From positions 5,793,501 to 5,857,500 of the forward strand of contig NZ_CP115484.1 of the NCBI RefSeq assembly GCF_027627475.1: a DNA stretch of 64,000 bases, written 5' to 3'. The DNA comes from Paenibacillus sp. SYP-B4298 (lineage in GTDB: Bacteria; Bacillota; Bacilli; Paenibacillales; Paenibacillaceae). Position numbers and translations under genes: made by a program. How positions within the stretch are numbered: position 1 is the first letter of the stretch; every line of letters begins with the position of its first letter. A model generated the notes under the pieces. The model ran no database searches. It was not told where the DNA came from and saw nothing but the letters and a program-made list of their open reading frames with translations. This document shows positions 1 to 64,000 of the stretch, piece after piece.

Positions 1-14
1 CCGTGCAGCTCGCT

Positions 15-126
15 AGGGTGTGTATACAAACTCCGCAGGGACCGAGGTTGCTGCGTTTACGTTCCATTCCAGGCGCTATGTCACAGGCGTAGCAGAACCT
101 CGATGTGGGTTTGCATACACACGCCT
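15..126. repeat. Long imperfect inverted repeat (nested arms)
   Basis: Outer arms at about 18-33 and 107-122 pair at roughly 14 of 16 positions. Inner arms at 43-55 and 88-102 (both carrying cgaggtt or its complement) pair with one or two bulges. The region could fold into one long stem in DNA or RNA. No open frame is evident. It could be the 3' structure of a gene left of the window, a small RNA or a mobile-element remnant; the sequence does not decide. Confidence 0.4.
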
Positions 127-130
127 AACA

Positions 131-181
131 CGCCAAGAACCTTCATGCGCCTACTGCATAGGACGCTGAAGGTTCTTGGCG
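131..181. terminator. Hairpin downstream of the cyclophilin gene
   Basis: A perfect 15-bp stem (131-145 with 167-181) encloses a 21-nt loop that can pair partly with itself. It lies 30 bp past the stop of the minus-strand cyclophilin gene, so it is probably its terminator and may also serve a + strand gene left of the window. There is no clean U-tract on either side. Confidence 0.6.
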
Positions 182-210
182 TATTGCTGTTGTCTGCTTG
201 GCTATGAACT

Positions 211-888
211 TTAGAGAATAACCTCTGGTTTGGGATAGGTGGTTCCGAAGGTATCGACGGATACTCGCTTCATTACCGTCGGCTGCACGGGGCGATCGCC
301 GGCGGTTGTAGGCTGGTTCACGATCTCGTCTACAACGTCCATGCCTTCCAGCACCTTGCCGAAGGCAGCATACTCGTTGTCGAGCTGAGGCGAATCGGCC
401 ACCATAATGAAAAATTGCGAGCCTGCTGTATCTGGCGCCGGCGTGCGCGCCATGGATAGCACGCCCCGGGTATGCTTCAGGTCGTTGGGAAAGCCATTGC
501 TTGTGAACTCGCCCTTAATATCATAGCCTGGTCCACCCATTCCGTTACCCTTCGGGTCACCGCCCTGAATCATAAAGCCGGGAATGACACGGTGGAAGAT
601 TGTTCCATCGTAAAAACCACGGTTTATCAGATGAATAAAGTTATACACGCTGTTGGGAGCGATCTCTGGATATAACTCCAATTTGATCTGCTTGCCATTA
701 TCCAGCTCGATGGTGACGACCGGGTTTTTCTCCGGCTTGACCGTCTCCTTGCCTGTTTCACTTGCTGTCTGCGATCCGCTGCTTGTCCCGGGCGTTGCTG
801 TGCGGCTGCCGCAGCCGGAGAGAACAAGAAGGAGCGATGCGAGCACAAGCAATGTTATGCTCCAGCGCTTGCGATGATGAAGCCTCAT
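211..888 (-). CDS. Peptidyl-prolyl cis-trans isomerase, cyclophilin-type lipoprotein
   Basis: The 225-residue protein should catalyse cis-trans isomerisation of prolyl bonds on the outer face of the membrane and so help exported proteins fold. An N-terminal hydrophobic stretch ends in a lipobox (LSGC, Cys26), giving a lipid-anchored protein, followed by a Ser/Thr/Lys-rich linker. Residues ~55-215 form a complete cyclophilin domain with IFHRVIPGFMIQGGDP and the GSQFFI segment, including the catalytic-type Arg and the FxxQGGD core. It stands alone, with a hairpin just downstream and a methyltransferase further right on the other strand. Many Paenibacillus genomes carry such lipid-anchored cyclophilins. 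The fold is certain; the client proteins are unknown. Confidence 0.93.
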   Translation of the reverse strand: MRLHHRKRWSITLLVLASLLLVLSGCGSRTATPGTSSGSQTASETGKETVKPEKNPVVTIELDNGKQIKLELYPEIAPNSVYNFIHLINRGFYDGTIFHRVIPGFMIQGGDPKGNGMGGPGYDIKGEFTSNGFPNDLKHTRGVLSMARTPAPDTAGSQFFIMVADSPQLDNEYAAFGKVLEGMDVVDEIVNQPTTAGDRPVQPTVMKRVSVDTFGTTYPKPEVIL

Positions 889-1012
889 TACCGAATCCCC
901 TTTCTAATGTGCATCTGTAGTAGTCATATGTAAGTAGCGCGTGCTTGTCCATTCATAGTATAGCATAGGACGCCTTTCCCATCTATCGATAGCCACACAA
1001 GCGCCCGAGCTG

Positions 1013-1066
1013 CCCGAGTGCCCGGAGCTGCTGCCTGCGGCAGGCAGGAGGCTCTGGGCACTCGGG
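1013..1066 (-). terminator. Strong hairpin after the Gly/Tyr-rich gene
   Basis: An 11-bp perfect outer stem (1013-1023 with 1056-1066) continues inward with a CTGCCTG/CAGGCAG stem. It starts 14 bp beyond the stop of the minus-strand gene at 1080-1454. There is no T-tract, so termination is inferred from position and stability only. Confidence 0.6.
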
Positions 1067-1079
1067 CCACGGCGAGCGG

Positions 1080-1454
1080 TTAGATGAACAGAAAAGGCAG
1101 CAGAAACAAGGTTGCGATCAGCGCCAGCTCAATGCCCCGTCCAGGGCCATAGCCATAGCCATAAGGCGGGTAGCCGCCGTATCCGGGGCCAAACCCGGGA
1201 CCGTAGCCGTAAGGGTATGATTTGGTCTTGGCTTTGGGACGTTGTTTGCGTCCGCTCTGGGCAGCCATTGACTTCGCATGACGTCCTACGGCAGACAACC
1301 GGGGGCCTTCCTGGCAGCCAAGCAGATACAGCTTGCCTCCGCGAATGCCGTCCAGGCAGCCGTAGAGATGTCTTCCGTCATGGGTCACAATGCAGACCTG
1401 CTGCCCGAGATGTGGCTGCACCGTCTCCATACAGATCGGGTGTATTCGATGCAC
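1080..1454 (-). CDS. Small LSm-like, Gly/Tyr-rich, membrane-anchored protein
   Basis: The protein has 124 residues. The start is GTG at 1454, 8 nt after an AAGGAGGGA ribosome site. Residues 10-50 resemble the short LSm/KOW-like beta-barrel found in several small Bacillus proteins (LGQQVCIVTHDGRHLYGCLDG). Next come a basic Lys/Arg segment (~58-80) and a Gly/Pro/Tyr-rich low-complexity stretch with YGYGPG-type repeats (~80-108). The last 16 residues are hydrophobic and could insert in a membrane. The composition recalls spore-coat or surface proteins of bacilli, but I do not recognise a named family. Function is unassigned; a spore or envelope role is inference only. Confidence 0.65.
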   Translation of the reverse strand: MHRIHPICMETVQPHLGQQVCIVTHDGRHLYGCLDGIRGGKLYLLGCQEGPRLSAVGRHAKSMAAQSGRKQRPKAKTKSYPYGYGPGFGPGYGGYPPYGYGYGPGRGIELALIATLFLLPFLFI

Positions 1455-1566
1455 GGTCGATTCCCTCCTTCATGGGGCACAAGACAATCCCCTGTCATAT
1501 CATAGTCGGCAGCAGGAGAATTGGCGTGGACGGAAGACCTGTACAGCGTACATTTTTTCCTATTTC

Positions 1567-1596
1567 TTGAAACTGGGAAGCCCTCCTGCATATAAT
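1567..1596 (+). promoter_or_regulatory. Sigma-A promoter for the methyltransferase
   Basis: TTGAAA (1567-1572) and a perfect TATAAT (1591-1596) are 18 bp apart. Transcription would begin near 1603, inside or just ahead of the AGGAGGAGGG ribosome site (1602-1611), giving a very short leader before the GTG at 1619. Confidence 0.6.
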
Positions 1597-1618
1597 GGCG
1601 CAGGAGGAGGGATGCAGC

Positions 1619-2329
1619 GTGAATTACCATGATTTGTTGGCACGGCTCGGGGAAGGCAGCGCCCACCCTGGCGGATTTATGGCGACGATGCAACTGGTGG
1701 AGCGTTACCCGCTCCCGCAGGGAAGCCGCGTCCTGGAGATCGGCTGTGGAACCGGCAGAACCTCATGCCATCTCGCACGCTGCGGCTATCAGGTGACCGC
1801 GGTGGACAGTAATGAATCCATGCTAAAGCGCGCGGAACGGCGAATAGCCAGAGAAGAGGCTAAGGTGAAGCTGGTGAGGGGAGACGCAGAGCAGCTCCCT
1901 TTCCCGGACGGCATATTTGACCTTGTATTCGTGGAGTCCGTCTCGATATTCACAGACGCTCGATCGGCATTGGCGGAGTATCGTCGTGTGCTGAAGCCAG
2001 GAGGAACATTGCTTGACCGCGAGCTGACCGTCTCCAAGGAGTCGACGGCGCTGATGAAGGGCGCAATGCGGCAATTATACGGCATGAGAACGATGGCAGA
2101 TGAGCAGGGATGGCTGGAAATGATGCGCCTAGCAGGTTTCACCCATTATTCGAGCGAGGATGTACGACCGGAGATTATGGTGACGCTAGATGATGTCGAT
2201 CCGAATCGTGAGGTCGATCCAACCTTGTTCTTCGATGAAGCGGCCTTCTACCTCGGGCAGATGAATGCTCGGATACTGGAGCGCTATCGCACCAAGCTCG
2301 GGTCGGCCGTATTCGTCGCAAGAGCCTAG
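1619..2329 (+). CDS. Class I SAM-dependent methyltransferase
   Basis: This 236-residue protein of the Methyltransf_11 type transfers methyl groups from S-adenosylmethionine to an unknown small molecule. Motif I (VLEIGCGTGRTSCHLA) binds SAM. An acidic residue at the end of strand 2 (AVDSNESML), the GDAEQLPFPDG segment and the LVFVES strand complete the Rossmann core. The C-terminal 90 residues should form the substrate cap. I chose GTG 1619 because AGGAGGAGGG sits 8-17 nt upstream; the in-frame ATG at 1595 overlaps the -10 box and has no ribosome site. It is a single-gene unit between two minus-strand genes. The substrate cannot be read from context. Confidence 0.85.
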   Translation: MNYHDLLARLGEGSAHPGGFMATMQLVERYPLPQGSRVLEIGCGTGRTSCHLARCGYQVTAVDSNESMLKRAERRIAREEAKVKLVRGDAEQLPFPDGIFDLVFVESVSIFTDARSALAEYRRVLKPGGTLLDRELTVSKESTALMKGAMRQLYGMRTMADEQGWLEMMRLAGFTHYSSEDVRPEIMVTLDDVDPNREVDPTLFFDEAAFYLGQMNARILERYRTKLGSAVFVARA

Positions 2330-2522
2330 AGAACGGTGTATTAACTGCGTGCGTATGCTGCAAATCACTGCTCACCTGCAGCCGGCAGGCGGTGCGCATG
2401 ATGTGGAACGATGCCTTCAGCCAGACGCAGCGGGAGGAGAGGCCGGAGAAGGGCGCAAGCGGATGATCAGAATTGCCCCGAGTACGGCTGGTGTCAAGCC
2501 AGCTCCTCTGCCTGCGGCTCGG

Positions 2523-2548
2523 CATAAGCCCCAGCCATAAGCCCCAGC
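2523..2548. repeat. Tandem 13-bp duplication
   Basis: CATAAGCCCCAGC occurs twice head-to-tail (2523-2535 and 2536-2548) in the gap between the methyltransferase and the secreted protein. The rest of that gap (2330-2571) shows no recognisable gene. The duplication looks like simple replication slippage. Confidence 0.8.
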
Positions 2549-2571
2549 GACGAATGGAAATGCCGTGTTCG

Positions 2572-2988
2572 TTAAGGAGCGAAATAGCTGGCATGGGCGC
2601 TCTCTGTCAGCAGCGATTCCAGCTCCTCAAGCTGCGATTCATATTCGGCAAAGCTGATCTGCCCCTGCAGAAGCCGATCCTGAAGCAGTTGTTGCATCTG
2701 CGTCGTCTGCAACTGGATCAATTGGCGAACATCGCTCTGATTGCGATCTGCGATAGCAGCTAGCGACATTCCGGATTGTAGCTGCTCATAGACATCATCG
2801 TCACTGGATGCGCCCAGCACCTGCAAGAAATCATCTTCGCTGGCGACGGGAGATTCTGCTTCTGCGCGATCAGCTACATTCATCAGCTCGGCTGCTGCAC
2901 TTGCACGCGTGTCGGAGCTTGTCCCGAGACTACCCAATGTCAAGGCAACGGCAAGTGTAGCGATCATAAACATACGTTTTGGGTTCAT
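2572..2988 (-). CDS. Small secreted protein of unknown function
   Basis: The protein has 138 residues and its ATG at 2988 follows a CGGAGGGA ribosome site by 6 nt. Residues 1-31 form a signal peptide ending in a TRASAAA-type cleavage region. The mature part is acidic and helical: a segment around GASSDDDVYEQLQSGMSLAAIADRNQSDV, then a glutamine-rich helix (LIQLQTTQMQQLLQDRL) and an amphipathic C-terminus. The SSDxxVYxxLxxGxSLAxIA pattern recurs, as I recall, in small exported proteins of Paenibacillus whose role is unknown. No enzyme motif is visible. It reads alone; a plausible TACAAT -10 box lies upstream near 3022-3027. Confidence 0.65.
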   Translation of the reverse strand: MNPKRMFMIATLAVALTLGSLGTSSDTRASAAAELMNVADRAEAESPVASEDDFLQVLGASSDDDVYEQLQSGMSLAAIADRNQSDVRQLIQLQTTQMQQLLQDRLLQGQISFAEYESQLEELESLLTESAHASYFAP

Positions 2989-3286
2989 TCGTAATCCCTC
3001 CGTTATTTTAGTGTTCTATTGTATCCCGCAACATGATCACAGCCTCGTAAGGGCTAGACTGTTAGCAAGATCTGAGATGAGTATCTGATAGTTCTAACGA
3101 TAGCAAACGAACCTTAAATTCAGCTTAAAGGGACATGCAGAGCGATGTCCTCTCGGAATTATGCGTCGTCGGAGGATTCATGTCTCTCCCTGCGACACAC
3201 AGGGTAAATTTGTGCTTTGAGCAGCGGGAATAATCGTAGTAAGCTAGAGTCAGCCTGAGGGAGAAGCAATTCAATGTCAACAATAA

Positions 3287-3300
3287 TGAATGCGCTTACA
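3287..3300 (+). promoter_or_regulatory. cre-like site upstream of the sensor kinase
   Basis: TGAATGCGCTTACA matches the catabolite-response consensus TGWAANCGNTNWCA at all but one position. It lies 57 bp before the GTG of the histidine-kinase gene, where CcpA binding could repress the operon when preferred sugars are present. The surrounding gap (2989-3356) otherwise holds only promoter-like AT-rich sequence. Confidence 0.6.
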
Positions 3301-3356
3301 TATATTGGGGCTGCGGCATCATCCTAGCCAGGCTTCCAGCAATAGGGGGGATAAGG

Positions 3357-5150
3357 GTGCTTGGAAGGTTCAAAGGAATTCGTGGCAGCAGAACGCTGAA
3401 TATACGCACCACACTGCTGTTGAGTTATTTTACGATTATTCTGATTTGTATCGCGCTGGTCGGCTCGGTCGCATTCAGCATCGCCTATAATTCGATGCAG
3501 AAGCAGGTGGAGGACTCCAATGTGCAATTTGTGCGGCAGATTGAGGTCAACTTGGACAACGATTTTCATAATAAACGCAATGTTCTATTGGCACCCTATT
3601 ACAGTGAAGCGATGATCGACGGCATCAACGACTATGCTTCAATGAAGGAGCAGTCGCGTTTCCTGTTCCGCCAGGAGCTGGGCAATCTCTTTCTCAAAAG
3701 CTTCAATATTACGCCCATCCGTGATTTTGTGCGCTTCCAGATCTATTATAGCGATGGCGAGCTGCTATCCTCCTCCGACAACTACAAGCCCTGGACGGCG
3801 GCGCAGGCTCGCGCATCCGACTGGTTCCGCGGAACAGTGGAGCTGGATGGCAAGGTGTTCTTCAGCGGCATCCCAGCCAAGCAGGCAGGGGCAGAGGAGG
3901 CGGCGTATGCTACCTCGCTGCTGATTCGTGATTTCGCTAACCCGGATCAGTTCATCATTGTAAGGGCTGAGTATAGCAATGACCTGCTGCGCAACATCAG
4001 CCCGAAATCAGCCGCGACCAGAATGATCATCCTGGATTCTCAGGACAGGCAAGTTTATGATACGGCAGGGGCGGACAAGCCGCTGGCGACGAGACTCATG
4101 AGCCGCCTCGGGAGCGCAAGCGGGCAGTTCTGGCATGCTGGGGCAGCAGGCGATGATCTGGTGTCCTATGTCAAGTCGCGGTATTCGGGCTGGAAGATCG
4201 TGCTGATGACGCCGCAGGCAGAGATCTTTGCCCCGCTGGAGAAGATCAAGACCAGCGCGTTAATGACGGTTGCGGTCGCCTTCGTGCTGGCGTTCCTCAT
4301 CTCGGTGCTGTTCGGGCGCAGCATCACCAAGCCGATTCTAGACATGTACAAGACGGTGAATCGCATCAAGCGGGGCGACTTCTCGGTGCGGGTGCCTGTG
4401 GGGCGCAATGACGAGATCGGGCGAATCGCGATGAATTTCAATGCGATGCAAGATGAGCTGCAGCATCTGTTCGAGAGCAAATATTTGTACCAGATCAGGC
4501 TGCAGGAGATGCAACTGGCAATGCTATATTCCCAGATTAACCCTCATTTTCTGTATAACACGCTGGATAGCATCAAGGCGATGGCCGATTACTACAAGGT
4601 GCAGGACATCGGGGCTATGGCCCAATCGCTTGCCGATATGTTCCGTTATAATACGAAAAACCGCGATGATGTCGTGACGCTGCAGGAGGAGCTGGTGCAG
4701 ATTGAAGCGTACATGAACATCCAGCAGATTCGTTTTGATGACAAGCTGTCCTATGTAACGGAGATTGAAGAGGAGCTGTACAGCTTCCCGCTGCTCAAGA
4801 TGACGCTCCAGCCGCTTGTGGAGAATGCGGTCTTTCACGGCATTGAGCGCAAGCGAGGCAAGGGGCTTATCCATATCGCTGCTTATAGAGACCAGGAGCA
4901 GATGGTGTTGGCTGTGTCTGATGATGGCGTCGGCATATCAGAGACGAGGCTAGCTGAGCTGCTAGCGCGTCTGCGTCCATCCTCGCTGTCCGACCCGGTA
5001 GCAGAGACAGCAGGGGGAGGCGGGATCGGGATCAGCAATGTGTATTCGCGCTATGCGATCCGTTATGGCGAGCGGTTCGCGATGACGGTCGATAGTCGGA
5101 AGGGGCGCGGTACCTGCATTACGCTACGTCTGTCCGAGTCGGAAGGATGA
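3357..5150 (+). CDS. YesM-type sensor histidine kinase
   Basis: The 597-residue membrane kinase should sense an extracellular carbohydrate signal and phosphorylate the response regulator at 8512. A transmembrane helix (~20-42), a ~250-residue extracellular sensor region, a second helix (~298-318) and a HAMP linker (~320-370) precede the kinase core. The phospho-acceptor His397 is in QINPHFLYNTLDSI, typical of the His_kinase/LytS-YesM class. The ATPase N-box (PLVENAVFHG) and glycine boxes (DDGVGI, GGGIGISNV) are intact. The start is GTG 3357 behind a GGGGGGAT ribosome site. The regulator is separated from it by the three transporter genes, a common arrangement in Paenibacillus sugar operons. 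Confidence 0.93.
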   Translation: MLGRFKGIRGSRTLNIRTTLLLSYFTIILICIALVGSVAFSIAYNSMQKQVEDSNVQFVRQIEVNLDNDFHNKRNVLLAPYYSEAMIDGINDYASMKEQSRFLFRQELGNLFLKSFNITPIRDFVRFQIYYSDGELLSSSDNYKPWTAAQARASDWFRGTVELDGKVFFSGIPAKQAGAEEAAYATSLLIRDFANPDQFIIVRAEYSNDLLRNISPKSAATRMIILDSQDRQVYDTAGADKPLATRLMSRLGSASGQFWHAGAAGDDLVSYVKSRYSGWKIVLMTPQAEIFAPLEKIKTSALMTVAVAFVLAFLISVLFGRSITKPILDMYKTVNRIKRGDFSVRVPVGRNDEIGRIAMNFNAMQDELQHLFESKYLYQIRLQEMQLAMLYSQINPHFLYNTLDSIKAMADYYKVQDIGAMAQSLADMFRYNTKNRDDVVTLQEELVQIEAYMNIQQIRFDDKLSYVTEIEEELYSFPLLKMTLQPLVENAVFHGIERKRGKGLIHIAAYRDQEQMVLAVSDDGVGISETRLAELLARLRPSSLSDPVAETAGGGGIGISNVYSRYAIRYGERFAMTVDSRKGRGTCITLRLSESEG

Positions 5151-5208
5151 GGACGTGCAGCAGGTCGGAATTTTCAACATCATTGGTCGATATTGTGGAT
5201 AGAAGCGA

Positions 5209-5248
5209 AGAAAGCGCTTGCAATATAATGTGTGTGTAAGCGATTACT
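5209..5248 (+). promoter_or_regulatory. Promoter with two flanking cre-like sites
   Basis: A perfect TATAAT (5224-5229) with no good -35 is flanked by AGAAAGCGCTTGCA (5209-5222, 12 of 14 to the cre consensus) and TGTAAGCGATTACT (5235-5248, 13 of 14). CcpA binding at the paired sites would block initiation of the binding-protein transcript. The weak -35 suggests an activator, presumably the YesN-type regulator. Confidence 0.6.
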
Positions 5249-5283
5249 ACAGCAAGCTTCAGCTAACGGGGAGGTTACAGGAT

Positions 5284-6657
5284 ATGAGAAAAATGAACAG
5301 AACCGCATCACTGCTCATGCTCAGCCTCATGGTAGTGGTTATGTCGGCCTGTGGGGGCAATGCAGGCAATACCGGCGCTTCATCTGGCGGCACTAGCTCC
5401 GGGGAAACGACCGGAACTACAACGGAACAGACAGAGGAGAGCAGTAAGCCAGCGAAAGACCCGGTGACGTTAACCTTCGTCATCCCGAATACGGTGGATA
5501 CGACACCATTCACCAATATCTTTGCCGAATATGAGAAGGCGACCGGGAACAAGGTGGAGCTGCAGGCGCTGCCGGGCGGGGATTACGACAATATGATGAA
5601 AACCCGCTTCTCGACAGGAGATTTCCCAGACCTGTTCCTCATGCAGCCGGGACCGAAGCAATATGTCAAGCTGAGAGCGGATGAGACGCTTGTTGAATGG
5701 TCGGGCGAGGCCGATGTGTGGAGCCGCATTATTCCTTCCATGAAGGAGTTCCAGGAGAAGGAAGGCAAAATCTACGGCGTGCCGTATGGAGCGACCGGTA
5801 TGATGGGTGTCTACTACAACAAGGATGTATTCACCACTGCTGGAGTACAGCCGCCGACGAATTACGCTGACCTGCTGGAGATCGCCAAGAAGATCAAGGC
5901 GAAGGGGATTACGCCGTTCTATGAGGGCGTCAAGGATGCATGGCCGCCACAAGTATTCTACTTGACAGGATGGGTATCGTATATCGATCCGGCGATCGGC
6001 GACGAGGGCGTCGCCAAGCTGGAGAAGAACGAGCTGAAGCTCGCCGACATTCCAGAGCTGCGCGCCCTGTTCGAGAAATCCAAGGAGCTGAAGGATCTGG
6101 GCTTGTACCAGGATAATATATTGGCAGGTACCTTTGACGAGCTGCAGAACCTGCTGGGTGAAGGCAAGGTTGGCATGGCGTTCATGCTGGACGGCATCAT
6201 TCCACAGCTCGAGAAAAAATTCGGCAAGGAGTTCGTGAACAGCAAGCTGGGCTTCTTCCCCTTCCCGTCTGCGACGGATGCGGGCACGGCACTCGTTACG
6301 CCGCCGAACCAGCTCATGATTCCGAACAAGGCCAAAAATGCCGAGACAGCTAAGGAATTGGTCAAATTCATGATCTCGCCGGATATGGTCAACCTGTATT
6401 ACAAAACCCAACCGGGCATTCCGATCTTCGATGGCGCGACGAGCGAATTGTATGCGGTGCAGCAGATTGTGAAGGACCTGATGGATCAAGGCAAATCGAA
6501 GGTGAACATTCAGAACCGTCTGACAGCCAGCTTTGCCGACTTCCAAAAAACACTGCAAACCTTCTTCATCGATGGCGATATTGATAAGGCGATCAAGGAG
6601 TTCAGCGCCAACTACGAGAAGGATGGCAAGTCGAAGCGTCTGGCAGGGTTTGAATAA
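5284..6657 (+). CDS. Sugar ABC transporter, solute-binding lipoprotein
   Basis: The 457-residue binding protein captures a carbohydrate outside the cell and passes it to the permeases encoded next. The signal peptide ends in a lipobox (VMSAC, Cys ~23), followed by a Gly/Ser/Thr-rich linker. The mature part is a family-1 (UgpB/MalE-like) binding protein: an opening VTLTFVIPNTVD strand, YGVPYGATGMMGVYYNKDVF, and an alternating Trp/Tyr-rich ligand surface. I chose ATG 5284, 9 nt after GGGGAGG; in-frame codons back to 5218 include the -10 box and cannot be translated. A stem-loop follows the stop. The ligand is unknown; the linked GH127-like hydrolase suggests an arabinose-type oligosaccharide or another plant glycan. 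Confidence 0.92.
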   Translation: MRKMNRTASLLMLSLMVVVMSACGGNAGNTGASSGGTSSGETTGTTTEQTEESSKPAKDPVTLTFVIPNTVDTTPFTNIFAEYEKATGNKVELQALPGGDYDNMMKTRFSTGDFPDLFLMQPGPKQYVKLRADETLVEWSGEADVWSRIIPSMKEFQEKEGKIYGVPYGATGMMGVYYNKDVFTTAGVQPPTNYADLLEIAKKIKAKGITPFYEGVKDAWPPQVFYLTGWVSYIDPAIGDEGVAKLEKNELKLADIPELRALFEKSKELKDLGLYQDNILAGTFDELQNLLGEGKVGMAFMLDGIIPQLEKKFGKEFVNSKLGFFPFPSATDAGTALVTPPNQLMIPNKAKNAETAKELVKFMISPDMVNLYYKTQPGIPIFDGATSELYAVQQIVKDLMDQGKSKVNIQNRLTASFADFQKTLQTFFIDGDIDKAIKEFSANYEKDGKSKRLAGFE

Positions 6658-6724
6658 GAAGCATAGGCAAGCAGCATGATGGGAGATTCAACTGCCGCAG
6701 CGCCATCAGGCGAGGCTGGCAATC

Positions 6725-6751
6725 GAGAGTGCCTCATACAGGGGCACTCTC
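6725..6751 (+). terminator. Stem-loop between binding protein and permease genes
   Basis: A perfect 9-bp stem (6725-6733 with 6743-6751) lies in the 139-bp gap after the binding-protein gene and lacks a run of T. Such loops usually protect the 3' end or cause partial termination, so that more binding protein than permease is made. Confidence 0.6.
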
Positions 6752-6796
6752 TAATAGATAACAGACAGCAGCATCGACGGATAGGAGGGGGAGGCC

Positions 6797-7666
6797 ATGG
6801 AAAGACTCAAATACCCATTGTATTTTTCGTTTCCGGCGCTCGCCGTATTTCTGACATTTTTTATTACACCGACTATTATAGGCTTCTACTACAGCTTCAC
6901 GGATTGGAATATAAATGCCGACTCGATCAAGTTCATCGGCTGGGATAACTATGCCGCGTTGTTTGCGGAGCCGCGATTGAAGACGGCGTTGATCAATACA
7001 ATGATTTTTGCCGCCGCAGTGACGGTGCTGCAAAATGTGAGCGGGCTGGGGCTCGCGCTCATCCTGAATGAGGCGCTGGTGCTGCGCAATGTGCTGCGGA
7101 TGATCTTTTTCCTGCCGTATGTCATTGCACCGATTGTCATTGGCTATATTTTTCGGGCGATCTATCACCCGGAGCATGGCATTGTGAATGTGCTGCTTAA
7201 CAATGTGGGGCTGGGCTTTCTTGCACAGGACTGGCTGAATGATCCCAAGTATGCGCTGATGGCGATTATCGCGACAGATATTTGGCGGGTGGCCGGCTTC
7301 TCAATGGTCGTCTATCTGGCCGGGCTGCAATTCATTCCGAAAGATCTGACGGAGAGTGCTTCGATCGACGGGGCTCATTACTGGAGCCGGTTCCGTCATA
7401 TTGTGTTTCCGCTGTTGGCTCCCGCATTTACGGTGAACGTGCTGCTGTCCATGATCGGCTCGATGAAGGTGTTCGAGATGGTGATGGTGTTGACTGAGGG
7501 CGGCCCCGGCTATACGACAGAGGTATTCTACACCTATATTCGCAGTATGTTCAGCTCGGGCGAGATGGGCTATGCGACGGCTGTCAATATGGTGCTGTTC
7601 GTGCTGGTGACGGTGATTGGCGTGCCTGTGCTGATGGCGATGAAGAAACGGGAGGTGGAGATGTGA
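6797..7666 (+). CDS. Sugar ABC transporter permease (MalF/UgpA type)
   Basis: The 289-residue inner-membrane permease is one half of the channel of a carbohydrate-uptake ABC transporter. Six hydrophobic helices can be seen, starting with the segment at residues 11-33. The ATPase-contact EAA loop reads LTESASIDGAHYWSRFRHIV, with the usual conserved Gly. The ATG at 6797 follows a GGAGGGGGAGG ribosome site. The gene overlaps the second permease by a few bases. No ATPase gene is present in the operon, so a shared MsmX-type ATPase encoded elsewhere probably energises it, as is usual for this transporter class in bacilli. Confidence 0.94.
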   Translation: MERLKYPLYFSFPALAVFLTFFITPTIIGFYYSFTDWNINADSIKFIGWDNYAALFAEPRLKTALINTMIFAAAVTVLQNVSGLGLALILNEALVLRNVLRMIFFLPYVIAPIVIGYIFRAIYHPEHGIVNVLLNNVGLGFLAQDWLNDPKYALMAIIATDIWRVAGFSMVVYLAGLQFIPKDLTESASIDGAHYWSRFRHIVFPLLAPAFTVNVLLSMIGSMKVFEMVMVLTEGGPGYTTEVFYTYIRSMFSSGEMGYATAVNMVLFVLVTVIGVPVLMAMKKREVEM

Positions 7667-8484
7667 TGAAGCGGCGAGGCATGCTGATCGGTCTGGAGAT
7701 CATCGCGATATTGCTGGCGATGGTGATCCTGGTGCCGTTCATAATGATTGTGCTGAACTCGTTCAAGGATATTCGCGAGTCGGCGCTGTTCGGACTCTCT
7801 CTCCCGTCAGAGTGGATGGTGAGCAACTATAAGGATGTGCTGAACCAGGCTAATATTTTGCGCGGCTTCAAAAACAGCTTTCTGATCTCCGGACTGGTCG
7901 TGATCTGCGTGAACCTGTTCGCCTCGATGGCAGCATTCGTCATCCAGCGGCGCAACGACAAGTTCCTGCGCGGCGTCTACTATGCCTTCATCCTTGGTCT
8001 GATCGTTCCGGTCTCAATCGTGCCGACGATCAAGCTGATGAATGACCTGGCGATTAAAGGCACGTATTTCAGCATTATCATGTACTATACCGCTGTGCTG
8101 CTGCCCTTCTCGGTCTTCCTGCTGGTCGGCTTCATGAAGTCGATTCCGCGGGAGCTGGATGAGGCGGCGATGCTCGAGGGCTGCGGATTTTTCCGACTGT
8201 ACTGGCAGATTATCCTCCCGCTGCTGATGACGATTCTCGTTACGGTGACCATCGTCGTCATGGTGTCGGTGTGGAATGATTTCTTCGGACCGTTCTATCT
8301 GGTGACTGACAGTACGAAGTGGACGATCGTGCTACAAATCTTCAATTTTGTCACGATGTATTCGACGAACTGGGGCATTGTGTTCGCCTTCATGGTGATC
8401 GTGGTGGCTCCGGTATTGATCATCTATCTGCTGCTGCAACGCTACATCATAGACGGCCTGACGGCGGGTTCGCTGAAGGGTTAA
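7666..8484 (+). CDS. Sugar ABC transporter permease (MalG/AraQ type)
   Basis: This 272-residue permease pairs with the preceding one. It has six membrane helices and an EAA loop (LDEAAMLEGCGFFRLYWQII). Two starts are possible: GTG 7663 and ATG 7666. GGAGGTGG at 7651-7658 is 7 nt from the ATG and only 4 nt from the GTG, so I prefer ATG 7666, which overlaps the upstream TGA (TGATG) and implies translational coupling. The C-terminus ends in the family-typical YIIDGLTAGSLKG. The transported sugar is the same unknown ligand as for the binding protein at 5284. Confidence 0.94.
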   Translation: MKRRGMLIGLEIIAILLAMVILVPFIMIVLNSFKDIRESALFGLSLPSEWMVSNYKDVLNQANILRGFKNSFLISGLVVICVNLFASMAAFVIQRRNDKFLRGVYYAFILGLIVPVSIVPTIKLMNDLAIKGTYFSIIMYYTAVLLPFSVFLLVGFMKSIPRELDEAAMLEGCGFFRLYWQIILPLLMTILVTVTIVVMVSVWNDFFGPFYLVTDSTKWTIVLQIFNFVTMYSTNWGIVFAFMVIVVAPVLIIYLLLQRYIIDGLTAGSLKG

Positions 8485-8511
8485 TCCTCAACCGGAGGGA
8501 GCAGAGACAGG

Positions 8512-10110
8512 ATGGAGAAGCTGAAGGTGCTGGTGGTGGATGATGAGAAATGGATCAGACGGGGCTTGATTCAGTCGATCCCCTGGGAGGAGCTGCCGCT
8601 GGAGCTGGCGGGTGAGGCAGGAGACGGGGAGGACGGCTACCAGCTAGCGCTGGAGCTCCGCCCCGACCTGCTGTTTCTGGATATGCGGATGCCGGGTCTG
8701 GACGGCAAGGAGCTGATCGGCATGCTGAGCCGGGAGCTGCCGGAGCTGCTGACGATCGTCATCAGCGGCTACACCGACTTCGAATATACGAAGGAAGCGA
8801 TCCGCCACAAGGCGTATGAGTATCTGCTCAAGCCGGTGAGGAAGGAAGAGCTGGCCTCGGTGCTGGAGAAGGCGGTTGCCGAGCTGCAGCGCAGGCGCGC
8901 GGGGGCGCAGGCAACCGAGCGCGGCGGGCGCGGCGCCTGGCTGCAGAGGGCGCTGAGCCAGCAGGAGGAGCCGCCCGGCAGCTTTCCGTTCGCGGCGCTG
9001 CCAGGCGGGACAGGCGAGTGCAGGCTGTATGTCGGCCTGCCCGACTGCTATGGAGCGCAGCCTGCCGGGGCGGCGCTGCTGCCGCAGCTAGAGGCGAAGC
9101 TGGAGAAGGAGCGGGCCTTCCACCTCGGCGGCAACTGGAGCTTCGCCGCGTGCGCACTGGGCGACAGCGGCGAGATTGCGGTGCTGCTCCATGCGCCCGC
9201 GCAAGCATCGGCGCCGCAGGAGCTGGAGCGGCTCGCAGCGCTGCTGCTGGGCGGCGCCAGCCAGCAGGGCGGCGGGTGCAGCTTCGGCTGCAGCGCACCG
9301 CTGCGCGAGCCGGGCGAGATGCGGCGCGCCTATCGGCAGGCGCGCACGGCGCTGCTGGCGCGTCGGATCGGGCAGGAGCGGGTGCTGGTGCAGCATCCCG
9401 CCGCGACGGCCGGGGCAGCCGCTCCGTACCCGCAGGAGCAGGAGCGCGCGCTGCTGCTCGCGCTGCAGACCGGCAATCGCGAGGCAGCGCTGTCTGCCTT
9501 CGAGCGGCTGTACAGCGAGCTATCTGCGCCGCAGATGACGGTCGAGAGCCTCCAGCGCAGCGCGGCGCTGCTCGTTCATGCGCTTGACAAGCTGCTGATC
9601 GCCGTGGGCTCCGGGCTGGAGCAGGCGTCCGGGCAGAGCCTGCTCCATGTGACGGAGCAACTGTCCTGCCGCTGCGATGCGGAGTCGATCCGTATACTGC
9701 TGGCCGAGCAGCTATTGCCGGCGGTGCTGGAGGCTTGTACGCGCAGCGGCAGCCGCCAGGGTGATCAGGCGATGAGCGATGTGCTGAGGCTGATCGAGGC
9801 CCACTATGATCAGGCGCTGTCGCTGCCAGAGATTGCAGGCAGCTTCTATATGAACCCCGATTATTTCAGCCGATTGTTCAAGCGGAAGACGGGGAAGACG
9901 TTCGTCGATTATTTGACCGATTATCGGATACGCAAATCCCAGGAGCTGATGCAGCGCTCCGGGTACAAAAATTATGAGATCGCCAAGCTGGTCGGCTATG
10001 ACGACTATCGTTATTTTAGTCAGATCTTCAAGAAAAAGACGGGTCAGACCATTGGTGAATACCGCAAGAATACAGGTAATCTTACGTATAAAGGAGAGAG
10101 TGAGCGATGA
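8512..10110 (+). CDS. YesN-type response regulator (REC + AraC HTH)
   Basis: The 532-residue regulator should be phosphorylated by the YesM-type kinase at 3357 and then activate the sugar operon. The receiver domain (~4-122) has the acidic pair D10-D11, phospho-acceptor D57 (LLFLDMRMPG) and K107 (LLKPV). Residues ~135-420 are a variable, extremely GC-rich linker domain. The C-terminal AraC domain (~425-522) carries two helix-turn-helix units (LSLPEIAGSFYMNPDYFSRLFKRKTG and KNYEIAKLVGYDDYRYFSQIFKKKTG). GGAGGGA precedes ATG 8512. The gene overlaps the next by 4 bp (ATGA). The middle third is much richer in GC than its neighbours, a pattern often seen in fast-drifting linkers. Confidence 0.93.
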   Translation: MEKLKVLVVDDEKWIRRGLIQSIPWEELPLELAGEAGDGEDGYQLALELRPDLLFLDMRMPGLDGKELIGMLSRELPELLTIVISGYTDFEYTKEAIRHKAYEYLLKPVRKEELASVLEKAVAELQRRRAGAQATERGGRGAWLQRALSQQEEPPGSFPFAALPGGTGECRLYVGLPDCYGAQPAGAALLPQLEAKLEKERAFHLGGNWSFAACALGDSGEIAVLLHAPAQASAPQELERLAALLLGGASQQGGGCSFGCSAPLREPGEMRRAYRQARTALLARRIGQERVLVQHPAATAGAAAPYPQEQERALLLALQTGNREAALSAFERLYSELSAPQMTVESLQRSAALLVHALDKLLIAVGSGLEQASGQSLLHVTEQLSCRCDAESIRILLAEQLLPAVLEACTRSGSRQGDQAMSDVLRLIEAHYDQALSLPEIAGSFYMNPDYFSRLFKRKTGKTFVDYLTDYRIRKSQELMQRSGYKNYEIAKLVGYDDYRYFSQIFKKKTGQTIGEYRKNTGNLTYKGESER

Positions 10111-11831
10111 CTACGAGATGGATACCGGATACGCTGACACTGGAGGAGCGTGCTGCTGCCGCCTTGAATGCGATGACAGGGATGGCGGATCAGGATTTTG
10201 ATCATATTCCGTTCTTTGCCGCCAATCTGATGCAGGAGCCTGCGCATCTGACGCATGGCGACTGGGATTACGGCTCGTCCCATGGGCGGATGGTGGACGG
10301 CATGATCCTGGCACGCCATATGTCCGGCTCTGAGCAGGGCACGGAGATTGAGGCGAAGTACAGAGCCAATCTGCTCTCCTTCTTCAAGGAGGATGGCCTG
10401 AGCTACCGCCAGCAGAATCCGCATCGTGAATGGGAGCCGAACGCCAACTTCATCGACCAGCGCGCCGTTATCCTGTCCTTGACGACCTGGTATATGTCAT
10501 CAGGCGATGAGCGTGTCAAGGAGGCGGCCGACAAGCATGTGGCGGCGCTCAAGCGGGTAGCGATCAAGGAGCGCGAGGTGTGGTATTATCCAGCCTCGGA
10601 ATATAAGGATGGCGGCTGGCCGTCCTCGAATGCCGTGCAGTTGCGCCTTGCTCCCGACCCGGCGGCCTTCTGCGGGCGGCTGATTATGCCGCTGCTCAAA
10701 TACCATGAGCTGACAGGCAACGCTGATGCCCTGGAGCTATGCGAATTCTTCGCTGCATTAATCGTACAGCGCAGCGGTGTATTCAACAAGGACGGCAGCT
10801 TCAACGATTCGCTGGCGTATCGCAGCGGGCATTTTCATACCCGGCTCGGTACGCTCGATGCGCTGGCTCGCTTCGGCGCCTTCACCAAGGATGCCTCGCT
10901 CATCAACTTCGTTGAGCGCAGCTATGCGTGGGCGCTCACCCAATGCACCGCGTTCGGCTGGACGCCGGGCGATCTAAAGGAGCAAGCCTATGAGCATGAG
11001 ACCTGCTCGCTCGTCGATCTGATCTCAACCGGCATTACGCTGGCGCAGAGCGGCTACACCCAATACTGGGGCACGGTCGAGCGCTTCATCCGCAACCATC
11101 TGGCCGAGTCGCAGCTACTGGAGATGGGCTGGGTGAAGGAGACGAAGGATACGGCAGGCAATGTGCCGGGGCTGATCACTTATAGCGATATTGCCGACCG
11201 GACGAGAGGCGCCTTCGCGGGTTATTCCGCGCCTAACGATTTCTGCTGTGACGTGAATCATGGCCGGGGCCATACAAGCGATCTGCAAATCTGCTGTCTG
11301 GGCTCTGGTACGCGCGGTCTCTATATGGGCTGGAGCAATACAGTAACGGAGCACAAGGGGACGGTCAGCGTCAACTTCCTGCTGAACCGCGGCTCTGCCT
11401 GGCTCGATGTGGACAGCTATCTGCCGCATGAGGGCAAGGTGGTGCTCCATATTCATCGGGACATACCGAGACTGCGCGTGCGCATCCCGGAGTGGGCAGG
11501 CTGGGCGAAGGTCAGCTTCGTCCGTGAGCAGGGCGGCGAGGTTTCGGAGGGCAACGGCAGTGAGCCAAGCCGCTGGGTGAATGAGGTATTCCTGCTGCTG
11601 GGCGCAGCCAAGGCAGGCGAGAAGATCACCATTACCTTCCCGCTGTCGGTGCGCAAGACGATCGAGACGGCAATTGGTCAGACCTTCGAAACGCTGTGGC
11701 GCGGCGATGATGTGATCGATATTTCTCCTCAGGGCACCAAGCATCCGTTCTATAGCGGGCGGAAGGTATATGATGAAGCGCCGCTTCGCGAGGGCAGCTA
11801 TGTCCGCCATGAGCAGGAGCTGGTCTGGTAA
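10107..11831 (+). CDS. GH127-like glycoside hydrolase, (alpha/alpha)6 fold
   Basis: The 574-residue cytosolic protein (no signal peptide) resembles the GH127/GH146 beta-L-arabinofuranosidase superfamily. Those enzymes use a Zn-bound cysteine nucleophile held by Glu, Cys and a Cys-Cys pair. Here HETCSLVDLI supplies E298 and C300, and two Cys-Cys pairs occur downstream (C380-C381 and C396-C397, the latter in QICCLGSGTRGLY); one of them should complete the site. The N-terminal two thirds is helical with repeated aromatic segments; the C-terminus (~415-560) is a beta-domain. The start codon overlaps the regulator stop. It probably trims the imported oligosaccharide; the exact bond is unproven, and other unsaturated-glycan hydrolases share this fold. 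Confidence 0.72.
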   Translation: MTTRWIPDTLTLEERAAAALNAMTGMADQDFDHIPFFAANLMQEPAHLTHGDWDYGSSHGRMVDGMILARHMSGSEQGTEIEAKYRANLLSFFKEDGLSYRQQNPHREWEPNANFIDQRAVILSLTTWYMSSGDERVKEAADKHVAALKRVAIKEREVWYYPASEYKDGGWPSSNAVQLRLAPDPAAFCGRLIMPLLKYHELTGNADALELCEFFAALIVQRSGVFNKDGSFNDSLAYRSGHFHTRLGTLDALARFGAFTKDASLINFVERSYAWALTQCTAFGWTPGDLKEQAYEHETCSLVDLISTGITLAQSGYTQYWGTVERFIRNHLAESQLLEMGWVKETKDTAGNVPGLITYSDIADRTRGAFAGYSAPNDFCCDVNHGRGHTSDLQICCLGSGTRGLYMGWSNTVTEHKGTVSVNFLLNRGSAWLDVDSYLPHEGKVVLHIHRDIPRLRVRIPEWAGWAKVSFVREQGGEVSEGNGSEPSRWVNEVFLLLGAAKAGEKITITFPLSVRKTIETAIGQTFETLWRGDDVIDISPQGTKHPFYSGRKVYDEAPLREGSYVRHEQELVW

Positions 11832-11997
11832 GCTGTCCTTGTCCGCAAGCGAGACGGGATAAGGTTAGGACAAGTCGAGGCCAGAACCGGGGGCAGTGTC
11901 GAGGGCCGAGCAGGGGACTTAGCGGTAGGGCGTGGCGGGAGGTACTATCAATTCCGGAAAGCTGAAGCGAGCCGGGTCGGGAGAATGGAGGATTCAT

Positions 11998-12693
11998 ATG
12001 GGAGAGAAGAGGACACGAAAGGTCGTCGCGGTCTATACGGGCCTGGCGCTGGCGGAGCCGCTGCGCGCAGTATTTCAGGAGCTGCTGCCCGAGGTGAAGC
12101 TGGTGAGCATCGTGGACGATAGCTTGATCGGCGAGGTCATTCAGGCCGGGCATGTGCCCGCAGGCGTTGCGCGCAGGCTGATGCAATATTTTCATCACGG
12201 CGAGGAGCTGGGGGCAGATGTCATCCTCAATACGTGCTCCTCAGTAGGCGAGGCCGCCGATGCGGCGCGCAGCATGATCGCCACGCCGCTCGTCAAGATC
12301 GACGATGCGATGGCGGCGAAGGCGGCCATCGAGTATGGGCGGATCGCTGTTCTGGCGACACTGCCGACGACACTTGATCCGACGATGCGTCTCATCCGTC
12401 GCAAAGCGGAGGAGGCGGGCAGGGAGGTCGAACTGGTCAGCGGACTCGCGGAGGGCGCGTTCGAGGCGCTGTCCGGGGGCAGGCCGGAGGAGCATGACCG
12501 CCTCCTGCTGGAGACTGCGCGCAAGGCGGCCGAATCGGCAGAGGTGCTCGTGCTGGCGCAAGGCTCCATGGCGCGTATGGAGAGTCGCATCCGCGAGGTG
12601 ACAGGAAGACCGGTGCTGTCCAGTCCGCGGCTTGGTGTGGAGGCTGTCAAGGCGGTGCTGGAGGCGCTGGAGCAGGAAGGAGCGGGCGTATGA
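11998..12693 (+). CDS. Asp/Glu-racemase-fold protein with one catalytic cysteine
   Basis: The 231-residue protein belongs to the Asp/Glu/hydantoin racemase superfamily. The first catalytic cysteine is present (C80, VILNTCSSVGEAAD), but where two-base racemases have the second Cys this protein has AQGSMARM, with Ser190. One-Cys members of the fold, such as arylmalonate decarboxylase and some isomerases, catalyse other proton-transfer or decarboxylation reactions, so amino-acid racemisation is unlikely. ATG 11998 follows GGAGG by 6 nt; in-frame codons upstream lack a ribosome site. The gene overlaps the RuBisCO-like gene by 4 bp, so the two products are co-translated and probably act in sequence on a sugar acid. 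Confidence 0.78.
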   Translation: MGEKRTRKVVAVYTGLALAEPLRAVFQELLPEVKLVSIVDDSLIGEVIQAGHVPAGVARRLMQYFHHGEELGADVILNTCSSVGEAADAARSMIATPLVKIDDAMAAKAAIEYGRIAVLATLPTTLDPTMRLIRRKAEEAGREVELVSGLAEGAFEALSGGRPEEHDRLLLETARKAAESAEVLVLAQGSMARMESRIREVTGRPVLSSPRLGVEAVKAVLEALEQEGAGV

Positions 12694-13973
12694 GCGGCGT
12701 CGCTGGAGCAGGTACACAGGAGCGGGTGCGTGCGGTCTATCTGATTGAGACGCCCTGGTCGCTGGAGAGAGCGGCCGCTGTGATGGCCGGGGAGCAGTCG
12801 ACCGGCACGTTCACCGCCGTTCCGGGCGAGACAGATGACCTCAAGCTGCGCCATGCGGCGCATGTGGAGCATATCGAGCCGCTGGAGCCGCTGGCAGCGC
12901 CGACCTTGCCGGGAGCGGCAACGCCGCCCGGACATGATGGCCTCTATCGCCGAGGACGGGTGACGCTGTCGTTCCCGCTCCATAACTTCGGGCCGTCGAT
13001 CCCGAACCTGCTGTCCGCTGTTGCTGGCAATCTGTACGAGCTGCAGGAATTCTCGGGGCTGCGGCTGCTCGATCTGGAGCTGCCGTCATCCTTCGCCGCT
13101 GCCTATCCCGGCCCGAAGTTCGGGGTAGACGGCACACGCCGCCTGACGGGGGTGCAGGGGCGTCCGCTGCTGGGCACGATCGTGAAGCCGAGCATCGGGC
13201 TTACGCCGCAGGAGCTGGGAAGCCTCGTCTATGACATGGCGCTGGCCGGACTCGACTTCGTGAAGGATGATGAGTTGAATGCCAACCCGCCGTTTGCTCC
13301 GATGGAGCAGAAGGTGCAGGCGGTCATGGAGGCGGTCGAGCGCGCAGCGGACGTGACGGGGCGCAAGCTGATGTATGCCTTCAATATTACCGGAGAGATC
13401 GACGAGATGAAGCGGCACCATGATATGATCGTGCGCCATGGCGGCAACTGCGTCATGGTCAGTCTGCTCAGCATCGGGCTGCCTGGACTGGCGCATCTGA
13501 ACCGATACAGCGAGGTGCCGATCCACGGGCATCGCAATCAATGGGGGATGCTGACGCGCTCTCCCGGCTTGGGCATGAGCTTTACGGCCTACCAGAAGCT
13601 ATGCCGCCTGGCAGGAGCAGATCACATCCATGTGAATGGCCTGAACAGCAAATTTTACGAGAGCAACGAGTCCGTCACCACGTCGCTCCAAGCCTGTGTC
13701 GAGCCGCTGTTGGGAGGCTATAAGGCGATGCCTGTCGTCTCTTCAGGGCAATGGGCGGGGATGGCTCATGCTACGTATGCTGCGGCAGCCAGTGTGGATG
13801 TGATGCATCTGGCGGGCGGCGGTATCCTTGCACATCCCGGCGGCCCTGCCGCAGGCTGCCTGAGTATGAAGCTGGGCTGGGAGGCAGCCGTGCGCGGTAT
13901 CCCGCTGGAGCAGTATGCGGCCGAGCATCCGGCGCTCATGCAGGCGATCGCCAAGTTTCGAGGCAGGCAGTAA
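12690..13973 (+). CDS. RuBisCO-like protein (form IV type)
   Basis: The 427-residue protein is a homologue of the RuBisCO large subunit. By eye alignment many active-site residues survive: E35 (spinach E60), N114 (N123), K166 (K175, GTIVKPSIGL), K192-D194-E195 (the carbamylated K201-D203-E204, FVKDDE), H281-R282 (H294-R295), H314 (H327), K321 (K334) and the C-terminal GGG phosphate loop. K177 is replaced by Ser168. Known RuBisCO-like proteins act as enolases, isomerases or 3-oxo-sugar-acid-phosphate decarboxylases (MtnW, OiaX). No methionine-salvage genes are nearby, so MtnW is unlikely. Its coupling to a racemase-fold gene and a sugar operon suggests sugar-acid catabolism. The reaction is unassigned. 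Confidence 0.88.
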   Translation: MSGVAGAGTQERVRAVYLIETPWSLERAAAVMAGEQSTGTFTAVPGETDDLKLRHAAHVEHIEPLEPLAAPTLPGAATPPGHDGLYRRGRVTLSFPLHNFGPSIPNLLSAVAGNLYELQEFSGLRLLDLELPSSFAAAYPGPKFGVDGTRRLTGVQGRPLLGTIVKPSIGLTPQELGSLVYDMALAGLDFVKDDELNANPPFAPMEQKVQAVMEAVERAADVTGRKLMYAFNITGEIDEMKRHHDMIVRHGGNCVMVSLLSIGLPGLAHLNRYSEVPIHGHRNQWGMLTRSPGLGMSFTAYQKLCRLAGADHIHVNGLNSKFYESNESVTTSLQACVEPLLGGYKAMPVVSSGQWAGMAHATYAAAASVDVMHLAGGGILAHPGGPAAGCLSMKLGWEAAVRGIPLEQYAAEHPALMQAIAKFRGRQ

Positions 13974-14236
13974 CAGGCATGAAGCGGTAGTCAGTGGGCA
14001 GCAGTCAGTGAGTGGCAGTCGCCCTGCTATGGTAAGCAGGCTGCTACGATCAAACCGTGCAGCGTGGGTGCTCGCCTTCCATGGCTCGCTGCTTGACGGC
14101 ATCGCCATCAGGTTCATGCGATATGCGATGCCGATGTCGCTAGCGAGCCTGGTGGCTTCCGTGGTCATCGGTACAGATGGACAGATTGCTCCTGCGCTCC
14201 CGAGCTTGAGGATCGTGACGCGGGGGCTGCCAATAG

Positions 14237-17920
<3,684 letters not shown>

Positions 17921-17943
17921 ACTCCGTCTTGGACCCGCTGGTT

Positions 17944-17971
17944 TTGCCACGCGACTCCCCTGTGCTAGAAT
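17944..17971 (+). promoter_or_regulatory. Promoter of the AraC regulator
   Basis: TTGCCA (17944-17949) and TAGAAT (17966-17971) are 16 bp apart and lie 40-67 bp before the AraC start codon, so the regulator can be transcribed independently of the beta-galactosidase gene. Confidence 0.5.
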
Positions 17972-18010
17972 AGAACGACAATGCTTGATGATGGAGGGTG
18001 GAGCTGCTGT

Positions 18011-18859
18011 ATGGCAGATTTTCAATATAACCCGCTGGCTCCGCATACGGCGGAGCCGGAGCTGCATCTGTTGTTCTGGGGCAAGGAGGCCTGTGCGCCC
18101 GGGCATGCGGTCGGGCCGGGGGTGCGCGATGTATACAAGGTGCATCTGGTGCATCAGGGCACAGGCATCGTCCGGGTGATGGATAAGGAGTATGCGCTGG
18201 GAGCAGGCGAAGGTTTTCTGATCTATCCACAGGTGCTGACGTACTATGAGGCGGACGCGGTGCAGCCGTGGGTCTATTCATGGCTCGGCTTTACAGGCAC
18301 CCGTGTGCCGGACCTGCTGAAGCGTACCAGACTGACACCGGAGCGCCCGGTGTTCCCGATGGATATGCAGGTGATGCCGTTCCTCTATGAGCGGATGACA
18401 GAAGCGCTGGAGCTCGGAGCGGCGAGCGATCTGCGACTATCTATATTGCTGCATGAATATTGGGCGGCGCTGATCGGTGAATATCCTGCTTCCCGTGCTG
18501 CCAGGTCCGCTGTCGGCAAGCAGGAGGGGTATGTGCATCAAGGACTCGAATATTTGCATGCGCACTATAGCGAGCAGGTGACGATTGGCGAGCTGGCGGC
18601 CTATATGGGGCTGGATCGCAAATATTTGTCAGTGCTGTTCAAGGAGGCTGTCGGGATGCCGCCACAGCAGTATCTGCTCCATTATCGGCTGGAGAAGGCA
18701 AGCAGGCTGCTGCGCGATACCGGCTACTCCGTGGGCGAGATTGCCCATTCGGTTGGCTATCGGGATGCGCTGTTGTTCTCGCGCATGTTCCGCAGGAAAT
18801 ACGGCATGTCGCCTCGCCAATACCGTAGCCAATATACGGAACAAGACATTATTCCATAA
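18011..18859 (+). CDS. AraC-family transcriptional regulator
   Basis: The 282-residue one-component regulator has an N-terminal cupin-like ligand-binding domain (~20-150; VHLVHQGTGIVRVMDKEYALGAGEGFLIYP) and a C-terminal AraC DNA-binding domain (~175-275; VTIGELAAYMGLDRKYLSVLFKEAVG, then YSVGEIAHSVGYRDALLFSRMFRRKYG). I chose ATG 18011 because GGTGGAG ends 6 nt before it; the ATG at 17981 precedes that site. It lies between the beta-galactosidase and aldo/keto reductase genes, so it probably activates one or both in response to a sugar. The ligand is unknown. Confidence 0.9.
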   Translation: MADFQYNPLAPHTAEPELHLLFWGKEACAPGHAVGPGVRDVYKVHLVHQGTGIVRVMDKEYALGAGEGFLIYPQVLTYYEADAVQPWVYSWLGFTGTRVPDLLKRTRLTPERPVFPMDMQVMPFLYERMTEALELGAASDLRLSILLHEYWAALIGEYPASRAARSAVGKQEGYVHQGLEYLHAHYSEQVTIGELAAYMGLDRKYLSVLFKEAVGMPPQQYLLHYRLEKASRLLRDTGYSVGEIAHSVGYRDALLFSRMFRRKYGMSPRQYRSQYTEQDIIP

Positions 18860-18960
18860 AGTACTTCCTTACTGCCATAGTCACTTCTGTAGCTTTGCGT
18901 TATTGTAATAGTTAATAAGGTTGGCCAGATCGCCTTTCTATCATAAAGGGGGAGCATTGA

Positions 18961-19950
18961 ATGGCATATAGCGCACAGGAAAATCGATATGACACGATGA
19001 TATATTATCGCAGCGGACGCAGCGGGTTGAAGCTGCCGGCGATCTCACTGGGCTTGTGGCATAACTTTGGGGGCATTGATGTCTATGAGAACGGCAAGGC
19101 GATGGTGCAGCGGGCGTTCGACCTGGGGATTACCCACTTTGATCTGGCGAACAACTACGGCCCTCCTCCCGGCTCGGCCGAGGAGACATTCGGTCGGATA
19201 CTGAAGCAGGAGCTGTCTGCTTATCGCGACGAGATGATTATATCGACCAAGGCAGGCTATTACATGTGGCCAGGCCCATACGGGGAATGGGGCTCCAAAA
19301 AATCTCTCATCTCCAGCCTCGACCAGAGCCTTAGGAGGCTGCAGCTTGATTACGTGGACATCTTCTATCATCATCGCCCTGACCCGGACACCCCGCTGGA
19401 GGAGACGATGGGCGCACTCGATCTGATCGTTCGTCAGGGCAAGGCGCTGTACGTTGGCCTCTCCAACTACAGCCCGGAGGATACGCGGCGGGCATCGGAG
19501 ATACTGCGCAGACTAGGTACGCCTTGCCTGATTCATCAGCCGCAATACTCCATGCTGTCGCGCCATGCGGAGCAGGGACTGCTGGATGTGCTGGCAGAGG
19601 AAGGGATCGGCTCCATCGCCTTCTCGCCCCTTCATAAGGGAATCTTGACGGACCGCTATCTGGATGGCATTGCCCCCGGCTCGCGGGCGGCGGGGCCGAG
19701 CGTGTTCCTGCGCCCGGAAGAGCTGACCGAGCAGACGATGAAGAAGGTGCGCGCTCTGAATGAGCTGGCGCGGGAGCGCGGACAGAAGCTGTCCCAGATG
19801 GCACTCTGCTGGGTGCTGCGTGGCGGTCGCGTGACGTCGGCACTGATCGGAGCGAGCAAGGTGAGCCAGATTGAGGACGCCGTAGGCGCGCTCCGTCATA
19901 TCGGATTTACGGCGGAGGAACTGCAACGCATTGATGATATATTGGCCTAA
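18961..19950 (+). CDS. Aldo/keto reductase, YghZ-like
   Basis: The 329-residue NADPH-dependent oxidoreductase has a TIM-barrel fold. The catalytic tetrad is present: Asp and Tyr in FDLANNYGPPPGSAEE, Lys in ISTKAGY and His in FYHHRPDP. The N-terminus and the GPPPGSAEE segment match the YghZ/Kv-beta-like subgroup, which reduces small aldehydes such as L-glyceraldehyde 3-phosphate or methylglyoxal. AAGGGGGAG precedes ATG 18961. It follows the AraC regulator by 100 bp. It may reduce a sugar aldehyde produced by the neighbouring pathway, but it could equally be a general detoxifier. Confidence 0.9.
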   Translation: MAYSAQENRYDTMIYYRSGRSGLKLPAISLGLWHNFGGIDVYENGKAMVQRAFDLGITHFDLANNYGPPPGSAEETFGRILKQELSAYRDEMIISTKAGYYMWPGPYGEWGSKKSLISSLDQSLRRLQLDYVDIFYHHRPDPDTPLEETMGALDLIVRQGKALYVGLSNYSPEDTRRASEILRRLGTPCLIHQPQYSMLSRHAEQGLLDVLAEEGIGSIAFSPLHKGILTDRYLDGIAPGSRAAGPSVFLRPEELTEQTMKKVRALNELARERGQKLSQMALCWVLRGGRVTSALIGASKVSQIEDAVGALRHIGFTAEELQRIDDILA

Positions 19951-19967
19951 TTATCGTACAGATGCTT

Positions 19968-20006
19968 ATAGGCCCATGCCCGGCTGCGAGCCGGGCATGG
20001 GCCTAT
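19968..20006. terminator. Bidirectional hairpin between convergent genes
   Basis: A perfect 18-bp stem (19968-19985 with 19989-20006) and a 3-nt loop separate the aldo/keto reductase and the HAD phosphatase, which converge here. There is no strong T-tract on either side. Confidence 0.75.
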
Positions 20007-20071
20007 TGCTAATTGCATCATAAAGTGATAAGCTGTCATAACCGCTATTTTCTTGCATCAAGCTTGAACTG

Positions 20072-20860
20072 CTATACGGGCTGGGCTTCGAGCATTCCAG
20101 CATAGATGAGTCCGTTGCGGATGCCATTCTCATCCACCGAGGTGGTGACATAATCCGCATGGGCGATCAGCTCGGGGTGTGAATTGCCCATCGCGATGCC
20201 CAAGCCGACAAATTCAAGCATTTCCTTGTCGTTAAGCCCGTCTCCGAATGCGATCGCCTCTTCCTTGGCGATGCCGAGCGTGTCCAGCAGATAGCGAATG
20301 CCCTGCGCCTTGGAGCCGTCTGCCGGAAGCACGTCGACAGCCTGCGGATGCCAGCGTACAAACCTCAGATCCGGGAAATGGCCATCATACAGGTGTTCAT
20401 CCTCCTGTGTGCAGTGCAGGAATGCCTGCAATACATCCTCATGCTGCCAGTAATCTGGACGGAAGTGCGGCTGCTCGACGCGCAGCGAGTTGACTGACTC
20501 GATGATGAAGGGATGATTCTCGGCATTGGCGTAGTAATAGTCTTCCCCCTCAAATACAAGGGAATGGCGCTGCAGGTTGGCATGCTCGACAAGCAGTTGC
20601 ATGCTGTCCTTGGGAATAATCCGCTTATACACCGTTTTACCCTGGTAGACCACGTAGGCCCCATTCAAGCTGATGAAGGATTCGATACCGAGCTGCTCGG
20701 CGATCGGCTTGAAGAAATAGGGAGCTCTCCCTGTCGAGATTACAGCCTCAACTCCGCGTGCTTTTAGCTCCTTAATGGCTTCGATTGTATCTAGAGGAAT
20801 CTGCTTCTCCTCATTTACCAGTGTCCCGTCAATATCGAAAAAGGCGATTTTGTAGCCCAT
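20072..20860 (-). CDS. Cof-type HAD phosphatase
   Basis: The 262-residue phosphatase of the Cof/YxeH subfamily dephosphorylates sugar phosphates or phosphorylated cofactors such as FMN or PLP. Motif I (FFDIDGTLV) opens the protein. Motif II is VISTGRAPY, the Lys of motif III is in the KAQGIRYLLD region, and motif IV is AFGDGLNDKEML. A C2-type cap lies between. I chose ATG 20860 (MGYKIAFFDIDG), 8 nt after GGAG; the in-frame codons up to 20935 include the promoter region of the divergent gene. The GNAT gene starts 97 bp away in the opposite direction. The substrate cannot be predicted. Confidence 0.9.
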   Translation of the reverse strand: MGYKIAFFDIDGTLVNEEKQIPLDTIEAIKELKARGVEAVISTGRAPYFFKPIAEQLGIESFISLNGAYVVYQGKTVYKRIIPKDSMQLLVEHANLQRHSLVFEGEDYYYANAENHPFIIESVNSLRVEQPHFRPDYWQHEDVLQAFLHCTQEDEHLYDGHFPDLRFVRWHPQAVDVLPADGSKAQGIRYLLDTLGIAKEEAIAFGDGLNDKEMLEFVGLGIAMGNSHPELIAHADYVTTSVDENGIRNGLIYAGMLEAQPV

Positions 20861-20956
20861 CTGGTTGTCTCCGCTCCTTTGTTGTACATTGTCTATGGTT
20901 GCTAGTAGTATAATAGCGGTTAGCAAAATGCGCAAGCTTCAAGGAGAGTGAGTGTT

Positions 20957-21538
20957 ATGATTCGTCCGGCTACAACAGAAGATAGCCATCATATTGCCAA
21001 GCTTATCTATGAGATATGGGAGGGGATGGAGCTGCCGCTGCTGCGTGCCTATCCCAAGGCCACGGTGCAGACAGGGCTTAGCCTGGCTGTCAGTGACTCG
21101 TTCAACAAGTTCAGTCATCGGAATATTCTGGTCAAGGCGGATGAGGAGGGGCGCGCGGTCGGTATCGTTATCTGCTACGATGGGGCGGCGGAATCCGAGC
21201 TGCATGAACGTTTGCTGGCCATCCTGCACGCGAGCTTTCTGGATATGCCGCTGGAGATGGAGCAGGAGACCCAGCCCGGAGAGTGGTATATAGATGCGCT
21301 ATGTGTCGATCAGGAGTTTCGTGGAATGGGGTGGGGCACGCAACTGCTGGCAGCGGCGGAGCAATGGGGAGCTGGGCAGGGTCACTCCCGAATCTCGCTT
21401 AATGTCGAGCGTGACAATGGAGGTGCGCGGCGGCTGTACGAATCGCTAGGCTATGAGGAGACTGGAGGGCTGACGCTGGTCGGCCATGAGTATGCTCATA
21501 TGATCAAGAAAGTGGGTAAGGGTTCATCTGAAGGATGA
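20957..21538 (+). CDS. GNAT-family N-acetyltransferase
   Basis: The 193-residue acetyl-CoA-dependent acyltransferase has a complete GNAT core: an N-terminal IRPATTEDSHHIAKLIYEIW, the acetyl-CoA loop YIDALCVDQEFRGMGWGTQLL (motif A, RGMGWG) and the C-terminal NVERDNGGARRLYESLGY segment. ATG 20957 is 8 nt after AAGGAGAG; the upstream GTG at 20948 touches the ribosome site. A TATAAT at 20909-20914 is the likely -10 box. It is divergent from the HAD gene. The acceptor substrate is unknown. Confidence 0.9.
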   Translation: MIRPATTEDSHHIAKLIYEIWEGMELPLLRAYPKATVQTGLSLAVSDSFNKFSHRNILVKADEEGRAVGIVICYDGAAESELHERLLAILHASFLDMPLEMEQETQPGEWYIDALCVDQEFRGMGWGTQLLAAAEQWGAGQGHSRISLNVERDNGGARRLYESLGYEETGGLTLVGHEYAHMIKKVGKGSSEG

Positions 21539-21637
21539 GCCTGCCCGGAATAAAATTGTAATCTGAAGCATCGTTGTGCATGCCCAGATTGACGTTCACA
21601 GGTACATTTGGTCTGCAAAGGAGGCATCTGTCAAGCA

Positions 21638-23767
21638 ATGGAAACGAATACAAGCATTCAACAGGAGCAGCTTCGGCTCCGCGACACGTTGGAGGAGATC
21701 GGACAGCAACTGGCGTCCATCGGGGGGCGTTACTATGGAGATGATTTTACGGAGCAACTGCTCGATGAGAAACGAGAAGGGGAGCGCCAGCGGCTAACAC
21801 TGCTGCAGAACGAGCCGTATTTTGGCAGGCTGGATTTCCTGGAGCAGGATACTCCCAAGCCGCTTCCGCTCTATATCGGGAAGCGGGGAATGGAGCATAG
21901 CGCTAACGGCGCTCCTTATATCATCGATTGGCGCGCGCCGGTAGCCAGCTTGTTCTACACCTTCACTGGCGGAGATGCGCCAGTAGCCTATGAGGCGCCG
22001 GGAGGGACGGTGAACGGCGAGGTGCTGCTCAAGCGCAATCTATCGATCCGCAAGCAGGTGCTGGAGAGGGTAGTGGACAGCTATGTGCGGGGCGGAGACA
22101 ATCTCGGGCTGAGCGATGAATTTCTATTGTACAGGCTGGGGGAGAAGAAGGATAATCGGCTGCGGGATATTGTCTCTACGATTCAGGCGGAGCAGGATCG
22201 CATCATTCGCGCTCCGAGACAAGCGGCACTCATCATTCAAGGGGCCGCCGGTTCGGGGAAGACGACGGTCGCGCTGCACCGTCTGGCCTATCTGCTCTAT
22301 CAATATCAGGAGCAGATGCGACCGGAGCGGATGGTGATCTTCGCGCCCAATGCGATGTTCCTCGACTACATCTCCGGTGTGCTGCCGGAGCTGGGTGTTG
22401 GCGATGTCCGGCAGACGACCTTCGCAGACTGGACGAGCGAGCTGCTCGGGGTGCCGAAGCTGCTGTCCAAGGATGATGGAGAAGGGAAGCAGTGGTTTGC
22501 CGCGACAGGAAGCGGCGCAGCCGGCTCGGCTGCACGGGCAGAGCGGCTCAAGCTGGCTCCTGGCCGCTATAAGGGGTCGGCTGCCTTCAAGCAAGTGCTC
22601 GACCGCTTCATAGCGAGCTATGAAGCGGAGTACCTCCCGCAGCAGGATATGGAGGCTTGGCCCGGAAAGACGCTCTCCACAGATGAGATCAGAGAGTGGT
22701 TCCAGGTGGAGTACCGCTACTACCCGCTCGCCCCTAGGCGTGAGCGACTGGTGGCGAGGATGAACCGTTGGCTTACGATGGCGCTTGGCGAGATCAGTGA
22801 TCCGAAGCAGCGCAAGGATCGCAGCAAGACAGCCAAGCAACGGCTTCGCACCTATGTGAAGAAGCTGGGCGAGGTGGATGTGCTCAAGCTGTACAGCCAA
22901 CTGTTCGAGCAGCTTGGACAAGAGACGGAGACGGCGAGCCTGCCTCAGCCGATCATAGAGCAGACACGCAACGATCTGAAGAAGCGAATCGTCCGGCAGG
23001 AGGACCTGGCGCCGCTGGCTTGGCTGCATCTGGCCTTCCACGGTGTGCCGTCGCCCGCCTTCGACCATGTCGTGCTGGATGAGGCGCAGGATGTGCCCCC
23101 GCTGCAGATTGAGGTGCTCAAGGCCTGTATGAACGAGCCATCCTTCACGATCCTCGGCGACCTCGCCCAAGGGATTCACGCTTATCGCGGTATTCATCGC
23201 TGGGAGGAGTTCAGCTCCTTATTCGAGCCGGAGCGCCGCTCCTATCACGAGCTGCGCCAGAGCTACCGCTCCACGATGGAGATCATCGAATTCGCCAACC
23301 GGATTCTTCCCTTCACCGACACGCTGCTGCCGCCTGCCCAGCCTGTGTTCCGCAGCGGGGAGCCTGTCCGTATCACATCGGCGGCAGACGCTGCGGATCG
23401 GCTGGCGCGCATCCGCCAATTCATCATGGACAATGGGCAGGGTGGTATGGCAACGGTCGCGCTCATTGTCCGCACCGAGCAGAGCGCACATGAGCTGTTC
23501 GACACGCTGCAGGCGGCGGGCATCGAGGCAAGCTTAATCACGGAGGGGCAGCGTGGATATAGCGGAGGCATATCTGTCGTGCCGGTTCATCTGACCAAGG
23601 GGCTAGAGTTCGACGCAGCGCTCGTGATTGACGCTGATGCCCACAGCTATACGGAAATGCCGCAGGATGCCAAGCTCCTCTACGTCGGCTGTACACGGGC
23701 GCTGCACCGTCTGGAGCTGCTGTACGTAGGGGAGCCGACTCCGCTAATCCGTTCGAGCCACAATTAA
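21638..23767 (+). CDS. helD: HelD-like superfamily 1 helicase
   Basis: The 709-residue UvrD-type ATPase matches HelD, which binds RNA polymerase and strips it from stalled complexes. The N-terminal ~60 residues form a predicted coiled coil (EEIGQQLASIGG onward). Walker A is GAAGSGKTTVALHR (~residue 208), the DEAQD Walker B is in VVLDEAQDVPPLQ, and the SF1 motifs QSYRSTMEI and KGLEFDAALVIDAD follow. ATG 21638 is preceded by AAAGGAGG at a rather long 14-nt spacing; an in-frame TTG at 21608 overlaps no ribosome site. B. subtilis HelD is 774 aa, so this version is slightly short. No partner genes are adjacent. Confidence 0.88.
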   Translation: METNTSIQQEQLRLRDTLEEIGQQLASIGGRYYGDDFTEQLLDEKREGERQRLTLLQNEPYFGRLDFLEQDTPKPLPLYIGKRGMEHSANGAPYIIDWRAPVASLFYTFTGGDAPVAYEAPGGTVNGEVLLKRNLSIRKQVLERVVDSYVRGGDNLGLSDEFLLYRLGEKKDNRLRDIVSTIQAEQDRIIRAPRQAALIIQGAAGSGKTTVALHRLAYLLYQYQEQMRPERMVIFAPNAMFLDYISGVLPELGVGDVRQTTFADWTSELLGVPKLLSKDDGEGKQWFAATGSGAAGSAARAERLKLAPGRYKGSAAFKQVLDRFIASYEAEYLPQQDMEAWPGKTLSTDEIREWFQVEYRYYPLAPRRERLVARMNRWLTMALGEISDPKQRKDRSKTAKQRLRTYVKKLGEVDVLKLYSQLFEQLGQETETASLPQPIIEQTRNDLKKRIVRQEDLAPLAWLHLAFHGVPSPAFDHVVLDEAQDVPPLQIEVLKACMNEPSFTILGDLAQGIHAYRGIHRWEEFSSLFEPERRSYHELRQSYRSTMEIIEFANRILPFTDTLLPPAQPVFRSGEPVRITSAADAADRLARIRQFIMDNGQGGMATVALIVRTEQSAHELFDTLQAAGIEASLITEGQRGYSGGISVVPVHLTKGLEFDAALVIDADAHSYTEMPQDAKLLYVGCTRALHRLELLYVGEPTPLIRSSHN

Positions 23768-23856
23768 GCCAGGGTGCCATAACACCTGTCGAGAAATATC
23801 CGCTTGCGGACGTTCTCCCCCGTGCTGCTTATCATTTCCTTGCTATGACGATGAGC

Positions 23857-23897
23857 GAGCAGCTTGCGCGTCAACGAGCCTTCGGTGCAAGCTGCTC
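23857..23897. terminator. Hairpin after helD
   Basis: GAGCAGCTTGC (23857-23867) pairs perfectly with GCAAGCTGCTC (23887-23897). It lies 90 bp past the helD stop and 120 bp past the stop of the convergent coiled-coil gene. There is no T-tract. The remainder of the gap 23768-24017 has no convincing gene. Confidence 0.45.
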
Positions 23898-24017
23898 CCG
23901 TGGGAGATAGAGGACATGTCCAAGCGAAGAGTGAGCGCCGTTGGTCATGTGGCTTCAGTTTGGAAGGCGTGCTCACTGCCCGACTCGCCTGGAATCCTTA
24001 TCCTTGCCCTGCTGTTA

Positions 24018-24905
24018 CTACGGCAGCATGGACGTAGCTCTAGTAAGGATACGACCCCGCTGCCGCTCCAGATCATAGAGCTGCTGCCGAGCCTGGACGA
24101 TCGTATGGGCCAGGCGAGTCAAGGCCGTGAGGGATGTGCTCATGCGAGGCGCATCCTTGTTTTTCATATGCTGGTTGAAGCTTTTCCACGTCGTGGTCAA
24201 GCTTTTTCTAGTTGTGCTCATCTCAAGGCGCTGCTGCTTGGCCTTCAGCTTCACCCTGTCCAGCTCGGCCAGCACATGGCGCACAGCCTGCAATGTCCGG
24301 GCACGCTGCTGCTTGGCCGCCTGGAGCGTGTCCTTCCTGAGCTTTAGATCCTGTCTTGCAAGCTGCACCGCCAGCTTCAGCTCTGAAGCTTGTGCAAAGA
24401 GCGATTCTGCCCTTGCTTTGTTGCCTGACTTGCGAGCCGCCTGCACCTGACTATTCAAGCTGGAGTAGGCGGTGAATAGCGGCTGATACAGCTTGCGAGC
24501 CGACTCGGCTTGCCGTGTGAGCTGCTCCAGTCTGCTCTTGTCCAGACTCTTCATCCTCTCACGCAGGGTCAGCAACGCCCCGTCATTGCGCAGCTTCTCC
24601 GTCTTGGTCATGGACTCCAGCTCTGTATCCTGTTGCTGCAGGCTCTCCAACTGGACGTACAGCTTGCGGATGGATGTGCTATGGAGACGATCGGCGTCTG
24701 CAAGCGCCTTATCCAGCCGCTGCAAGGTGGCCGGGCCAAGCTCAAGAGAGGCGGCGAGGGAGGTTGCGGGTAGTACAGTGGCGCTGCAGATTAGAGTCAG
24801 CAGCAGGGCGGTCAGCCATAGCAGCATCTGAGCTGGAAGCTGGGGGGAACCTGGAATTACGATGTCACAAGAGCGACGATCGCGGCCTATTACGCTACGC
24901 ATCAT
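24018..24905 (-). CDS. Exported coiled-coil protein of unknown function
   Basis: The 295-residue protein starts at ATG 24905, 8 nt after AAGGAGG. After a basic N-terminus (SVIGRDRRS) a long hydrophobic stretch (~25-50) acts as a signal peptide or anchor. The rest is almost entirely helical and rich in Lys, Arg, Gln, Leu and Ala with heptad spacing (LYVQLESLQQQDTELESM, LKLRKDTLQAAKQQRARTL), i.e. coiled coil. There is no enzyme motif. The same look is shared by Paenibacillus surface and spore-associated helical proteins; I do not recognise a named family. A strong promoter and an attenuator-like leader precede it, which is unusual for such a gene. Confidence 0.75.
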   Translation of the reverse strand: MMRSVIGRDRRSCDIVIPGSPQLPAQMLLWLTALLLTLICSATVLPATSLAASLELGPATLQRLDKALADADRLHSTSIRKLYVQLESLQQQDTELESMTKTEKLRNDGALLTLRERMKSLDKSRLEQLTRQAESARKLYQPLFTAYSSLNSQVQAARKSGNKARAESLFAQASELKLAVQLARQDLKLRKDTLQAAKQQRARTLQAVRHVLAELDRVKLKAKQQRLEMSTTRKSLTTTWKSFNQHMKNKDAPRMSTSLTALTRLAHTIVQARQQLYDLERQRGRILTRATSMLP

Positions 24906-24935
24906 ATTATTCTCCTCCTTGTGGAACCTCAACGT

Positions 24936-24996
24936 CAAAAAAGCACCCGAAGAGCCAGGCTGATGCCCAGCTCTTACGGGTGCTTCCCACGTAAGA
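24936..24996 (-). promoter_or_regulatory. Attenuator-like leader: terminator with competing antiterminator
   Basis: Read on the minus strand, the leader has a long hairpin (arms 24965-24984 and 24941-24960) followed by a T-tract (24936-24941): a textbook intrinsic terminator placed before the ORF. Its 5' arm contains CGTAAGA (24972-24978), which can instead pair perfectly with TCTTACG (24990-24996) just upstream. The two folds are mutually exclusive, as in riboswitches and attenuators. I match no known riboswitch class. Alternatively the hairpin simply ends the LysR transcript. Confidence 0.55.
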
Positions 24997-25025
24997 TCCA
25001 TTCCTATGAATTTCGGATTTATCCT

Positions 25026-25055
25026 ACTATAACAAATTACAGGAAAAGATGTCAA
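25026..25055 (-). promoter_or_regulatory. Sigma-A promoter of the coiled-coil gene
   Basis: On the minus strand a perfect TTGACA (25050-25055) and TATAGT (25026-25031) are 18 bp apart, immediately after the LysR stop codon. The predicted start near 25019 gives a leader of about 115 nt that contains the terminator/antiterminator pair. Confidence 0.7.
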
Positions 25056-25078
25056 CCAAAATAGGAACATATATTCCT

Positions 25079-25978
25079 CTAAAATAATGACTCTGCTTGT
25101 GGAGCAGCCAGCGCGTCAATGAAACGCTCCGTTAGGCGGGAATCATAGCGATTCGTGTTGTAGCAGCAGTAGATTGAACGCCGAAAGTCATTGCGCGGCA
25201 CAGGATAGGCAACGAGTGTGCCCTGTTGCAGCTCTTCCAGGACGGCGAGCCGTGAGATGAAGGCGATGTGTCTGGCTTGACGAACGGTCTGCTTGATCGC
25301 TTCGATCGAGTCCAATTCCAGTGGTTGAACGAGCTGCACCTGGTGTTGAGCCAGCCAGCGGTCGGTCAGGCTGCGCGTGCTGGAGGCCGCACCATGCAGG
25401 ATGAAATTGGAGGCTGCGATCCAGCCAGGGTCCAGCTCTGGCAGCTTGGCGAGCGGATGGCCGGGCGAGCAGATCACGACCATCTCGTCGTCGCACAGGC
25501 TGCGGGCGCGAATACCGGAGAGCTCCACAGCTTCGGAGGAGAAGATGCCCAGATCGATCTCATGGTTATGCAGCTTTTCCTTAATCATGGGGGTAGGCTT
25601 GACGGAAACGGCCAGCTCGATGCCTGGATTGGCGGTGTTGAAGTGGCTGAGCACCTGCGGCAGCAGATAGGTGGCCGGAACATAGCTTGCCCCGATGCTC
25701 AGCCGTCCTCTTGTCAGACTGCCGTATTCGGCGGTAATGCGCTGCGCTTCGGCTGCAAGCCTGTTAATGAGCGAGGCGTAGTGCTGCAATGCCTTGCCGG
25801 CATCTGTGAGGAAGATTTTGTCTGATCGATTCTCGAACAATTTCACACCCAAGTCCTGCTCCAGGCTTTTCATATGATAGGTGACGGTCGGTTGCTTTAG
25901 TCCGAGCTCTCCCGCGGCTGCGGTTATTTTTTTGTTCTTGGCGATCAGCTCGAGTATTTGCAGCTTTAACAGATTCAA
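25079..25978 (-). CDS. LysR-family regulator, divergent from ABC transporter
   Basis: The 299-residue LysR-type regulator has an N-terminal winged helix (LKLQILELIAKNKKITAAAGELGLKQPTVTYHMKSLEQDLGVKLF) and a two-lobed effector-binding domain (~88-295). I chose TTG 25978: GGAGG lies 8 nt upstream, whereas upstream in-frame GTG codons overlap that site. LysR proteins usually control the divergent neighbour, here the ABC-transporter operon starting at 26210, in response to its substrate or product. A TGTCAT-N4-ATGACA palindrome in the shared gap is a candidate operator. The effector is unknown. Confidence 0.9.
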   Translation of the reverse strand: MNLLKLQILELIAKNKKITAAAGELGLKQPTVTYHMKSLEQDLGVKLFENRSDKIFLTDAGKALQHYASLINRLAAEAQRITAEYGSLTRGRLSIGASYVPATYLLPQVLSHFNTANPGIELAVSVKPTPMIKEKLHNHEIDLGIFSSEAVELSGIRARSLCDDEMVVICSPGHPLAKLPELDPGWIAASNFILHGAASSTRSLTDRWLAQHQVQLVQPLELDSIEAIKQTVRQARHIAFISRLAVLEELQQGTLVAYPVPRNDFRRSIYCCYNTNRYDSRLTERFIDALAAPQAESLF

Positions 25979-26067
25979 CGACACAACCTCCAGATCGGTC
26001 AGGATGCCCACAATGTACCATAGAATAATTCGATGTGTGTTAACAGAAATCCGCCAAAAGATTAATA

Positions 26068-26083
26068 TGTCATTTACATGACA
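26068..26083. promoter_or_regulatory. Palindromic operator candidate
   Basis: TGTCAT TTAC ATGACA is a perfect dyad with a T-N11-A core, as LysR-type regulators bind. It is centred 97 bp before the LysR TTG and about 134 bp before the transporter ATG, inside the divergent intergenic region. Confidence 0.5.
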
Positions 26084-26209
26084 GAAATAAAGGCCAAATA
26101 ATCGCTTCCTATACTGAATTCAGACGAGCCACGCTTATGCGCTCCACGGACGACGCAGGTACAAGGCATAGTCTTTCAATCGAGTGAAATAAAGGACAGG
26201 CGGAAACTA

Positions 26210-27205
26210 ATGATGGGAGAACTAATCATTCGCTCGCTGCACAAATCGTTTGGCACTGCGCAGGCGCTTCAGCCGACTGACCTGACAGTGCGCGCGGGCA
26301 GCTTCACCACGTTGCTGGGGCCTTCGGGCTGTGGCAAGACAACCCTGCTGCGTATGATCGCAGGATTGGAGGAGCCGGATGGCGGCGAAATTTATGTACA
26401 GGATCAGTGTTTCTACTCCAGTGCCCGGCGGGTGAGCATGCCGGTTCATCAACGGCAACTGGGCATGGTATTTCAGGATTTTGCTTTATGGCCGCATATG
26501 ACGGTATTTGAAAATGTAGCCTTCGGTCTCCGCGCCCGCAAGCGCAAGGAAGGGCTGCGGGAAGCGGTGCAGGAGGCGCTGCGGACAGTGCGGCTGGAAG
26601 GGCTGGAGCAGCGCCTGCCGCATCAATTGTCTGGCGGGCAGCAACAGCGGGTCGCCTTCGCGCGGGCAATTGCGGTATCGCCGCGGCTGATTCTATTCGA
26701 TGAGCCGCTAAGCGCACTGGATGCGGTACTGCGCGATGAGATGCGCGGCGAGCTGATGCGTCTGGTCAGGCAGCTAGGCATGACCGCGCTGTATGTCACG
26801 CATGACCAGACTGAGGCGATGAGTATGTCGGATGATGTAATCGTGATGAAGCAAGGCCAGGTATTGCAGAGAGGGACGCCAGAACATATCTATCGTGCGC
26901 CAAGTCATCCATTCGTGGCTCGCTTCATCGGCAGATCGAACTGGCTGGAGCCGGATCGGTTGATGGTTCGGCCCGAGCATCTGCGATGGAGCAAGGGGGC
27001 GGAGAGCGACCAGCGACTGATAGGCAGAGTCGCACATGCAAGCTATATCGGCGATCGTTATGAGCTGGGATTGGAGATGGAGAGAGGGGGGGATATGTGG
27101 ATTGCATATGCCGACCGCCGCCTTCAGCCTGGCGAGATGGTGGAGCTGTACGTGAGTGAGGATCATATACATTGCGTAGTTGAATCGTCCAGTGAGGAAC
27201 AATAG
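26210..27205 (+). CDS. ABC transporter ATP-binding protein (FbpC/PotA type)
   Basis: The 331-residue ATPase powers import by the permease at 28379. Walker A is GPSGCGKTT, the signature LSGGQQQRVAFARA, Walker B LILFDEPLSALD and the switch His is in YVTHDQTEAM. The C-terminal ~90 residues form a TOBE-like regulatory domain (LMVRPEHLRW...YIGDRYELGLEM). It starts at ATGATG with a modest AAAGGA site. Its closest functional classes are ferric-iron and 2-aminoethylphosphonate transporters. It heads a four-gene operon with only 15 bp to the binding-protein gene. Confidence 0.93.
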   Translation: MMGELIIRSLHKSFGTAQALQPTDLTVRAGSFTTLLGPSGCGKTTLLRMIAGLEEPDGGEIYVQDQCFYSSARRVSMPVHQRQLGMVFQDFALWPHMTVFENVAFGLRARKRKEGLREAVQEALRTVRLEGLEQRLPHQLSGGQQQRVAFARAIAVSPRLILFDEPLSALDAVLRDEMRGELMRLVRQLGMTALYVTHDQTEAMSMSDDVIVMKQGQVLQRGTPEHIYRAPSHPFVARFIGRSNWLEPDRLMVRPEHLRWSKGAESDQRLIGRVAHASYIGDRYELGLEMERGGDMWIAYADRRLQPGEMVELYVSEDHIHCVVESSSEEQ

Positions 27206-27220
27206 AAGGAGGAAGATGAA

Positions 27221-28321
27221 ATGAAATTGGCATCAAAGGGAATGCTGTTGGCCTTGACCTTGTGGATGGGGATGACTCTGACGGCTTGTGGCACAACAGG
27301 AAGCAGCACGAACGGCGTATCTGGCGGAGGCAATGCTGGGGGTACGTTGGATACGGCGGCGACGACTGTGCAGAGCACAGGTGAGACGAAGGAGAAAGCG
27401 GAGAAGACGCTGAGCGGCAGCGTGGTCGTCTATAGTGCCGGGCCAGAGGGGCTGGCGAATAAGATTAAAGAGGGTTTCGAGGCCAAGACAGGCGTGAAGG
27501 TAGAGATGTTCCAGGGGACAACAGGCAAAATCCTGGCGCGTATGGAGGCGGAGAAGTCCAATCCGGCGGTGGACGTGGTCGTGCTGGCCTCCCTGCCTTC
27601 GATGCAGGGCTTGAACAGCGAGGGGCTGCTGCTGTCCTATCCAGAGGCGGCGAGTGCGGATAAGCTAATCCCCGGATGGTCCGATGAGCAGGGGCATTAC
27701 TTCAGCTATAGCGCATCGGCGCTAGGTATCGTCTACAACACGAAGCTGGTACAGACCCCGCCTGCTTCATGGGCGGAGCTGGGACAAGCACAATGGAGCG
27801 GACAGGTGAATATCCCCGATCCCTCATTGTCCGGCTCGGCGCTGGATTTCATCTCTGGTTACTTGAGCGAATCGGGAGAGGAAGGCTGGAAGCTGTTCGA
27901 GCAATTCAAGCAAAATGGCGTTGCGATGGCGGGCGCTAATCAGGAGGCGCTGGACCCTGTTATTACCGGAGCCAAGTCCATTGTCGCAGCAGGCGTCGAT
28001 TATATGGCTTACAAGGCAAAGGCCAAGGGAGAGCCGGTCGACATCGTCTATCCGAAGGAAGGCACCGTCATCAGCCCCCGTCCCGCAGCGATCGTCAAGT
28101 CGAGCCCCCATGTGGACAATGCCAAGGCCTTCATGGATTATCTGCTGTCGGATGAAGCGCAGCAGCTCGTTGCCGAAGCATACCTGCTGCCCGGACGCCA
28201 GGATATTCAGGCGAAGGATCGCACCAATGCAGCAGATATTAAGACGTATAATGTGAACTGGCAGTGGATGAAGGAGCATAGCGAGGAGGTTGCTACGCGC
28301 TTCACCCAATTATTCAAGTAA
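27221..28321 (+). CDS. ABC transporter binding lipoprotein (iron/AEP type)
   Basis: The 366-residue extracellular lipoprotein has a signal peptide with lipobox LTAC (Cys ~23) and a Gly/Thr-rich linker. The mature domain is a periplasmic-binding-protein type II fold (SGSVVVYSAGPEGLANKIKEGFEAKTGVKVEMFQGTTGKILARMEAEKSNPAVDVV), which matches FbpA/AfuA iron and 2-aminoethylphosphonate binders. I do not see the paired tyrosines typical of Fe(III) coordination at the C-terminal side, which favours an organic or phosphonate anion. GAAGGAGGAAG precedes ATG 27221. A stem-loop follows the stop. Confidence 0.9.
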   Translation: MKLASKGMLLALTLWMGMTLTACGTTGSSTNGVSGGGNAGGTLDTAATTVQSTGETKEKAEKTLSGSVVVYSAGPEGLANKIKEGFEAKTGVKVEMFQGTTGKILARMEAEKSNPAVDVVVLASLPSMQGLNSEGLLLSYPEAASADKLIPGWSDEQGHYFSYSASALGIVYNTKLVQTPPASWAELGQAQWSGQVNIPDPSLSGSALDFISGYLSESGEEGWKLFEQFKQNGVAMAGANQEALDPVITGAKSIVAAGVDYMAYKAKAKGEPVDIVYPKEGTVISPRPAAIVKSSPHVDNAKAFMDYLLSDEAQQLVAEAYLLPGRQDIQAKDRTNAADIKTYNVNWQWMKEHSEEVATRFTQLFK

Positions 28322-28337
28322 GCATCAAGAATCCGAT

Positions 28338-28357
28338 GTCCCGGCGAGTGCCGGGAC
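28338..28357 (+). terminator. Stem-loop between binding protein and permease genes
   Basis: GTCCCGGC GAGT GCCGGGAC forms a perfect 8-bp stem with a tetraloop in the 57-bp gap. There is no T-tract, so it probably stabilises the upstream message or partly terminates it, as at 6725 in the sugar operon. Confidence 0.6.
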
Positions 28358-28378
28358 CGTCTTATATAGGGGTACCAT

Positions 28379-30055
28379 ATGCATACAACTCCGTTACGGA
28401 TCTATTCCAGAATTGGCCTCATCCTTGCGATCTTATTGCTAGGCTTGCTCATTGTACTGCCGTTGCTGTTCATCTTCTGGACGAGCATAGTGCCGGACGG
28501 TGAGCTCGATCTGCTCGCGCCTCTGCGCAGCGTGCTGGACGCCAGTCTAGGGCAGGTGCTGCTGCAGTCAATATGGCTTGGAGTGTGCGTCGTCGCCGGC
28601 ACGACGGTGCTTGCATTGCCGCTGGCATGGATTATGGCCAGAACCGACATGGGTCGTCATCGCTGGCTGGATATTATGTTCCTGATTCCATTCATGACGC
28701 CGCCCTACATTGGCTCGATGGGGTGGATGCTGTTCATGCAGCGCAACGGCTATATGGAGCAGTTGCTGCCGGCATCATCGGTGATAACATCCGCCTTCTT
28801 CACCTTCGGCGGCATGGTGATTATTATGAGTCTGCATCTGTTCCCCTTCCTGTATCTGATGCTGCGCAATACGCTGCTGGAGATCAGCGGCAGTCTGGAG
28901 GAGGCAGCCGCGGTTCATGGCGGCGGCTTCCTGTATCGGATACGGCGCATTGTGCTGCCGTTGCTGCTGTCAAGCTATGTGATGGGCACGCTGCTTATCT
29001 TCGTCAAGACGATAGCGGAATTCGGGACACCGGCAACCTTTGGTCGCAAGATCGGTTATTTTGTGATGACCTCGGAAATCCACCGCTACATCTCGAGCTG
29101 GCCGATTGATTTTGGCAAGGCGACCTCCCTATCCTCTGTGCTGCTGGCGACTTGTCTGCTCATGTGGTACATCCAGAGTGCCATCAGCCGCCGCCATACG
29201 TTTCGTTTGCCAGGAGGCAAGGGAAAGGGGCGGGCGCTGCGTCCAATCCGAGGCTGGAGCCGACTGCTGTGCGGCGCATATATTGTGCTTCTCATGGCCG
29301 CCGCAGTCGGTATTCCCTATTTCTCCATAATCGTGGCTTCCTTGCTCAAGCTGCGCGGTGAAGGACTCGCTTGGGGCAACCTGACGCTTCAGCATTATGC
29401 TGCACTGCTGGCTCCAGGTACAGATAGTCTGCGAGCGATCACGAACAGTCTTGGCTTGTCGGTGGCGGCCTCTACCATCGCGCTGCTGCTGGGCACCTGG
29501 CTGGCCTTGACAATTAAGAACAGCTCGACGCGGAGTCAGAGGCTGACCGATCTGTTCAGCCTGTTGCCGAACACCGTGCCAGGGATTGTCATTGTTGTCG
29601 GCTTGATTCTGCTCTGGAATGCAAAGTGGATGCCAATCCCGCTGTACAATACCTATGGGATGGTAGTGCTGACGTATGTCCTATTGTTTTTGCCGTATAC
29701 GGTGCAATATGTCAAGGCCGGGTATGGACAACTGGATGTGTCGCTGTTGCAGGCCGGGCAAGTATTCGGCGGCCGCTGGCTGTATGTGGGACGGAGAATA
29801 TTGCTGCCGCTGCTGCTGCCAGGCATGCTGGCTGGATGGATGATGACCTTCACCATCGCCAATCGCGAGCTCGTAGCCTCTCTGCTCATCCTGCCTCCAT
29901 CCATGCAGACCTCTGCAACCTATATCTACGCCCAATTCGAGCAAGGGGAAGTATCGATGGGCATGGCAATGGCAGTTGTCACCGTAGGCATAACGACCAT
30001 CCTACTGCTTGTTATGAACAGATTACAGCAAACTAGAGAAAGTGGACTGAAATGA
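28379..30055 (+). CDS. ABC transporter permease, fused two-domain (FbpB type)
   Basis: The 558-residue membrane protein contains two tandem permease domains of about six helices each, as in FbpB/AfuB and 2-aminoethylphosphonate permeases. Both ATPase-contact EAA loops are present: LEEAAAVHGGGFLYRIRRIVLP (~175) and LLQAGQVFGGRWLYVGRRILLP (~455). Because both halves are in one chain, no second permease gene is needed. The start ATG 28379 follows a weak AGGGG site. The stop overlaps the start of the metallo-hydrolase gene (ATGATG), implying translational coupling. Confidence 0.93.
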   Translation: MHTTPLRIYSRIGLILAILLLGLLIVLPLLFIFWTSIVPDGELDLLAPLRSVLDASLGQVLLQSIWLGVCVVAGTTVLALPLAWIMARTDMGRHRWLDIMFLIPFMTPPYIGSMGWMLFMQRNGYMEQLLPASSVITSAFFTFGGMVIIMSLHLFPFLYLMLRNTLLEISGSLEEAAAVHGGGFLYRIRRIVLPLLLSSYVMGTLLIFVKTIAEFGTPATFGRKIGYFVMTSEIHRYISSWPIDFGKATSLSSVLLATCLLMWYIQSAISRRHTFRLPGGKGKGRALRPIRGWSRLLCGAYIVLLMAAAVGIPYFSIIVASLLKLRGEGLAWGNLTLQHYAALLAPGTDSLRAITNSLGLSVAASTIALLLGTWLALTIKNSSTRSQRLTDLFSLLPNTVPGIVIVVGLILLWNAKWMPIPLYNTYGMVVLTYVLLFLPYTVQYVKAGYGQLDVSLLQAGQVFGGRWLYVGRRILLPLLLPGMLAGWMMTFTIANRELVASLLILPPSMQTSATYIYAQFEQGEVSMGMAMAVVTVGITTILLLVMNRLQQTRESGLK

Positions 30056-31326
30056 TGCTATCTTTGACCATATGGGGAGGAGCCTGCGAGCATGGTCGCT
30101 CCAGCTACCTGCTGCAGCATCAGAATGAAGCCGTGCTGATGGATTGCGGGGGCAAGAAGGAGTCAGGCGGCATCTATCCTCGGATTGATCCGTCCGTCGC
30201 CTGTCGGCTCAAGACAGTTCTGCTGTCCCATGCCCACGAGGATCACTCGATGGCGCTCCCGCTGCTGTACAAATACGGCTACAAGGGTGTGGTATGGACG
30301 AGCCGGGCAACGGCACTGCGGCTTCCTGGTTATTACCGCGCATGGAAGAGCTATGCCGCCTCGTATGGCTTAACGCTTCCCTATGACGACAGGGACATCG
30401 CCAGGGTACGTTATGCTTATCTGGAAGACGCTGGCGAGGCTGGAGACTGGATAGAGGCAGCGCCCGGCGTCAAGATGATGTGGGGCAGGAGCGGGCATAT
30501 GCCCGGCTCGGTCTGGTATGCGCTGGACTGGTGTGGCCGCCTGATCTTCTTCTCCGGCGATTACTCCGAGGAATCACAGGTGCTTGCTGCGGATCGCCCA
30601 AGGCTGGACAGAGCAGCCGATCTGTCGATTATCGATGCGGCATGCGGCGCCGATCCAGATACGCAGGAGGACAAGCTGCGCGCGCTGCATGAGGCGACAG
30701 GAGATACACTCAGCAGAGGCAGGTCTGTACTCTTTCCCGTTCCTGTTCATGGACGGGGTCAGGAGTTGCTGCTGTGGGCGCATCACCGCTTCTCGCAGGT
30801 GCCGCTAATTGTAGACGGGGAGCTGCTGGCACCGTTGCGAGAGCTGGTCAAGCAGCGCTATTGGTTGCGTGAGCACAGTGCCGAGCAACTGGAGGCATTG
30901 CTGCGCTCGCCGCGCGTCGCGGTTGCGGGAAATAATGCTGAGCGGGCTCGACTGTTGTCCTTAACGGGAGCCAAGCTTATCTTCACGGCTGGCGGCATGA
31001 TGGAGACGGAGTGTGCACAGTGGTACTGCAGGTATATGAAGAACACAGGAGGCGGTCTGGTGATGCTGACCGGCCATCTGGGGCGTGGCTCCTTCGGAGC
31101 CCGATTGCTGGCGCAGGAGGATGAAGCATTGCAGGTGCTGCGTGTACGCTATAAGGTGCATCAGGGCTTGCCCGATGTGCGCCGGATGCTGGCTGCTGTC
31201 CCTAGCCATGCGACGGTGCTGGTTCATGCTGCGCGCACGCCTACTGTAGAACTGCTTGAGTTGCTTCAGCAGGAGGGGCATAGCGGGCTATATGCGCTGG
31301 AGCCTGGGGACACGCTGGTCTGTTGA
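30052..31326 (+). CDS. Beta-CASP metallo-beta-lactamase-fold hydrolase
   Basis: The 424-residue protein has the metallo-beta-lactamase core with a beta-CASP insertion, the fold of RNA 3'-processing nucleases. Motif 2 is LLSHAHEDHS, motif 3 is SGHMPGS and motif 4 is FFSGDYS. A beta-CASP segment with PVPVHGRGQELL follows, then TAGGMMETE and the C-terminal VLVHAARTP (motif C His). It lacks the KH/RNase J extensions. The start overlaps the permease stop, so it is made with the transporter. A nuclease in an import operon is odd; it might hydrolyse the imported phospho-compound or regulate the operon RNA. Function inferred only from fold. Confidence 0.82.
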   Translation: MMLSLTIWGGACEHGRSSYLLQHQNEAVLMDCGGKKESGGIYPRIDPSVACRLKTVLLSHAHEDHSMALPLLYKYGYKGVVWTSRATALRLPGYYRAWKSYAASYGLTLPYDDRDIARVRYAYLEDAGEAGDWIEAAPGVKMMWGRSGHMPGSVWYALDWCGRLIFFSGDYSEESQVLAADRPRLDRAADLSIIDAACGADPDTQEDKLRALHEATGDTLSRGRSVLFPVPVHGRGQELLLWAHHRFSQVPLIVDGELLAPLRELVKQRYWLREHSAEQLEALLRSPRVAVAGNNAERARLLSLTGAKLIFTAGGMMETECAQWYCRYMKNTGGGLVMLTGHLGRGSFGARLLAQEDEALQVLRVRYKVHQGLPDVRRMLAAVPSHATVLVHAARTPTVELLELLQQEGHSGLYALEPGDTLVC

Positions 31327-31431
31327 GGCTGAACGAGCAGTCTGCTGCAGCACTATACCAGAGCTTGGGTCAGCGTTCCAGCGCAGCTTGCCAGCGCTGG
31401 CGAGACACTCGTGACGCGCGTCCTGCAGCTA

Positions 31432-31491
31432 AGGCGTGTTATAGACTCCTCCGCGTGGAGCAGATACTGCCCTGGGGAGGACACGCCCTAG
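31432..31491. terminator. Imperfect hairpin between convergent genes
   Basis: GGCGTGT near 31434 pairs with ACACGCC near 31480, with an inner CTCCTCC/GGGGAGG stem. It separates the hydrolase and the LysR gene, which end 160 bp apart. The pairing is imperfect, so it is only a candidate terminator; nothing else is evident in this gap. Confidence 0.35.
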
Positions 31492-32387
31492 CCTCCGTTA
31501 AATAATTCGGATAGCCTGGCTGTGAATTCATCGACCATCCTTGAGGCCCGTTCCTTTTTTCTAGTGATCCGTCCCAATATAACAGGCTGTGAATGATATT
31601 GCTGCAACGGGATCGTGACAAGCTGTTCCTGATAGCTAGAGGGCAGAGAATGAATAACAAAATCCGGGCCGATCGTAATCATATTCGCCCGAACAACCAT
31701 TTGATACAGAGCCTCCATATTATTCGTCGAAAGGGCAATACGGTTGGAGGGCTGCTCCGAGACTAACTGTTGGGCAATACGTTCAATATCCTCATCTTTA
31801 TACAGAACAAAGGCTTCATTTCTTAAATCTTCTGCGGCTACGGTATTCAACACGCATAGGGATGAATTTCTGTTCACAATCACGACAGCCTTCCCCTGTA
31901 TAATGGGCATCCATTCCAATGAAGGATCTTGGTACTGCTCGGAATTGTAAGTAATCAACCCCATACTTGCATAGCCTTCGTGCACGTGATTCATTACAGT
32001 CTGTGTATCCCCTTCGATCATCTGAACATTGAGCGCCGGATACTTGTTGGCAAATTCAATCGTGGCCTGGACAACCTGCGGTACCATCCCCGGGATCGTT
32101 GAAATGATAATATCTTCCGAACATTCTTCCTTAAGCTGTGACAGCTCCTGCTTCATCAAGTCCAGACTTCTGAGGATCGATGCGACATGCTGAAGGATCA
32201 GCTCCCCTTCCCTCGTGGGAACAATCCCTTTCTTCGTCCGATGAAAAATAACGGCATCCCATTCCTCCTCTAGCTGTCGGATCGACTGGCTAATCGTAGG
32301 AACTGTCATATGATGAATGCTAGCAGCCTTAGTGAAGGAACCATAATTAGCGGCTGTGATCAAGTAGTGTAGCTGGGTGATATTCAT
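31488..32387 (-). CDS. LysR-family regulator of the esterase gene
   Basis: The 299-residue LysR regulator has a winged helix (NITQLHYLITAANYGSFTKAASIHHMTVPTISQSIRQLEEEW) and an effector domain (~90-290). AAGGATGAG precedes ATG 32387. It is transcribed away from the alpha/beta hydrolase at 32533 and shares a 145-bp AT-rich gap with a strong inverted repeat, so it very likely controls that gene. Its codons are clearly richer in A and T than those of the neighbouring operons, as are those of the esterase, suggesting that the pair arrived together from another lineage. Confidence 0.9.
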   Translation of the reverse strand: MNITQLHYLITAANYGSFTKAASIHHMTVPTISQSIRQLEEEWDAVIFHRTKKGIVPTREGELILQHVASILRSLDLMKQELSQLKEECSEDIIISTIPGMVPQVVQATIEFANKYPALNVQMIEGDTQTVMNHVHEGYASMGLITYNSEQYQDPSLEWMPIIQGKAVVIVNRNSSLCVLNTVAAEDLRNEAFVLYKDEDIERIAQQLVSEQPSNRIALSTNNMEALYQMVVRANMITIGPDFVIHSLPSSYQEQLVTIPLQQYHSQPVILGRITRKKERASRMVDEFTARLSELFNGG

Positions 32388-32419
32388 AACAGCTCATCCT
32401 TAAATAAATATTTAGGTTG

Positions 32420-32440
32420 ATAAATTTTATTTAAATTTAT
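32420..32440. promoter_or_regulatory. Inverted repeat, probable LysR operator
   Basis: ATAAATTT and AAATTTAT form a perfect 8-bp dyad separated by 5 nt in the divergent gap between the LysR and esterase genes, 33 bp from the LysR start codon. Its size fits a LysR dimer site. The high AT content makes a chance dyad possible. Confidence 0.45.
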
Positions 32441-32532
32441 TTTACCAAAATACTTTGTTAATATACAGATAGCAAAGGGTATTCTACAGCTATTATATCT
32501 GTTCACAAGTTCACAACAAGGGGGACGACAGG

Positions 32533-33414
32533 ATGAGAAGTTGGCAAAGTTTTCTTATCGAATGGTTATTGAAACTAACGAGAAAGAACGTCAATCCTGC
32601 CACCTATCTGGAGAAAAAAAGGATTGAAAATGAATCTCCGTATAAGCTGCCAGCCCGACTGCAACGCAAATATAATATAATGAAGACGTCATCCTATTCC
32701 ATGGATACGTACTTGATGAAATCTTCATCGGAGCCAAGTACAAGACAAATTTTGTTTCTGCCTGGCGGAGGCTATACGGAGCAGCCCTTGCTGTGGCATT
32801 GGCGTTTCTTGCATCAATTAACCCAAAAGCTGGATTGCACGATTACAGTCCCCATCTATCCCAAGGCACCCAATCATGACTATAAAGAGAGCTTCGCGAA
32901 GGTTCTTCCGATCTATCAAGACTTGTTGACCAAAGCCGCACCGGAAGATATTGTCATCATGGGCGACTCTGCAGGTGGTGGACTGTCTCTGGCATTGGCA
33001 CAGCTATTATTGGAGGAAGGGATTCCACAGCCAGGCAATATCATCCTTCTATCTCCATGGTTAGACATCGCCTTAAACCACCCGGACATCGCGGCATTGG
33101 AGAAAAAAGAACCTATGCTGAATCTGAAGCTGCTGATCGAGACAGGAAAGGTGTACGCGGGAGGGACAAAGCGAAGTCATTACTTATTAAGTCCGATCAA
33201 TGGCCCGCTGCGGAGCTTAGGAAAGATCACATTGTTTATAGGTACTCATGAGTTCTTCCTGCCGGATGCTCGCAAGTTCAAAGCACGCGCAGACAAGGAG
33301 AATGTACACATCAACTATTTTGAGTATCCCAAAATGAACCATGTATTTCCGGTGTTCCCTATACCAGAAGCCAGGCGTGCGATGCAACAAATAATAGACA
33401 CCATAACGAGGTGA
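32533..33414 (+). CDS. Alpha/beta hydrolase (HSL-like esterase)
   Basis: The 293-residue carboxylesterase-type enzyme has an oxyanion segment FLPGGGYTEQP, nucleophile Ser146 in MGDSAGGGLS, and likely catalytic Asp (FFLPDARKF) and His (KMNHVFPVFP). These features place it near the hormone-sensitive-lipase or steryl-acetyl-hydrolase families. The N-terminus has a weakly hydrophobic stretch but no clear signal peptide. AAGGGGGACGACAGG precedes ATG 32533. It is divergent from a LysR regulator that probably responds to its substrate. The ester substrate is unknown. Confidence 0.9.
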   Translation: MRSWQSFLIEWLLKLTRKNVNPATYLEKKRIENESPYKLPARLQRKYNIMKTSSYSMDTYLMKSSSEPSTRQILFLPGGGYTEQPLLWHWRFLHQLTQKLDCTITVPIYPKAPNHDYKESFAKVLPIYQDLLTKAAPEDIVIMGDSAGGGLSLALAQLLLEEGIPQPGNIILLSPWLDIALNHPDIAALEKKEPMLNLKLLIETGKVYAGGTKRSHYLLSPINGPLRSLGKITLFIGTHEFFLPDARKFKARADKENVHINYFEYPKMNHVFPVFPIPEARRAMQQIIDTITR

Positions 33415-33456
33415 TTTTTAACCTGGGCGGGAGAATGGTGACAGCTAAATACAAGC

Positions 33457-33526
33457 AAGCCCATGAAGGGATTCGTGTAAAATGGTCAGTACAGCACCAT
33501 AATACAGGAGAACCCGGCATGGGCTT
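33457..33526 (+). terminator. Probable terminator of the esterase gene
   Basis: AAGCCCATG (33457-33465) pairs with CATGGGCTT (33518-33526), which is followed by TTCT. The 52-nt loop is long, so efficiency is uncertain. It lies between convergent esterase and chromate-transporter genes. Confidence 0.45.
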
Positions 33527-33570
33527 TTCTGATTGTGCCTAATGACGATGTGCATGACAGGGCTTGTTCG

Positions 33571-34107
33571 TCACATTAGCGGAAGGACAAGGCCGCCGTA
33601 GGCGAAGGCGCATACGATCACGAGAGCTGGGTGCATCTTGCGGATGACCATCAGCCAGAAGGCGACTAGCGCGATGCCGAGCGATTGCACGATGCCGATC
33701 GCTTCCAGCGAGCTGGCGCCCATCTGCCAGGTCATCAGCACCATCATGATGGCAATAACAGGCTGGACGAGCAGCGTCATTCCTCTTACCACACTGGAGC
33801 TGCGATAGCGCTCAAGCAGCTTGAGCAGTCCGATGAGAGCGGCGGCTGACGGGATGATGGTGGCGGACAGAGCGATAACCATGCCAGGAATTCCGTATAC
33901 ATCATAACCGACAAAGGCGGCGATCTTGGTCGCGATCGGTCCAGGCAGTGTGTTGCCGAGCGCAAGCAAGTTGGAGAATTGCGGGTCGGTCATCCATTGA
34001 TAGTGGGTCACGATCTCCTGATACATCAACGGAATGGAGGCGGGGCCTCCTCCGTAGCCTAACAAGTTGGCAAGCAAAAAGCCGAGAAACAAATGAAACC
34101 AATCCAT
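33571..34107 (-). CDS. Chromate transporter, half-size subunit
   Basis: The 178-residue membrane protein of the CHR (ChrA) family is a single six-helix half. It starts FHLFLGFLLANLLGYGGGPASIPLMYQE and carries the family GNTLPGPIATKIAAFVGY motif. Short CHR proteins work as heterodimeric pairs; the other half is the next gene upstream on the same strand (34202-34792), 94 bp away. Together they would export chromate or import a related oxyanion such as sulfate. A chromate role is family-level knowledge and has not been tested for this pair. Confidence 0.9.
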   Translation of the reverse strand: MDWFHLFLGFLLANLLGYGGGPASIPLMYQEIVTHYQWMTDPQFSNLLALGNTLPGPIATKIAAFVGYDVYGIPGMVIALSATIIPSAAALIGLLKLLERYRSSSVVRGMTLLVQPVIAIMMVLMTWQMGASSLEAIGIVQSLGIALVAFWLMVIRKMHPALVIVCAFAYGGLVLPLM

Positions 34108-34201
34108 GCTGCAACCTCTTTTCTATTCTTCTGCCATGCTCCTCGAAGCGAAGGCCCCGGGTTGAGCGCAACCTGAAGCGGAGCCGCTGTTGTAAACCGT
34201 A

Positions 34202-34792
34202 TTAGCGCTTCTGCTCTTGCCGTGCCTCCAGACGAGCCCTCAGCTTGAAGTGGAAGGCGCCGTAGAGCAGGAACACCATGATGACCAGAGCAGGATGAAC
34301 ATCGAGCAGTTGGAGCAGGATGAAGGCGCAGGCGAAGAAAATGACCCCCAGCACTTTGCCCGAGCCCCTCAGCGCCCGCTCGCCAAACTCGTAAGCCATC
34401 ATGCCCAGCATGACGGCAATAACCGGAATTACCGCGCCGATCATGCCCTGCACAATGGGAGAGCTGCTTAGAAAATTAACCGCCGACAACAACGCAATCA
34501 TGGCGACGGCAGATGGCATAATATGGGCAAGCACAGCGACTGTAGCGCCTCCCGTCCCTTTGAGGCGGTATCCGAGATAGGCGGCGATCTTGGTCGCAAT
34601 CGGACCAGGCAGTGCATTAGCGAACGCCAGGATTTCGCCGAATTCCTCATCGCTCATCCATTGATGGCGAGCTACCGCTTCATGCCGGATAAGCGGGATC
34701 ACTGATGGACCGCCCCCATAGCCGAGAATACCTGTCTTAACCATGGCCCAGCATAGTTGCCGCCAGACCCCTGATGATACTGCTTCTGTCAT
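34202..34792 (-). CDS. Chromate transporter, half-size subunit
   Basis: This 196-residue CHR-family membrane protein is the promoter-proximal half of a split ChrA pair. It has a KTGILGYGGGPSVIPLIRHEAV opening, the ANALPGPIATKIAAYLGY motif and about six helices, ending in a basic tail (RARLEARQEQKR). AAGGAGAAGGAA precedes ATG 34792. The paired genes probably arose by duplication, and the two products should insert with opposite topologies. A strong promoter lies at 34928-34956. Confidence 0.9.
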   Translation of the reverse strand: MTEAVSSGVWRQLCWAMVKTGILGYGGGPSVIPLIRHEAVARHQWMSDEEFGEILAFANALPGPIATKIAAYLGYRLKGTGGATVAVLAHIMPSAVAMIALLSAVNFLSSSPIVQGMIGAVIPVIAVMLGMMAYEFGERALRGSGKVLGVIFFACAFILLQLLDVHPALVIMVFLLYGAFHFKLRARLEARQEQKR

Positions 34793-34927
34793 TTCCTTCT
34801 CCTTATCTTCCAGCGTTGTGCCGGGTAGTCATCTGCATGGAATAGGTACCCTCCATTTGCCGGCCAAATCGGCTTAATTCGGTGCAAAAAGTAATATGTA
34901 ATTGGACTTTTATTTCTTTGTGTTAGC

Positions 34928-34956
34928 ATTATATCGGTTATAATAGACTTGATCAA
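34928..34956 (-). promoter_or_regulatory. Sigma-A promoter of the chromate-transporter operon
   Basis: On the minus strand TTGATC (34951-34956) and a perfect TATAAT (34928-34933) have the ideal 17-bp spacing, 136 bp before the first start codon. A second TATAAT on the + strand (34939-34944) may serve the dehydrogenase gene. Confidence 0.65.
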
Positions 34957-35112
34957 TTCAAATTTTGTGCTTGTTGGGCAAGTGGGCAATAGGATAGTAG
35001 ATGACATAACATTCTGAAAGGCTGGACTTCAATAGATTGGGGACAAGCCGGCCTGGCAAGGCCGATGTGCAACATCATGTGCAGTATCGAGCAAGGAAAG
35101 GAGAACGATGGC

Positions 35113-36543
35113 ATGAATCAATGGCTGATGTATGTCAATGGGCAATGGGTACAGTCGACATCCGGGCGTACCTATTCATTGATTAATCCGGCTACAAGAG
35201 CAGTGACGGGGACGGCGCAGCAGGGCGGCATAGCGGATGCCAGAGCAGCCATCGCTGCGGCTCAGGGTGCTTACAAGGGCTGGGCGGGGCTGACGGCGAA
35301 GGAGAGAGCAGCGTATCTGAGCAAGCTTGCTGATTCGATGGAGCAATGCAAGGAGGAGCTGGCAGGGCTTATCACGCTGGAGATGGGCAAGCCGTTAGCC
35401 GAAGCGCGCGGTGAGGTGGCGCTTGCAGCCGAATATTTGCGCTGGAGTGCGGGTGAAGCGGTGCGTGTCTATGGCAAGGTTATTCCGTCCAGCTCGCCAG
35501 ACAAGCGTCTGCTGTCCGTCCGTCAGCCGGTAGGGCCGGTTGCGGCGATTACGCCATGGAACTTCCCATTGTCGATGGCGGCGCGCAAGATTGGCCCGGC
35601 GCTTGCGGCGGGCTGTACCCTGGTACTCAAGCCCGCGGAGCAGACGCCGGGGGTCATGGTGCGGTTCATGGAGCTGGCCCATGAAGCGGGCATACCTGCG
35701 GGCGTGCTCAATCTGGTGACGGGCCATCCACAGGAGATCGGGGAGGAGCTGCTGTCCAATCCGGCGATTCGGAAGATTACCTTCACAGGCTCGACCGCAG
35801 TCGGCAAGCAATTGATGAAGGCGGCTACCGAGCAGGTGAAGCGGGTATCGATGGAGCTTGGCGGCCATGCCCCGCTGATCGTATTCGAGGATGCTGATCT
35901 GGACATAGCTGTAGCCGGAGCCGTCAGCAGCAAGTTCAGAAATGCCGGACAGACCTGTATCTGTGCGAATCGAATCTATGTGCAACGCTCCGTTGCTGCA
36001 GAATTTTTGGAGCGCTTCAAGCAAGCGGTCGAGCAACTGGTCGTCGGCGACGGCTTCGAGAAGGAGAGTGCGATCGGCCCGCTCATTAGCGAGAAGGCAC
36101 TTAACAAGGTAAGGCTTCAGGTGGATGAGGCTGTCGAAAAAGGCGCACAGATTGTAACGGGAGGCAAGGCGATCAGTCGGCTGCCTGGCTACTTCTATGA
36201 ACCGACGATTCTGACGGCGGTGAATGATACGATGCTGATCATGCAAGAGGAGACCTTCGGACCGGTTGCGCCAGTCTGTCTGTTCGATACGGAGGAAGAG
36301 GTCATCGAGCAGGCGAATCACGCTGTCTATGGCTTGGCGGCCTATTACTACACTCGCGACCTGGGTCGGATGTTTCGAATATACGAGTCCTTGGAGTATG
36401 GAATCATCGGCTGCAACGATGCGGTGCCGACTGCTGTCGAAGGGCCATTCGGAGGGATGAAGGAGAGCGGGATAGGGCGTGAGGGCGGCCCGGACAGCCT
36501 GGCGGATTTTTTGGAGACGAAGTTTGTGTCCATCCGCATGTAA
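35113..36543 (+). CDS. NAD(P)-dependent aldehyde dehydrogenase (GabD-like)
   Basis: The 476-residue enzyme oxidises an aldehyde to the acid using NAD(P). It has the Rossmann motif FTGSTAVGK, the general-base Glu in MELGGHAP, catalytic Cys282 in NAGQTCICANR and the EETFGPVAPV segment. Length and motifs fit the succinate-semialdehyde or glutarate-semialdehyde dehydrogenase group. ATG 35113 follows AAAGGAG by 9 nt; the ATG at 35065 lacks a site. It stands alone downstream of the divergent chromate genes. The aldehyde is not indicated by context. Confidence 0.92.
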   Translation: MNQWLMYVNGQWVQSTSGRTYSLINPATRAVTGTAQQGGIADARAAIAAAQGAYKGWAGLTAKERAAYLSKLADSMEQCKEELAGLITLEMGKPLAEARGEVALAAEYLRWSAGEAVRVYGKVIPSSSPDKRLLSVRQPVGPVAAITPWNFPLSMAARKIGPALAAGCTLVLKPAEQTPGVMVRFMELAHEAGIPAGVLNLVTGHPQEIGEELLSNPAIRKITFTGSTAVGKQLMKAATEQVKRVSMELGGHAPLIVFEDADLDIAVAGAVSSKFRNAGQTCICANRIYVQRSVAAEFLERFKQAVEQLVVGDGFEKESAIGPLISEKALNKVRLQVDEAVEKGAQIVTGGKAISRLPGYFYEPTILTAVNDTMLIMQEETFGPVAPVCLFDTEEEVIEQANHAVYGLAAYYYTRDLGRMFRIYESLEYGIIGCNDAVPTAVEGPFGGMKESGIGREGGPDSLADFLETKFVSIRM

Positions 36544-36603
36544 GGAGAGTGCTCTATGAGGGGTCGAAGCCTGGTGTTTCTGGGGAAGGCTGACTTATGA
36601 AAT

Positions 36604-36617
36604 TTCATTTAAATGAA
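36604..36617. promoter_or_regulatory. 14-bp perfect palindrome
   Basis: TTCATTTAAATGAA lies 60 bp after the dehydrogenase stop, in the 360-bp gap before the c-di-GMP gene. It is followed by AT-rich, promoter-like sequence (ATATACTGG). It could be an operator for the downstream gene. No riboswitch motif for c-di-GMP is evident in the gap. Confidence 0.35.
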
Positions 36618-36782
36618 TGGTTAATTAGGATATACTGGATACTAGATTCGCTTGCATCCTGCACATCAGTACAGGGCTAGACGAAGGAATGCTAGAGGAC
36701 GATGCTAAAAAATACGACCTGTCTGAGTTGCCGGCTACAGATTAATATGAAGAGCGAGAACAACATCGAAGGGGAACAGAGC

Positions 36783-36938
36783 ATGAGACATCGACTTCAT
36801 CCATCGGATTTCGGCGGCGAAGGCCGCAGAAGACAGGAACGAATGCCTGCTCCAGGAAGAGCAGGGCAGCGAGTAATACCATTACAGCAAAAGCAGGGAA
36901 GCTCTTGTGCGGAAAGTGAAGGATATGATGGACAATAG
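36783..36938 (+). CDS. Possible small upstream ORF (51 codons)
   Basis: ATG 36783 follows GAAGGGGAAC at a plausible distance and opens a 51-codon Arg/Gly/Gln-rich frame that ends overlapping the ATGATG start of the next gene in another frame. It may couple translation of the c-di-GMP protein. The composition is not protein-like and no family is recognised, so it may be a chance frame. Confidence 0.25.
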   Translation: MRHRLHPSDFGGEGRRRQERMPAPGRAGQRVIPLQQKQGSSCAESEGYDGQ

Positions 36939-38637
36939 CTGCGCAGCCAGAAGGCTAATGGAGATGGAACGCCGTTATTTATGCTTATTTGAATATCACC
37001 CGGATGCAGTGTTTGAGATGAACAGGGAGGGTCTGTTGGTGAATGTCAATTCCCACTGCTCCTTGCTATCCGGATTTTCGCGCGAGGAACTGCTCGTTAT
37101 GAATATTAGCGACTTAATTGTTGGTGAACAGGAGCATGCCCGGGCAGATGAGCATTTCCAGCGCACGCTTCAGGGAAATCCTGAGCAATTTGAGATGGCT
37201 GCCCGTCACAAGAACGGCAACATCGTCTACGTACAATGCACAACCATTCCCATTACGATCGACGGTTCCGTTGAGGTGGTTTTTGGGATCGTGAAGGATA
37301 TAACCGAGCAGAAGGAAACGAAGCATCAGATGAATCTGATGACCAACTTCGATCTGCTGACGGGGCTGCCGAATCGCAAGCTGTTTCTGCAGCGCCTGGA
37401 GCAACTTCATGACGGTGACGCTTCGCAACTGCACGCTGTATTGACAATTAACCTGGATCGGTTTGAGTTCATCAATGAATCGCTCGGCTATGCCAAGGGT
37501 GAGTTGCTGTTGCAGCAATTCTCGTCGCTGCTGAGGCAGTTATTCTCCCCAGAGGCCGTCATAGCCAGGCTGCAAGGAGACGAATTCGCTGTTTTGCTGC
37601 CGGACATAGCCAGTGAGCAGGCTGCGGCTACTGCCGCCCAATCGCTAATAGCCAAGCTGCTCTCTCCAATCTATATGGAGGGAATGGAGGTCGTGGTGTC
37701 GGCGAGCATCGGCATTACGCTAGCGGGTAGGAACAGGGAGTTTGAACCGGGAAGGCTGCTGCGCGAGTCCAACATAGCGATGAGGCATGTAAGAAAGCTT
37801 CACCAGGAGCGGCGCTATGCGATCTACAACGAAGCGATGGATTCCCAGTTCACCAATCGGCTGCAATTGGAGAGCGGACTTCGCAAGGCGATTCTGCTTG
37901 ACCAGATGTACCTGCGCTACCAGCCGATCATTAACGTAGTCACGGGCAAGATCGAGGCCGTGGAGGCGCTGCTTCGCTGGGATCATCCAGAGCTGGGCTT
38001 TGTATCGCCTGCCGACTTCATTCCGATCGCCGAAGAGACGGGGGATATTATCGCCATCGGGAACTGGGTGCTGAGAAGCGCCTTGCGTCAGGTATGCCAG
38101 TGGCATCGCGAAGGGCTGAAGCTGCGCGTCGGTGTCAATGTCTCGTTGGTGCAGCTAAAGGAACCGGATTTTCCGCAGTTGGTGGGCGCGATCCTGTCAG
38201 AGAGTGGACTGAAGGCGGGCTGGCTGGATATTGAGGTGACCGAGAGTGTACTTATAGAGGACCAAGAGATGACGAAGAGCAGGCTGGCGGCTCTACGGAA
38301 GCTAGGTGTACATATTGCGATTGACGACTTTGGAACGGGCTATACCTCATTGAATTATTTGAAGACGTTCCCGATAGATTATTTGAAGATAGATCGTTCC
38401 TTTGTGAAGGATATTAATCATGATCTGAACAACAATATTATACTGTCCTCGCTCATTAATCTGGCGCATTATTTGGATATACAGGTAATAGGGGAGGGAA
38501 TTGAGACACAAGAGCATATTGACTTTCTGAGAGAGAAGGGCTGTGATGAAGGGCAAGGCTATCTGATCAGCGCCGCGGTGGACGAGCAGGAGATTCGCCG
38601 TCTCTACCTCAAGCATAATGGGCAGGAGAATGCTTAG
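36925..38637 (+). CDS. PAS-GGDEF-EAL cyclic-di-GMP phosphodiesterase
   Basis: The 570-residue cytosolic protein probably hydrolyses c-di-GMP. A PAS domain (~10-125, LFEYHPDAVFEMNREGLLVNVN) senses a signal. The GGDEF-fold domain (~135-300) has QGDEF in place of GGDEF, so cyclase activity is doubtful, though it may bind GTP. The EAL domain (~310-560) is complete: VEALLRW, GVNVSLVQL, IEVTES, AIDDFGTGYTSL, LKIDRSFV and GEGIET. ATG 36925 or 36928 is possible; GGAAAG lies 8 nt before 36925, and GTG 36907 lacks a site. It would act on motility, biofilm or sporulation decisions. Confidence 0.9.
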   Translation: MMDNSCAARRLMEMERRYLCLFEYHPDAVFEMNREGLLVNVNSHCSLLSGFSREELLVMNISDLIVGEQEHARADEHFQRTLQGNPEQFEMAARHKNGNIVYVQCTTIPITIDGSVEVVFGIVKDITEQKETKHQMNLMTNFDLLTGLPNRKLFLQRLEQLHDGDASQLHAVLTINLDRFEFINESLGYAKGELLLQQFSSLLRQLFSPEAVIARLQGDEFAVLLPDIASEQAAATAAQSLIAKLLSPIYMEGMEVVVSASIGITLAGRNREFEPGRLLRESNIAMRHVRKLHQERRYAIYNEAMDSQFTNRLQLESGLRKAILLDQMYLRYQPIINVVTGKIEAVEALLRWDHPELGFVSPADFIPIAEETGDIIAIGNWVLRSALRQVCQWHREGLKLRVGVNVSLVQLKEPDFPQLVGAILSESGLKAGWLDIEVTESVLIEDQEMTKSRLAALRKLGVHIAIDDFGTGYTSLNYLKTFPIDYLKIDRSFVKDINHDLNNNIILSSLINLAHYLDIQVIGEGIETQEHIDFLREKGCDEGQGYLISAAVDEQEIRRLYLKHNGQENA

Positions 38638-38656
38638 CAGATTCTTCGCACACACC

Positions 38657-38706
38657 ATACAGCCCTCCAACGTCAGCATAACGGTCGCTGACGTGGAGGG
38701 CTGTAT
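38657..38706. terminator. Bidirectional terminator hairpin
   Basis: A ~20-bp stem (38657-38677 with 38687-38706, one bulge) sits between the convergent c-di-GMP and J-like genes, which end 79 bp apart. It should terminate both. Confidence 0.75.
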
Positions 38707-38715
38707 GGGCAGTTG

Positions 38716-39618
38716 TTACTTCTTCTCCAGCATACGCTGGATAAACCGTAGGGCATTGTCGGCATGCTGTGCATCTGTACGGATGCCGACAATCCGCTCC
38801 TCTCCGTACATCGGCATACTGGCCATCGTCTGATTGCTACTCAGATCAATCCCGTAGATATGATCCTCGGTGTCATCCTCGGTACGGGAGGCCATTAGCT
38901 GCTCGGGTGATACCAACGGCTCCAGCGTGCCGCCACGGACAGCAGCATCTAGCGGCTGGAGCAGTCCTTGTGCCGATAGCTGCGCAAACGTGCTTTTGTC
39001 GAAGAGGTATACATCTGCCTTCTCCGTCATAATCGACAGTACAGCCTTCTGAATGCTGGCCATGTCAAGCTCGCTGCGTGTTTCCTTAGGGACGTAGGTC
39101 AAGCCAACCTTGAGTCGCTGCCATTCTGGGAACAACGGTAGCAGCTTGTCCTCGACCGGCTTCATGTTATTATCATTCTGTTCCAGAAAGAACTGTCCAT
39201 GATACATCACATATAGCTCAACCGGAGGAAGCAGTGCTTCCGCTGCTTTTTGCGCCTGATTGTCCATATAGCTCTTAATTCCATAACCTGCCAAAAGAAT
39301 CAGCAGGATTGCACCCAGCACATGAAACTTATAATAGTGAAAAAAATGATCGGTTTTCTCGGCAGCGCCTGCCAGCTTCTTGTACTTGCCATACTGATTT
39401 GTTGTAAGCTCTTCAATCGCTTGCTGCTTGTCCTGTTCCAGAACGAACTTGTAGGCGCGGGTGATGGCGTCGAAGTCGAAGCCGTCTTCGGTCGCATTAG
39501 CGCCCCCTCTCGCCTTGGCTCGGCGAACGAGCGTCATGTAGCGCTTCTCCACATCTTCTCTGGAAGCGTCTTCAGGCAGCCCAAGCAGTTCAAGGGCTTG
39601 TTTCAAGTTGTCCATCAT
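38716..39618 (-). CDS. Membrane protein with J-like domain lacking HPD
   Basis: The 300-residue protein starts with a DnaJ-like helical segment (~5-65: ALELLGLPEDASREDVEKRYMTLVRRAKA...DFDAITRAYKFVL). The HPD tripeptide needed to stimulate DnaK is absent, since LVRRAKAR stands in its place. One transmembrane helix (~98-115) follows, and the C-terminal ~180 residues lie outside the cell. The extracellular part (VELYVMYHGQFF...KADVYLFDKSTFAQL) resembles a solute-binding-protein-like lobe. Topology would place the J-like domain in the cytosol. The architecture is unusual and the function unknown; GGTGGAG precedes the ATG. Confidence 0.75.
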   Translation of the reverse strand: MMDNLKQALELLGLPEDASREDVEKRYMTLVRRAKARGGANATEDGFDFDAITRAYKFVLEQDKQQAIEELTTNQYGKYKKLAGAAEKTDHFFHYYKFHVLGAILLILLAGYGIKSYMDNQAQKAAEALLPPVELYVMYHGQFFLEQNDNNMKPVEDKLLPLFPEWQRLKVGLTYVPKETRSELDMASIQKAVLSIMTEKADVYLFDKSTFAQLSAQGLLQPLDAAVRGGTLEPLVSPEQLMASRTEDDTEDHIYGIDLSSNQTMASMPMYGEERIVGIRTDAQHADNALRFIQRMLEKK

Positions 39619-39746
39619 GCTCCACCTCGCAACTCAATCACATACTTTATAGTATACGTTTCTTTGTCCCGCTAGTAAACCTTAGGAGGTTGGGCGAAAT
39701 CGTGTCCCTGCGCGAGCGGCTAGCCAAGGGCTCTCCCTTGCAGGGA

Positions 39747-39776
39747 TTGGCTGCTGCATGTCGAATAGGGTACAAT
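39747..39776 (+). promoter_or_regulatory. Promoter of hprK
   Basis: TTGGCT (39747-39752) and TACAAT (39771-39776) are 18 bp apart, 44 bp before the hprK start codon. Confidence 0.55.
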
Positions 39777-39819
39777 CAATTTATGTATTGCTTACTTAAG
39801 AATGGCGGGGGGAAAAGGG

Positions 39820-40728
39820 ATGAAGACCATCACCGTTCAGGAGCTGACCCAAAGGTTTTCATTAGAGGTGCTTGCTGGAGAGGATCGGCTGAGCCGGACA
39901 ATCAGCAAATCTCGGGCGTACCGCCCGGGGCTGGAGTTTGTCGGCTATTTTGACTTTTTTCCTCAGGAGCATGTTCAAGTATTAGGGAAAAAGGAAATTA
40001 ACTATTTGCATAAATTAGATGTGGAAGAACGCAAGCAGCGAATCGGCAACATTGTCAAATATCATCCGCCGTGCTTCATTGTGACTGCTAATCAGGAGGG
40101 GCTCAAATATCTGACCAAATACTGCGAGGAGGAGGGGATTCCGCTTCTGCGGACGACGGTGACGACGACGGAATTCCTCGGCAGGCTGGATGCCTACTTA
40201 ACGAAGACGCTGGCTCCACAGATTGCCATTCATGGCGTCTGCCTCAATGTGTCGGGTATCGGGATCATCCTGCGCGGCAAGTCGGGTATCGGCAAAAGCG
40301 AGACGGCACATACTCTAATCCGCCGTGGCCATCGGCTGGTCGCTGACGACATCGTGGTGCTGAAGAAGCTGAGTCCACAGACGCTGCTCGGGTCACATGA
40401 TGAGAAGACGAAGGAGCTGCTGGCATTGCGCAGCATCGGTCTTATTAATGTCGCCCGACTATATGGGCGCAAGGCATTTCAGGAGGAGACCCGGATTGTG
40501 CTGGACATTGAGCTGACGAAGTGGCAAGAGAACGCACTCAACAACGAGCTGGAGCTGGAGCCGAAATTCACCGAATATATGGATGTCAAAATCCCACACA
40601 TCGAAATTCAGCTACAGCCTGGGCGGGATGTGGCCGGATTGATCGAGGCCGCAGCCAATAGCTGGTATCTGAAGCAGCAGGGCTACAGCGCGGCTGAGGA
40701 GTTCATGAAGCGCTTAAAGATGGATTAA
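39820..40728 (+). CDS. hprK: HPr kinase/phosphorylase
   Basis: The 302-residue bifunctional enzyme phosphorylates HPr on Ser46 when glycolytic intermediates are high and dephosphorylates it otherwise. HPr-Ser-P is the co-repressor that lets CcpA bind cre sites. The N-terminal domain (~1-130) precedes catalytic His138 (AIHGVCLNVSG), the Walker A GKSGIGKSE, and the HprK signature ELEPKFTEYMDVKIPHIEIQLQPGRDVAGLIEAAA. ATG 39820 follows GGGGGGA; two upstream in-frame codons are not needed. In many bacilli hprK is followed by lgt; here it is followed by ydjO. It links to the cre sites at 3287, 5209, 44449 and 46189. Confidence 0.96.
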   Translation: MKTITVQELTQRFSLEVLAGEDRLSRTISKSRAYRPGLEFVGYFDFFPQEHVQVLGKKEINYLHKLDVEERKQRIGNIVKYHPPCFIVTANQEGLKYLTKYCEEEGIPLLRTTVTTTEFLGRLDAYLTKTLAPQIAIHGVCLNVSGIGIILRGKSGIGKSETAHTLIRRGHRLVADDIVVLKKLSPQTLLGSHDEKTKELLALRSIGLINVARLYGRKAFQEETRIVLDIELTKWQENALNNELELEPKFTEYMDVKIPHIEIQLQPGRDVAGLIEAAANSWYLKQQGYSAAEEFMKRLKMD

Positions 40729-40902
40729 ATGGCAGGCGGGTAGCATTTCAGGCAGGCAATGCATTGTTTTTTCATTTTTGGTACTATTTTCGCGGGGCAT
40801 GGGATACAATAGGGTAACGGCTTCATCCGGCCCTCTCCTTTCTTGCGTCCATTCGCCTAGGAGGGGGGAGCTGGATAGTCCGTAGCATAAGGAGGGATCG
40901 CA

Positions 40903-41088
40903 ATCTATTATTCCAAAAAAAATGTAGAGCCGACGCCCGAGGAGCAGACTGCAATCTGGACATGCAGCAGTGACAACTGCAGCTGCTGGATGCGCAATGA
41001 CTTTTCATTTGAGTCCCAGCCTTTGTGTCCGATCTGCCAGTCTGAGATGAATGAAGGAACGAAGCTGCTGCCTGTACTGAGAAGCTGA
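40903..41088 (+). CDS. ydjO: YdjO-like cold-inducible zinc-ribbon protein, AUC start
   Basis: The 61-residue protein matches the YdjO family of small cold-inducible proteins. The pattern is YYSKKNxEPTPEEQTAIWTCSSDNC, then CWMRNDFSFESQPLCPICQSEM and a TKLLPVL tail, with C21/C26 and the CxxC pair C42/C45 forming a zinc ribbon. The family starts M-(S)-YY, but here the codon before YY is ATC (40903-40905). AAGGAGG (40889-40895) is 7 nt upstream, ideal for ATC 40903. An in-frame TAA at 40888-40890 excludes any earlier start, and no ATG/GTG/TTG occurs before the domain. Either AUC initiates, or ATG was misread as ATC. Confidence 0.82.
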   Translation: MYYSKKNVEPTPEEQTAIWTCSSDNCSCWMRNDFSFESQPLCPICQSEMNEGTKLLPVLRS

Positions 41089-41137
41089 TTGCAGCGCATC
41101 ACATTCCTGGCTGCCTTCATATGCACTGTACCATAAG

Positions 41138-41168
41138 AAGCGGCCCCGATTCAGAATCGGGGCCGCTT
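41138..41168. terminator. Bidirectional terminator after ydjO
   Basis: A perfect 14-bp stem (41138-41151 with 41155-41168), 3-nt loop and TTTG run end the ydjO transcript. The same hairpin lies 48 bp beyond the stop of the minus-strand isomerase gene. Confidence 0.85.
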
Positions 41169-41216
41169 TGTCATTGAAGGATTAGACGGTATACGTGTTG
41201 CTCACCCTATATCGGT

Positions 41217-42071
41217 TTACCCCCTCAACAATTCTCTCATATAGTCGGCATAGTCCTTCAGCATCGGCACCGAAGCGAGCTGACCACTGAAATCCTCCAG
41301 CCCAAGATAACCATCATATCCGACCGCGCGCAGGTCCTCTATGACCTGATGGATCGGCACGATGCCCTCTCTCATGCCAGCCCACTGGCAGCTCCAACTG
41401 TAGGCAGCGTTTGATGTCTGCTCCTGGCGCACCCAGCGCGCATTTTTGATATGGACATGCGCAAGGTAAGGGCCCAGCAGCTCCAGACCCATCCGGTAGT
41501 TCTCGAAGCCTTCATAGACCATATTTCCCGGATCATACAGAACACCAATATGCTGCGGGTCCAGCCCTTCGACGAGTCTGCGGGCAGCGGAGGCGCTAGG
41601 CGCGATTGTCACATGATGCGTCTCGATGACGCCCTGGACGCCGTATTGCCTGCACAGGCTCTCGGCCTCCTTCAAGTAGGCGCGTTCCTGTGCGAATAGC
41701 TGTTCAAAATGAACGCTCCGGTCATAGAATGGCACGCCAAGGCGGATCATCGATGCGCCCATGTAGCGCGCGGCTCGCAGGGCATGTTCCGTCGCCTCCA
41801 AGTCTCCGGGGGCAAGATAAGGGGTCACGCTCACACTGGCCAGCCCAGCAGCTTCGGCTGCCTGCTTGAAGCGACTCCAGCTCTGCTCGCCCTCAAGCGG
41901 AGACATGGAGCATAGATTGTTACGCCAGAAGGAAGGCGCCTCGTCGCGTGCTTCCTCGGGCGTCTCCTTGAAGCGCCATTCGATGCCATGCAGCCCGGCA
42001 TCGCGCGCTGCCGTTGCGAGTTCCTCGGGCGTCAGATCCGGTGTGGCGACAGTGAAGACAGATAATTTCAT
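41217..42071 (-). CDS. Sugar isomerase/epimerase, AP-endonuclease-2 fold
   Basis: The 284-residue TIM-barrel protein of the xylose-isomerase-like family usually binds a metal and isomerises keto-sugars or inositol derivatives. Characteristic segments are GLHGIEWRFKETPEEA, IETHHVTIAPSASAARRLVEGL, GVLYDPGNMVYEG and AHVHIKN, which supply Glu, His and Asp metal ligands. AAGGAGGAAG precedes ATG 42071. It is the third gene of an operon with two Gfo/Idh/MocA oxidoreductases (50 bp downstream of the second). Such trios oxidise and isomerise inositols or rare sugars; the substrate is unknown. Confidence 0.9.
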   Translation of the reverse strand: MKLSVFTVATPDLTPEELATAARDAGLHGIEWRFKETPEEARDEAPSFWRNNLCSMSPLEGEQSWSRFKQAAEAAGLASVSVTPYLAPGDLEATEHALRAARYMGASMIRLGVPFYDRSVHFEQLFAQERAYLKEAESLCRQYGVQGVIETHHVTIAPSASAARRLVEGLDPQHIGVLYDPGNMVYEGFENYRMGLELLGPYLAHVHIKNARWVRQEQTSNAAYSWSCQWAGMREGIVPIHQVIEDLRAVGYDGYLGLEDFSGQLASVPMLKDYADYMRELLRG

Positions 42072-42120
42072 ATTGCTTCCTCCTTGTAGTTAGCCAAGTG
42101 TCCCTATCTGTCAGCGCTGT

Positions 42121-43194
42121 CTATTCGACACGGACGGCTTGTAGCTGTGCTCTCAAGCATAGCTCCGATGCTTTGAAGATATGGGCTTGCGTCATCGACC
42201 GCTCGGTTCTCTCCAGACAGTCGAGAATGAGTTCGCCGAAGAATGGATAGCCCACCTTGCCATCCAGATCAATCCGCTGTTCTCCATCGCCGTTGACGAG
42301 GTACAGCTTGTTGCCCTCCCGCTCGCGGGCGATGTCCACATATTTGCGCAGCTCGATGTATCCGTCCGTTCCAAGGAGCAGTGTCCGGCCGTCTCCCCAT
42401 GTAGACAGACCTGATGGAGTCAGCCAGTCGACACGGAAATACTGGGTTGCGCCATTGCCGCCGACAAGGCTGGCATCACCGAAGTCCTCCAGCTCAGGGT
42501 ATTGCTTGTTGGCGTAGTTCGCCACCTGGCTGCTGGTGACCTGAGCATCCGTATTGCCGGTGTAGTAGAGAAACTGCTCGATCTGATGGCTGCCAATGTC
42601 GCACAGAATGCCGCCATATTTCTCTTTCTCGAAGAACCAGCCTGGGCGCGAAGGGGCGTTCAGACGGTGCGGCCCGAGGCCGATCACCTGGACTACCCGG
42701 CCGATGGCGCCGCTCTGGATGAGCTGTCCCGCGAAGACCGCGCTCTCCACATGCAGCCGCTCGCTGAAGTAGACGGCATATTTCCGGCCAGTCTCTGACG
42801 CAGCGCGGCGCGCCTCCTCCAACTGCTCCAAGGTTGTAAATGGCGTCTTGTCCGTGAAATAATCCTTGCCGTGGCGCATAACCTTCACGCCAAGCGCTCC
42901 GCGCTCGGAGGGGATGGCCGCTGCTGCGACGAGCAAGATGTCCGGGTCCTGCAAAATCTCCTGCTCGGAGGAGGCGACCTGTACGCCAGGGTACTGCTTG
43001 CAAAAAGCCTCGACCTTTGCCGGATCGGGATCATAGACGAGCTTCAGCTCTGCTCCTGCCTCGATCAGTCCGTTGCACATGCCATAGATATGACCATGCT
43101 CCAGCGCCATGGCTGCAAATTGGAATTGCCCGGGCTCCACTACTGGCCGCGGCTTGCCCTGGGGCGCATAATTCATTCCGTCGTGTCTGCTCAT
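42121..43194 (-). CDS. Gfo/Idh/MocA-family oxidoreductase
   Basis: The 357-residue NAD(P)-dependent sugar dehydrogenase-like protein departs from the usual opening: the Rossmann strand is AAMALEHGHIYGMCNGLIEAGAELKLVYD, with HGHIYGM where GxGxxG is normal. The family Lys is in DYFTDKTPFTTLEQLEEA and the catalytic-type His in CDIGSHQIEQFLYYTG. The C-terminal alpha/beta domain is complete. GGAGGACAAATTA precedes ATG 43194. It is the second gene of the operon, 36 bp after the first oxidoreductase. The altered nucleotide loop sets it apart from its neighbour; the substrate is unknown. Confidence 0.88.
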   Translation of the reverse strand: MSRHDGMNYAPQGKPRPVVEPGQFQFAAMALEHGHIYGMCNGLIEAGAELKLVYDPDPAKVEAFCKQYPGVQVASSEQEILQDPDILLVAAAAIPSERGALGVKVMRHGKDYFTDKTPFTTLEQLEEARRAASETGRKYAVYFSERLHVESAVFAGQLIQSGAIGRVVQVIGLGPHRLNAPSRPGWFFEKEKYGGILCDIGSHQIEQFLYYTGNTDAQVTSSQVANYANKQYPELEDFGDASLVGGNGATQYFRVDWLTPSGLSTWGDGRTLLLGTDGYIELRKYVDIAREREGNKLYLVNGDGEQRIDLDGKVGYPFFGELILDCLERTERSMTQAHIFKASELCLRAQLQAVRVE

Positions 43195-43230
43195 TAATTT
43201 GTCCTCCTGCTTCGCATGGGTTGGTATTCG

Positions 43231-44394
43231 TTAATGGGTGCCGCTGACATCCAGTGTACGGTATGCATCGGATGACTTGGTCGTCTTGGACTTGCTAATC
43301 TGCTCCTGCAATTTCTCATAGAACAGATCCTCATTAATCGGCAGATCGACCCAATCGTCGAGCCATGTCGACAGCAGCATCGCATTGGACAGCATCAGGC
43401 CATGAATGCCTTCTTCTCCAGGTGCGAGCAGTGGCGTGCCCTTGAGTATAGCGTTGACCCAGTTCTGTGTAATGCCCTTGTGCTCGTCATGACGCCCCTC
43501 GATAGGGATGTCGATCTTCCAGCATTCCGGCTGGCCGAAGCCTCCGGTGTAGGTGCGGTTGAAATCGGATTCGGACACCCGTGTTCGCCAAAAGGTGATC
43601 GCGCCGTTCTCGACGACGATCTTGCCGCGTTCGCCAGACAGCTCGAAGCGATTGGTACCCGGTGTTTCGAAGGTCGAGGTGACGAACAGTCCAGTTGCGC
43701 CGTTCTCATATTCGACATAGGCAGTGACATCGTTCTCCACTTCAATGTTGCGGAACTTGCCGAAGGAGCAAAAGGCGCGCATCCGCTTGGGCATCATGCT
43801 TGTTGTCCATTGCCATAGATCAAGCTGATGGGGGTCCTGGTTAATCAGCACGCCTCCGCCTTCGCCCGCCCATGTTGCGCGCCAGCCGCCGGAATCATAG
43901 TAGCTCTGCGGACGGTACCAGTCGGTGATGATCCAGTTGGTGCGGCGAATCTCACCCAGTTCACCGGAATCGACCAGGTCCTTAAGCTTGCGGTATAACG
44001 GATTGGTGCGCTGGTTGTACATGATGCCGAAGACTTTGCCGCTGGCGGCGGCGGCTTCATTCATCTCGCGCACTTGCTTGGTATAGACGCCAGCAGGCTT
44101 CTCGATCAAGACATGCATGCCAGCTTGCAACGCCTGGGTCGCCTGCTCGGGATGGCTGTAGTGTGGGGTGCAGATCAGCACGCCGTCAATGTGTTCTGAT
44201 TGGAGCATCTCGTGGTAATCCTTAAATAATGCGACTTCGCTGCCTAGCTCCTGAGCGGCCCAGTTCAGTCGCTCCTCTCGTGAGTCTGCAACTGCTGCGA
44301 GTACTGCGCCTTCGACCTCGCCTTGCACAAGATAGCGGGCGTGGCCGCTGCCCATATTACCGAGGCCGATTATGCCAATGCGAACCTTGTTCAT
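43231..44394 (-). CDS. Gfo/Idh/MocA-family oxidoreductase
   Basis: The 387-residue NAD(P)-dependent sugar oxidoreductase has a canonical N-terminal Rossmann fold (RIGIIGLGNMGSGHARYL), the EKPAG loop (MHVLIEKPAGVY) with the family Lys, and the DPHQLDLWQW segment with the catalytic-type His. I chose ATG 44394 (MNKVRIGI) although AAGGGA is 14 nt away; ATG 44409 touches the site. It heads the operon behind a promoter overlapped by a cre-like site and a dyad. It probably oxidises a sugar or inositol, which the next two enzymes process further. Confidence 0.9.
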   Translation of the reverse strand: MNKVRIGIIGLGNMGSGHARYLVQGEVEGAVLAAVADSREERLNWAAQELGSEVALFKDYHEMLQSEHIDGVLICTPHYSHPEQATQALQAGMHVLIEKPAGVYTKQVREMNEAAAASGKVFGIMYNQRTNPLYRKLKDLVDSGELGEIRRTNWIITDWYRPQSYYDSGGWRATWAGEGGGVLINQDPHQLDLWQWTTSMMPKRMRAFCSFGKFRNIEVENDVTAYVEYENGATGLFVTSTFETPGTNRFELSGERGKIVVENGAITFWRTRVSESDFNRTYTGGFGQPECWKIDIPIEGRHDEHKGITQNWVNAILKGTPLLAPGEEGIHGLMLSNAMLLSTWLDDWVDLPINEDLFYEKLQEQISKSKTTKSSDAYRTLDVSGTH

Positions 44395-44430
44395 GCGTTG
44401 TATGCACATCCCTTGCCATATGATGCTTTC

Positions 44431-44462
44431 ATTGTAGCATATGCAATATGCAAGCGCTTTAC
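44431..44462 (-). promoter_or_regulatory. Promoter with dyad and cre-like site
   Basis: On the minus strand TACAAT (complement of 44431-44436) is the -10. GCATAT GCA ATATGC (44438-44452) is a perfect dyad over the spacer, and TGCAAGCGCTTTAC (44449-44462, 11 of 14 to cre) covers the -35. It shares TGCAAGCGCTTT with the complement of the site at 5209. This predicts repression of the oxidoreductase operon by CcpA and a specific regulator. Confidence 0.5.
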
Positions 44463-44589
44463 CGCCAGTGTCGGAACTTGCGGGTTCATTTGACTGTGGT
44501 TGCCTGCCAGCAATGAAATGATGAAGCCGGCGGCGAATGCAGGAGAGCCTCTGCCACTGGCGTTCGGGGCGGTGTAAGCATAGAAAAGA

Positions 44590-44611
44590 CCCCTGTCACA
44601 CAGGACAGGGG
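44590..44611 (-). terminator. Terminator of the glycosyltransferase gene
   Basis: CCCCTGTC/GACAGGGG stem with a short loop; on the minus strand a TCTTTTC tract follows. It lies 14 bp past the stop of the gene at 44625. Confidence 0.8.
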
Positions 44612-44624
44612 CCGATCTAGCCGT

Positions 44625-45599
44625 CTAGGATTGAACAAGCAGCAGTATAATAGAAGATAAGCTGAAGCAGGTGCTAATGAGGAACAGAACCATCAGCGCC
44701 TGCTTATGGTTGAATCCCGCACGCAGCAGGCGATAATGTACCTGTGTTGCATCTGCCTGCCAGATCGCCTTGCCCTGGATGAAGCGCTTGATGACGACAA
44801 AGATATTGTCGAAGATCGGCACGCCGAGTGCGAGGATCGGTATGAACAGCGACAATACCGTCGCCTGCTTGAATGCGCCATCCAGTGCGATCACCGCCAG
44901 GATGAAGCCGAGGAAGGTTGCTCCGGCATCCCCCATGAACACCTTGGCCGGCGGTTTGTTGAAGCGCAGATAAGCAGCCGTAATGCCGACCAGAATAATC
45001 GCCATAATCGCCGAATTGGACTGCCCCATAGCGACTGCTACGATGAACAGGGTAAGCGCCGAGATGCCGGATAGGCCGCCTGCCAGCCCGTCCAGTCCGT
45101 CCGAGAAGTTAATGACGGTTGTGACGCCGAAGATCCACAGGATGGTCAGCACAAATTGCAGCAGTGTTGGCAGGACGATGTACTCGCCCGAGAACGGATT
45201 GACAAAGCCGGTGAACACAATCCCTGAGGCGTAGACGAGCACGGCTGCAGATACTTGAACGAGCAGCTTGGGCAGTGCAGGGAAGTCCTTGCCCTTGGTC
45301 TTGTACCAGTCGTCGATCGTGCCGATGAGCAGCAGCAGAGCGCCACCAAGCACCATGGCTCCTGTCTGTAGCGAAAAATCGCGTGTAATTAACAGGTATG
45401 TAATAAAAAAGCCGATAAAGATCGGATAGCTGGCTGTAAGCGGAATGGGTTGCCGGTGAAGCTTGCGCTCGACATCTTGCCGGGGCTTGTCTACATAATC
45501 TAGCTTGAAGGCGAGCTTGGCGAACGGCGGTATAAGTGCATAGACGATAATAAACGACACGATAAAGCCAAGAAAGTACAGTATTTTCCCCACCACCAC
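44625..45599 (-). CDS. Undecaprenyl-phosphate GlcNAc-1-phosphate transferase
   Basis: The 324-residue polytopic enzyme of the MraY/WecA/TagO family attaches GlcNAc-1-phosphate to undecaprenyl phosphate, the first step of wall teichoic acid or secondary wall polymer synthesis. About ten helices are visible. Catalytic motifs are present: GTIDDWYK, VINFSDGLDGLAGG and FMGDAGATFLGF, plus the VHYRLLRAGFNHKQ loop. The start is uncertain: three consecutive GTG codons (from 45599) have no clear ribosome site. It ends at a good terminator. B. subtilis TagO is about 358 aa, so this is slightly short at the N-terminus. Confidence 0.88.
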   Translation of the reverse strand: MVVGKILYFLGFIVSFIIVYALIPPFAKLAFKLDYVDKPRQDVERKLHRQPIPLTASYPIFIGFFITYLLITRDFSLQTGAMVLGGALLLLIGTIDDWYKTKGKDFPALPKLLVQVSAAVLVYASGIVFTGFVNPFSGEYIVLPTLLQFVLTILWIFGVTTVINFSDGLDGLAGGLSGISALTLFIVAVAMGQSNSAIMAIILVGITAAYLRFNKPPAKVFMGDAGATFLGFILAVIALDGAFKQATVLSLFIPILALGVPIFDNIFVVIKRFIQGKAIWQADATQVHYRLLRAGFNHKQALMVLFLISTCFSLSSIILLLVQS

Positions 45600-45741
45600 T
45601 GTCGTATTTTGGAATCAAGCTCATTATACATAAGGGGGCCTAGGGTTGTAAACGCCAGACTTGAGGTGTAGGGCGCTGGGGGAGAACGATCAAGGGGCGA
45701 GGAGAGGGAAGTGGTGAAGGGGAGGAGGCGAGCACAGGCAC

Positions 45742-45774
45742 AAAAAACAAGACCTGCCACCAAGGCGGGTCTTG
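45742..45774 (-). terminator. Terminator of the LytTR gene
   Basis: CAAGACCTGCC (45748-45758) pairs with GGCGGGTCTTG (45764-45774) through one G-U; on the minus strand a run of six T (complement of 45742-45747) follows, a canonical intrinsic terminator. Confidence 0.85.
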
Positions 45775-45805
45775 AAGTCGGATTACACTGCCGCAGGGCA
45801 TCTGC

Positions 45806-46150
45806 TTATTGCAGGGCGTGTTGCTTGCGCAGCAGCAGTTCTCTAATCATCGCTTGCTTCCGTTTGGACACAGGAATCGTCTTGGCATCGCCAAGCTCCT
45901 GTCCGAAGTAGAGATGATCGTTCTCGATGGCGGTAATCTTGCTGATATTGGCGTAACAATCCGATTTCACCTGCACAAAGCAGGCTTTGGCGAGCATGGA
46001 TTGGAGCTGTTCTGCAGACATCCTCTTTTTAATGTTATAGTTTCTGCCGTGAAAGCTGACCATGCCCAGTGAGCCGACTTTGAAAAAAAGAATGTCCGTT
46101 TCCACCTCAAAGTTTTCGTATACATTTTTGGTTTCCAACGCTACACTCAT
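45806..46150 (-). CDS. Orphan LytTR DNA-binding protein
   Basis: The 114-residue protein consists of a LytTR-type DNA-binding domain with no receiver: ILFFKVGSLGMVSFHGRNYNIKKRMSAEQLQSML, then FVQVKSDCYANISKITAIENDHLYF and IPVSKRKQAMIRELLLRK, the family sequence for reading direct repeats. GGGGGAG lies 9 nt before ATG 46150. Its promoter carries a perfect cre, so it is probably repressed by CcpA during growth on preferred sugars. Single-domain LytTR proteins are often regulators that bind without phosphorylation. Its targets are unknown; the adjacent envelope genes are candidates. Confidence 0.88.
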   Translation of the reverse strand: MSVALETKNVYENFEVETDILFFKVGSLGMVSFHGRNYNIKKRMSAEQLQSMLAKACFVQVKSDCYANISKITAIENDHLYFGQELGDAKTIPVSKRKQAMIRELLLRKQHALQ

Positions 46151-46188
46151 CCTTTCAAGCTCCCCCCATTAGAGATTTGCAACAATAA

Positions 46189-46208
46189 TGTTAGCGCTTT
46201 CAATTATA
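46189..46208 (-). promoter_or_regulatory. Perfect cre at the LytTR promoter
   Basis: On the minus strand TATAAT (complement of 46203-46208) is followed directly by TGAAAGCGCTAACA (complement of 46189-46202), which matches all 14 positions of TGWAANCGNTNWCA. At the expected start site CcpA would block transcription. It is 39-52 bp upstream of ATG 46150. Confidence 0.75.
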
Positions 46209-46450
46209 GCACAGGTAAAGCTTGCTTGAAAAGAGCCCCACGAAAAAAAACCATCGGCCACAGCGTACAGGCCATTAGCGCATCATGCCCAGCCAAGATG
46301 AATAATGTCGCGCATGGAGAACGCCGCAGCTCCTGCTGAAGCTGTCTCCCTATAGGTGTTGTATGGAAGGCTGTCTAGGGCGGTGCTTGGCGCTTGGTGG
46401 CTCGAAAATGATATGATAGGTTCATTAACATGTTGAACGGAGGGTGGCCC

Positions 46451-47887
46451 ATGGCGCGATGGCATCGATGGTATCTATACGGGATGACGGCAGTGATTGC
46501 CCTCTGCGCGTTCGGCGAGTTGATCTGGGTGCCGGATGTGCTCCGAATTGGTCAATTGTACTGGATTGATCTGTTGAATGGGCTCGTATTTGCGCTGGTG
46601 GTTCCGCCGCTGCTATGGGTGGGCGGGGCAGTGATGGCGCTGCTCGCCTCGTTCCAGGGATATTCCCCCCAAGATGGGGAAGCCCAAGGGGGCAAGCCTG
46701 CTGCCGGCTTCAAGGCACGACGGCGCTGGCTGCTTGTCCGGCATGGCAGTATTCTGCTCATGGCGGCGCTGGCTGCTGGCTTGCTCTGTTATATGGGCAT
46801 TGTGGGCGAGCTGTCTCTCCTGCTGCTGGCTGTTGCGGCAGGGAGCATCGCGCTCATCTGGCTCCTTGCGATCTGGGATGCCGCACTTCATGAACGGTAT
46901 CGAGGAGGTCGCCTGCCCTGGCGCAGCCTGCTCGCACTGGTGCTATCCGCCACACTGCTGTCCGGGCTATTCTGGCCGACCTCGCAGATGGTCACCTACC
47001 CTGGGCTGGCGGTTAATATGAACCGCTACGTCCATGTGGAGGGCGGGCAGCCGCATGGCGAGATTATGGGACTGCTGGTGTTCGATCGTCCCGCTTTTCT
47101 GGCAGATTGGCTATATGCCAAACTGTTCCCGGCGTATACCTTCCGGCCGATCGAGACGCTCGGCATGTCGCTTGGCCAGTATGAGAGTCTAGTGCGCGAT
47201 CTGAAGGCAGAGGCGGATCAGATTGGCAGCGCCATTGCGTTGCATGAAGCAGGCATTGGCGCCGGAGTGAAGCGCAGCGGCGCGAAGGTGGTGCTGGTGG
47301 AGGTAGAAGGGCCGGCTCATGGGGAGTTGAAGCCGGGCGACATCATCGTGCAGGTCAACGATGCACAGGTGGCGAGGCTTGTCGATCTGAGGGCACAGAT
47401 GGCGGATGTGGTGCCCGGCAGTACGGTGCGGCTCGCGCTGCTGCGCGATGGAGAGCGCCTGAGCCGCGAGGTGCTGACCAAGGGCAATCCAGAGCAGCCA
47501 GGGCAAGCGATCATGGGCATTCAGGTGACGGACAGCCTGGAGCCTGACCTGCCGCGCAAGGTTGCCTTTCGCCGTTACTTTGCCCATGAGGGCGGGCCTT
47601 CGCATGGCGCGGCCCTGGCGCTGGCGCTGCTTGACCAGCTCATTCCGGGGGGCGTGACGAATGGGCATCGGGTGGCTGTCACGGGTACGATCGACGCTGA
47701 TGGTCAGATCGGGCGCATCGGCGGCATTCGGCAGAAGGCGTTCACTGCCAAGCGCGATGGAGCCGATGTGTTTTTTGTCCCGAAGGGGCAGGAGGAGGAG
47801 GCGCAGGCGGGAGCGCCAGGTCTGCGCATTATCCCTGTGGATACCTTTGAGGAAATGCTTATCTGGCTGCGCAGATCGGCTATATAG
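46451..47887 (+). CDS. Polytopic SepM/YlbL-like serine protease (PDZ + Lon)
   Basis: The 478-residue protein has a C-terminal Lon-type (S16) serine protease domain with catalytic Ser in EGGPSHGAALALALL and Lys in GGIRQKAFTAKRDGADVFFVP, preceded by a PDZ domain (~275-350). SepM/YlbL proteins normally have one N-terminal helix and about 340 residues; here residues 1-185 hold about five membrane helices (first ~8-28, last ~160-178). It probably cleaves extracytoplasmic peptides or membrane proteins. ATG 46451 is 6 nt after GGAGGG. The gene lies next to LytTR and LTA synthase. The extended membrane domain is the unusual point. Confidence 0.86.
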   Translation: MARWHRWYLYGMTAVIALCAFGELIWVPDVLRIGQLYWIDLLNGLVFALVVPPLLWVGGAVMALLASFQGYSPQDGEAQGGKPAAGFKARRRWLLVRHGSILLMAALAAGLLCYMGIVGELSLLLLAVAAGSIALIWLLAIWDAALHERYRGGRLPWRSLLALVLSATLLSGLFWPTSQMVTYPGLAVNMNRYVHVEGGQPHGEIMGLLVFDRPAFLADWLYAKLFPAYTFRPIETLGMSLGQYESLVRDLKAEADQIGSAIALHEAGIGAGVKRSGAKVVLVEVEGPAHGELKPGDIIVQVNDAQVARLVDLRAQMADVVPGSTVRLALLRDGERLSREVLTKGNPEQPGQAIMGIQVTDSLEPDLPRKVAFRRYFAHEGGPSHGAALALALLDQLIPGGVTNGHRVAVTGTIDADGQIGRIGGIRQKAFTAKRDGADVFFVPKGQEEEAQAGAPGLRIIPVDTFEEMLIWLRRSAI

Positions 47888-47962
47888 GGCGAAAATCTGC
47901 GTTTTTACTGCAACCATTTCGAATTTTGGCTCGTTAGTAGCGGTGGGAACGTTTTCTTCGTT

Positions 47963-47991
47963 TTGACTTTCGATGAGCTGCGCGTCATAAT
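47963..47991 (+). promoter_or_regulatory. Promoter of the LTA synthase gene
   Basis: TTGACT (47963-47968) and CATAAT (47986-47991) at a 17-bp spacing lie 76 bp before the LTA synthase start codon. A GGGAAC motif just upstream (47945-47950) might allow an additional ECF-type promoter. Confidence 0.6.
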
Positions 47992-48066
47992 TATGTGCAT
48001 GTTTTATTGGCGGAGCAGGCGAATATCACGTTCGTCTGCTTGCTTTATGAAAGGAAGGGAATAGTG

Positions 48067-49956
48067 ATGGCATTGTTTAATGCGTTCAAGGCTTTGCGGA
48101 CAAAGCCGTTTGCGTTTTTCTCTGTGCTGCTCTTACTCAAAAGCTATCTGGCTTATCTGGTCATCTTCGGCAGTGGTGTCTCGCTGGCTCCACTACTGAC
48201 AGAGATTCCATTCATCTGGCTGATCTTTTGCCTTATCGAATGGTTTGCAAGCAAGCGCAAGCTGCTGTACTATTTCATGACGAATCTGTTGGTCACGGCG
48301 ATCTTTTTTGCGGTGATTATGTATTACAAATATTACGGTGTGTTTGTCACCTATCATGCGCTGGAGCAAGTCAATCAGGTGACGGCGGTCAACAAGAGCG
48401 TGATCTCGCTGATGCACCCGTACTATCTGCTCATCTTCACGGATATTCTGGTACTGGCCTTCCTGTACTTCAAGGTGCGGACAAAGCGCGAGTGGGGGCT
48501 GACGATGCCCCGGCGGGAGCGCAGAGGCTGGGTTAGCGCGCTGTTCATCGTATCGCTCGCCCTGTGCTTCGCCAACATCTTCCCGAACCGGGCGATGATG
48601 AATGAGCTGAAGAAGGCCGAGGAGATGGGGATTCTCAACTATGAGGCCTATACGATCTTCTCGAAGGAGCAGCAGGAGTGGACGCCGCTCACGGAAATTA
48701 CGCAGGAGCGGATCAACAAGCTCAAGCAGGTGAAGCCGGTCGAGCATCCGCGTTATGCGGGTGCGGCCCAGGGGCGCAATCTGATTCTTCTTCAGATGGA
48801 ATCGTTCCAGAACTTTCTGATCGGTCTGAAGATTGACGGCCAGGAGATTACGCCGAATATGAACCGTCTGATGAAGGAGAACTTCTATTTCCCGAACTTC
48901 TACCAGCAGGTGGGGCAAGGCAATACATCCGATGCCGAATTTATAGTCAATACGTCGCAATATATACCGCCGCGGGGCGCCGCATCGGGCGAGTACGCTG
49001 GCAAGCAGTTGCCGAGTCTGCCCAAGCTGCTGAAGTCGCAGGGGTATCATACGGCGACCTTCCATACGAATGTGGTGGAGTTCTGGAATCGCGGCGAGCT
49101 CTACCAGGCACTGGGCTTCGACAAGTATTATGACGCCCAGTTCTTCGGCGATGAGGACCGTGTGTTCTTCGCAGCTTCGGATGAGGTACTCTACCGCAAG
49201 ACGCTTGAGGAGTTGGCGCAAATGGATGCCGAAGATCAGCCATTCTATGCGCAGGTGATCTCCATGACGGCGCATCATCCGTTCACGATCCCGGAGGAGA
49301 AGTACAAGATGACGCTGCCGGAGCGGTATGAGGGCACGTTCGTGGGCGACTATATCCGCTCGCAGAATTATGCCGATTATGCGCTCGGCCAGTTCATTGA
49401 CGGGCTGAAGGAGAGCGGCGTCTGGGATAATAGCCTGCTCGTCGTGTACGGCGACCACCTGGGGCTGCCGATCTATTCGCTGACGGCTGAGGACAAGGCA
49501 CTGATGGAGGAAATCTACGGCTACGAATATAGCTACACGGATATGATTAACATTCCGCTAGGCATTATCGGGCCTGGCATAACGTATCCGGCGGTCATAG
49601 AGCAGATGGGCGGGCAGGTGGATATTCTGCCGACGGTGGCGAATCTGCTGGGAGCTCCGCTTGATCGCCAGATTCATTTCGGCGAGGATCTGATGAATCA
49701 GACGTACAATCTGCTGCCGCAGCGGTATTACCTGCCGTCGGGCTCCTTCGTGAGCGAGAGCTCGCTGTTTATGCCGGGCAGCGGCTTCGAGGACGGGACG
49801 GAATACCCGCTCCATGCGTTGTCCGGGGCTGACAGCTCGCATCACAGCAGCACGACCGAGCAGGAGTACAACCGTGCGCTGGAGCTGCTGCATCTGTCCA
49901 ACAGCTTCACGATACAGCAGCCAGATCGACCGGTCACCGTGGTCGACCAGGATTAG
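48067..49956 (+). CDS. Lipoteichoic acid synthase family protein
   Basis: The 629-residue membrane enzyme has five N-terminal transmembrane helices (~10-190) and an extracellular sulfatase-fold domain. It polymerises glycerol-phosphate from phosphatidylglycerol into lipoteichoic acid, or primes that reaction. Catalytic Thr287 is in GQGNTSDAEF; metal ligands include the Glu of LLQMESFQNF and Asp/His of VVYGDHLG, with the substrate-site SMTAHHPF. ATG 48067 follows AAGGAAGGGAATAGTG. It is a single-gene unit with its own promoter and a strong terminator. Whether it is the main LtaS, YfnI, YqgS or YvgJ paralogue cannot be told without comparison. Confidence 0.92.
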   Translation: MALFNAFKALRTKPFAFFSVLLLLKSYLAYLVIFGSGVSLAPLLTEIPFIWLIFCLIEWFASKRKLLYYFMTNLLVTAIFFAVIMYYKYYGVFVTYHALEQVNQVTAVNKSVISLMHPYYLLIFTDILVLAFLYFKVRTKREWGLTMPRRERRGWVSALFIVSLALCFANIFPNRAMMNELKKAEEMGILNYEAYTIFSKEQQEWTPLTEITQERINKLKQVKPVEHPRYAGAAQGRNLILLQMESFQNFLIGLKIDGQEITPNMNRLMKENFYFPNFYQQVGQGNTSDAEFIVNTSQYIPPRGAASGEYAGKQLPSLPKLLKSQGYHTATFHTNVVEFWNRGELYQALGFDKYYDAQFFGDEDRVFFAASDEVLYRKTLEELAQMDAEDQPFYAQVISMTAHHPFTIPEEKYKMTLPERYEGTFVGDYIRSQNYADYALGQFIDGLKESGVWDNSLLVVYGDHLGLPIYSLTAEDKALMEEIYGYEYSYTDMINIPLGIIGPGITYPAVIEQMGGQVDILPTVANLLGAPLDRQIHFGEDLMNQTYNLLPQRYYLPSGSFVSESSLFMPGSGFEDGTEYPLHALSGADSSHHSSTTEQEYNRALELLHLSNSFTIQQPDRPVTVVDQD

Positions 49957-49971
49957 CATCCTAACACCACA

Positions 49972-50028
49972 GCAAGACGCCTGTCGGGTTCGCTCCAGAG
50001 TATGGAGTCAACCTGACAGGCGTCTTGC
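49972..50028. terminator. Bidirectional branched terminator
   Basis: A 19-bp near-perfect stem (49972-49990 with 50010-50028) contains a smaller CTCCA/TGGAG hairpin in its loop. It separates LTA synthase from the convergent VanW gene. Confidence 0.8.
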
Positions 50029-50131
50029 CGCTCTGCATGAATAACGGCTTGTTGAGAATTCGCGTCACATTGAAGAGTGCAGGCTGTACTTCTAAATGAA
50101 TCTCGGGGTGAAGCTACAAATCCGGCATCCT

Positions 50132-51643
50132 CTAATTATTCTCGCCGTGCAGTAGGCCCTGATCGCTATGCTTCTTATCGCTATCCGGCAGGAAGCCGTC
50201 CTCGACGATGAGCGGCTCACGCGGCCATAGCTCGGGCTCCGCATCCCAGGCGGATGCTGGCGGCGCCGGCTCGAACTGGAGCGGGTCGGCAGCGGATACG
50301 CCAATGATCGTCGCCTGTGGCGGGTAGGTATCGGTCGAGATCAGCTCGCGAGCGGTCTGCTTCCCTGATTCCAGCTTGATTCGGTACACCTCGACGACAT
50401 AGCCAGGCTTGCCGGGTTGGATCAGAACTCGTCCGCCGCGCGGAGCGGCCCCGCTCCGCACCTTGCGAGTCGGTGGCGGAAGCTGCTTGACCAGCTTGCT
50501 CTCGATCCGGTAGGTTGTGGACGCAGGCATCGTCCCGAACAGCTTGACCGTGAGCACCCGTTCAAACACCTCTGTACGTATCGCCAGATGATGCCCGGTC
50601 GTGTTGCGAAAGCGGAAGTTCAGATAGCCCTCGGCAAAGGTAGCATCCCGCCCCATGGGCACATAGGAGATCGGGGTCGAATGGTTGCGGCGCTCCACAA
50701 TCTCCAGTCCGGCGAGCAGCGCAGCATTGTATAATGTGCTGGACACCTGGCAGATTCCGCCGCCGATACCGGGCACTATCCTGCCGTTGACGATGACTGG
50801 AGCCTCGCGGAAGCCATAGTGCTCTCTAGCGGCCTGGATGATCCGGCTATAGTCGAACACCTCGCCGGGAGCCAGTTCCCAGCCATTAAGGACTTGAGCT
50901 GTGGAGGCTACATTATAGGCTCGCCCTTCCGAGCTTCGGGCAAAGCTTGTGCTGAAGCTGGCTATTTTCCGCTCGATCCCCTGACGCTGCAGTCGCTCCA
51001 GTGTAAGCGCCGGGCGGAGCGTCTTAAGTCCCAGCATGAATCGCTCCTCTCCCGCTTGCTCCGGGCGATTCAGAGCTTGTCCTGCCCAGGCGGTCAGTAC
51101 GCCGGCCAATGGCTCGCTGTCCAGCCTGTAGCCATTATGATGCGGTTCATAGATGATGCGATCCTGGGACGTAATGATTCGCCGTGCATTGGCTGGCTCG
51201 TTGAATTCGAGCCATCCCCAATGCTTGCGAAGCGAAAGTCCCAGTTGCTGAGCGTCGAGCGTCACCGCTACAGGCAGCTCGCCGGCAAAGTTGTAGCGAT
51301 AGAGCGCCCTCTGAATCATATTTCCCTCCAGGAGCTGGTCGAGCACGGGCTTGATGGCGGCACGCTCTACTGCAATGCCGAGCTGCCGCAGCGCCCAACT
51401 GTGCTCCATGCTTGAGGATTCGTTCAGCAGGATGTGCACGGGACGCTGCTCGAAGTCGTCCCAGGCTTCATTTAGTGCTGTCCAAGCCTGCTGTACGCTC
51501 ATCCCCCCAATCTCCACGGCGCCTGCGCGCGCCCCCTCTGGAACCTTTTTGCCCGTAGAATAGATGTAGAGCAGCCCCCAGCCGGTGGCGAGGATGAGGA
51601 GAATGACGCCGACAATGATAAATGCAAGATGCAGCTTCTTCAC
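50132..51643 (-). CDS. VanW-family membrane-anchored protein
   Basis: The 503-residue protein has one N-terminal transmembrane helix (~8-28), two tandem peptidoglycan-binding-like 4-type segments (~40-225) and a VanW domain (~230-370; LNGWELAPGEVFDYSRII, GIGGGICQVSSTLYNAALLAGLEIVERRNHS, FAEGYLNFRFRN). It ends in a Pro-rich cytoplasmic-type tail. VanW proteins accompany some vancomycin-resistance clusters, but their biochemical role is unknown; there are no vanHAX genes here. The start is GTG 51643 after AAGGGGGAAGGG. It is divergent from ftsE. Confidence 0.9.
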   Translation of the reverse strand: MKKLHLAFIIVGVILLILATGWGLLYIYSTGKKVPEGARAGAVEIGGMSVQQAWTALNEAWDDFEQRPVHILLNESSSMEHSWALRQLGIAVERAAIKPVLDQLLEGNMIQRALYRYNFAGELPVAVTLDAQQLGLSLRKHWGWLEFNEPANARRIITSQDRIIYEPHHNGYRLDSEPLAGVLTAWAGQALNRPEQAGEERFMLGLKTLRPALTLERLQRQGIERKIASFSTSFARSSEGRAYNVASTAQVLNGWELAPGEVFDYSRIIQAAREHYGFREAPVIVNGRIVPGIGGGICQVSSTLYNAALLAGLEIVERRNHSTPISYVPMGRDATFAEGYLNFRFRNTTGHHLAIRTEVFERVLTVKLFGTMPASTTYRIESKLVKQLPPPTRKVRSGAAPRGGRVLIQPGKPGYVVEVYRIKLESGKQTARELISTDTYPPQATIIGVSAADPLQFEPAPPASAWDAEPELWPREPLIVEDGFLPDSDKKHSDQGLLHGENN

Positions 51644-51725
51644 AATCCCTTCCCCCTTGGTGCGTGATCAATCGTGATATAATGCGACGGCATCAGTTTA
51701 TGTCTATGTGTGACTGGAGGAGAGT

Positions 51726-51854
51726 ATGCCATGCTTTCGCGAAGCTGTTCATCAGGCGTATTCAGGAGAAGGCAGAGCGTGTCTTCCCATGCAAAAAAAG
51801 ATTAGAATTATTAGAAAATTGTCGAATCTCTGTTTTTTGAAAGGAATTGAGTGA
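51726..51854 (+). CDS. Possible small basic ORF before ftsE
   Basis: ATG 51726 follows GGAGGAG by about 4 nt and opens a 42-codon frame with a basic, hydrophobic C-terminal half. A TATAAT (51679-51684) with a poor -35 lies 42 bp upstream. No homologue is recognised; it may be a leader peptide for the ftsEX message or a chance frame. Confidence 0.3.
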   Translation: MPCFREAVHQAYSGEGRACLPMQKKIRIIRKLSNLCFLKGIE

Positions 51855-51900
51855 TCGCTGTCGAAGAAGATAAAGCTGACACTCAACAGGATGTGATAAT

Positions 51901-52587
51901 GTGATCGAGATGCAAGACATTTGGAAGACGTACTCGAACGGTACGCATGCGCTGCGCGGCGTCTCCGTTTTAATAGAAAAGAATGAATTTGTCTATCTGG
52001 TCGGACCCTCTGGCGCCGGGAAATCGACCTTCATGAAGCTTATCTATAGGGAAGAGGTGCCAACGAAGGGACAGATTTCGGTCAACGGCTTTAATATCGG
52101 CAAGCTGAAGCCGCGCAAAATTCCGTATGTTCGCCGTAATATCGGCGTTATCTTTCAAGATTTTCGCCTGCTGCCCAAGATGACCGCTTATGAGAATGTT
52201 GCTTTTGCGATGGAGGTCATCGAGACGCCGCGGCGGCAGATTCGCAAGCGAACGATGGAGGTGCTGGAGCTGGTAGGGCTCAAGGGCAAGCATGACAGCT
52301 TCCCTGCACAGCTCTCGGGTGGAGAGCAGCAGCGTGTCGGCATTGCCAGAGCGATCGTGAATAACCCTGCGGTTATCATCGCGGATGAGCCTACGGGCAA
52401 TCTTGATCCGGAGACGTCGTGGGACATTATGAATCTGCTGGAGGAAATTAATTTTCGCGGTACGACCATCGTAATGGCGACTCATAACCGGGACATTGTG
52501 AACAAGCTGCGCAAGCGCGTTATTGCTATCGAGGATGGCTTGATTGCGCGGGACGAGGCAAGAGGGGAGTACGGTTATGAGATTTAG
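51901..52587 (+). CDS. ftsE: Cell-division ABC ATPase FtsE
   Basis: The 228-residue ATPase pairs with FtsX to drive extracellular peptidoglycan hydrolases. Walker A is GPSGAGKSTFMK, the signature LSGGEQQRVGIARAI and Walker B VIIADEPTGNLD; the opening IEMQDIWKTYSNGTHALRGVSV matches Gram-positive FtsE. GTG 51901 has a weak AGGA site; ATG 51910 would remove three conserved residues. It overlaps ftsX by 11 bp. The cluster with the M23 hydrolase, ctpB and minJ is the usual bacilli division/envelope neighbourhood. Confidence 0.95.
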   Translation: MIEMQDIWKTYSNGTHALRGVSVLIEKNEFVYLVGPSGAGKSTFMKLIYREEVPTKGQISVNGFNIGKLKPRKIPYVRRNIGVIFQDFRLLPKMTAYENVAFAMEVIETPRRQIRKRTMEVLELVGLKGKHDSFPAQLSGGEQQRVGIARAIVNNPAVIIADEPTGNLDPETSWDIMNLLEEINFRGTTIVMATHNRDIVNKLRKRVIAIEDGLIARDEARGEYGYEI

Positions 52588-53494
52588 CACCATTCTCCGC
52601 CATATTCGAGAAGGCGTCAAAAATATTATTCGCAACGGCTGGATGTCGTTCGCTTCGATTAGTTCGATTGTTATTTCCCTGTTTATTCTCGGTGTGTTTC
52701 TGCTGCTGGCGCTTAACGTGAACAACCTCGCGAGCCAGATCGAGAGCCAGGTGCAGATTAAGGTCTATTTGCAGCTAGAGGTAGAACAGAGCAAGATTGA
52801 GGAGCTGCGCAATACGATTGCCAATATGCCTGAGGTGAAGTCGGCGGAGTTCGTCTCCAAGGCGGACGGTTTGGAGCTGCTGCGTGAAAGTCTGGGCGAG
52901 GACGGCAAGGATCTGCTCGAGGGGTTCGACGAGACGAACAATCCGCTGCCGGATTCGTTCACGATCGAGGTGTTCGAGCCGCAGACGATCTCATTTGTAG
53001 CGAATAAGATCAAGGCGATTAATGAAGCAGACCCGACATTGCCCATCACGAATGTTAAGTATGGACAGGGCACGGTGGAGACGCTGTTCAAATTCACGAC
53101 AGCCGTGCGCAATATCGGGCTTGTTATTGTCGCGGGTCTGGCGCTGACGGCGATGTTCCTGATCTCCAATACGATTAAGGTTACGATTTTGGCGCGCCGT
53201 CGCGAGATTGCGATTATGAAGCTTGTGGGCGCGACGAATCATTTTATACGCTGGCCGTTCTTTATTGAGGGAGCGCTGATTGGCATCATCGGATCGGCGA
53301 TTACAGCGGGCGTGCTGCTGGTGCTGTATGAGCAATTGGTGCAGATGTCGCAGTTCGAGCTTGGCCTGATGATGATTAAGCTGGTTCAGACTCAGGAGGC
53401 TGCCTGGATGGTTGCAGGCATATTGCTCGGCATCGGAACGTTGATAGGCATTTGGGGGAGTACGATTTCGGTTCGCAAGTACTTGAAAGTGTAG
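52577..53494 (+). CDS. ftsX: Cell-division membrane protein FtsX
   Basis: The 305-residue membrane partner of FtsE has four transmembrane helices (~20-42, ~195-215, ~240-265, ~285-300) and a large extracellular loop (~43-190) that contacts the hydrolase. The opening RFSTILRHIREGVKNIIRNGWMSFASISSI is typical. ATG 52577 follows GAGGGGAG by 8 nt and overlaps the ftsE end. ATP binding by FtsE changes FtsX shape and activates an external hydrolase; the gene immediately downstream encodes the likely one. Confidence 0.95.
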   Translation: MRFSTILRHIREGVKNIIRNGWMSFASISSIVISLFILGVFLLLALNVNNLASQIESQVQIKVYLQLEVEQSKIEELRNTIANMPEVKSAEFVSKADGLELLRESLGEDGKDLLEGFDETNNPLPDSFTIEVFEPQTISFVANKIKAINEADPTLPITNVKYGQGTVETLFKFTTAVRNIGLVIVAGLALTAMFLISNTIKVTILARRREIAIMKLVGATNHFIRWPFFIEGALIGIIGSAITAGVLLVLYEQLVQMSQFELGLMMIKLVQTQEAAWMVAGILLGIGTLIGIWGSTISVRKYLKV

Positions 53495-53505
53495 GTGAGA
53501 GATAG

Positions 53506-54687
53506 GTGAAAAAAGCCTTAACGCTTCTTACTGTTCTGGCAATGGCGATCATATTGCTGCAGCCCACAGGAGGGCAGGCGGCGACGTCACAAGTGGACAA
53601 GATCAATCGCGAGCTGGCTAAGGTTCGCTCCGAGATGAAGGCGGCGGCCAACAGCAAGGCGAATGCAGAGCAAGAGTATAAGGAAATCGAGCAGAAGAAG
53701 GAAGAGACCGCCCAATCGATCATGAAGATTATGGATCAGATCAATCAGACCACCGAGAACATGCAGTCCACCCGCGACAAGCTGGACGTTACAGAGCGCG
53801 AGCTGCTGGAGGCCGGAGAGGCGCTTCAGGAGGCGGAGAAGCGGATTGAAGCGCGGGACAAGCTGCTGAAGTCGCGTGTTCGGTTGATGTATACGAGCGG
53901 CTCTGTATCGTATCTGGATGTGATGATGAGCGCCACCAGCTTCTCTGATTTCCTCGATCGCTTCGATTCGATACAATCGATTCTGTCTCAGGATAAGGTG
54001 ATATTGGCGGAGCATAAGAAGGATAAGGAACTGATTGAGGTCAAGAAGGCCGAGGTAGAGACGAAGCTGGCAGAGGTGAAGGATCTCTACGGTCGCCTGG
54101 AGGTATACTATGCGCAATTGGTAGACAAGGAGAAGGAGAAGGAGAGAATGATCCTCTCCTATTCCGAGCAGATGGAGCAGCTGGAGGAGGTATCGGCGGA
54201 GCAGGAGGAGCTGATCCTCAAGCTGGCCAAGAAGGCCTCCGATCTGGAGAAGGAACGCAACCGTGTGCAGTCGCATTACAAGGCCGGCGGCAAGCTGCTG
54301 CGTCCGATCGGCGATGGGTACCGTACCAGCTCGGGATTTGGGCCGCGTACACATCCGATTACCGGGCAGAAAGGAAAGATGCATAATGGCGTCGACTTTG
54401 CTGCGCCAAGCGGCACGGCTATCTATGCAGCGGAATCTGGTGTTGTGCTGGTAGCTCAGGCGACGAGCGGTTATGGCAATACGGTCATTATCGATCATGG
54501 CAACGGCTTGTGGACGCTGTATGCGCATATTCGCCAAGGCGGAATCAAGGTTGAGGTGGGCGAAGAGGTGAAGCGCGGTCAAAAGATCGCGGAGGTTGGA
54601 TCAACAGGCAATTCGACAGGGAATCACCTGCATTTCGAAGTGCGTTTGAATGAAAAACCGCAAAATCCAATGAATTATATTCGCTAA
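53506..54687 (+). CDS. Coiled-coil M23 peptidoglycan hydrolase, FtsEX effector
   Basis: The 393-residue exported protein has a signal peptide (~1-26), a long coiled coil (~28-255) and a C-terminal LytM/M23 metallopeptidase domain. The zinc ligands are intact: H293-x3-D297 (MHNGVDFA) and H374-x-H376 (NHLHFEV), with YAHI between, so the enzyme should be active rather than a mere activator like EnvC. GTG 53506 follows GGTGAGA, 12 bp after ftsX. Domain order and position match FtsX-bound EnvC/PcsB/CwlO-type partners, so FtsEX probably controls its activity during cell elongation or separation. Confidence 0.92.
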   Translation: MKKALTLLTVLAMAIILLQPTGGQAATSQVDKINRELAKVRSEMKAAANSKANAEQEYKEIEQKKEETAQSIMKIMDQINQTTENMQSTRDKLDVTERELLEAGEALQEAEKRIEARDKLLKSRVRLMYTSGSVSYLDVMMSATSFSDFLDRFDSIQSILSQDKVILAEHKKDKELIEVKKAEVETKLAEVKDLYGRLEVYYAQLVDKEKEKERMILSYSEQMEQLEEVSAEQEELILKLAKKASDLEKERNRVQSHYKAGGKLLRPIGDGYRTSSGFGPRTHPITGQKGKMHNGVDFAAPSGTAIYAAESGVVLVAQATSGYGNTVIIDHGNGLWTLYAHIRQGGIKVEVGEEVKRGQKIAEVGSTGNSTGNHLHFEVRLNEKPQNPMNYIR

Positions 54688-54818
54688 TCTTAAACGTTGT
54701 GCGCCCTAGCAACGGAAAGTTCCTTCCGCTTCGCACGAGCAGCCGCAAATAATTACCAGCGGCTTGTCATATACTAGCAAGGATAACGAACCGGCATGGT
54801 GAGGGTGGAGGTAGAACG

Positions 54819-56273
54819 ATGAAATTCAAAGGGCGTACAGTGCTTGTATTCATATTGCTGACCATGGCATCGTCCGTTCTCGTCACACTGGTGCTCGCTG
54901 ACCGCCTTGTGCTGGATGGCAGCAGAGGACTTGCTTCAGCGGTGCCATCTGTGAACGGGCAAGGCTTGACCAAGCAGGAGGAGGACAAGCTGAGCGCTGT
55001 GCTGTCCTTGATCGAGACGAAGTATTACAAGGATGTTGACAGGGGCAAGGTGGTTGACGGTGCAATCAATGGCATGATGGCCGCGCTCGACGATCCGTAT
55101 TCGGCGTATATGGAGAAGGAGACAGCAACGCATTTCACGGAGTCGATTGAAGGCTCCTTCTCCGGCATTGGAGCTGAGGTGACGATGGAGGGCGGCAATA
55201 TCGTCATCGTCTCTCCGATCAAGGATTCGCCTGCAGAGCGAGCAGGACTGATGCCTAAGGATGTTCTGCTGTCCGTAAATGGAGAGAGTCTGTCGGGGCT
55301 GCAGCTCAATGAAGCGGTAGCCAAAATCCGCGGTCCCAAGGGGACGAAGGCCAAGGTGCAGATTCGGCGGGCTGGCGTCGACCAGCCGATCTCGCTCGTG
55401 CTCGTGCGCGACGACATCGATGTGGAGACGGTCTACGCGAAGCTGTTGGAGGATGGTGTCGGCCTGATCGAGATCCGGCAATTCTCGATGAACACGGGTG
55501 AGCGTTTCTTGGAGGAGCTGGAGGGGCTGGAGAAGAAGGGGCTGAAGGGTCTCGTTATTGATGTGCGCAACAATCCGGGAGGCGTGCTGCCGATTGTGGT
55601 GTCCATTGCCCAGCCGTTCATAAAGAAAGGCGAGCCGATCGTCATGATCGAGGAGAAGGGCGGCGCGCGTGAGCAGACGCTGTCCAAGGGGAACGGGAGA
55701 AGCTATCCGATCGTCGTCTTGACGAATAAGGGCAGTGCGAGCGCATCTGAGGTGCTGGCCGGGGCGCTTCGTGAGCGTGCCGGAGCGGTCATCGTCGGCG
55801 AAACCTCCTACGGCAAAGGGACAGTGCAGGTGAGCTACAACAAGGTGCTGGGGGATGGAAGCCTGGTGAAGATGACCATTGCCAAATGGCTGACGCCAGA
55901 TGGCAACTGGGTGCATGAGAAGGGAATTACCCCGGATGTCGAGGTTCTCCCGCCAGATTATTATAGCGCGCCGCGATTATCCAAGCAGACGGTGCTGGAG
56001 CAGGATATGCTGAGCGAGGAAATTCGCAGCATGCAGCTCATGCTGGGCGGGCTGGGCTACCAGGTTGACCGCAAGGACGGCTATTTCAGCAAGCAGACAG
56101 CGGAAGCGGTGAAGGCTTTCCAGCGTGCCGAGGGTCTGTCCGTAACGGGTAAGTTAGATAAGGCGAGCGCGGAGAAATTGGAGCAGCAGCTTATTCTATT
56201 TGTGCGCAATGAGAAGAATGACGTACAGCTTATCAAGGCTATTGAAACGGTGAAGGAAAAAATTAGCAGGTAA
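54819..56273 (+). CDS. ctpB: C-terminal processing protease, CtpB-like (S41)
   Basis: The 484-residue exported serine protease has an N-terminal helix (~6-27), a PDZ domain (~100-180), an S41 peptidase core with catalytic Ser in the GSASASEVLAGAL motif and Lys in GETSYGKGTVQ, and a C-terminal peptidoglycan-binding_1 domain (~400-460, LGGLGYQVDRKDGYFSKQTAEAVKAFQ). In B. subtilis CtpB processes SpoIVFA during sporulation and lies between ftsX and minJ, as here. GGGTGGAGGTAG precedes ATG 54819. A canonical terminator follows. Confidence 0.93.
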   Translation: MKFKGRTVLVFILLTMASSVLVTLVLADRLVLDGSRGLASAVPSVNGQGLTKQEEDKLSAVLSLIETKYYKDVDRGKVVDGAINGMMAALDDPYSAYMEKETATHFTESIEGSFSGIGAEVTMEGGNIVIVSPIKDSPAERAGLMPKDVLLSVNGESLSGLQLNEAVAKIRGPKGTKAKVQIRRAGVDQPISLVLVRDDIDVETVYAKLLEDGVGLIEIRQFSMNTGERFLEELEGLEKKGLKGLVIDVRNNPGGVLPIVVSIAQPFIKKGEPIVMIEEKGGAREQTLSKGNGRSYPIVVLTNKGSASASEVLAGALRERAGAVIVGETSYGKGTVQVSYNKVLGDGSLVKMTIAKWLTPDGNWVHEKGITPDVEVLPPDYYSAPRLSKQTVLEQDMLSEEIRSMQLMLGGLGYQVDRKDGYFSKQTAEAVKAFQRAEGLSVTGKLDKASAEKLEQQLILFVRNEKNDVQLIKAIETVKEKISR

Positions 56274-56313
56274 CGATGGCAGCAGGATTACTGCTCTGGT
56301 GCGTCGAATGTGT

Positions 56314-56363
56314 AGAAGGTTGGTTGTCTGCTCCCAATGAGCAGATGTCCAGCCTTCTTTTTT
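56314..56363 (+). terminator. Terminator after ctpB
   Basis: A 20-bp near-perfect stem (56314-56333 with 56339-56358), 5-nt loop and a T6 tract form a canonical intrinsic terminator 40 bp after the ctpB stop. The rest of the gap up to 56617 shows no clear gene. Confidence 0.9.
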
Positions 56364-56617
56364 CGATATACCAGAAACTAAAAGCTGTATTTGCTTATAC
56401 GAATCTTAGATGTCGACACGTAACCGCTCGCTTCAGACCTCGTCCTAGGTTTATCGTTCTGGCGCATGGGGTATGGCATACATAGGGAGAGTAGTCGCCT
56501 GAACAGGCAGTTGAAGGTAGATGGGGTCACGTGGCGTGGGTGTGGTTCTGATGTTGGGCAGTCGCCATGCAGGCAAGTGAAGAGCGGTTGATATTGTTGA
56601 GAAATGGGAGTGAATCG

Positions 56618-57898
56618 ATGGAGCTGACGCTGGAAATATTGCGACAGGCAGGAGAAGCGGTGGTGAGCTTGCTGTTGCAGCCGTTCTACTACATAGCGGT
56701 GCTGTTGGTTGTGCTGCACTTTGTAAGGCAGACGCGTACAGAACGCAAGCTGTTCCATGTGCGTATGCGGCCATGGCCGCTGCTGCTGCTGAAGCTGCTG
56801 GTGATGGGTATGGCTGCAGGCATCGGTGTGTCGGCACTCTCCTTTGGCATTGGAGCAGCCATTCAGATCGAGACGGTCTATTGGCTATGGGGGGTTACAG
56901 CGATCCTTGTCTTGTTCCGCATCCGGTATCTGTGCTTTGCCTACAGTGCTGGCGTGCTGGGTGTTCTCCACTGGGCAGCAAGCTGGGTGAACGAGGATGT
57001 GCTGGGCGCGTGGGCAGCTCCATATGTGGCTTCCCTGCAACGGCTGGATATTCCAGGACTGCTGCTATTAATCGCTATGCTGCATCTTGCTGAAGCATGG
57101 TTCATGCGGTCGCAGGGAGAGAGGCTGGCTAGTCCGATCGTGATGAAGAGCAAGCGCGGCAAGCTGATCGGCGGTTATCAGCTACAGGGCTACTGGCCGA
57201 TTCCGCTGCTGCTGCTCGTCCCTGCGGGGGCAGCGGGCTTTGCACTGCCATGGGCGCCGCTGCTTGGAGGCGAGGGCCCAGGCGGGGGCTGGATGCTGCT
57301 CGGCTTGCCGATGATCGTCGGCTATAGCGAGCTGACCCGGTCACTGCTGCCCCGTCAGCGAGCCAGACAGACGGCCAAGACGCTGCTCTGGTACAGTCTG
57401 GCGCTCGGCGCTATCGCCGCGCTCGCTATATGGTGGCCACCGCTGACGCTGGTCGCGGCCATCGGCGCACTCTTGCTGCATGAGGCGATTGGCTGGATCA
57501 GTGCAGCAGGCGAAGCAAGACGGAGCCCGTTCTATGTGCATAACGGGCAGGGCTTATGTGTGCTTGCTGTCGTCCCGGGCTCGCCTGCCGCTGAGCTGGG
57601 CATTGTCCCTGGAGAGCTCGTTCATAAGGTTAATGGCCGTAAGACGCTGACACCAGAAGACTTCCACGAAGCACTCCATATCCATTCGGCGTTCTGCAAG
57701 CTGGAAATCATCAATTATGACGGTCATGTAAGATTCGAGCAGCGGGCGCGGTTCGATGGCGATCATCATCATCTGGGCATCGTGCTGGCGCCAGATGATA
57801 GCTCCGAGTATTACACGGCCGCCAAGCAGGGTACATTGCTGGAGCTGTTCGGACGCGGGCCGGCTGCGAGCAGCCGGCGGATGACGCCGCCCATGTAA
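56618..57898 (+). CDS. minJ: MinJ-like division-site membrane protein with PDZ domain
   Basis: The 426-residue protein has seven or eight transmembrane helices (~20-320) followed by a PDZ domain (~340-410; GLCVLAVVPGSPAAELGIVPGELVHKVNGR). This layout and its position after ctpB match MinJ, the topological adaptor that links DivIVA to MinD and FtsA at the cell poles. ATG 56618 follows GGGAG by 7 nt; the ATG at 56567 lacks a site. It has the terminator of ctpB upstream, so it needs its own promoter. The tail after the PDZ is variable. Confidence 0.87.
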   Translation: MELTLEILRQAGEAVVSLLLQPFYYIAVLLVVLHFVRQTRTERKLFHVRMRPWPLLLLKLLVMGMAAGIGVSALSFGIGAAIQIETVYWLWGVTAILVLFRIRYLCFAYSAGVLGVLHWAASWVNEDVLGAWAAPYVASLQRLDIPGLLLLIAMLHLAEAWFMRSQGERLASPIVMKSKRGKLIGGYQLQGYWPIPLLLLVPAGAAGFALPWAPLLGGEGPGGGWMLLGLPMIVGYSELTRSLLPRQRARQTAKTLLWYSLALGAIAALAIWWPPLTLVAAIGALLLHEAIGWISAAGEARRSPFYVHNGQGLCVLAVVPGSPAAELGIVPGELVHKVNGRKTLTPEDFHEALHIHSAFCKLEIINYDGHVRFEQRARFDGDHHHLGIVLAPDDSSEYYTAAKQGTLLELFGRGPAASSRRMTPPM

Positions 57899-57994
57899 GG
57901 CAGCAGGCTATGGAAGCTTGCGGTTGTCACCAGGGAGCAAGCTTGCTGGGCATGGAGCAGGTGGCGATATAGCTGAGGCATAGCTATGGCCTCA

Positions 57995-58055
57995 TACATA
58001 AGAGGGTATCCTCGCGGGCTGCGTATTGCAGTCATGCGGGATACCCTCTTATGTA
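57995..58055. terminator. Bidirectional terminator hairpin
   Basis: A perfect 17-bp stem (57995-58011 with 58039-58055) with an internal CTGC/GCAG mini-hairpin separates minJ and the convergent epimerase gene. Confidence 0.8.
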
Positions 58056-58072
58056 TTGTGTGCTGCAACAGG

Positions 58073-58939
58073 TCAAGCCTCGCGCCCTATCTCCAGCCAG
58101 GCCTCCAGCGTCGCGCCCGGTTCAATAAGCGGCAGCTCTTCCTTGCGGTTCAGCTCATGCGTCTTCGCCATCCAAGGCTCGACACAGATGAACGGCTTAC
58201 CCTCCACAGACCAGAGCACGACATACTGGAACACATCGCTGTAGGCCATACGGACACGGGTGGAGTCGTCCAGCGGGAAGGCGATTTCCCTCGACTTGGC
58301 ATCTAGCAGTGTGAGCGACTCGACCTTGCCGGCAAGGTCGATAGCTCCTTCGATTGGCTTGGTCTCCATGTCGTTGTAGTCGAGGTAGGAGGTGGCATCT
58401 GTCTCGTAGCGAACGGCCTTGCCCGTGGTGGCAAAGTAGGGATGGAAGCCGGCATAGACGGGCATCGCGCTGTTCGAGTGATTGCGGTATTGCTGCTCCA
58501 GCCGCAGCTTGCCATCCTTCAGAATATACGTAAACTCCAGTTCGAACTCGAATGGGTAAGAGGCTAATGTCTGGGCATCGCTGCGCAGAATCAAGGTCAG
58601 GCTGGCTTGTCCGTCGGTGCTGCTGCCTGCAACCTCCCATGGCTTAATTCGGGCGACGCCGTGGTTTTTCATCGGATAGATGACGCCGTTCCATTCATAT
58701 TGCGCATCAGTCAACTGGCCGCAGATCGGGAACAGAATCGGGTTGCCCCCACGAATGTTAGCCTCGCGGTCAAGGAAGGTGGCTTCATCCAGATAGAACA
58801 GCTCCTTGCCGTGCAGTACAAGGCTGATAGCAATCCCCCCGCGCTCAGGACAGATGCGCACCGAGGATGAGGTGCTGCTCTCCGATAATTCGTATATCGT
58901 GAAGCCGTTCTCCAGCTTCGTTATGCTGTAGTTGGACAT
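58073..58939 (-). CDS. Aldose 1-epimerase family protein
   Basis: The 288-residue beta-sandwich protein of the galactose-mutarotase superfamily (LacX-like) interconverts alpha and beta anomers of an aldose or sugar phosphate. Visible segments are GGIAISLVLHGKELFYLD, RGGNPILFPICGQL, KNHGVARIKPWEV, GFHPYF (catalytic-type His) and FICVEPWMA (Glu). ATG 58939 is 11 nt after AAGGAGG; ATG 58948 is only 2 nt from it, so I prefer 58939, but the two cannot be separated firmly. It stands alone between minJ and the PadR operon. Confidence 0.88.
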   Translation of the reverse strand: MSNYSITKLENGFTIYELSESSTSSSVRICPERGGIAISLVLHGKELFYLDEATFLDREANIRGGNPILFPICGQLTDAQYEWNGVIYPMKNHGVARIKPWEVAGSSTDGQASLTLILRSDAQTLASYPFEFELEFTYILKDGKLRLEQQYRNHSNSAMPVYAGFHPYFATTGKAVRYETDATSYLDYNDMETKPIEGAIDLAGKVESLTLLDAKSREIAFPLDDSTRVRMAYSDVFQYVVLWSVEGKPFICVEPWMAKTHELNRKEELPLIEPGATLEAWLEIGREA

Positions 58940-59032
58940 GGTGTTCATTGCCTCCTTAGGGTTCACTTGCCTAATTGCAAGCATACCACAGAAGCGGAGA
59001 TATTTCGATTCGAGTCCGATCTGTCAGGTATA

Positions 59033-59061
59033 TTGCAATGTTGAATAGTAAGTGCTATAGT
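59033..59061 (+). promoter_or_regulatory. Promoter of the padR operon
   Basis: TTGCAA (59033-59038) and TATAGT (59056-59061) at 17 bp, about 98 bp before the padR start. A 17-bp motif (caatgttgaatagtaag, 59036-59052) overlaps the spacer and recurs with 2 changes at 59115-59131, a candidate PadR operator pair. Confidence 0.6.
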
Positions 59062-59158
59062 ATAGTGGATTGCAAAAGGTACAGTATGAGGCATCCGCGC
59101 AGCTAGATATGAAGCAATATTGAATAGTGAGCATTGAAGAATAGGGAGCGTAGGCCGA

Positions 59159-59479
59159 ATGAATGTTCAATTTAAAAAAGGCGTTCTGGAAATATGCGTA
59201 CTGGTGCTTGCCTCCCGTGAGGATCGGTATGGCTACGAGCTTGCTGTGAAAATATCCGAGAAATTCGAGGTGGCGGTGGGGAGTGTCTATCCGCTGCTAA
59301 GTCGGCTGACACAAGAGGGATATTTCACAACCTATCTCAAAGAGTCCAGCGAAGGGCCGCCCCGCAAGTACTATCGGCTTAGTGATTCGGGGTGGGACTA
59401 TATGCGCCAATTAATCGACGAATGGAACGTATTTACTGGAGCAGTAAATGAAATTATTGAGGAAGGGCTGCGTCCATAA
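59159..59479 (+). CDS. PadR-family transcriptional regulator
   Basis: The 106-residue repressor has the winged-helix PadR domain (FKKGVLEICVLVLASREDRYGYELAVKISEKFEVAVGSVYPLLSRLTQEGYFTTYLKESSEGPPRKYYRLSDSG) and a short helix for dimerisation. AGGGAGCG precedes ATG 59159. Its stop overlaps the start of the DUF1700 gene (TAATG). Such PadR-DUF1700-DUF4097 sets are common in Firmicutes and often respond to envelope stress; PadR probably represses its own operon. Confidence 0.94.
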   Translation: MNVQFKKGVLEICVLVLASREDRYGYELAVKISEKFEVAVGSVYPLLSRLTQEGYFTTYLKESSEGPPRKYYRLSDSGWDYMRQLIDEWNVFTGAVNEIIEEGLRP

Positions 59480-60027
59480 TGACGAAAGAGCAATATTTAA
59501 ACCATCTATATCATCTGTTGCACCCGATGTCGTCAGAGCAGCGGCGAGAGCTGTTGTCCGATTATGAATTGCATTTTGAGATGGCTAGCGCCAATGGACA
59601 GACGGAGGAGCAAGCGATCCAGGAGCTGGGGGACCCGCAGTTGATAGCCAGAGAGCTTATGCTTCAATATCGGGTCAATCAGGCAGAGGAGAAGCAATCA
59701 CCGGTGCGAGTATCGCGTGCAGTATTCGCCGCAGTCAGCCTGGGCTTCTTCAATCTCGTCTTTGTGCTTGGTCCGTACCTCGGTCTGTTCGCCGCGATCA
59801 TAGGCTTATGGGCGGCGGTGGTCGCATTATGGCTCGCGCCGCTGGCGTTGGCTGTCGAGTGGATCATCAACGAAGGATTAGCTGACTTGCCTGCCGTGTC
59901 GGGTATGGCGCTGCTGGCGGGACTTGCATTGCTGGCTACCACCGGGATGCGCAAGCTGACCAAGGGGTTTATGGCGATGACGGTTCGCTACTTGAAGTGG
60001 AACAGCAGGATGATAAAGGAGAAATAA
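59479..60027 (+). CDS. DUF1700 membrane protein
   Basis: The 182-residue protein has the DUF1700 N-terminal signature (TKEQYLNHLYHLLHPMSSEQRRELLSDYELHFEMASANGQTEEQAIQELGDPQLIARELM), followed by three or four transmembrane helices (~75-165) and a basic tail. DUF1700 proteins are partners of DUF4097 adhesin-like proteins and are encoded between a PadR regulator and such a protein, as here. The helical N-terminal domain may bind PadR or act as a membrane sensor. The molecular function is unknown. Confidence 0.9.
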   Translation: MTKEQYLNHLYHLLHPMSSEQRRELLSDYELHFEMASANGQTEEQAIQELGDPQLIARELMLQYRVNQAEEKQSPVRVSRAVFAAVSLGFFNLVFVLGPYLGLFAAIIGLWAAVVALWLAPLALAVEWIINEGLADLPAVSGMALLAGLALLATTGMRKLTKGFMAMTVRYLKWNSRMIKEK

Positions 60028-60030
60028 TAC

Positions 60031-60924
60031 ATGAGAAAATCTATTTATGTAGGCTTGTGTCTTGTTGTACTGGGTGTAGTTGGCCTGCTCGTTGCTTATC
60101 AGCAGGGAACGCTTGATGGCGCGCTGGGCACGGTTCCGTTCGAGCAGCAGCAATCGGTTCCTCTGGAGGGGATCAAGAAGGTTAAAATCAATCTGGGCAG
60201 CTCGGATGTTGTCCTTGTGGAGGGGGCGGGCGAGCAGGCAGAGGTCATCGCCTCCGGCCAAGTAAGCGAGCGGCTGCTGAAGGATACGAGGCTGGTCGTG
60301 AAGCCATCCGGGGACGAGCTGCGAATTGAGCTGGAGCAGCCCAAATTTACGATTGGCTTTAATTTCACCTCTATCAACCTGAGGATTGCTCTTCCCGCCC
60401 GAGAATGGGAGCGCTTCGAGTTGTCAACAGGCAGCGGCGCGGTCGAGGCGGATCGCTTGCAGGCCAAGGAGCTGAAGCTGGAGAGCGGCTCGGGGCGACT
60501 CGAGCTGGATCAAGTCGAGGCGCAGAGGCTTCAATTCCATCTGGGCAGCGGCAAAGCAGTGGTGACAGCCAATGCGAAGCAGGTCGAGGGCGAGACCGGT
60601 TCTGGCAGTATCGTGCTCAATGGCCAGGCATTCGAGGAGCTGAAGCTGGAGACTGGCTCCGGGAGCATCACGGTGACGGCAGAGGAACTACGCGGCAGCT
60701 CACGCCTGGAGACGGGCAGTGGAGATATTACTGTACTGCTGACACAGCAGCCTGAGTCGTTACGGGTAAAGCTTTATGCAGGCAGCAACAATCTGAAGCT
60801 GGGCTTCGGCGGCTATACCTATATGGAGGAGACGGATGGGGAATTGTCGGCAACCTACGGTAACGGCGAAGCGGAGCTCGTGGCCAAGACCGGCTCGGGG
60901 GGCATTAGTCTGAGCCCGAGATAA
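60031..60924 (+). CDS. DUF4097 beta-helix exported protein
   Basis: The 297-residue protein has an N-terminal transmembrane helix or uncleaved signal (~6-24), then a DUF4097-type right-handed beta-helix (~45-295) made of repeated short strands with Gly-Ser-Gly turns (STGSGAVEADRL, ESGSGRLELDQV, ETGSGSIVLNGQ, ETGSGSITVTAE, ETGSGDITVLL). AAAGGAG precedes ATG 60031, 3 bp after DUF1700. It ends the three-gene operon. DUF4097 proteins are extracytoplasmic and may bind wall or membrane components. No enzyme site is visible. Confidence 0.9.
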   Translation: MRKSIYVGLCLVVLGVVGLLVAYQQGTLDGALGTVPFEQQQSVPLEGIKKVKINLGSSDVVLVEGAGEQAEVIASGQVSERLLKDTRLVVKPSGDELRIELEQPKFTIGFNFTSINLRIALPAREWERFELSTGSGAVEADRLQAKELKLESGSGRLELDQVEAQRLQFHLGSGKAVVTANAKQVEGETGSGSIVLNGQAFEELKLETGSGSITVTAEELRGSSRLETGSGDITVLLTQQPESLRVKLYAGSNNLKLGFGGYTYMEETDGELSATYGNGEAELVAKTGSGGISLSPR

Positions 60925-61070
60925 GATGGCCGCTGGCTAGACGGGCTGCCTCATCCGATGCGGATGGGGCAGTTTGTTGCCAGCGTTGAACGGATTACCT
61001 GGGGCCGTCTGTAGCGGATAGGGGTCGGCGTTCAAGGGACGAAGCGTATGATGACACGGATTCCTCACGA

Positions 61071-61289
61071 TCAGGAAACCTCAAGGTACAGCTTTGTTCC
61101 GTCAGAATAGCTGAGGATAGCAACGTCGCGAACGAGTTCGACGAAACGTATTCTTTTCCACTTCTTATAGAAATCTAGCTGCATCGATAATTCGCCCAGC
61201 TTCGCGCTAAGCGGCTCCAGATAGTGCTGCTGCCCGGCAGACAGATAGACTGGGATGGATTTGTTTTTTAATGTAATCACTGTGACCAT
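61071..61289 (-). CDS. Small conserved protein next to manganese catalase
   Basis: The 72-residue cytosolic protein has no recognised domain. It reads as beta-strands (VTVITLKNKSIPVYLS) around a basic helix (LDFYKKWKRIRFVELVRDV) and ends with ILSYSDGTKLYLEVS. ATG 61289 is 7 nt after GGAGGGG; the GTG at 61292 is closer to that site. It begins 23 bp after the catalase stop, so the two are probably co-transcribed. Its role might relate to the catalase, but this is inference from position. Confidence 0.65.
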   Translation of the reverse strand: MVTVITLKNKSIPVYLSAGQQHYLEPLSAKLGELSMQLDFYKKWKRIRFVELVRDVAILSYSDGTKLYLEVS

Positions 61290-61311
61290 CACGCTTCCCC
61301 TCCATGCTTAA

Positions 61312-62217
61312 CTAATCATTCTTCATCCCCGCTCCTTGTCGCAGCCGCTTAACAATCTCAATATAATCCTCGGCAGATATGCCAGGGGCGAATTCCTCAG
61401 GCAGCTCCTTCAGGTCAGGAACGGCCCCGCCCTCAGGCACTCCAATAATGACCTCCAGCGGCTGGCCGGTTTGCGGATTTGTTCCCTTCCAGATCTGGTC
61501 GATGTCACGATAATCCTCATAGCTGAACGTATACAGCTTGTTGCCGAGTCCCATATTTTCGTATTTTCGAGCTTCCTCGAACGATTGGTTGCTTAGATTC
61601 GGAATGGGAATCAGCTTGGTCATATCAACCCCTGTGGCAATTTCGAGCGCCTTGGCATAAGCGAGCACATGAACGCCGCCCCTGACAAGCAAGTAGCCGA
61701 TCGTAGCCCGCGCGACCGGGTGGTTCGTCATTTCATATACGCGCATCTTGTGCGTGCGGGCGCCGCATTCGAGGAAGAAGTTATGCAGCAGGTCAAGGAT
61801 GAGATTGCCGCTATTGAATACATAGTCGCCCCGCCAGGGCTGACCCATCGAGTCTCCGGCAAGCGAGGTCTGCGCGGTCTGGATGAAAAAGTAGGAGTTG
61901 CGCTTGTCGAGCCCCTCATGCAGCGGGGTGGAGTCTGGCTTTCCAGGGCGGGTGGTTCCGGTCAGGATCAGATTGATCGTTGTGCCTACCAGCTCGACAT
62001 GGCCGACCTCCTCGGCAGTAATGCTGGCCACGAGATCATAGAAGGGGCGAAGCTTGCTCTTGCCGCGGAAATTGAACGATTGGTAGAGATAATTGTTCAG
62101 GGTGGACATCTCGCCGAATCGCCCGCCCATCAACTCCTGGGTAGCCGCAGCGGCATTGGCATCGGGGTAGGTGGTGCCGGGCAGATCAATCGCAAGCTTG
62201 TTAATGCGGGTAAACAA
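61312..62217 (-). CDS. Manganese-containing catalase
   Basis: The 301-residue di-manganese catalase breaks down hydrogen peroxide; in spore formers such proteins occur in the cytosol or spore coat (CotJC-like). The ferritin-like four-helix bundle shows ligands in GEMSTLNNYLYQSF (Glu), ASITAEEVGHVELV (Glu and His) and FLECGARTHKMRVYEMTNHPVARATIGYLLVRGGVHVLAYAKAL (Glu and His). Full length suggests a true Mn catalase rather than CotJC (about 190 aa). The start is TTG 62217, 4 nt after TGAGGTGATC. No cotJ genes are adjacent. Confidence 0.92.
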   Translation of the reverse strand: MFTRINKLAIDLPGTTYPDANAAAATQELMGGRFGEMSTLNNYLYQSFNFRGKSKLRPFYDLVASITAEEVGHVELVGTTINLILTGTTRPGKPDSTPLHEGLDKRNSYFFIQTAQTSLAGDSMGQPWRGDYVFNSGNLILDLLHNFFLECGARTHKMRVYEMTNHPVARATIGYLLVRGGVHVLAYAKALEIATGVDMTKLIPIPNLSNQSFEEARKYENMGLGNKLYTFSYEDYRDIDQIWKGTNPQTGQPLEVIIGVPEGGAVPDLKELPEEFAPGISAEDYIEIVKRLRQGAGMKND

Positions 62218-62584
62218 CGAAGATCACCTCATTTCAATCAGAATAGCCGCTCGGAAGACGGCTTCCAGTTGCTTTTTGTTCTACCCCAACATATGAGAAA
62301 TCCGACCAACCTAGACCAGTCAAAGCCGCGGTGTTGTCCTTGAGAGGACACGTATAATGCGCTGATTAAGCAGGGAACAGTGTCGTCAAGAGTTGTTTTT
62401 ATGCGCCCATAGTCTCAATTTTGCTGATTGCTGGAATGGGCTGGATAGGTTGGTGTACAATATAGGCAGCGAAGGCTGAACTATTCGCAGGTCAGAGTGT
62501 GAGGCGCTCTGCTGGCGGGATGCGGCTCGTTTTCGTGGTGCGCCATCCACGCAATGAAAATTACTGAGCTAAAAGGAGCCGCTA

Positions 62585-63952
62585 ATGGCTAAAATAAAAA
62601 TAAAGTTTTGCTGTACCGAATGCGGCACGGAGGCTCCCAAGTGGTTAGGCAAATGCCCCGGATGCGGCGCATGGAATACGATGGTGGAGGAGAAGGAGAC
62701 AGAGGTTCGCACGCAGGGCATGAAATCTTCGATTGTCGGCACGAAAGAAAAGCCGCAGTCCATCATAAATATAGAAGGCAGCCAGGAGCCTCGAATCGAG
62801 ACCCGGCTCGGGGAGCTGAACCGGGTATTGGGCGGCGGCGTAGTGCCTGGCTCGCTCATTCTGGTTGGAGGCGATCCGGGTATCGGCAAGTCGACGCTGC
62901 TCTTGCAGACCTCTCACGCCCTAGCCTCAAAGGGGCTGACGGTGCTGTATGTATCGGGGGAGGAGTCCGTGCGGCAGACGCGATTGCGGGCGGACCGCCT
63001 CGGGGCGTTGTCTGCATCGCTCTATGTACTCTGTGAGACGAATCTGGAGCTGATCGACGAGGCGATCGAGTCCGTATCGCCCGATCTGCTCGTGATTGAC
63101 TCGATTCAGACGGTATATGAGCCTTCTGTCCAGTCGGCGCCCGGCAGTGTGGCGCAGGTGCGGGAATGCACGGCGCATTTCATGCGGATCGCCAAGGTGC
63201 GGGGCATCGCGACGGTGCTGGTCGGACATGTCACCAAGGAAGGGGCGATCGCAGGCCCGCGGCTGCTGGAGCATATGGTGGACTGCGTGCTGTACTTCGA
63301 AGGCGAGCGCCATCATTCGTATCGGCTGCTGCGTGCGGTGAAGAACCGCTTCGGCTCGACGAATGAAATCGGCATCTTCGAGATGCAAGAGAGCGGGCTG
63401 CGTGAGGTGACGAATCCGTCGGAGCTGTTCCTGTCGGAGCGTCCGCTGGGGGTGTCCGGCTCGACGGTCGTTGCGAGCATGGAGGGAACGCGTCCGGTGC
63501 TGGTCGAGCTGCAGGCGCTGGTGGCCACGACGAACTTCCCTTCGCCGCGGCGGATGAGCACGGGCATCGACCATCACCGGATGGCGCTCATTATTGCGGT
63601 GCTGGAGAAACGGATGGGGATGTTCCTTCAGAATCAGGATGCTTATCTTAATGTAGCCGGAGGCGTCAAGCTTGATGAGCCGGCAGTGGATCTTGCGGCT
63701 GCGGTCAGTCTGGCCTCCAGCTTCCGCGACGTTCCAACCAAGCCATATGATGTCATCTTCGGCGAGGTGGGGTTGACGGGAGAGGTGAGAGCAGTCAGCC
63801 GCGCCGAGCAGCGTGTCAAGGAGGCCGAGAAGCTTGGCTTCAAGCGTATCATTATGCCCGAGAAGAGCTTGAAGGGCTGGAAGCCGCCATCTGGCATTGA
63901 AATTATTGGTGTAAGTACGGTATCCGAAGCGCTCGCAGCGGCGCTCAGCTAG
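62585..63952 (+). CDS. radA: DNA repair protein RadA
   Basis: The 455-residue ATPase helps RecA-mediated recombination by branch migration. An N-terminal C4 zinc finger ([24 protein letters not shown]), Walker [15 protein letters not shown], Walker [10 protein letters not shown], the RadA-specific [14 protein letters not shown] motif and a C-terminal Lon-protease-like domain without the catalytic Ser are present. AAAAGGAGCC precedes ATG 62585. In bacilli radA lies between clpC and disA; the next start codon here is 16 bp downstream, fitting disA. No clpC is within the window; a manganese catalase takes that side. Confidence 0.96.
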
Positions 63953-63967
63953 AGAGGGGGGCCAAAC

Positions 63968-64000
63968 ATGACGAAAGAATTAAACCACCAGGAAATGATG
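63968..64000 (+). CDS. disA: Start of the next gene, probably disA (truncated by window)
   Basis: ATG 63968 follows AGAGGGGGGCC by 4 nt and opens a frame reading MTKELNHQEMM to the window edge. The position directly after radA is that of disA, which encodes the DNA-integrity-scanning diadenylate cyclase making c-di-AMP. Only 11 codons are visible, so the identity rests on gene order, not on sequence. Confidence 0.55.
   Translation, partial: MTKELNHQEMM

Follow-up and report, generated by a model that had tools for sequence, protein, structure and literature searches.

We propose that a sugar operon of Paenibacillus sp. SYP-B4298, within the 64,000-nt stretch of DNA that we analysed (the window), serves to take up an oligosaccharide of rhamnogalacturonan-II (RG-II), break it down and degrade the L-aceric acid that it contains, a reading from sequence and predicted structure for which we judge the chances to be about even. 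Aceric acid (3-C-carboxy-5-deoxy-L-xylose) is a rare branched sugar acid of this plant pectin, where it occurs in side chain B. The operon joins regulatory and ABC importer genes to genes for a GH127-like hydrolase, a PF01177 protein, a RuBisCO-like protein (RLP) and a GH2 enzyme (Table 1). The 4-bp overlaps reported earlier between the response regulator and hydrolase genes and between the PF01177 and RLP genes are indeed present, the two permease ORFs also overlap by 4 bp, and the response regulator, GH127-like, PF01177 and RLP genes are all intact. Neither the 11832–11997 gap nor the 13974–14287 gap contains a terminator-like site, so the predicted co-transcription is not contradicted. In many related loci a relative of the substrate-binding protein precedes the block, and in many a relative of the response regulator lies inside it. 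The substrate-binding protein ORF opens at TTG, and its real start is probably further downstream.

Table 1. Features of the operon, numbered by position in the window.
Feature	Position	Strand	Basis or remark
YesM-type sensor histidine kinase	3357..5150	+	His_kinase, HAMP, HATPase_c (Pfam)
Sugar ABC substrate-binding protein	5218..6657	+	SBP_bac_1, 120 bits
Sugar ABC permease 1	6797..7666	+	BPD_transp_1; cluster 4 of related-loci gene clusters
Sugar ABC permease 2	7663..8484	+	ORF and translation; cluster 2 of related-loci gene clusters
YesN/AraC-type response regulator	8512..10110	+	Translation
GH127-like hydrolase	10107..11831	+	Foldseek, motif, profile match
PF01177 protein	11998..12693	+	Pfam, fold; ATG at 11998, ORF open from GTG 11932
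RuBisCO-like protein (RLP), OiaX/OiaT-related	12690..13973	+	Pfam, NCBIfam, tree, residues
Gap; OiaK-like DUF1537 kinase here in most relatives	13974..14287	+	No clear kinase remnant
GH2 LacZ-type beta-galactosidase	14288..17920	+	Glyco_hydro_2_C, Bgal_small_N (Pfam)

In the proposed route, the importer would bring the RG-II oligosaccharide into the cell, the GH2 enzyme would take beta-galactose off the aceric acid, and the GH127-like enzyme would release the latter. The PF01177 protein would then convert aceric acid, an aldose, to the 2-ketose HOCH2-CO-C(OH)(COOH)-CHOH-CH3, which would be a beta-keto acid and a homologue of 3-oxo-isoapionate. An OiaK-like kinase, encoded elsewhere in the genome, would phosphorylate the CH2OH of this ketose, and the RLP would decarboxylate the ketose phosphate to a RuBisCO-like enediolate. 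From there, the RLP would more likely re-add the carboxylate and cleave the product to 3-phosphoglycerate and L-lactate, as in OiaT, than stop at CO2 and 5-deoxypentulose-1-phosphate, as in OiaX, because RuBisCO residues are kept in it. No dehydrogenase would be required, since aceric acid is already an acid. We put forward this complete four-enzyme pathway, with a one-Cys racemase-fold aldose-ketose isomerase and an RLP that performs internal carboxyl transfer and cleavage, only tentatively, as less likely than not; in it, the RLP would act on a 5-deoxy counterpart of the RuBP enediolate. In the open literature, represented mainly by titles, abstract openings and some passages, we found no described breakdown route for aceric acid.

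The name ‘GH127-like’ given in the earlier note is favoured by fold and motif, but not by Pfam, where the hydrolase stays below the cut-offs of both GH127 models (PF07944 and PF20736, 12.1 and 12.8 bits vs 24.9 and 24.2). Its predicted structure, of low confidence (pLDDT 58.6), is an (alpha/alpha)6-barrel, and its best 18 Foldseek matches (E 8e-13 to 4e-9) are by title GH127/GH146-type beta-L-arabinofuranosidases or BT_1003. A second comparison of the same model, with VIA-align, lists (alpha/alpha)6 barrels of other kinds (sugar 2-epimerases, glucuronyl hydrolases); GH127 is not among its 50 rows, which we do not read as absence. E298-T-C300 and C396-C397 are invariant across 12 diverse GH127-like members, the CC pair aligning with that of 5opj and the E-x-C pair being matched by eye; a Cys3-Glu zinc site of GH127 is described in PMC10850190. 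The GH127-like family profile matches 5opj (E 9e-4), and it gave nothing when compared, on thin alignments, with the two GH127 proteins that the genome encodes. According to PMC10850190 and PMC5698469, BT1003 of Bacteroides thetaiotaomicron is a GH127 aceric acid hydrolase acting on RG-II, and PMC11739564 describes BT_0993 as a GH2 enzyme acting on its Gal-beta1,2-aceric acid. The window resembles this pair in a probable GH127 fold and metal-site motif, in the GH2 family and, in relatives, in RG-II-type neighbours, and we propose the hydrolase as a candidate aceric acid hydrolase; however, it is ~14% identical to BT1003 (5mqo), lies outside the GH127 Pfam models, and is apparently cytosolic, following ABC import, with no obvious signal peptide by eye. 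To our knowledge, the fate of aceric acid in B. thetaiotaomicron is not known.

The distribution of these genes among relatives points to a conserved unit. We compared 38 related loci by tblastn at 1e-10 (a simple gene caller used for the initial layout missed some genes, as in L016, and was not used for counts); the scan picks up close RLP relatives only, and because the loci are related by descent, which Fisher p values ignore, the counts are descriptive only. The GH127-like gene is present in 25 of the 38 loci. The PF01177 gene occurs in 24 of these 25 (L032 having a partial match only) vs none of the other 13, and side-chain hydrolases (GH78/GH2/GH42/GH95/GH106) likewise in 24/25 vs 0/13; at E 1e-15 both counts become 23/25. 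GH2 enzymes of the LacZ type are found in 5/25 vs 0/13, whereas TRAP genes (0/25 vs 7/13) and ApnO-like genes for apiose oxidation (1/25 vs 4/13) show the opposite tendency. An OiaK-like DUF1537 kinase, overlooked in the earlier note, is found with the RLP at every one of the 38 loci (25/25 and 13/13). The window itself has no such gene: the genome's only PF07005 match (G000:C1:1822939-1823664, in a gene at 1822708-1824297) is unlinked to the operon (1.82 vs 5.81 Mb), and no decayed kinase was found between the RLP and GH2 genes, where the best tblastn match (E 0.012) is among short matches and overlaps the end of the RLP gene. In relatives, the GH127-like, PF01177, RLP and kinase genes adjoin rhamnosidases, galactosidases and fucosidases; since arabinose, moreover, yields no acid for the kinase and RLP, arabinans, suggested earlier as the growth substrate, seem less likely than RG-II. 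In the search for RG-II-only families, a comparison of four proteins of unknown family with the PDB gave one weak match, a relative in locus L045 of the RG-II methylesterase BT1017 (6goc, E 2.8e-6), and three blanks; the RG-II-specific GH139 was not identified among these four.

A broader survey of 245 genomes of the window's family found strong GH127-like matches in 23, not counting seven with distant profile matches (177-274 bits, genus code g2). All 23 also have the PF01177 gene (24 of the 245 in all, not counting 17 with weaker matches only, up to 252 bits), and 21 have the RLP (30 in all, not counting G010 and G051, whose RLP matches are at E ~1e-63). In the two GH127-like and PF01177 genomes without such an RLP, its place is occupied by a BKACE beta-keto-acid cleavage enzyme (PF05853) alongside a different DUF1537 kinase. 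BKACE belongs to a Pfam family other than RuBisCO's and carries out cleavage instead of carboxyl chemistry, and its replacement of the RLP, together with the change of kinase, independently suggests a beta-keto acid intermediate. The grouping also recurs, in varying form, in other phyla. Two Streptomyces plasmids carry GH127-like, RLP, kinase, GH78 and GH2 genes, one being annotated with GH28 and alpha-L-fucosidase too, and their stretches contain an alcohol dehydrogenase and lack a PF01177 match. A Rufibacter plasmid has RLP, kinase and PF01177 genes near a pectinesterase and no GH127-like match within the stretch, and the GH127-like loci of another family (f61) have no RLP match within theirs.

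The PF01177 protein matches its Pfam model at 77 bits (cut-off 31) and superposes on 3s81 with a Z of 22.2 and an rmsd of 2.7 over 216 residues. It is a one-Cys protein, as first described, with C80 present and Gln188 standing where racemases have their second Cys, and thus differs from two-Cys amino acid racemases. The pattern C-S-[ST] ... A-Q-x-S-M is present in 37 of 38 aligned rows, the remaining one (L032) being a fragment that lacks these columns. The Asp/Glu/allantoin racemases of this family share the fold and the first catalytic Cys; unlike them, the window protein has Gln for the second, and several of the homologues examined adjoin sugar genes (for plasmids, 8 of 30 listed records were inspected, out of 157 matching). 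We propose the protein as a candidate isomerase, although we know of no PF01177 enzyme that isomerises an aldose.

The RLP (Pfam RuBisCO_large, 231 bits) retains E35, N114, K166, K192, D194, E195, H281, H314 and K321, with S168 in place of a lysine, just as the earlier note stated; by motif, we take these to be, in spinach numbering, E60, N123, K175, K201, D203, E204, H294, H327, K334 and, for S168, K177. All ten positions are at least 97% conserved among 37 called RLPs. OiaX and OiaT are RLPs that, with the kinase OiaK, reportedly act in D-apiose pathways. The window system resembles these in an RLP adjoining a DUF1537 kinase (in relatives), in its proposed tertiary beta-keto acid chemistry and in its plant cell-wall sugar context, but where those have ApsD and ApnO it has the GH127-like hydrolase and the PF01177 protein. 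The best NCBIfam match of the RLP is OiaX (NF042437) at 459 bits, below the cut-off of 700; R. etli OiaX scores 784 and an apiose-context Paenibacillaceae RLP (L047) only 451. The RLP also keeps E35, N114, H314 and S351 at positions occupied by D, G, Q and G in two rows annotated as OiaX, and of the partners ApnO (PGDH_C) and Gfo/Idh, which accompany R. etli OiaX, neither appears among the operon genes read in the window. On these grounds of score, partners and residues we rejected OiaX membership; no OiaT model is among the NCBIfam matches. The D-apiose pathway work of Carter et al. 2018 is cited in PMC6302742. The kept residues are also found in apiose-context (ApnO) Paenibacillaceae RLPs and in the TRAP-context RLPs that were checked, and are not special to the GH127-like context. 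A tree rebuilt after removal of four MtnW rows and L073, which had given branches of length 10, and with L048 excluded for its broken reading frames, gives the RLP a supported clade, most members of which have the same partners, but clade and context match imperfectly: the GH127-context label needs 5 changes, not one, L045 falls among apiose-context RLPs, and a long-branched Streptomyces row stands apart. Together with the conserved unit, this sub-OiaX, non-MtnW protein lends partial support to the earlier idea of an undescribed acid route in a sugar operon, which had missed the kinase and the linking substrate. We regard the RLP as a candidate decarboxylase or transcarboxylase/hydrolase.

That the RLP is instead MtnW or a true RuBisCO we consider very improbable: it belongs to the superfamily and keeps the catalytic Lys and carbamylation site, but it scores 162 bits against MtnW (TIGR03332, cut-off 513.6) and 239 against RuBisCO form III (TIGR03326, cut-off 497), has Ser168 at K177, and shares the genome with a separate MtnW-type RLP at 2.577 Mb, next to MtnX-like (by eye) and MtnB-like genes. 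Methionine salvage genes, said in the earlier note to be absent, are therefore absent from the window but not from the genome. A plain OiaX-like decarboxylase acting on the aceric-acid ketose phosphate, with an aldolase elsewhere splitting 5-deoxypentulose-1-phosphate to DHAP and acetaldehyde, would fit the best NCBIfam match and the genome's five PF00596 aldolase-family matches, which include the MtnB-like gene; it seems unlikely, given the carboxylation/hydration residues that the RLP keeps and an ALD14-query aldolase in 0/25 GH127-like loci.

The operon could also serve another D-apiose route, in which 3-oxo-isoapionate is the substrate of RLP and kinase and the GH127-like enzyme frees apiose or its neighbour. 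OiaX and OiaK are the models nearest in sequence to the RLP and kinase, with weak support (70/92) the genome's own kinase falls with an apiose-context kinase and not with GH127-context kinases, and 6/25 GH127-like loci have split transketolase genes with an adjoining FGGY kinase, presumably those of the apulose route. In one genome (G126), moreover, the PF01177 gene is set apart and adjoins an apiosidase-like gene, which, like the lack of context-specific RLP residues, weakens the aceric acid reading. We nevertheless find this route distinctly unlikely: oxidation of apiose to an acid needs ApsD and ApnO, GH127-like loci seldom carry ApnO-like genes (1/25, as noted above) and apiosidase-like genes are found in 0/25, and five of the six apiosidase-like loci (L031, L033, L038, L047, L056, L057) combine RLP, kinase, ApnO-like and Gfo/Idh genes without GH127-like or PF01177. 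The genome's own lack of a PGDH_C match also counts against it, a weak absence, as control genomes are silent too. Finally, the hydrolase might be a beta-L-arabinofuranosidase, with the PF01177 protein, RLP and kinase serving an unrelated acid such as an aldonate under shared regulation. In the tree of PMC10850190, characterised GH127/GH146 enzymes are mostly beta-L-arabinofuranosidases, and beta-L-Araf is said there to be present in RG-II as well. Still, breakdown of arabinose calls for no acid-sugar kinase and no beta-keto-acid enzyme, and the joint presence of GH127-like and PF01177 genes in 23/23 genomes, even without the RLP, fits a direct metabolic hand-over, which makes this explanation improbable.

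RG-II is one of the complex pectins of the plant cell wall, and a hydrolase that frees its aceric acid has already been described. If the aceric acid route is true, the block would supply the fate of the free acid, the RuBisCO superfamily would gain a new substrate that closely resembles the RuBP enediolate, and the racemase fold would gain a sugar isomerase role. Since two related genomes have BKACE and a different kinase where others have the RLP and its kinase, the beta-keto-acid step can be tested directly.

The earlier note placed a GH127-like hydrolase, an Asp/Glu racemase-fold (PF01177) protein with one catalytic Cys and a RuBisCO-like protein (RLP) together in a YesMN sugar operon. Open reading frames and translation bore out its gene positions, including the 4-bp overlaps of the response regulator gene with the hydrolase gene and of the PF01177 gene with the RLP gene. 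Genes for a YesM kinase, a binding protein and two permeases lie 5′ of the response regulator, a GH2 LacZ-type beta-galactosidase gene follows the RLP gene after a 314-bp gap, and the gaps at 11832-11997 and 13974-14287 contain no terminator-like sites. In Pfam searches, PF01177 scored 77 bits and RuBisCO_large 231 bits against their respective proteins, and the hydrolase had no match at E 0.001. The GH2 gene is followed by genes for an AraC-type regulator and an aldo/keto reductase.

Coordinates of the features discussed
Feature	Location	Positions
Response regulator	window	8512-10110
GH127-like hydrolase	window	10107-11831
PF01177 protein (ATG at 11998)	window	11932-12693
RLP	window	12690-13973
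AraC-type regulator, aldo/keto reductase (L-glyceraldehyde-3-phosphate reductase-like)	window	17981-19950
DUF1537 kinase, own genome	G000:C1 (L059)	1822708-1824297 (7708-9297)
Second RLP with MtnX-like and MtnB-like genes, own genome	L060	6373-8997
PF01177 gene away from hydrolase (G126)	L101	7565-12130
GH127-like and PF01177 genes, different DUF1537 kinase, BKACE	L097	6573-9479
GH127-like and PF01177 genes, different DUF1537 kinase, BKACE	L098	6811-9773
PF01177 protein, aldolase, kinase (Deinococcus plasmid)	L066	8078-12798
PF01177 protein, aldolase (Deinococcus plasmid)	L078	7007-8577
Large protein near block	L027	18179-20395
Large protein near block	L032	13423-15453
Large protein near block	L045	2190-5528

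The predicted structure of the hydrolase is weak (pLDDT 58.6). With this model, the top 18 Foldseek matches were by title GH127/GH146-type beta-L-arabinofuranosidases or BT_1003 (E 8e-13 to 4e-9; BT_1003 structure 5mqo at rank 14), and VIA-align returned other (alpha/alpha)6 barrels at Z of about 17 to 21, with no GH127 among the 50 rows listed. For a profile of 12 diverse members, GH127/GH146 chains made up six of seven PDB matches, only the best of which (5opj, 9e-4) fell below E 0.001; it aligned Cys396-Cys397 with the CC of 5opj. Glu298, Cys300, Cys396 and Cys397 are invariant in these members, as would be expected for the Cys3-Glu zinc site that PMC10850190 describes for GH127/GH146. We name the hydrolase GH127-like and do not place it in GH127.

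Scanning a one-genome-per-species collection for close RLP relatives returned 38 loci, of which 34 carry Paenibacillus or Cohnella in their titles, and tblastn found an OiaK-like DUF1537 kinase in all 38, mostly as the adjoining gene. Three contexts cover every locus except L044. The first, with a GH127-like gene, comprises 25 loci; 24 have the PF01177 gene (L032 a partial one only; L046 without it), 24 encode one or more enzymes of GH78, GH2, GH42, GH95 and GH106, an ApnO-like gene occurs in one (L037) and a TRAP permease in none. The second combines an ApnO-like PGDH_C protein with a Gfo/Idh-like match (L031, L033, L038, L047), with an apiosidase-like match in three of the four and Pfam Apiosidase in L047; by gene content these loci represent the oxidative apiose route, and L056 and L057, two loci from genomes of the same genus, resemble them. 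The third pairs a Zn-alcohol dehydrogenase with a class II aldolase in eight loci, seven of which have a TRAP permease. Seven loci (L034, L036, L039, L040, L041, L043, L050) share a conserved RLP-kinase-Zn-alcohol dehydrogenase-TRAP-class II aldolase operon, which in some of them includes a GntR gene; its substrate is perhaps another branched or 3-oxo acid. Large proteins without Pfam or PDB match near the block at three loci are candidates for undescribed hydrolase families, and apparent frame breaks in several block genes of L048 (CP106741.1) probably reflect sequencing quality or decay.

All the RLP residues that the earlier note listed are present, with Ser168 at K177, on a correspondence to spinach numbering assigned by motif. 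The top PDB match is 3nwr, titled 'A rubisco-like protein'; the protein fell below the cut-offs for MtnW (162 vs 513.6 bits), form III RuBisCO (239 vs 497) and OiaX (459 vs 700). The absence of methionine salvage genes stated in the earlier note holds within the window, but the genome seems to have them: at 2.577 Mb a second, MtnW-type RLP gene precedes MtnX-like (by eye) and MtnB-like aldolase-family genes, an arrangement resembling a typical methionine salvage operon. The window RLP carries Glu, Asn, Ser, Asn, Gly, His and Ser at positions 35, 114, 168, 232, 286, 314 and 351; in the R. etli (L065) and S. meliloti (L072) proteins annotated as OiaX the corresponding residues are Asp, Gly, Ala, Gly, Asp, Gln and Gly. 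The window residues are kept in the 28 GH127-context RLPs, bar two at position 168. Glu35, Asn114, His314 and Ser351 are also kept in apiose-context RLPs of Paenibacillaceae and in TRAP-context RLPs, so they distinguish a broader set of RLPs from annotated OiaX and are no marker of the GH127 context. In the RLP tree the window protein falls within a starred set of 26 rows (99/95), 24 of GH127 context plus L054 and L055. These two have RG-II-like (rhamnogalacturonan-II) neighbours, but the stretches retrieved around them contain no GH127-like gene; the contig of L054 (genome G005) carries one some 19 kb away. The context labels require five changes on this tree, owing to L045, which clusters with apiose-context RLPs, and to the long-branched Streptomyces row, which stands apart.

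Across 245 genomes of the window's family, strong matches to the GH127-like hydrolase (>1000 bits) occur in 23, to the PF01177 protein (>330 bits) in 24 and to an RLP of this kind (E <1e-160) in 30. All 23 GH127-like genomes have the PF01177 gene and 21 have the RLP. The genes are not always adjacent: in G126 some 60 kb separate the PF01177 gene, located between an apiosidase-like gene and GH42/GH95 genes, from the hydrolase and kinase genes. Among 72,556 plasmid records only two, both Streptomyces, matched the hydrolase; in each, the GH127-like gene is next to genes for an RLP, a kinase, two GH78 enzymes, a GH2 enzyme and a GH42-like enzyme, and the stretch includes an alcohol dehydrogenase gene but yields no PF01177 match. 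The annotated record also lists two GH28 genes and one for an alpha-L-fucosidase. On a Rufibacter (Bacteroidota) plasmid the RLP, kinase and PF01177 genes are consecutive, with a pectinesterase nearby. In f61, a family distant from the window's within the same phylum, three of 398 genomes carry the GH127-like gene, flanked by GH42 and alpha-L-fucosidase genes, with no RLP match in the stretch; these loci (L109, L110, L111) also encode a protein of 1,033-1,039 aa that has no Pfam match and by eye may be GH106-like. The PF01177 relatives in the eight plasmid contexts examined share the one-Cys pattern C-S-[ST] ... A-Q-x-S-M. A DUF1537-type kinase accompanies two (L066, L067), a class II aldolase two (L066, L078) and a sugar ABC transporter three (L066, L074, L075); none of these was seen in L076, L077 and L079. 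On the Deinococcus plasmids L066 and L078 a same-subfamily one-Cys protein adjoins the aldolase gene, in L066 together with a four-carbon acid sugar kinase.

Neighbours of the relatives include rhamnosidases, fucosidases or GH95, and beta-galactosidases, with split transketolase genes like those of the apulose route at six of 25 GH127-context loci and, at one, a protein weakly related to the RG-II methylesterase BT1017. These fit the composition of RG-II chain B, which we take to be the side chain holding Gal-beta1,2-aceric acid. In aceric acid the carboxyl is on C3, and a carbonyl shift from C1 to C2 gives HOCH2-CO-C(OH)(COOH)-CHOH-CH3, that is, 3-oxo-isoapionate with CH(OH)CH3 replacing CH2OH. 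Published work describes chain B as a nonasaccharide built on apiose and rhamnose, with methyl-fucose (PMC12282258), the GH2 enzyme BT_0993 as acting on Gal-beta1,2-aceric acid of an RG-II side chain (PMC11739564), and the GH127 enzyme BT1003 as an aceric acid (3-C-carboxy-5-deoxy-L-xylose) hydrolase (PMC10850190, PMC5698469) in RG-II breakdown (PMC5698469). Of the acidic RG-II sugars named in a legend of PMC7939467 (GalA, GlcA, Kdo, Dha and aceric acid), by our reasoning only aceric acid would yield a beta-keto acid by isomerisation alone. The OiaK/OiaX/OiaT-type kinase and RLP would thus occur without an apiose dehydrogenase and oxidoisomerase because isomerised aceric acid is already a beta-keto acid. 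Isomerisation to this 2-ketose is therefore assigned to the remaining gene product, the PF01177 protein, which as a one-base enzyme would suit a 1,2-proton shift; racemases use two bases. Judged by titles and abstract openings, we found no catabolic pathway for aceric acid in the openly licensed literature.

The weakest point of the window's own case is the absence of a kinase from the operon, with no clear remnant in the 314-bp gap after the RLP gene. The sole DUF1537 kinase of the genome (one PF07005 match) is unlinked; it lies at 1.823 Mb beside a GntR gene that is transcribed divergently. It scores 494 bits on the OiaK model (cut-off 700), compared with 473 for the R. etli kinase encoded in the oiaX operon, and clusters weakly with apiose-context kinases. 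ApnO (PGDH_C) had no match in the same genome, a weak absence since no control genome matched, which leaves the kinase without an evident partner other than the window RLP. Outside the window, the genome also has four PF17389 rhamnosidase-family matches (three over cut-off) and two apiosidase-family matches.

For the last step, simple decarboxylation is the rival to a reaction modelled on that of Carter et al. 2018, in which the second reaction reportedly yields 3-phosphoglycerate and glycolate. Glu35, Asn114, His314 and Ser351, the counterparts of RuBisCO E60, N123, H327 and S379, are kept, so the RLP may retain chemistry beyond decarboxylation; by analogy, the aceric acid derivative would then give 3-phosphoglycerate and L-lactate. 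The strongest independent hint that the PF01177 step would yield a beta-keto acid comes from two genomes (G184, G240) that have the GH127-like and PF01177 genes and no RLP. There, genes for a different DUF1537 kinase (a Pfam match in both, no NCBIfam match at 1e-20 in the one tested) and a BKACE protein, of the beta-keto acid cleavage family, follow those two genes and replace the OiaK-like kinase and RLP. The hydrolase and PF01177 protein are therefore the core, and we propose that two unrelated beta-keto-acid enzymes can complete the pathway.
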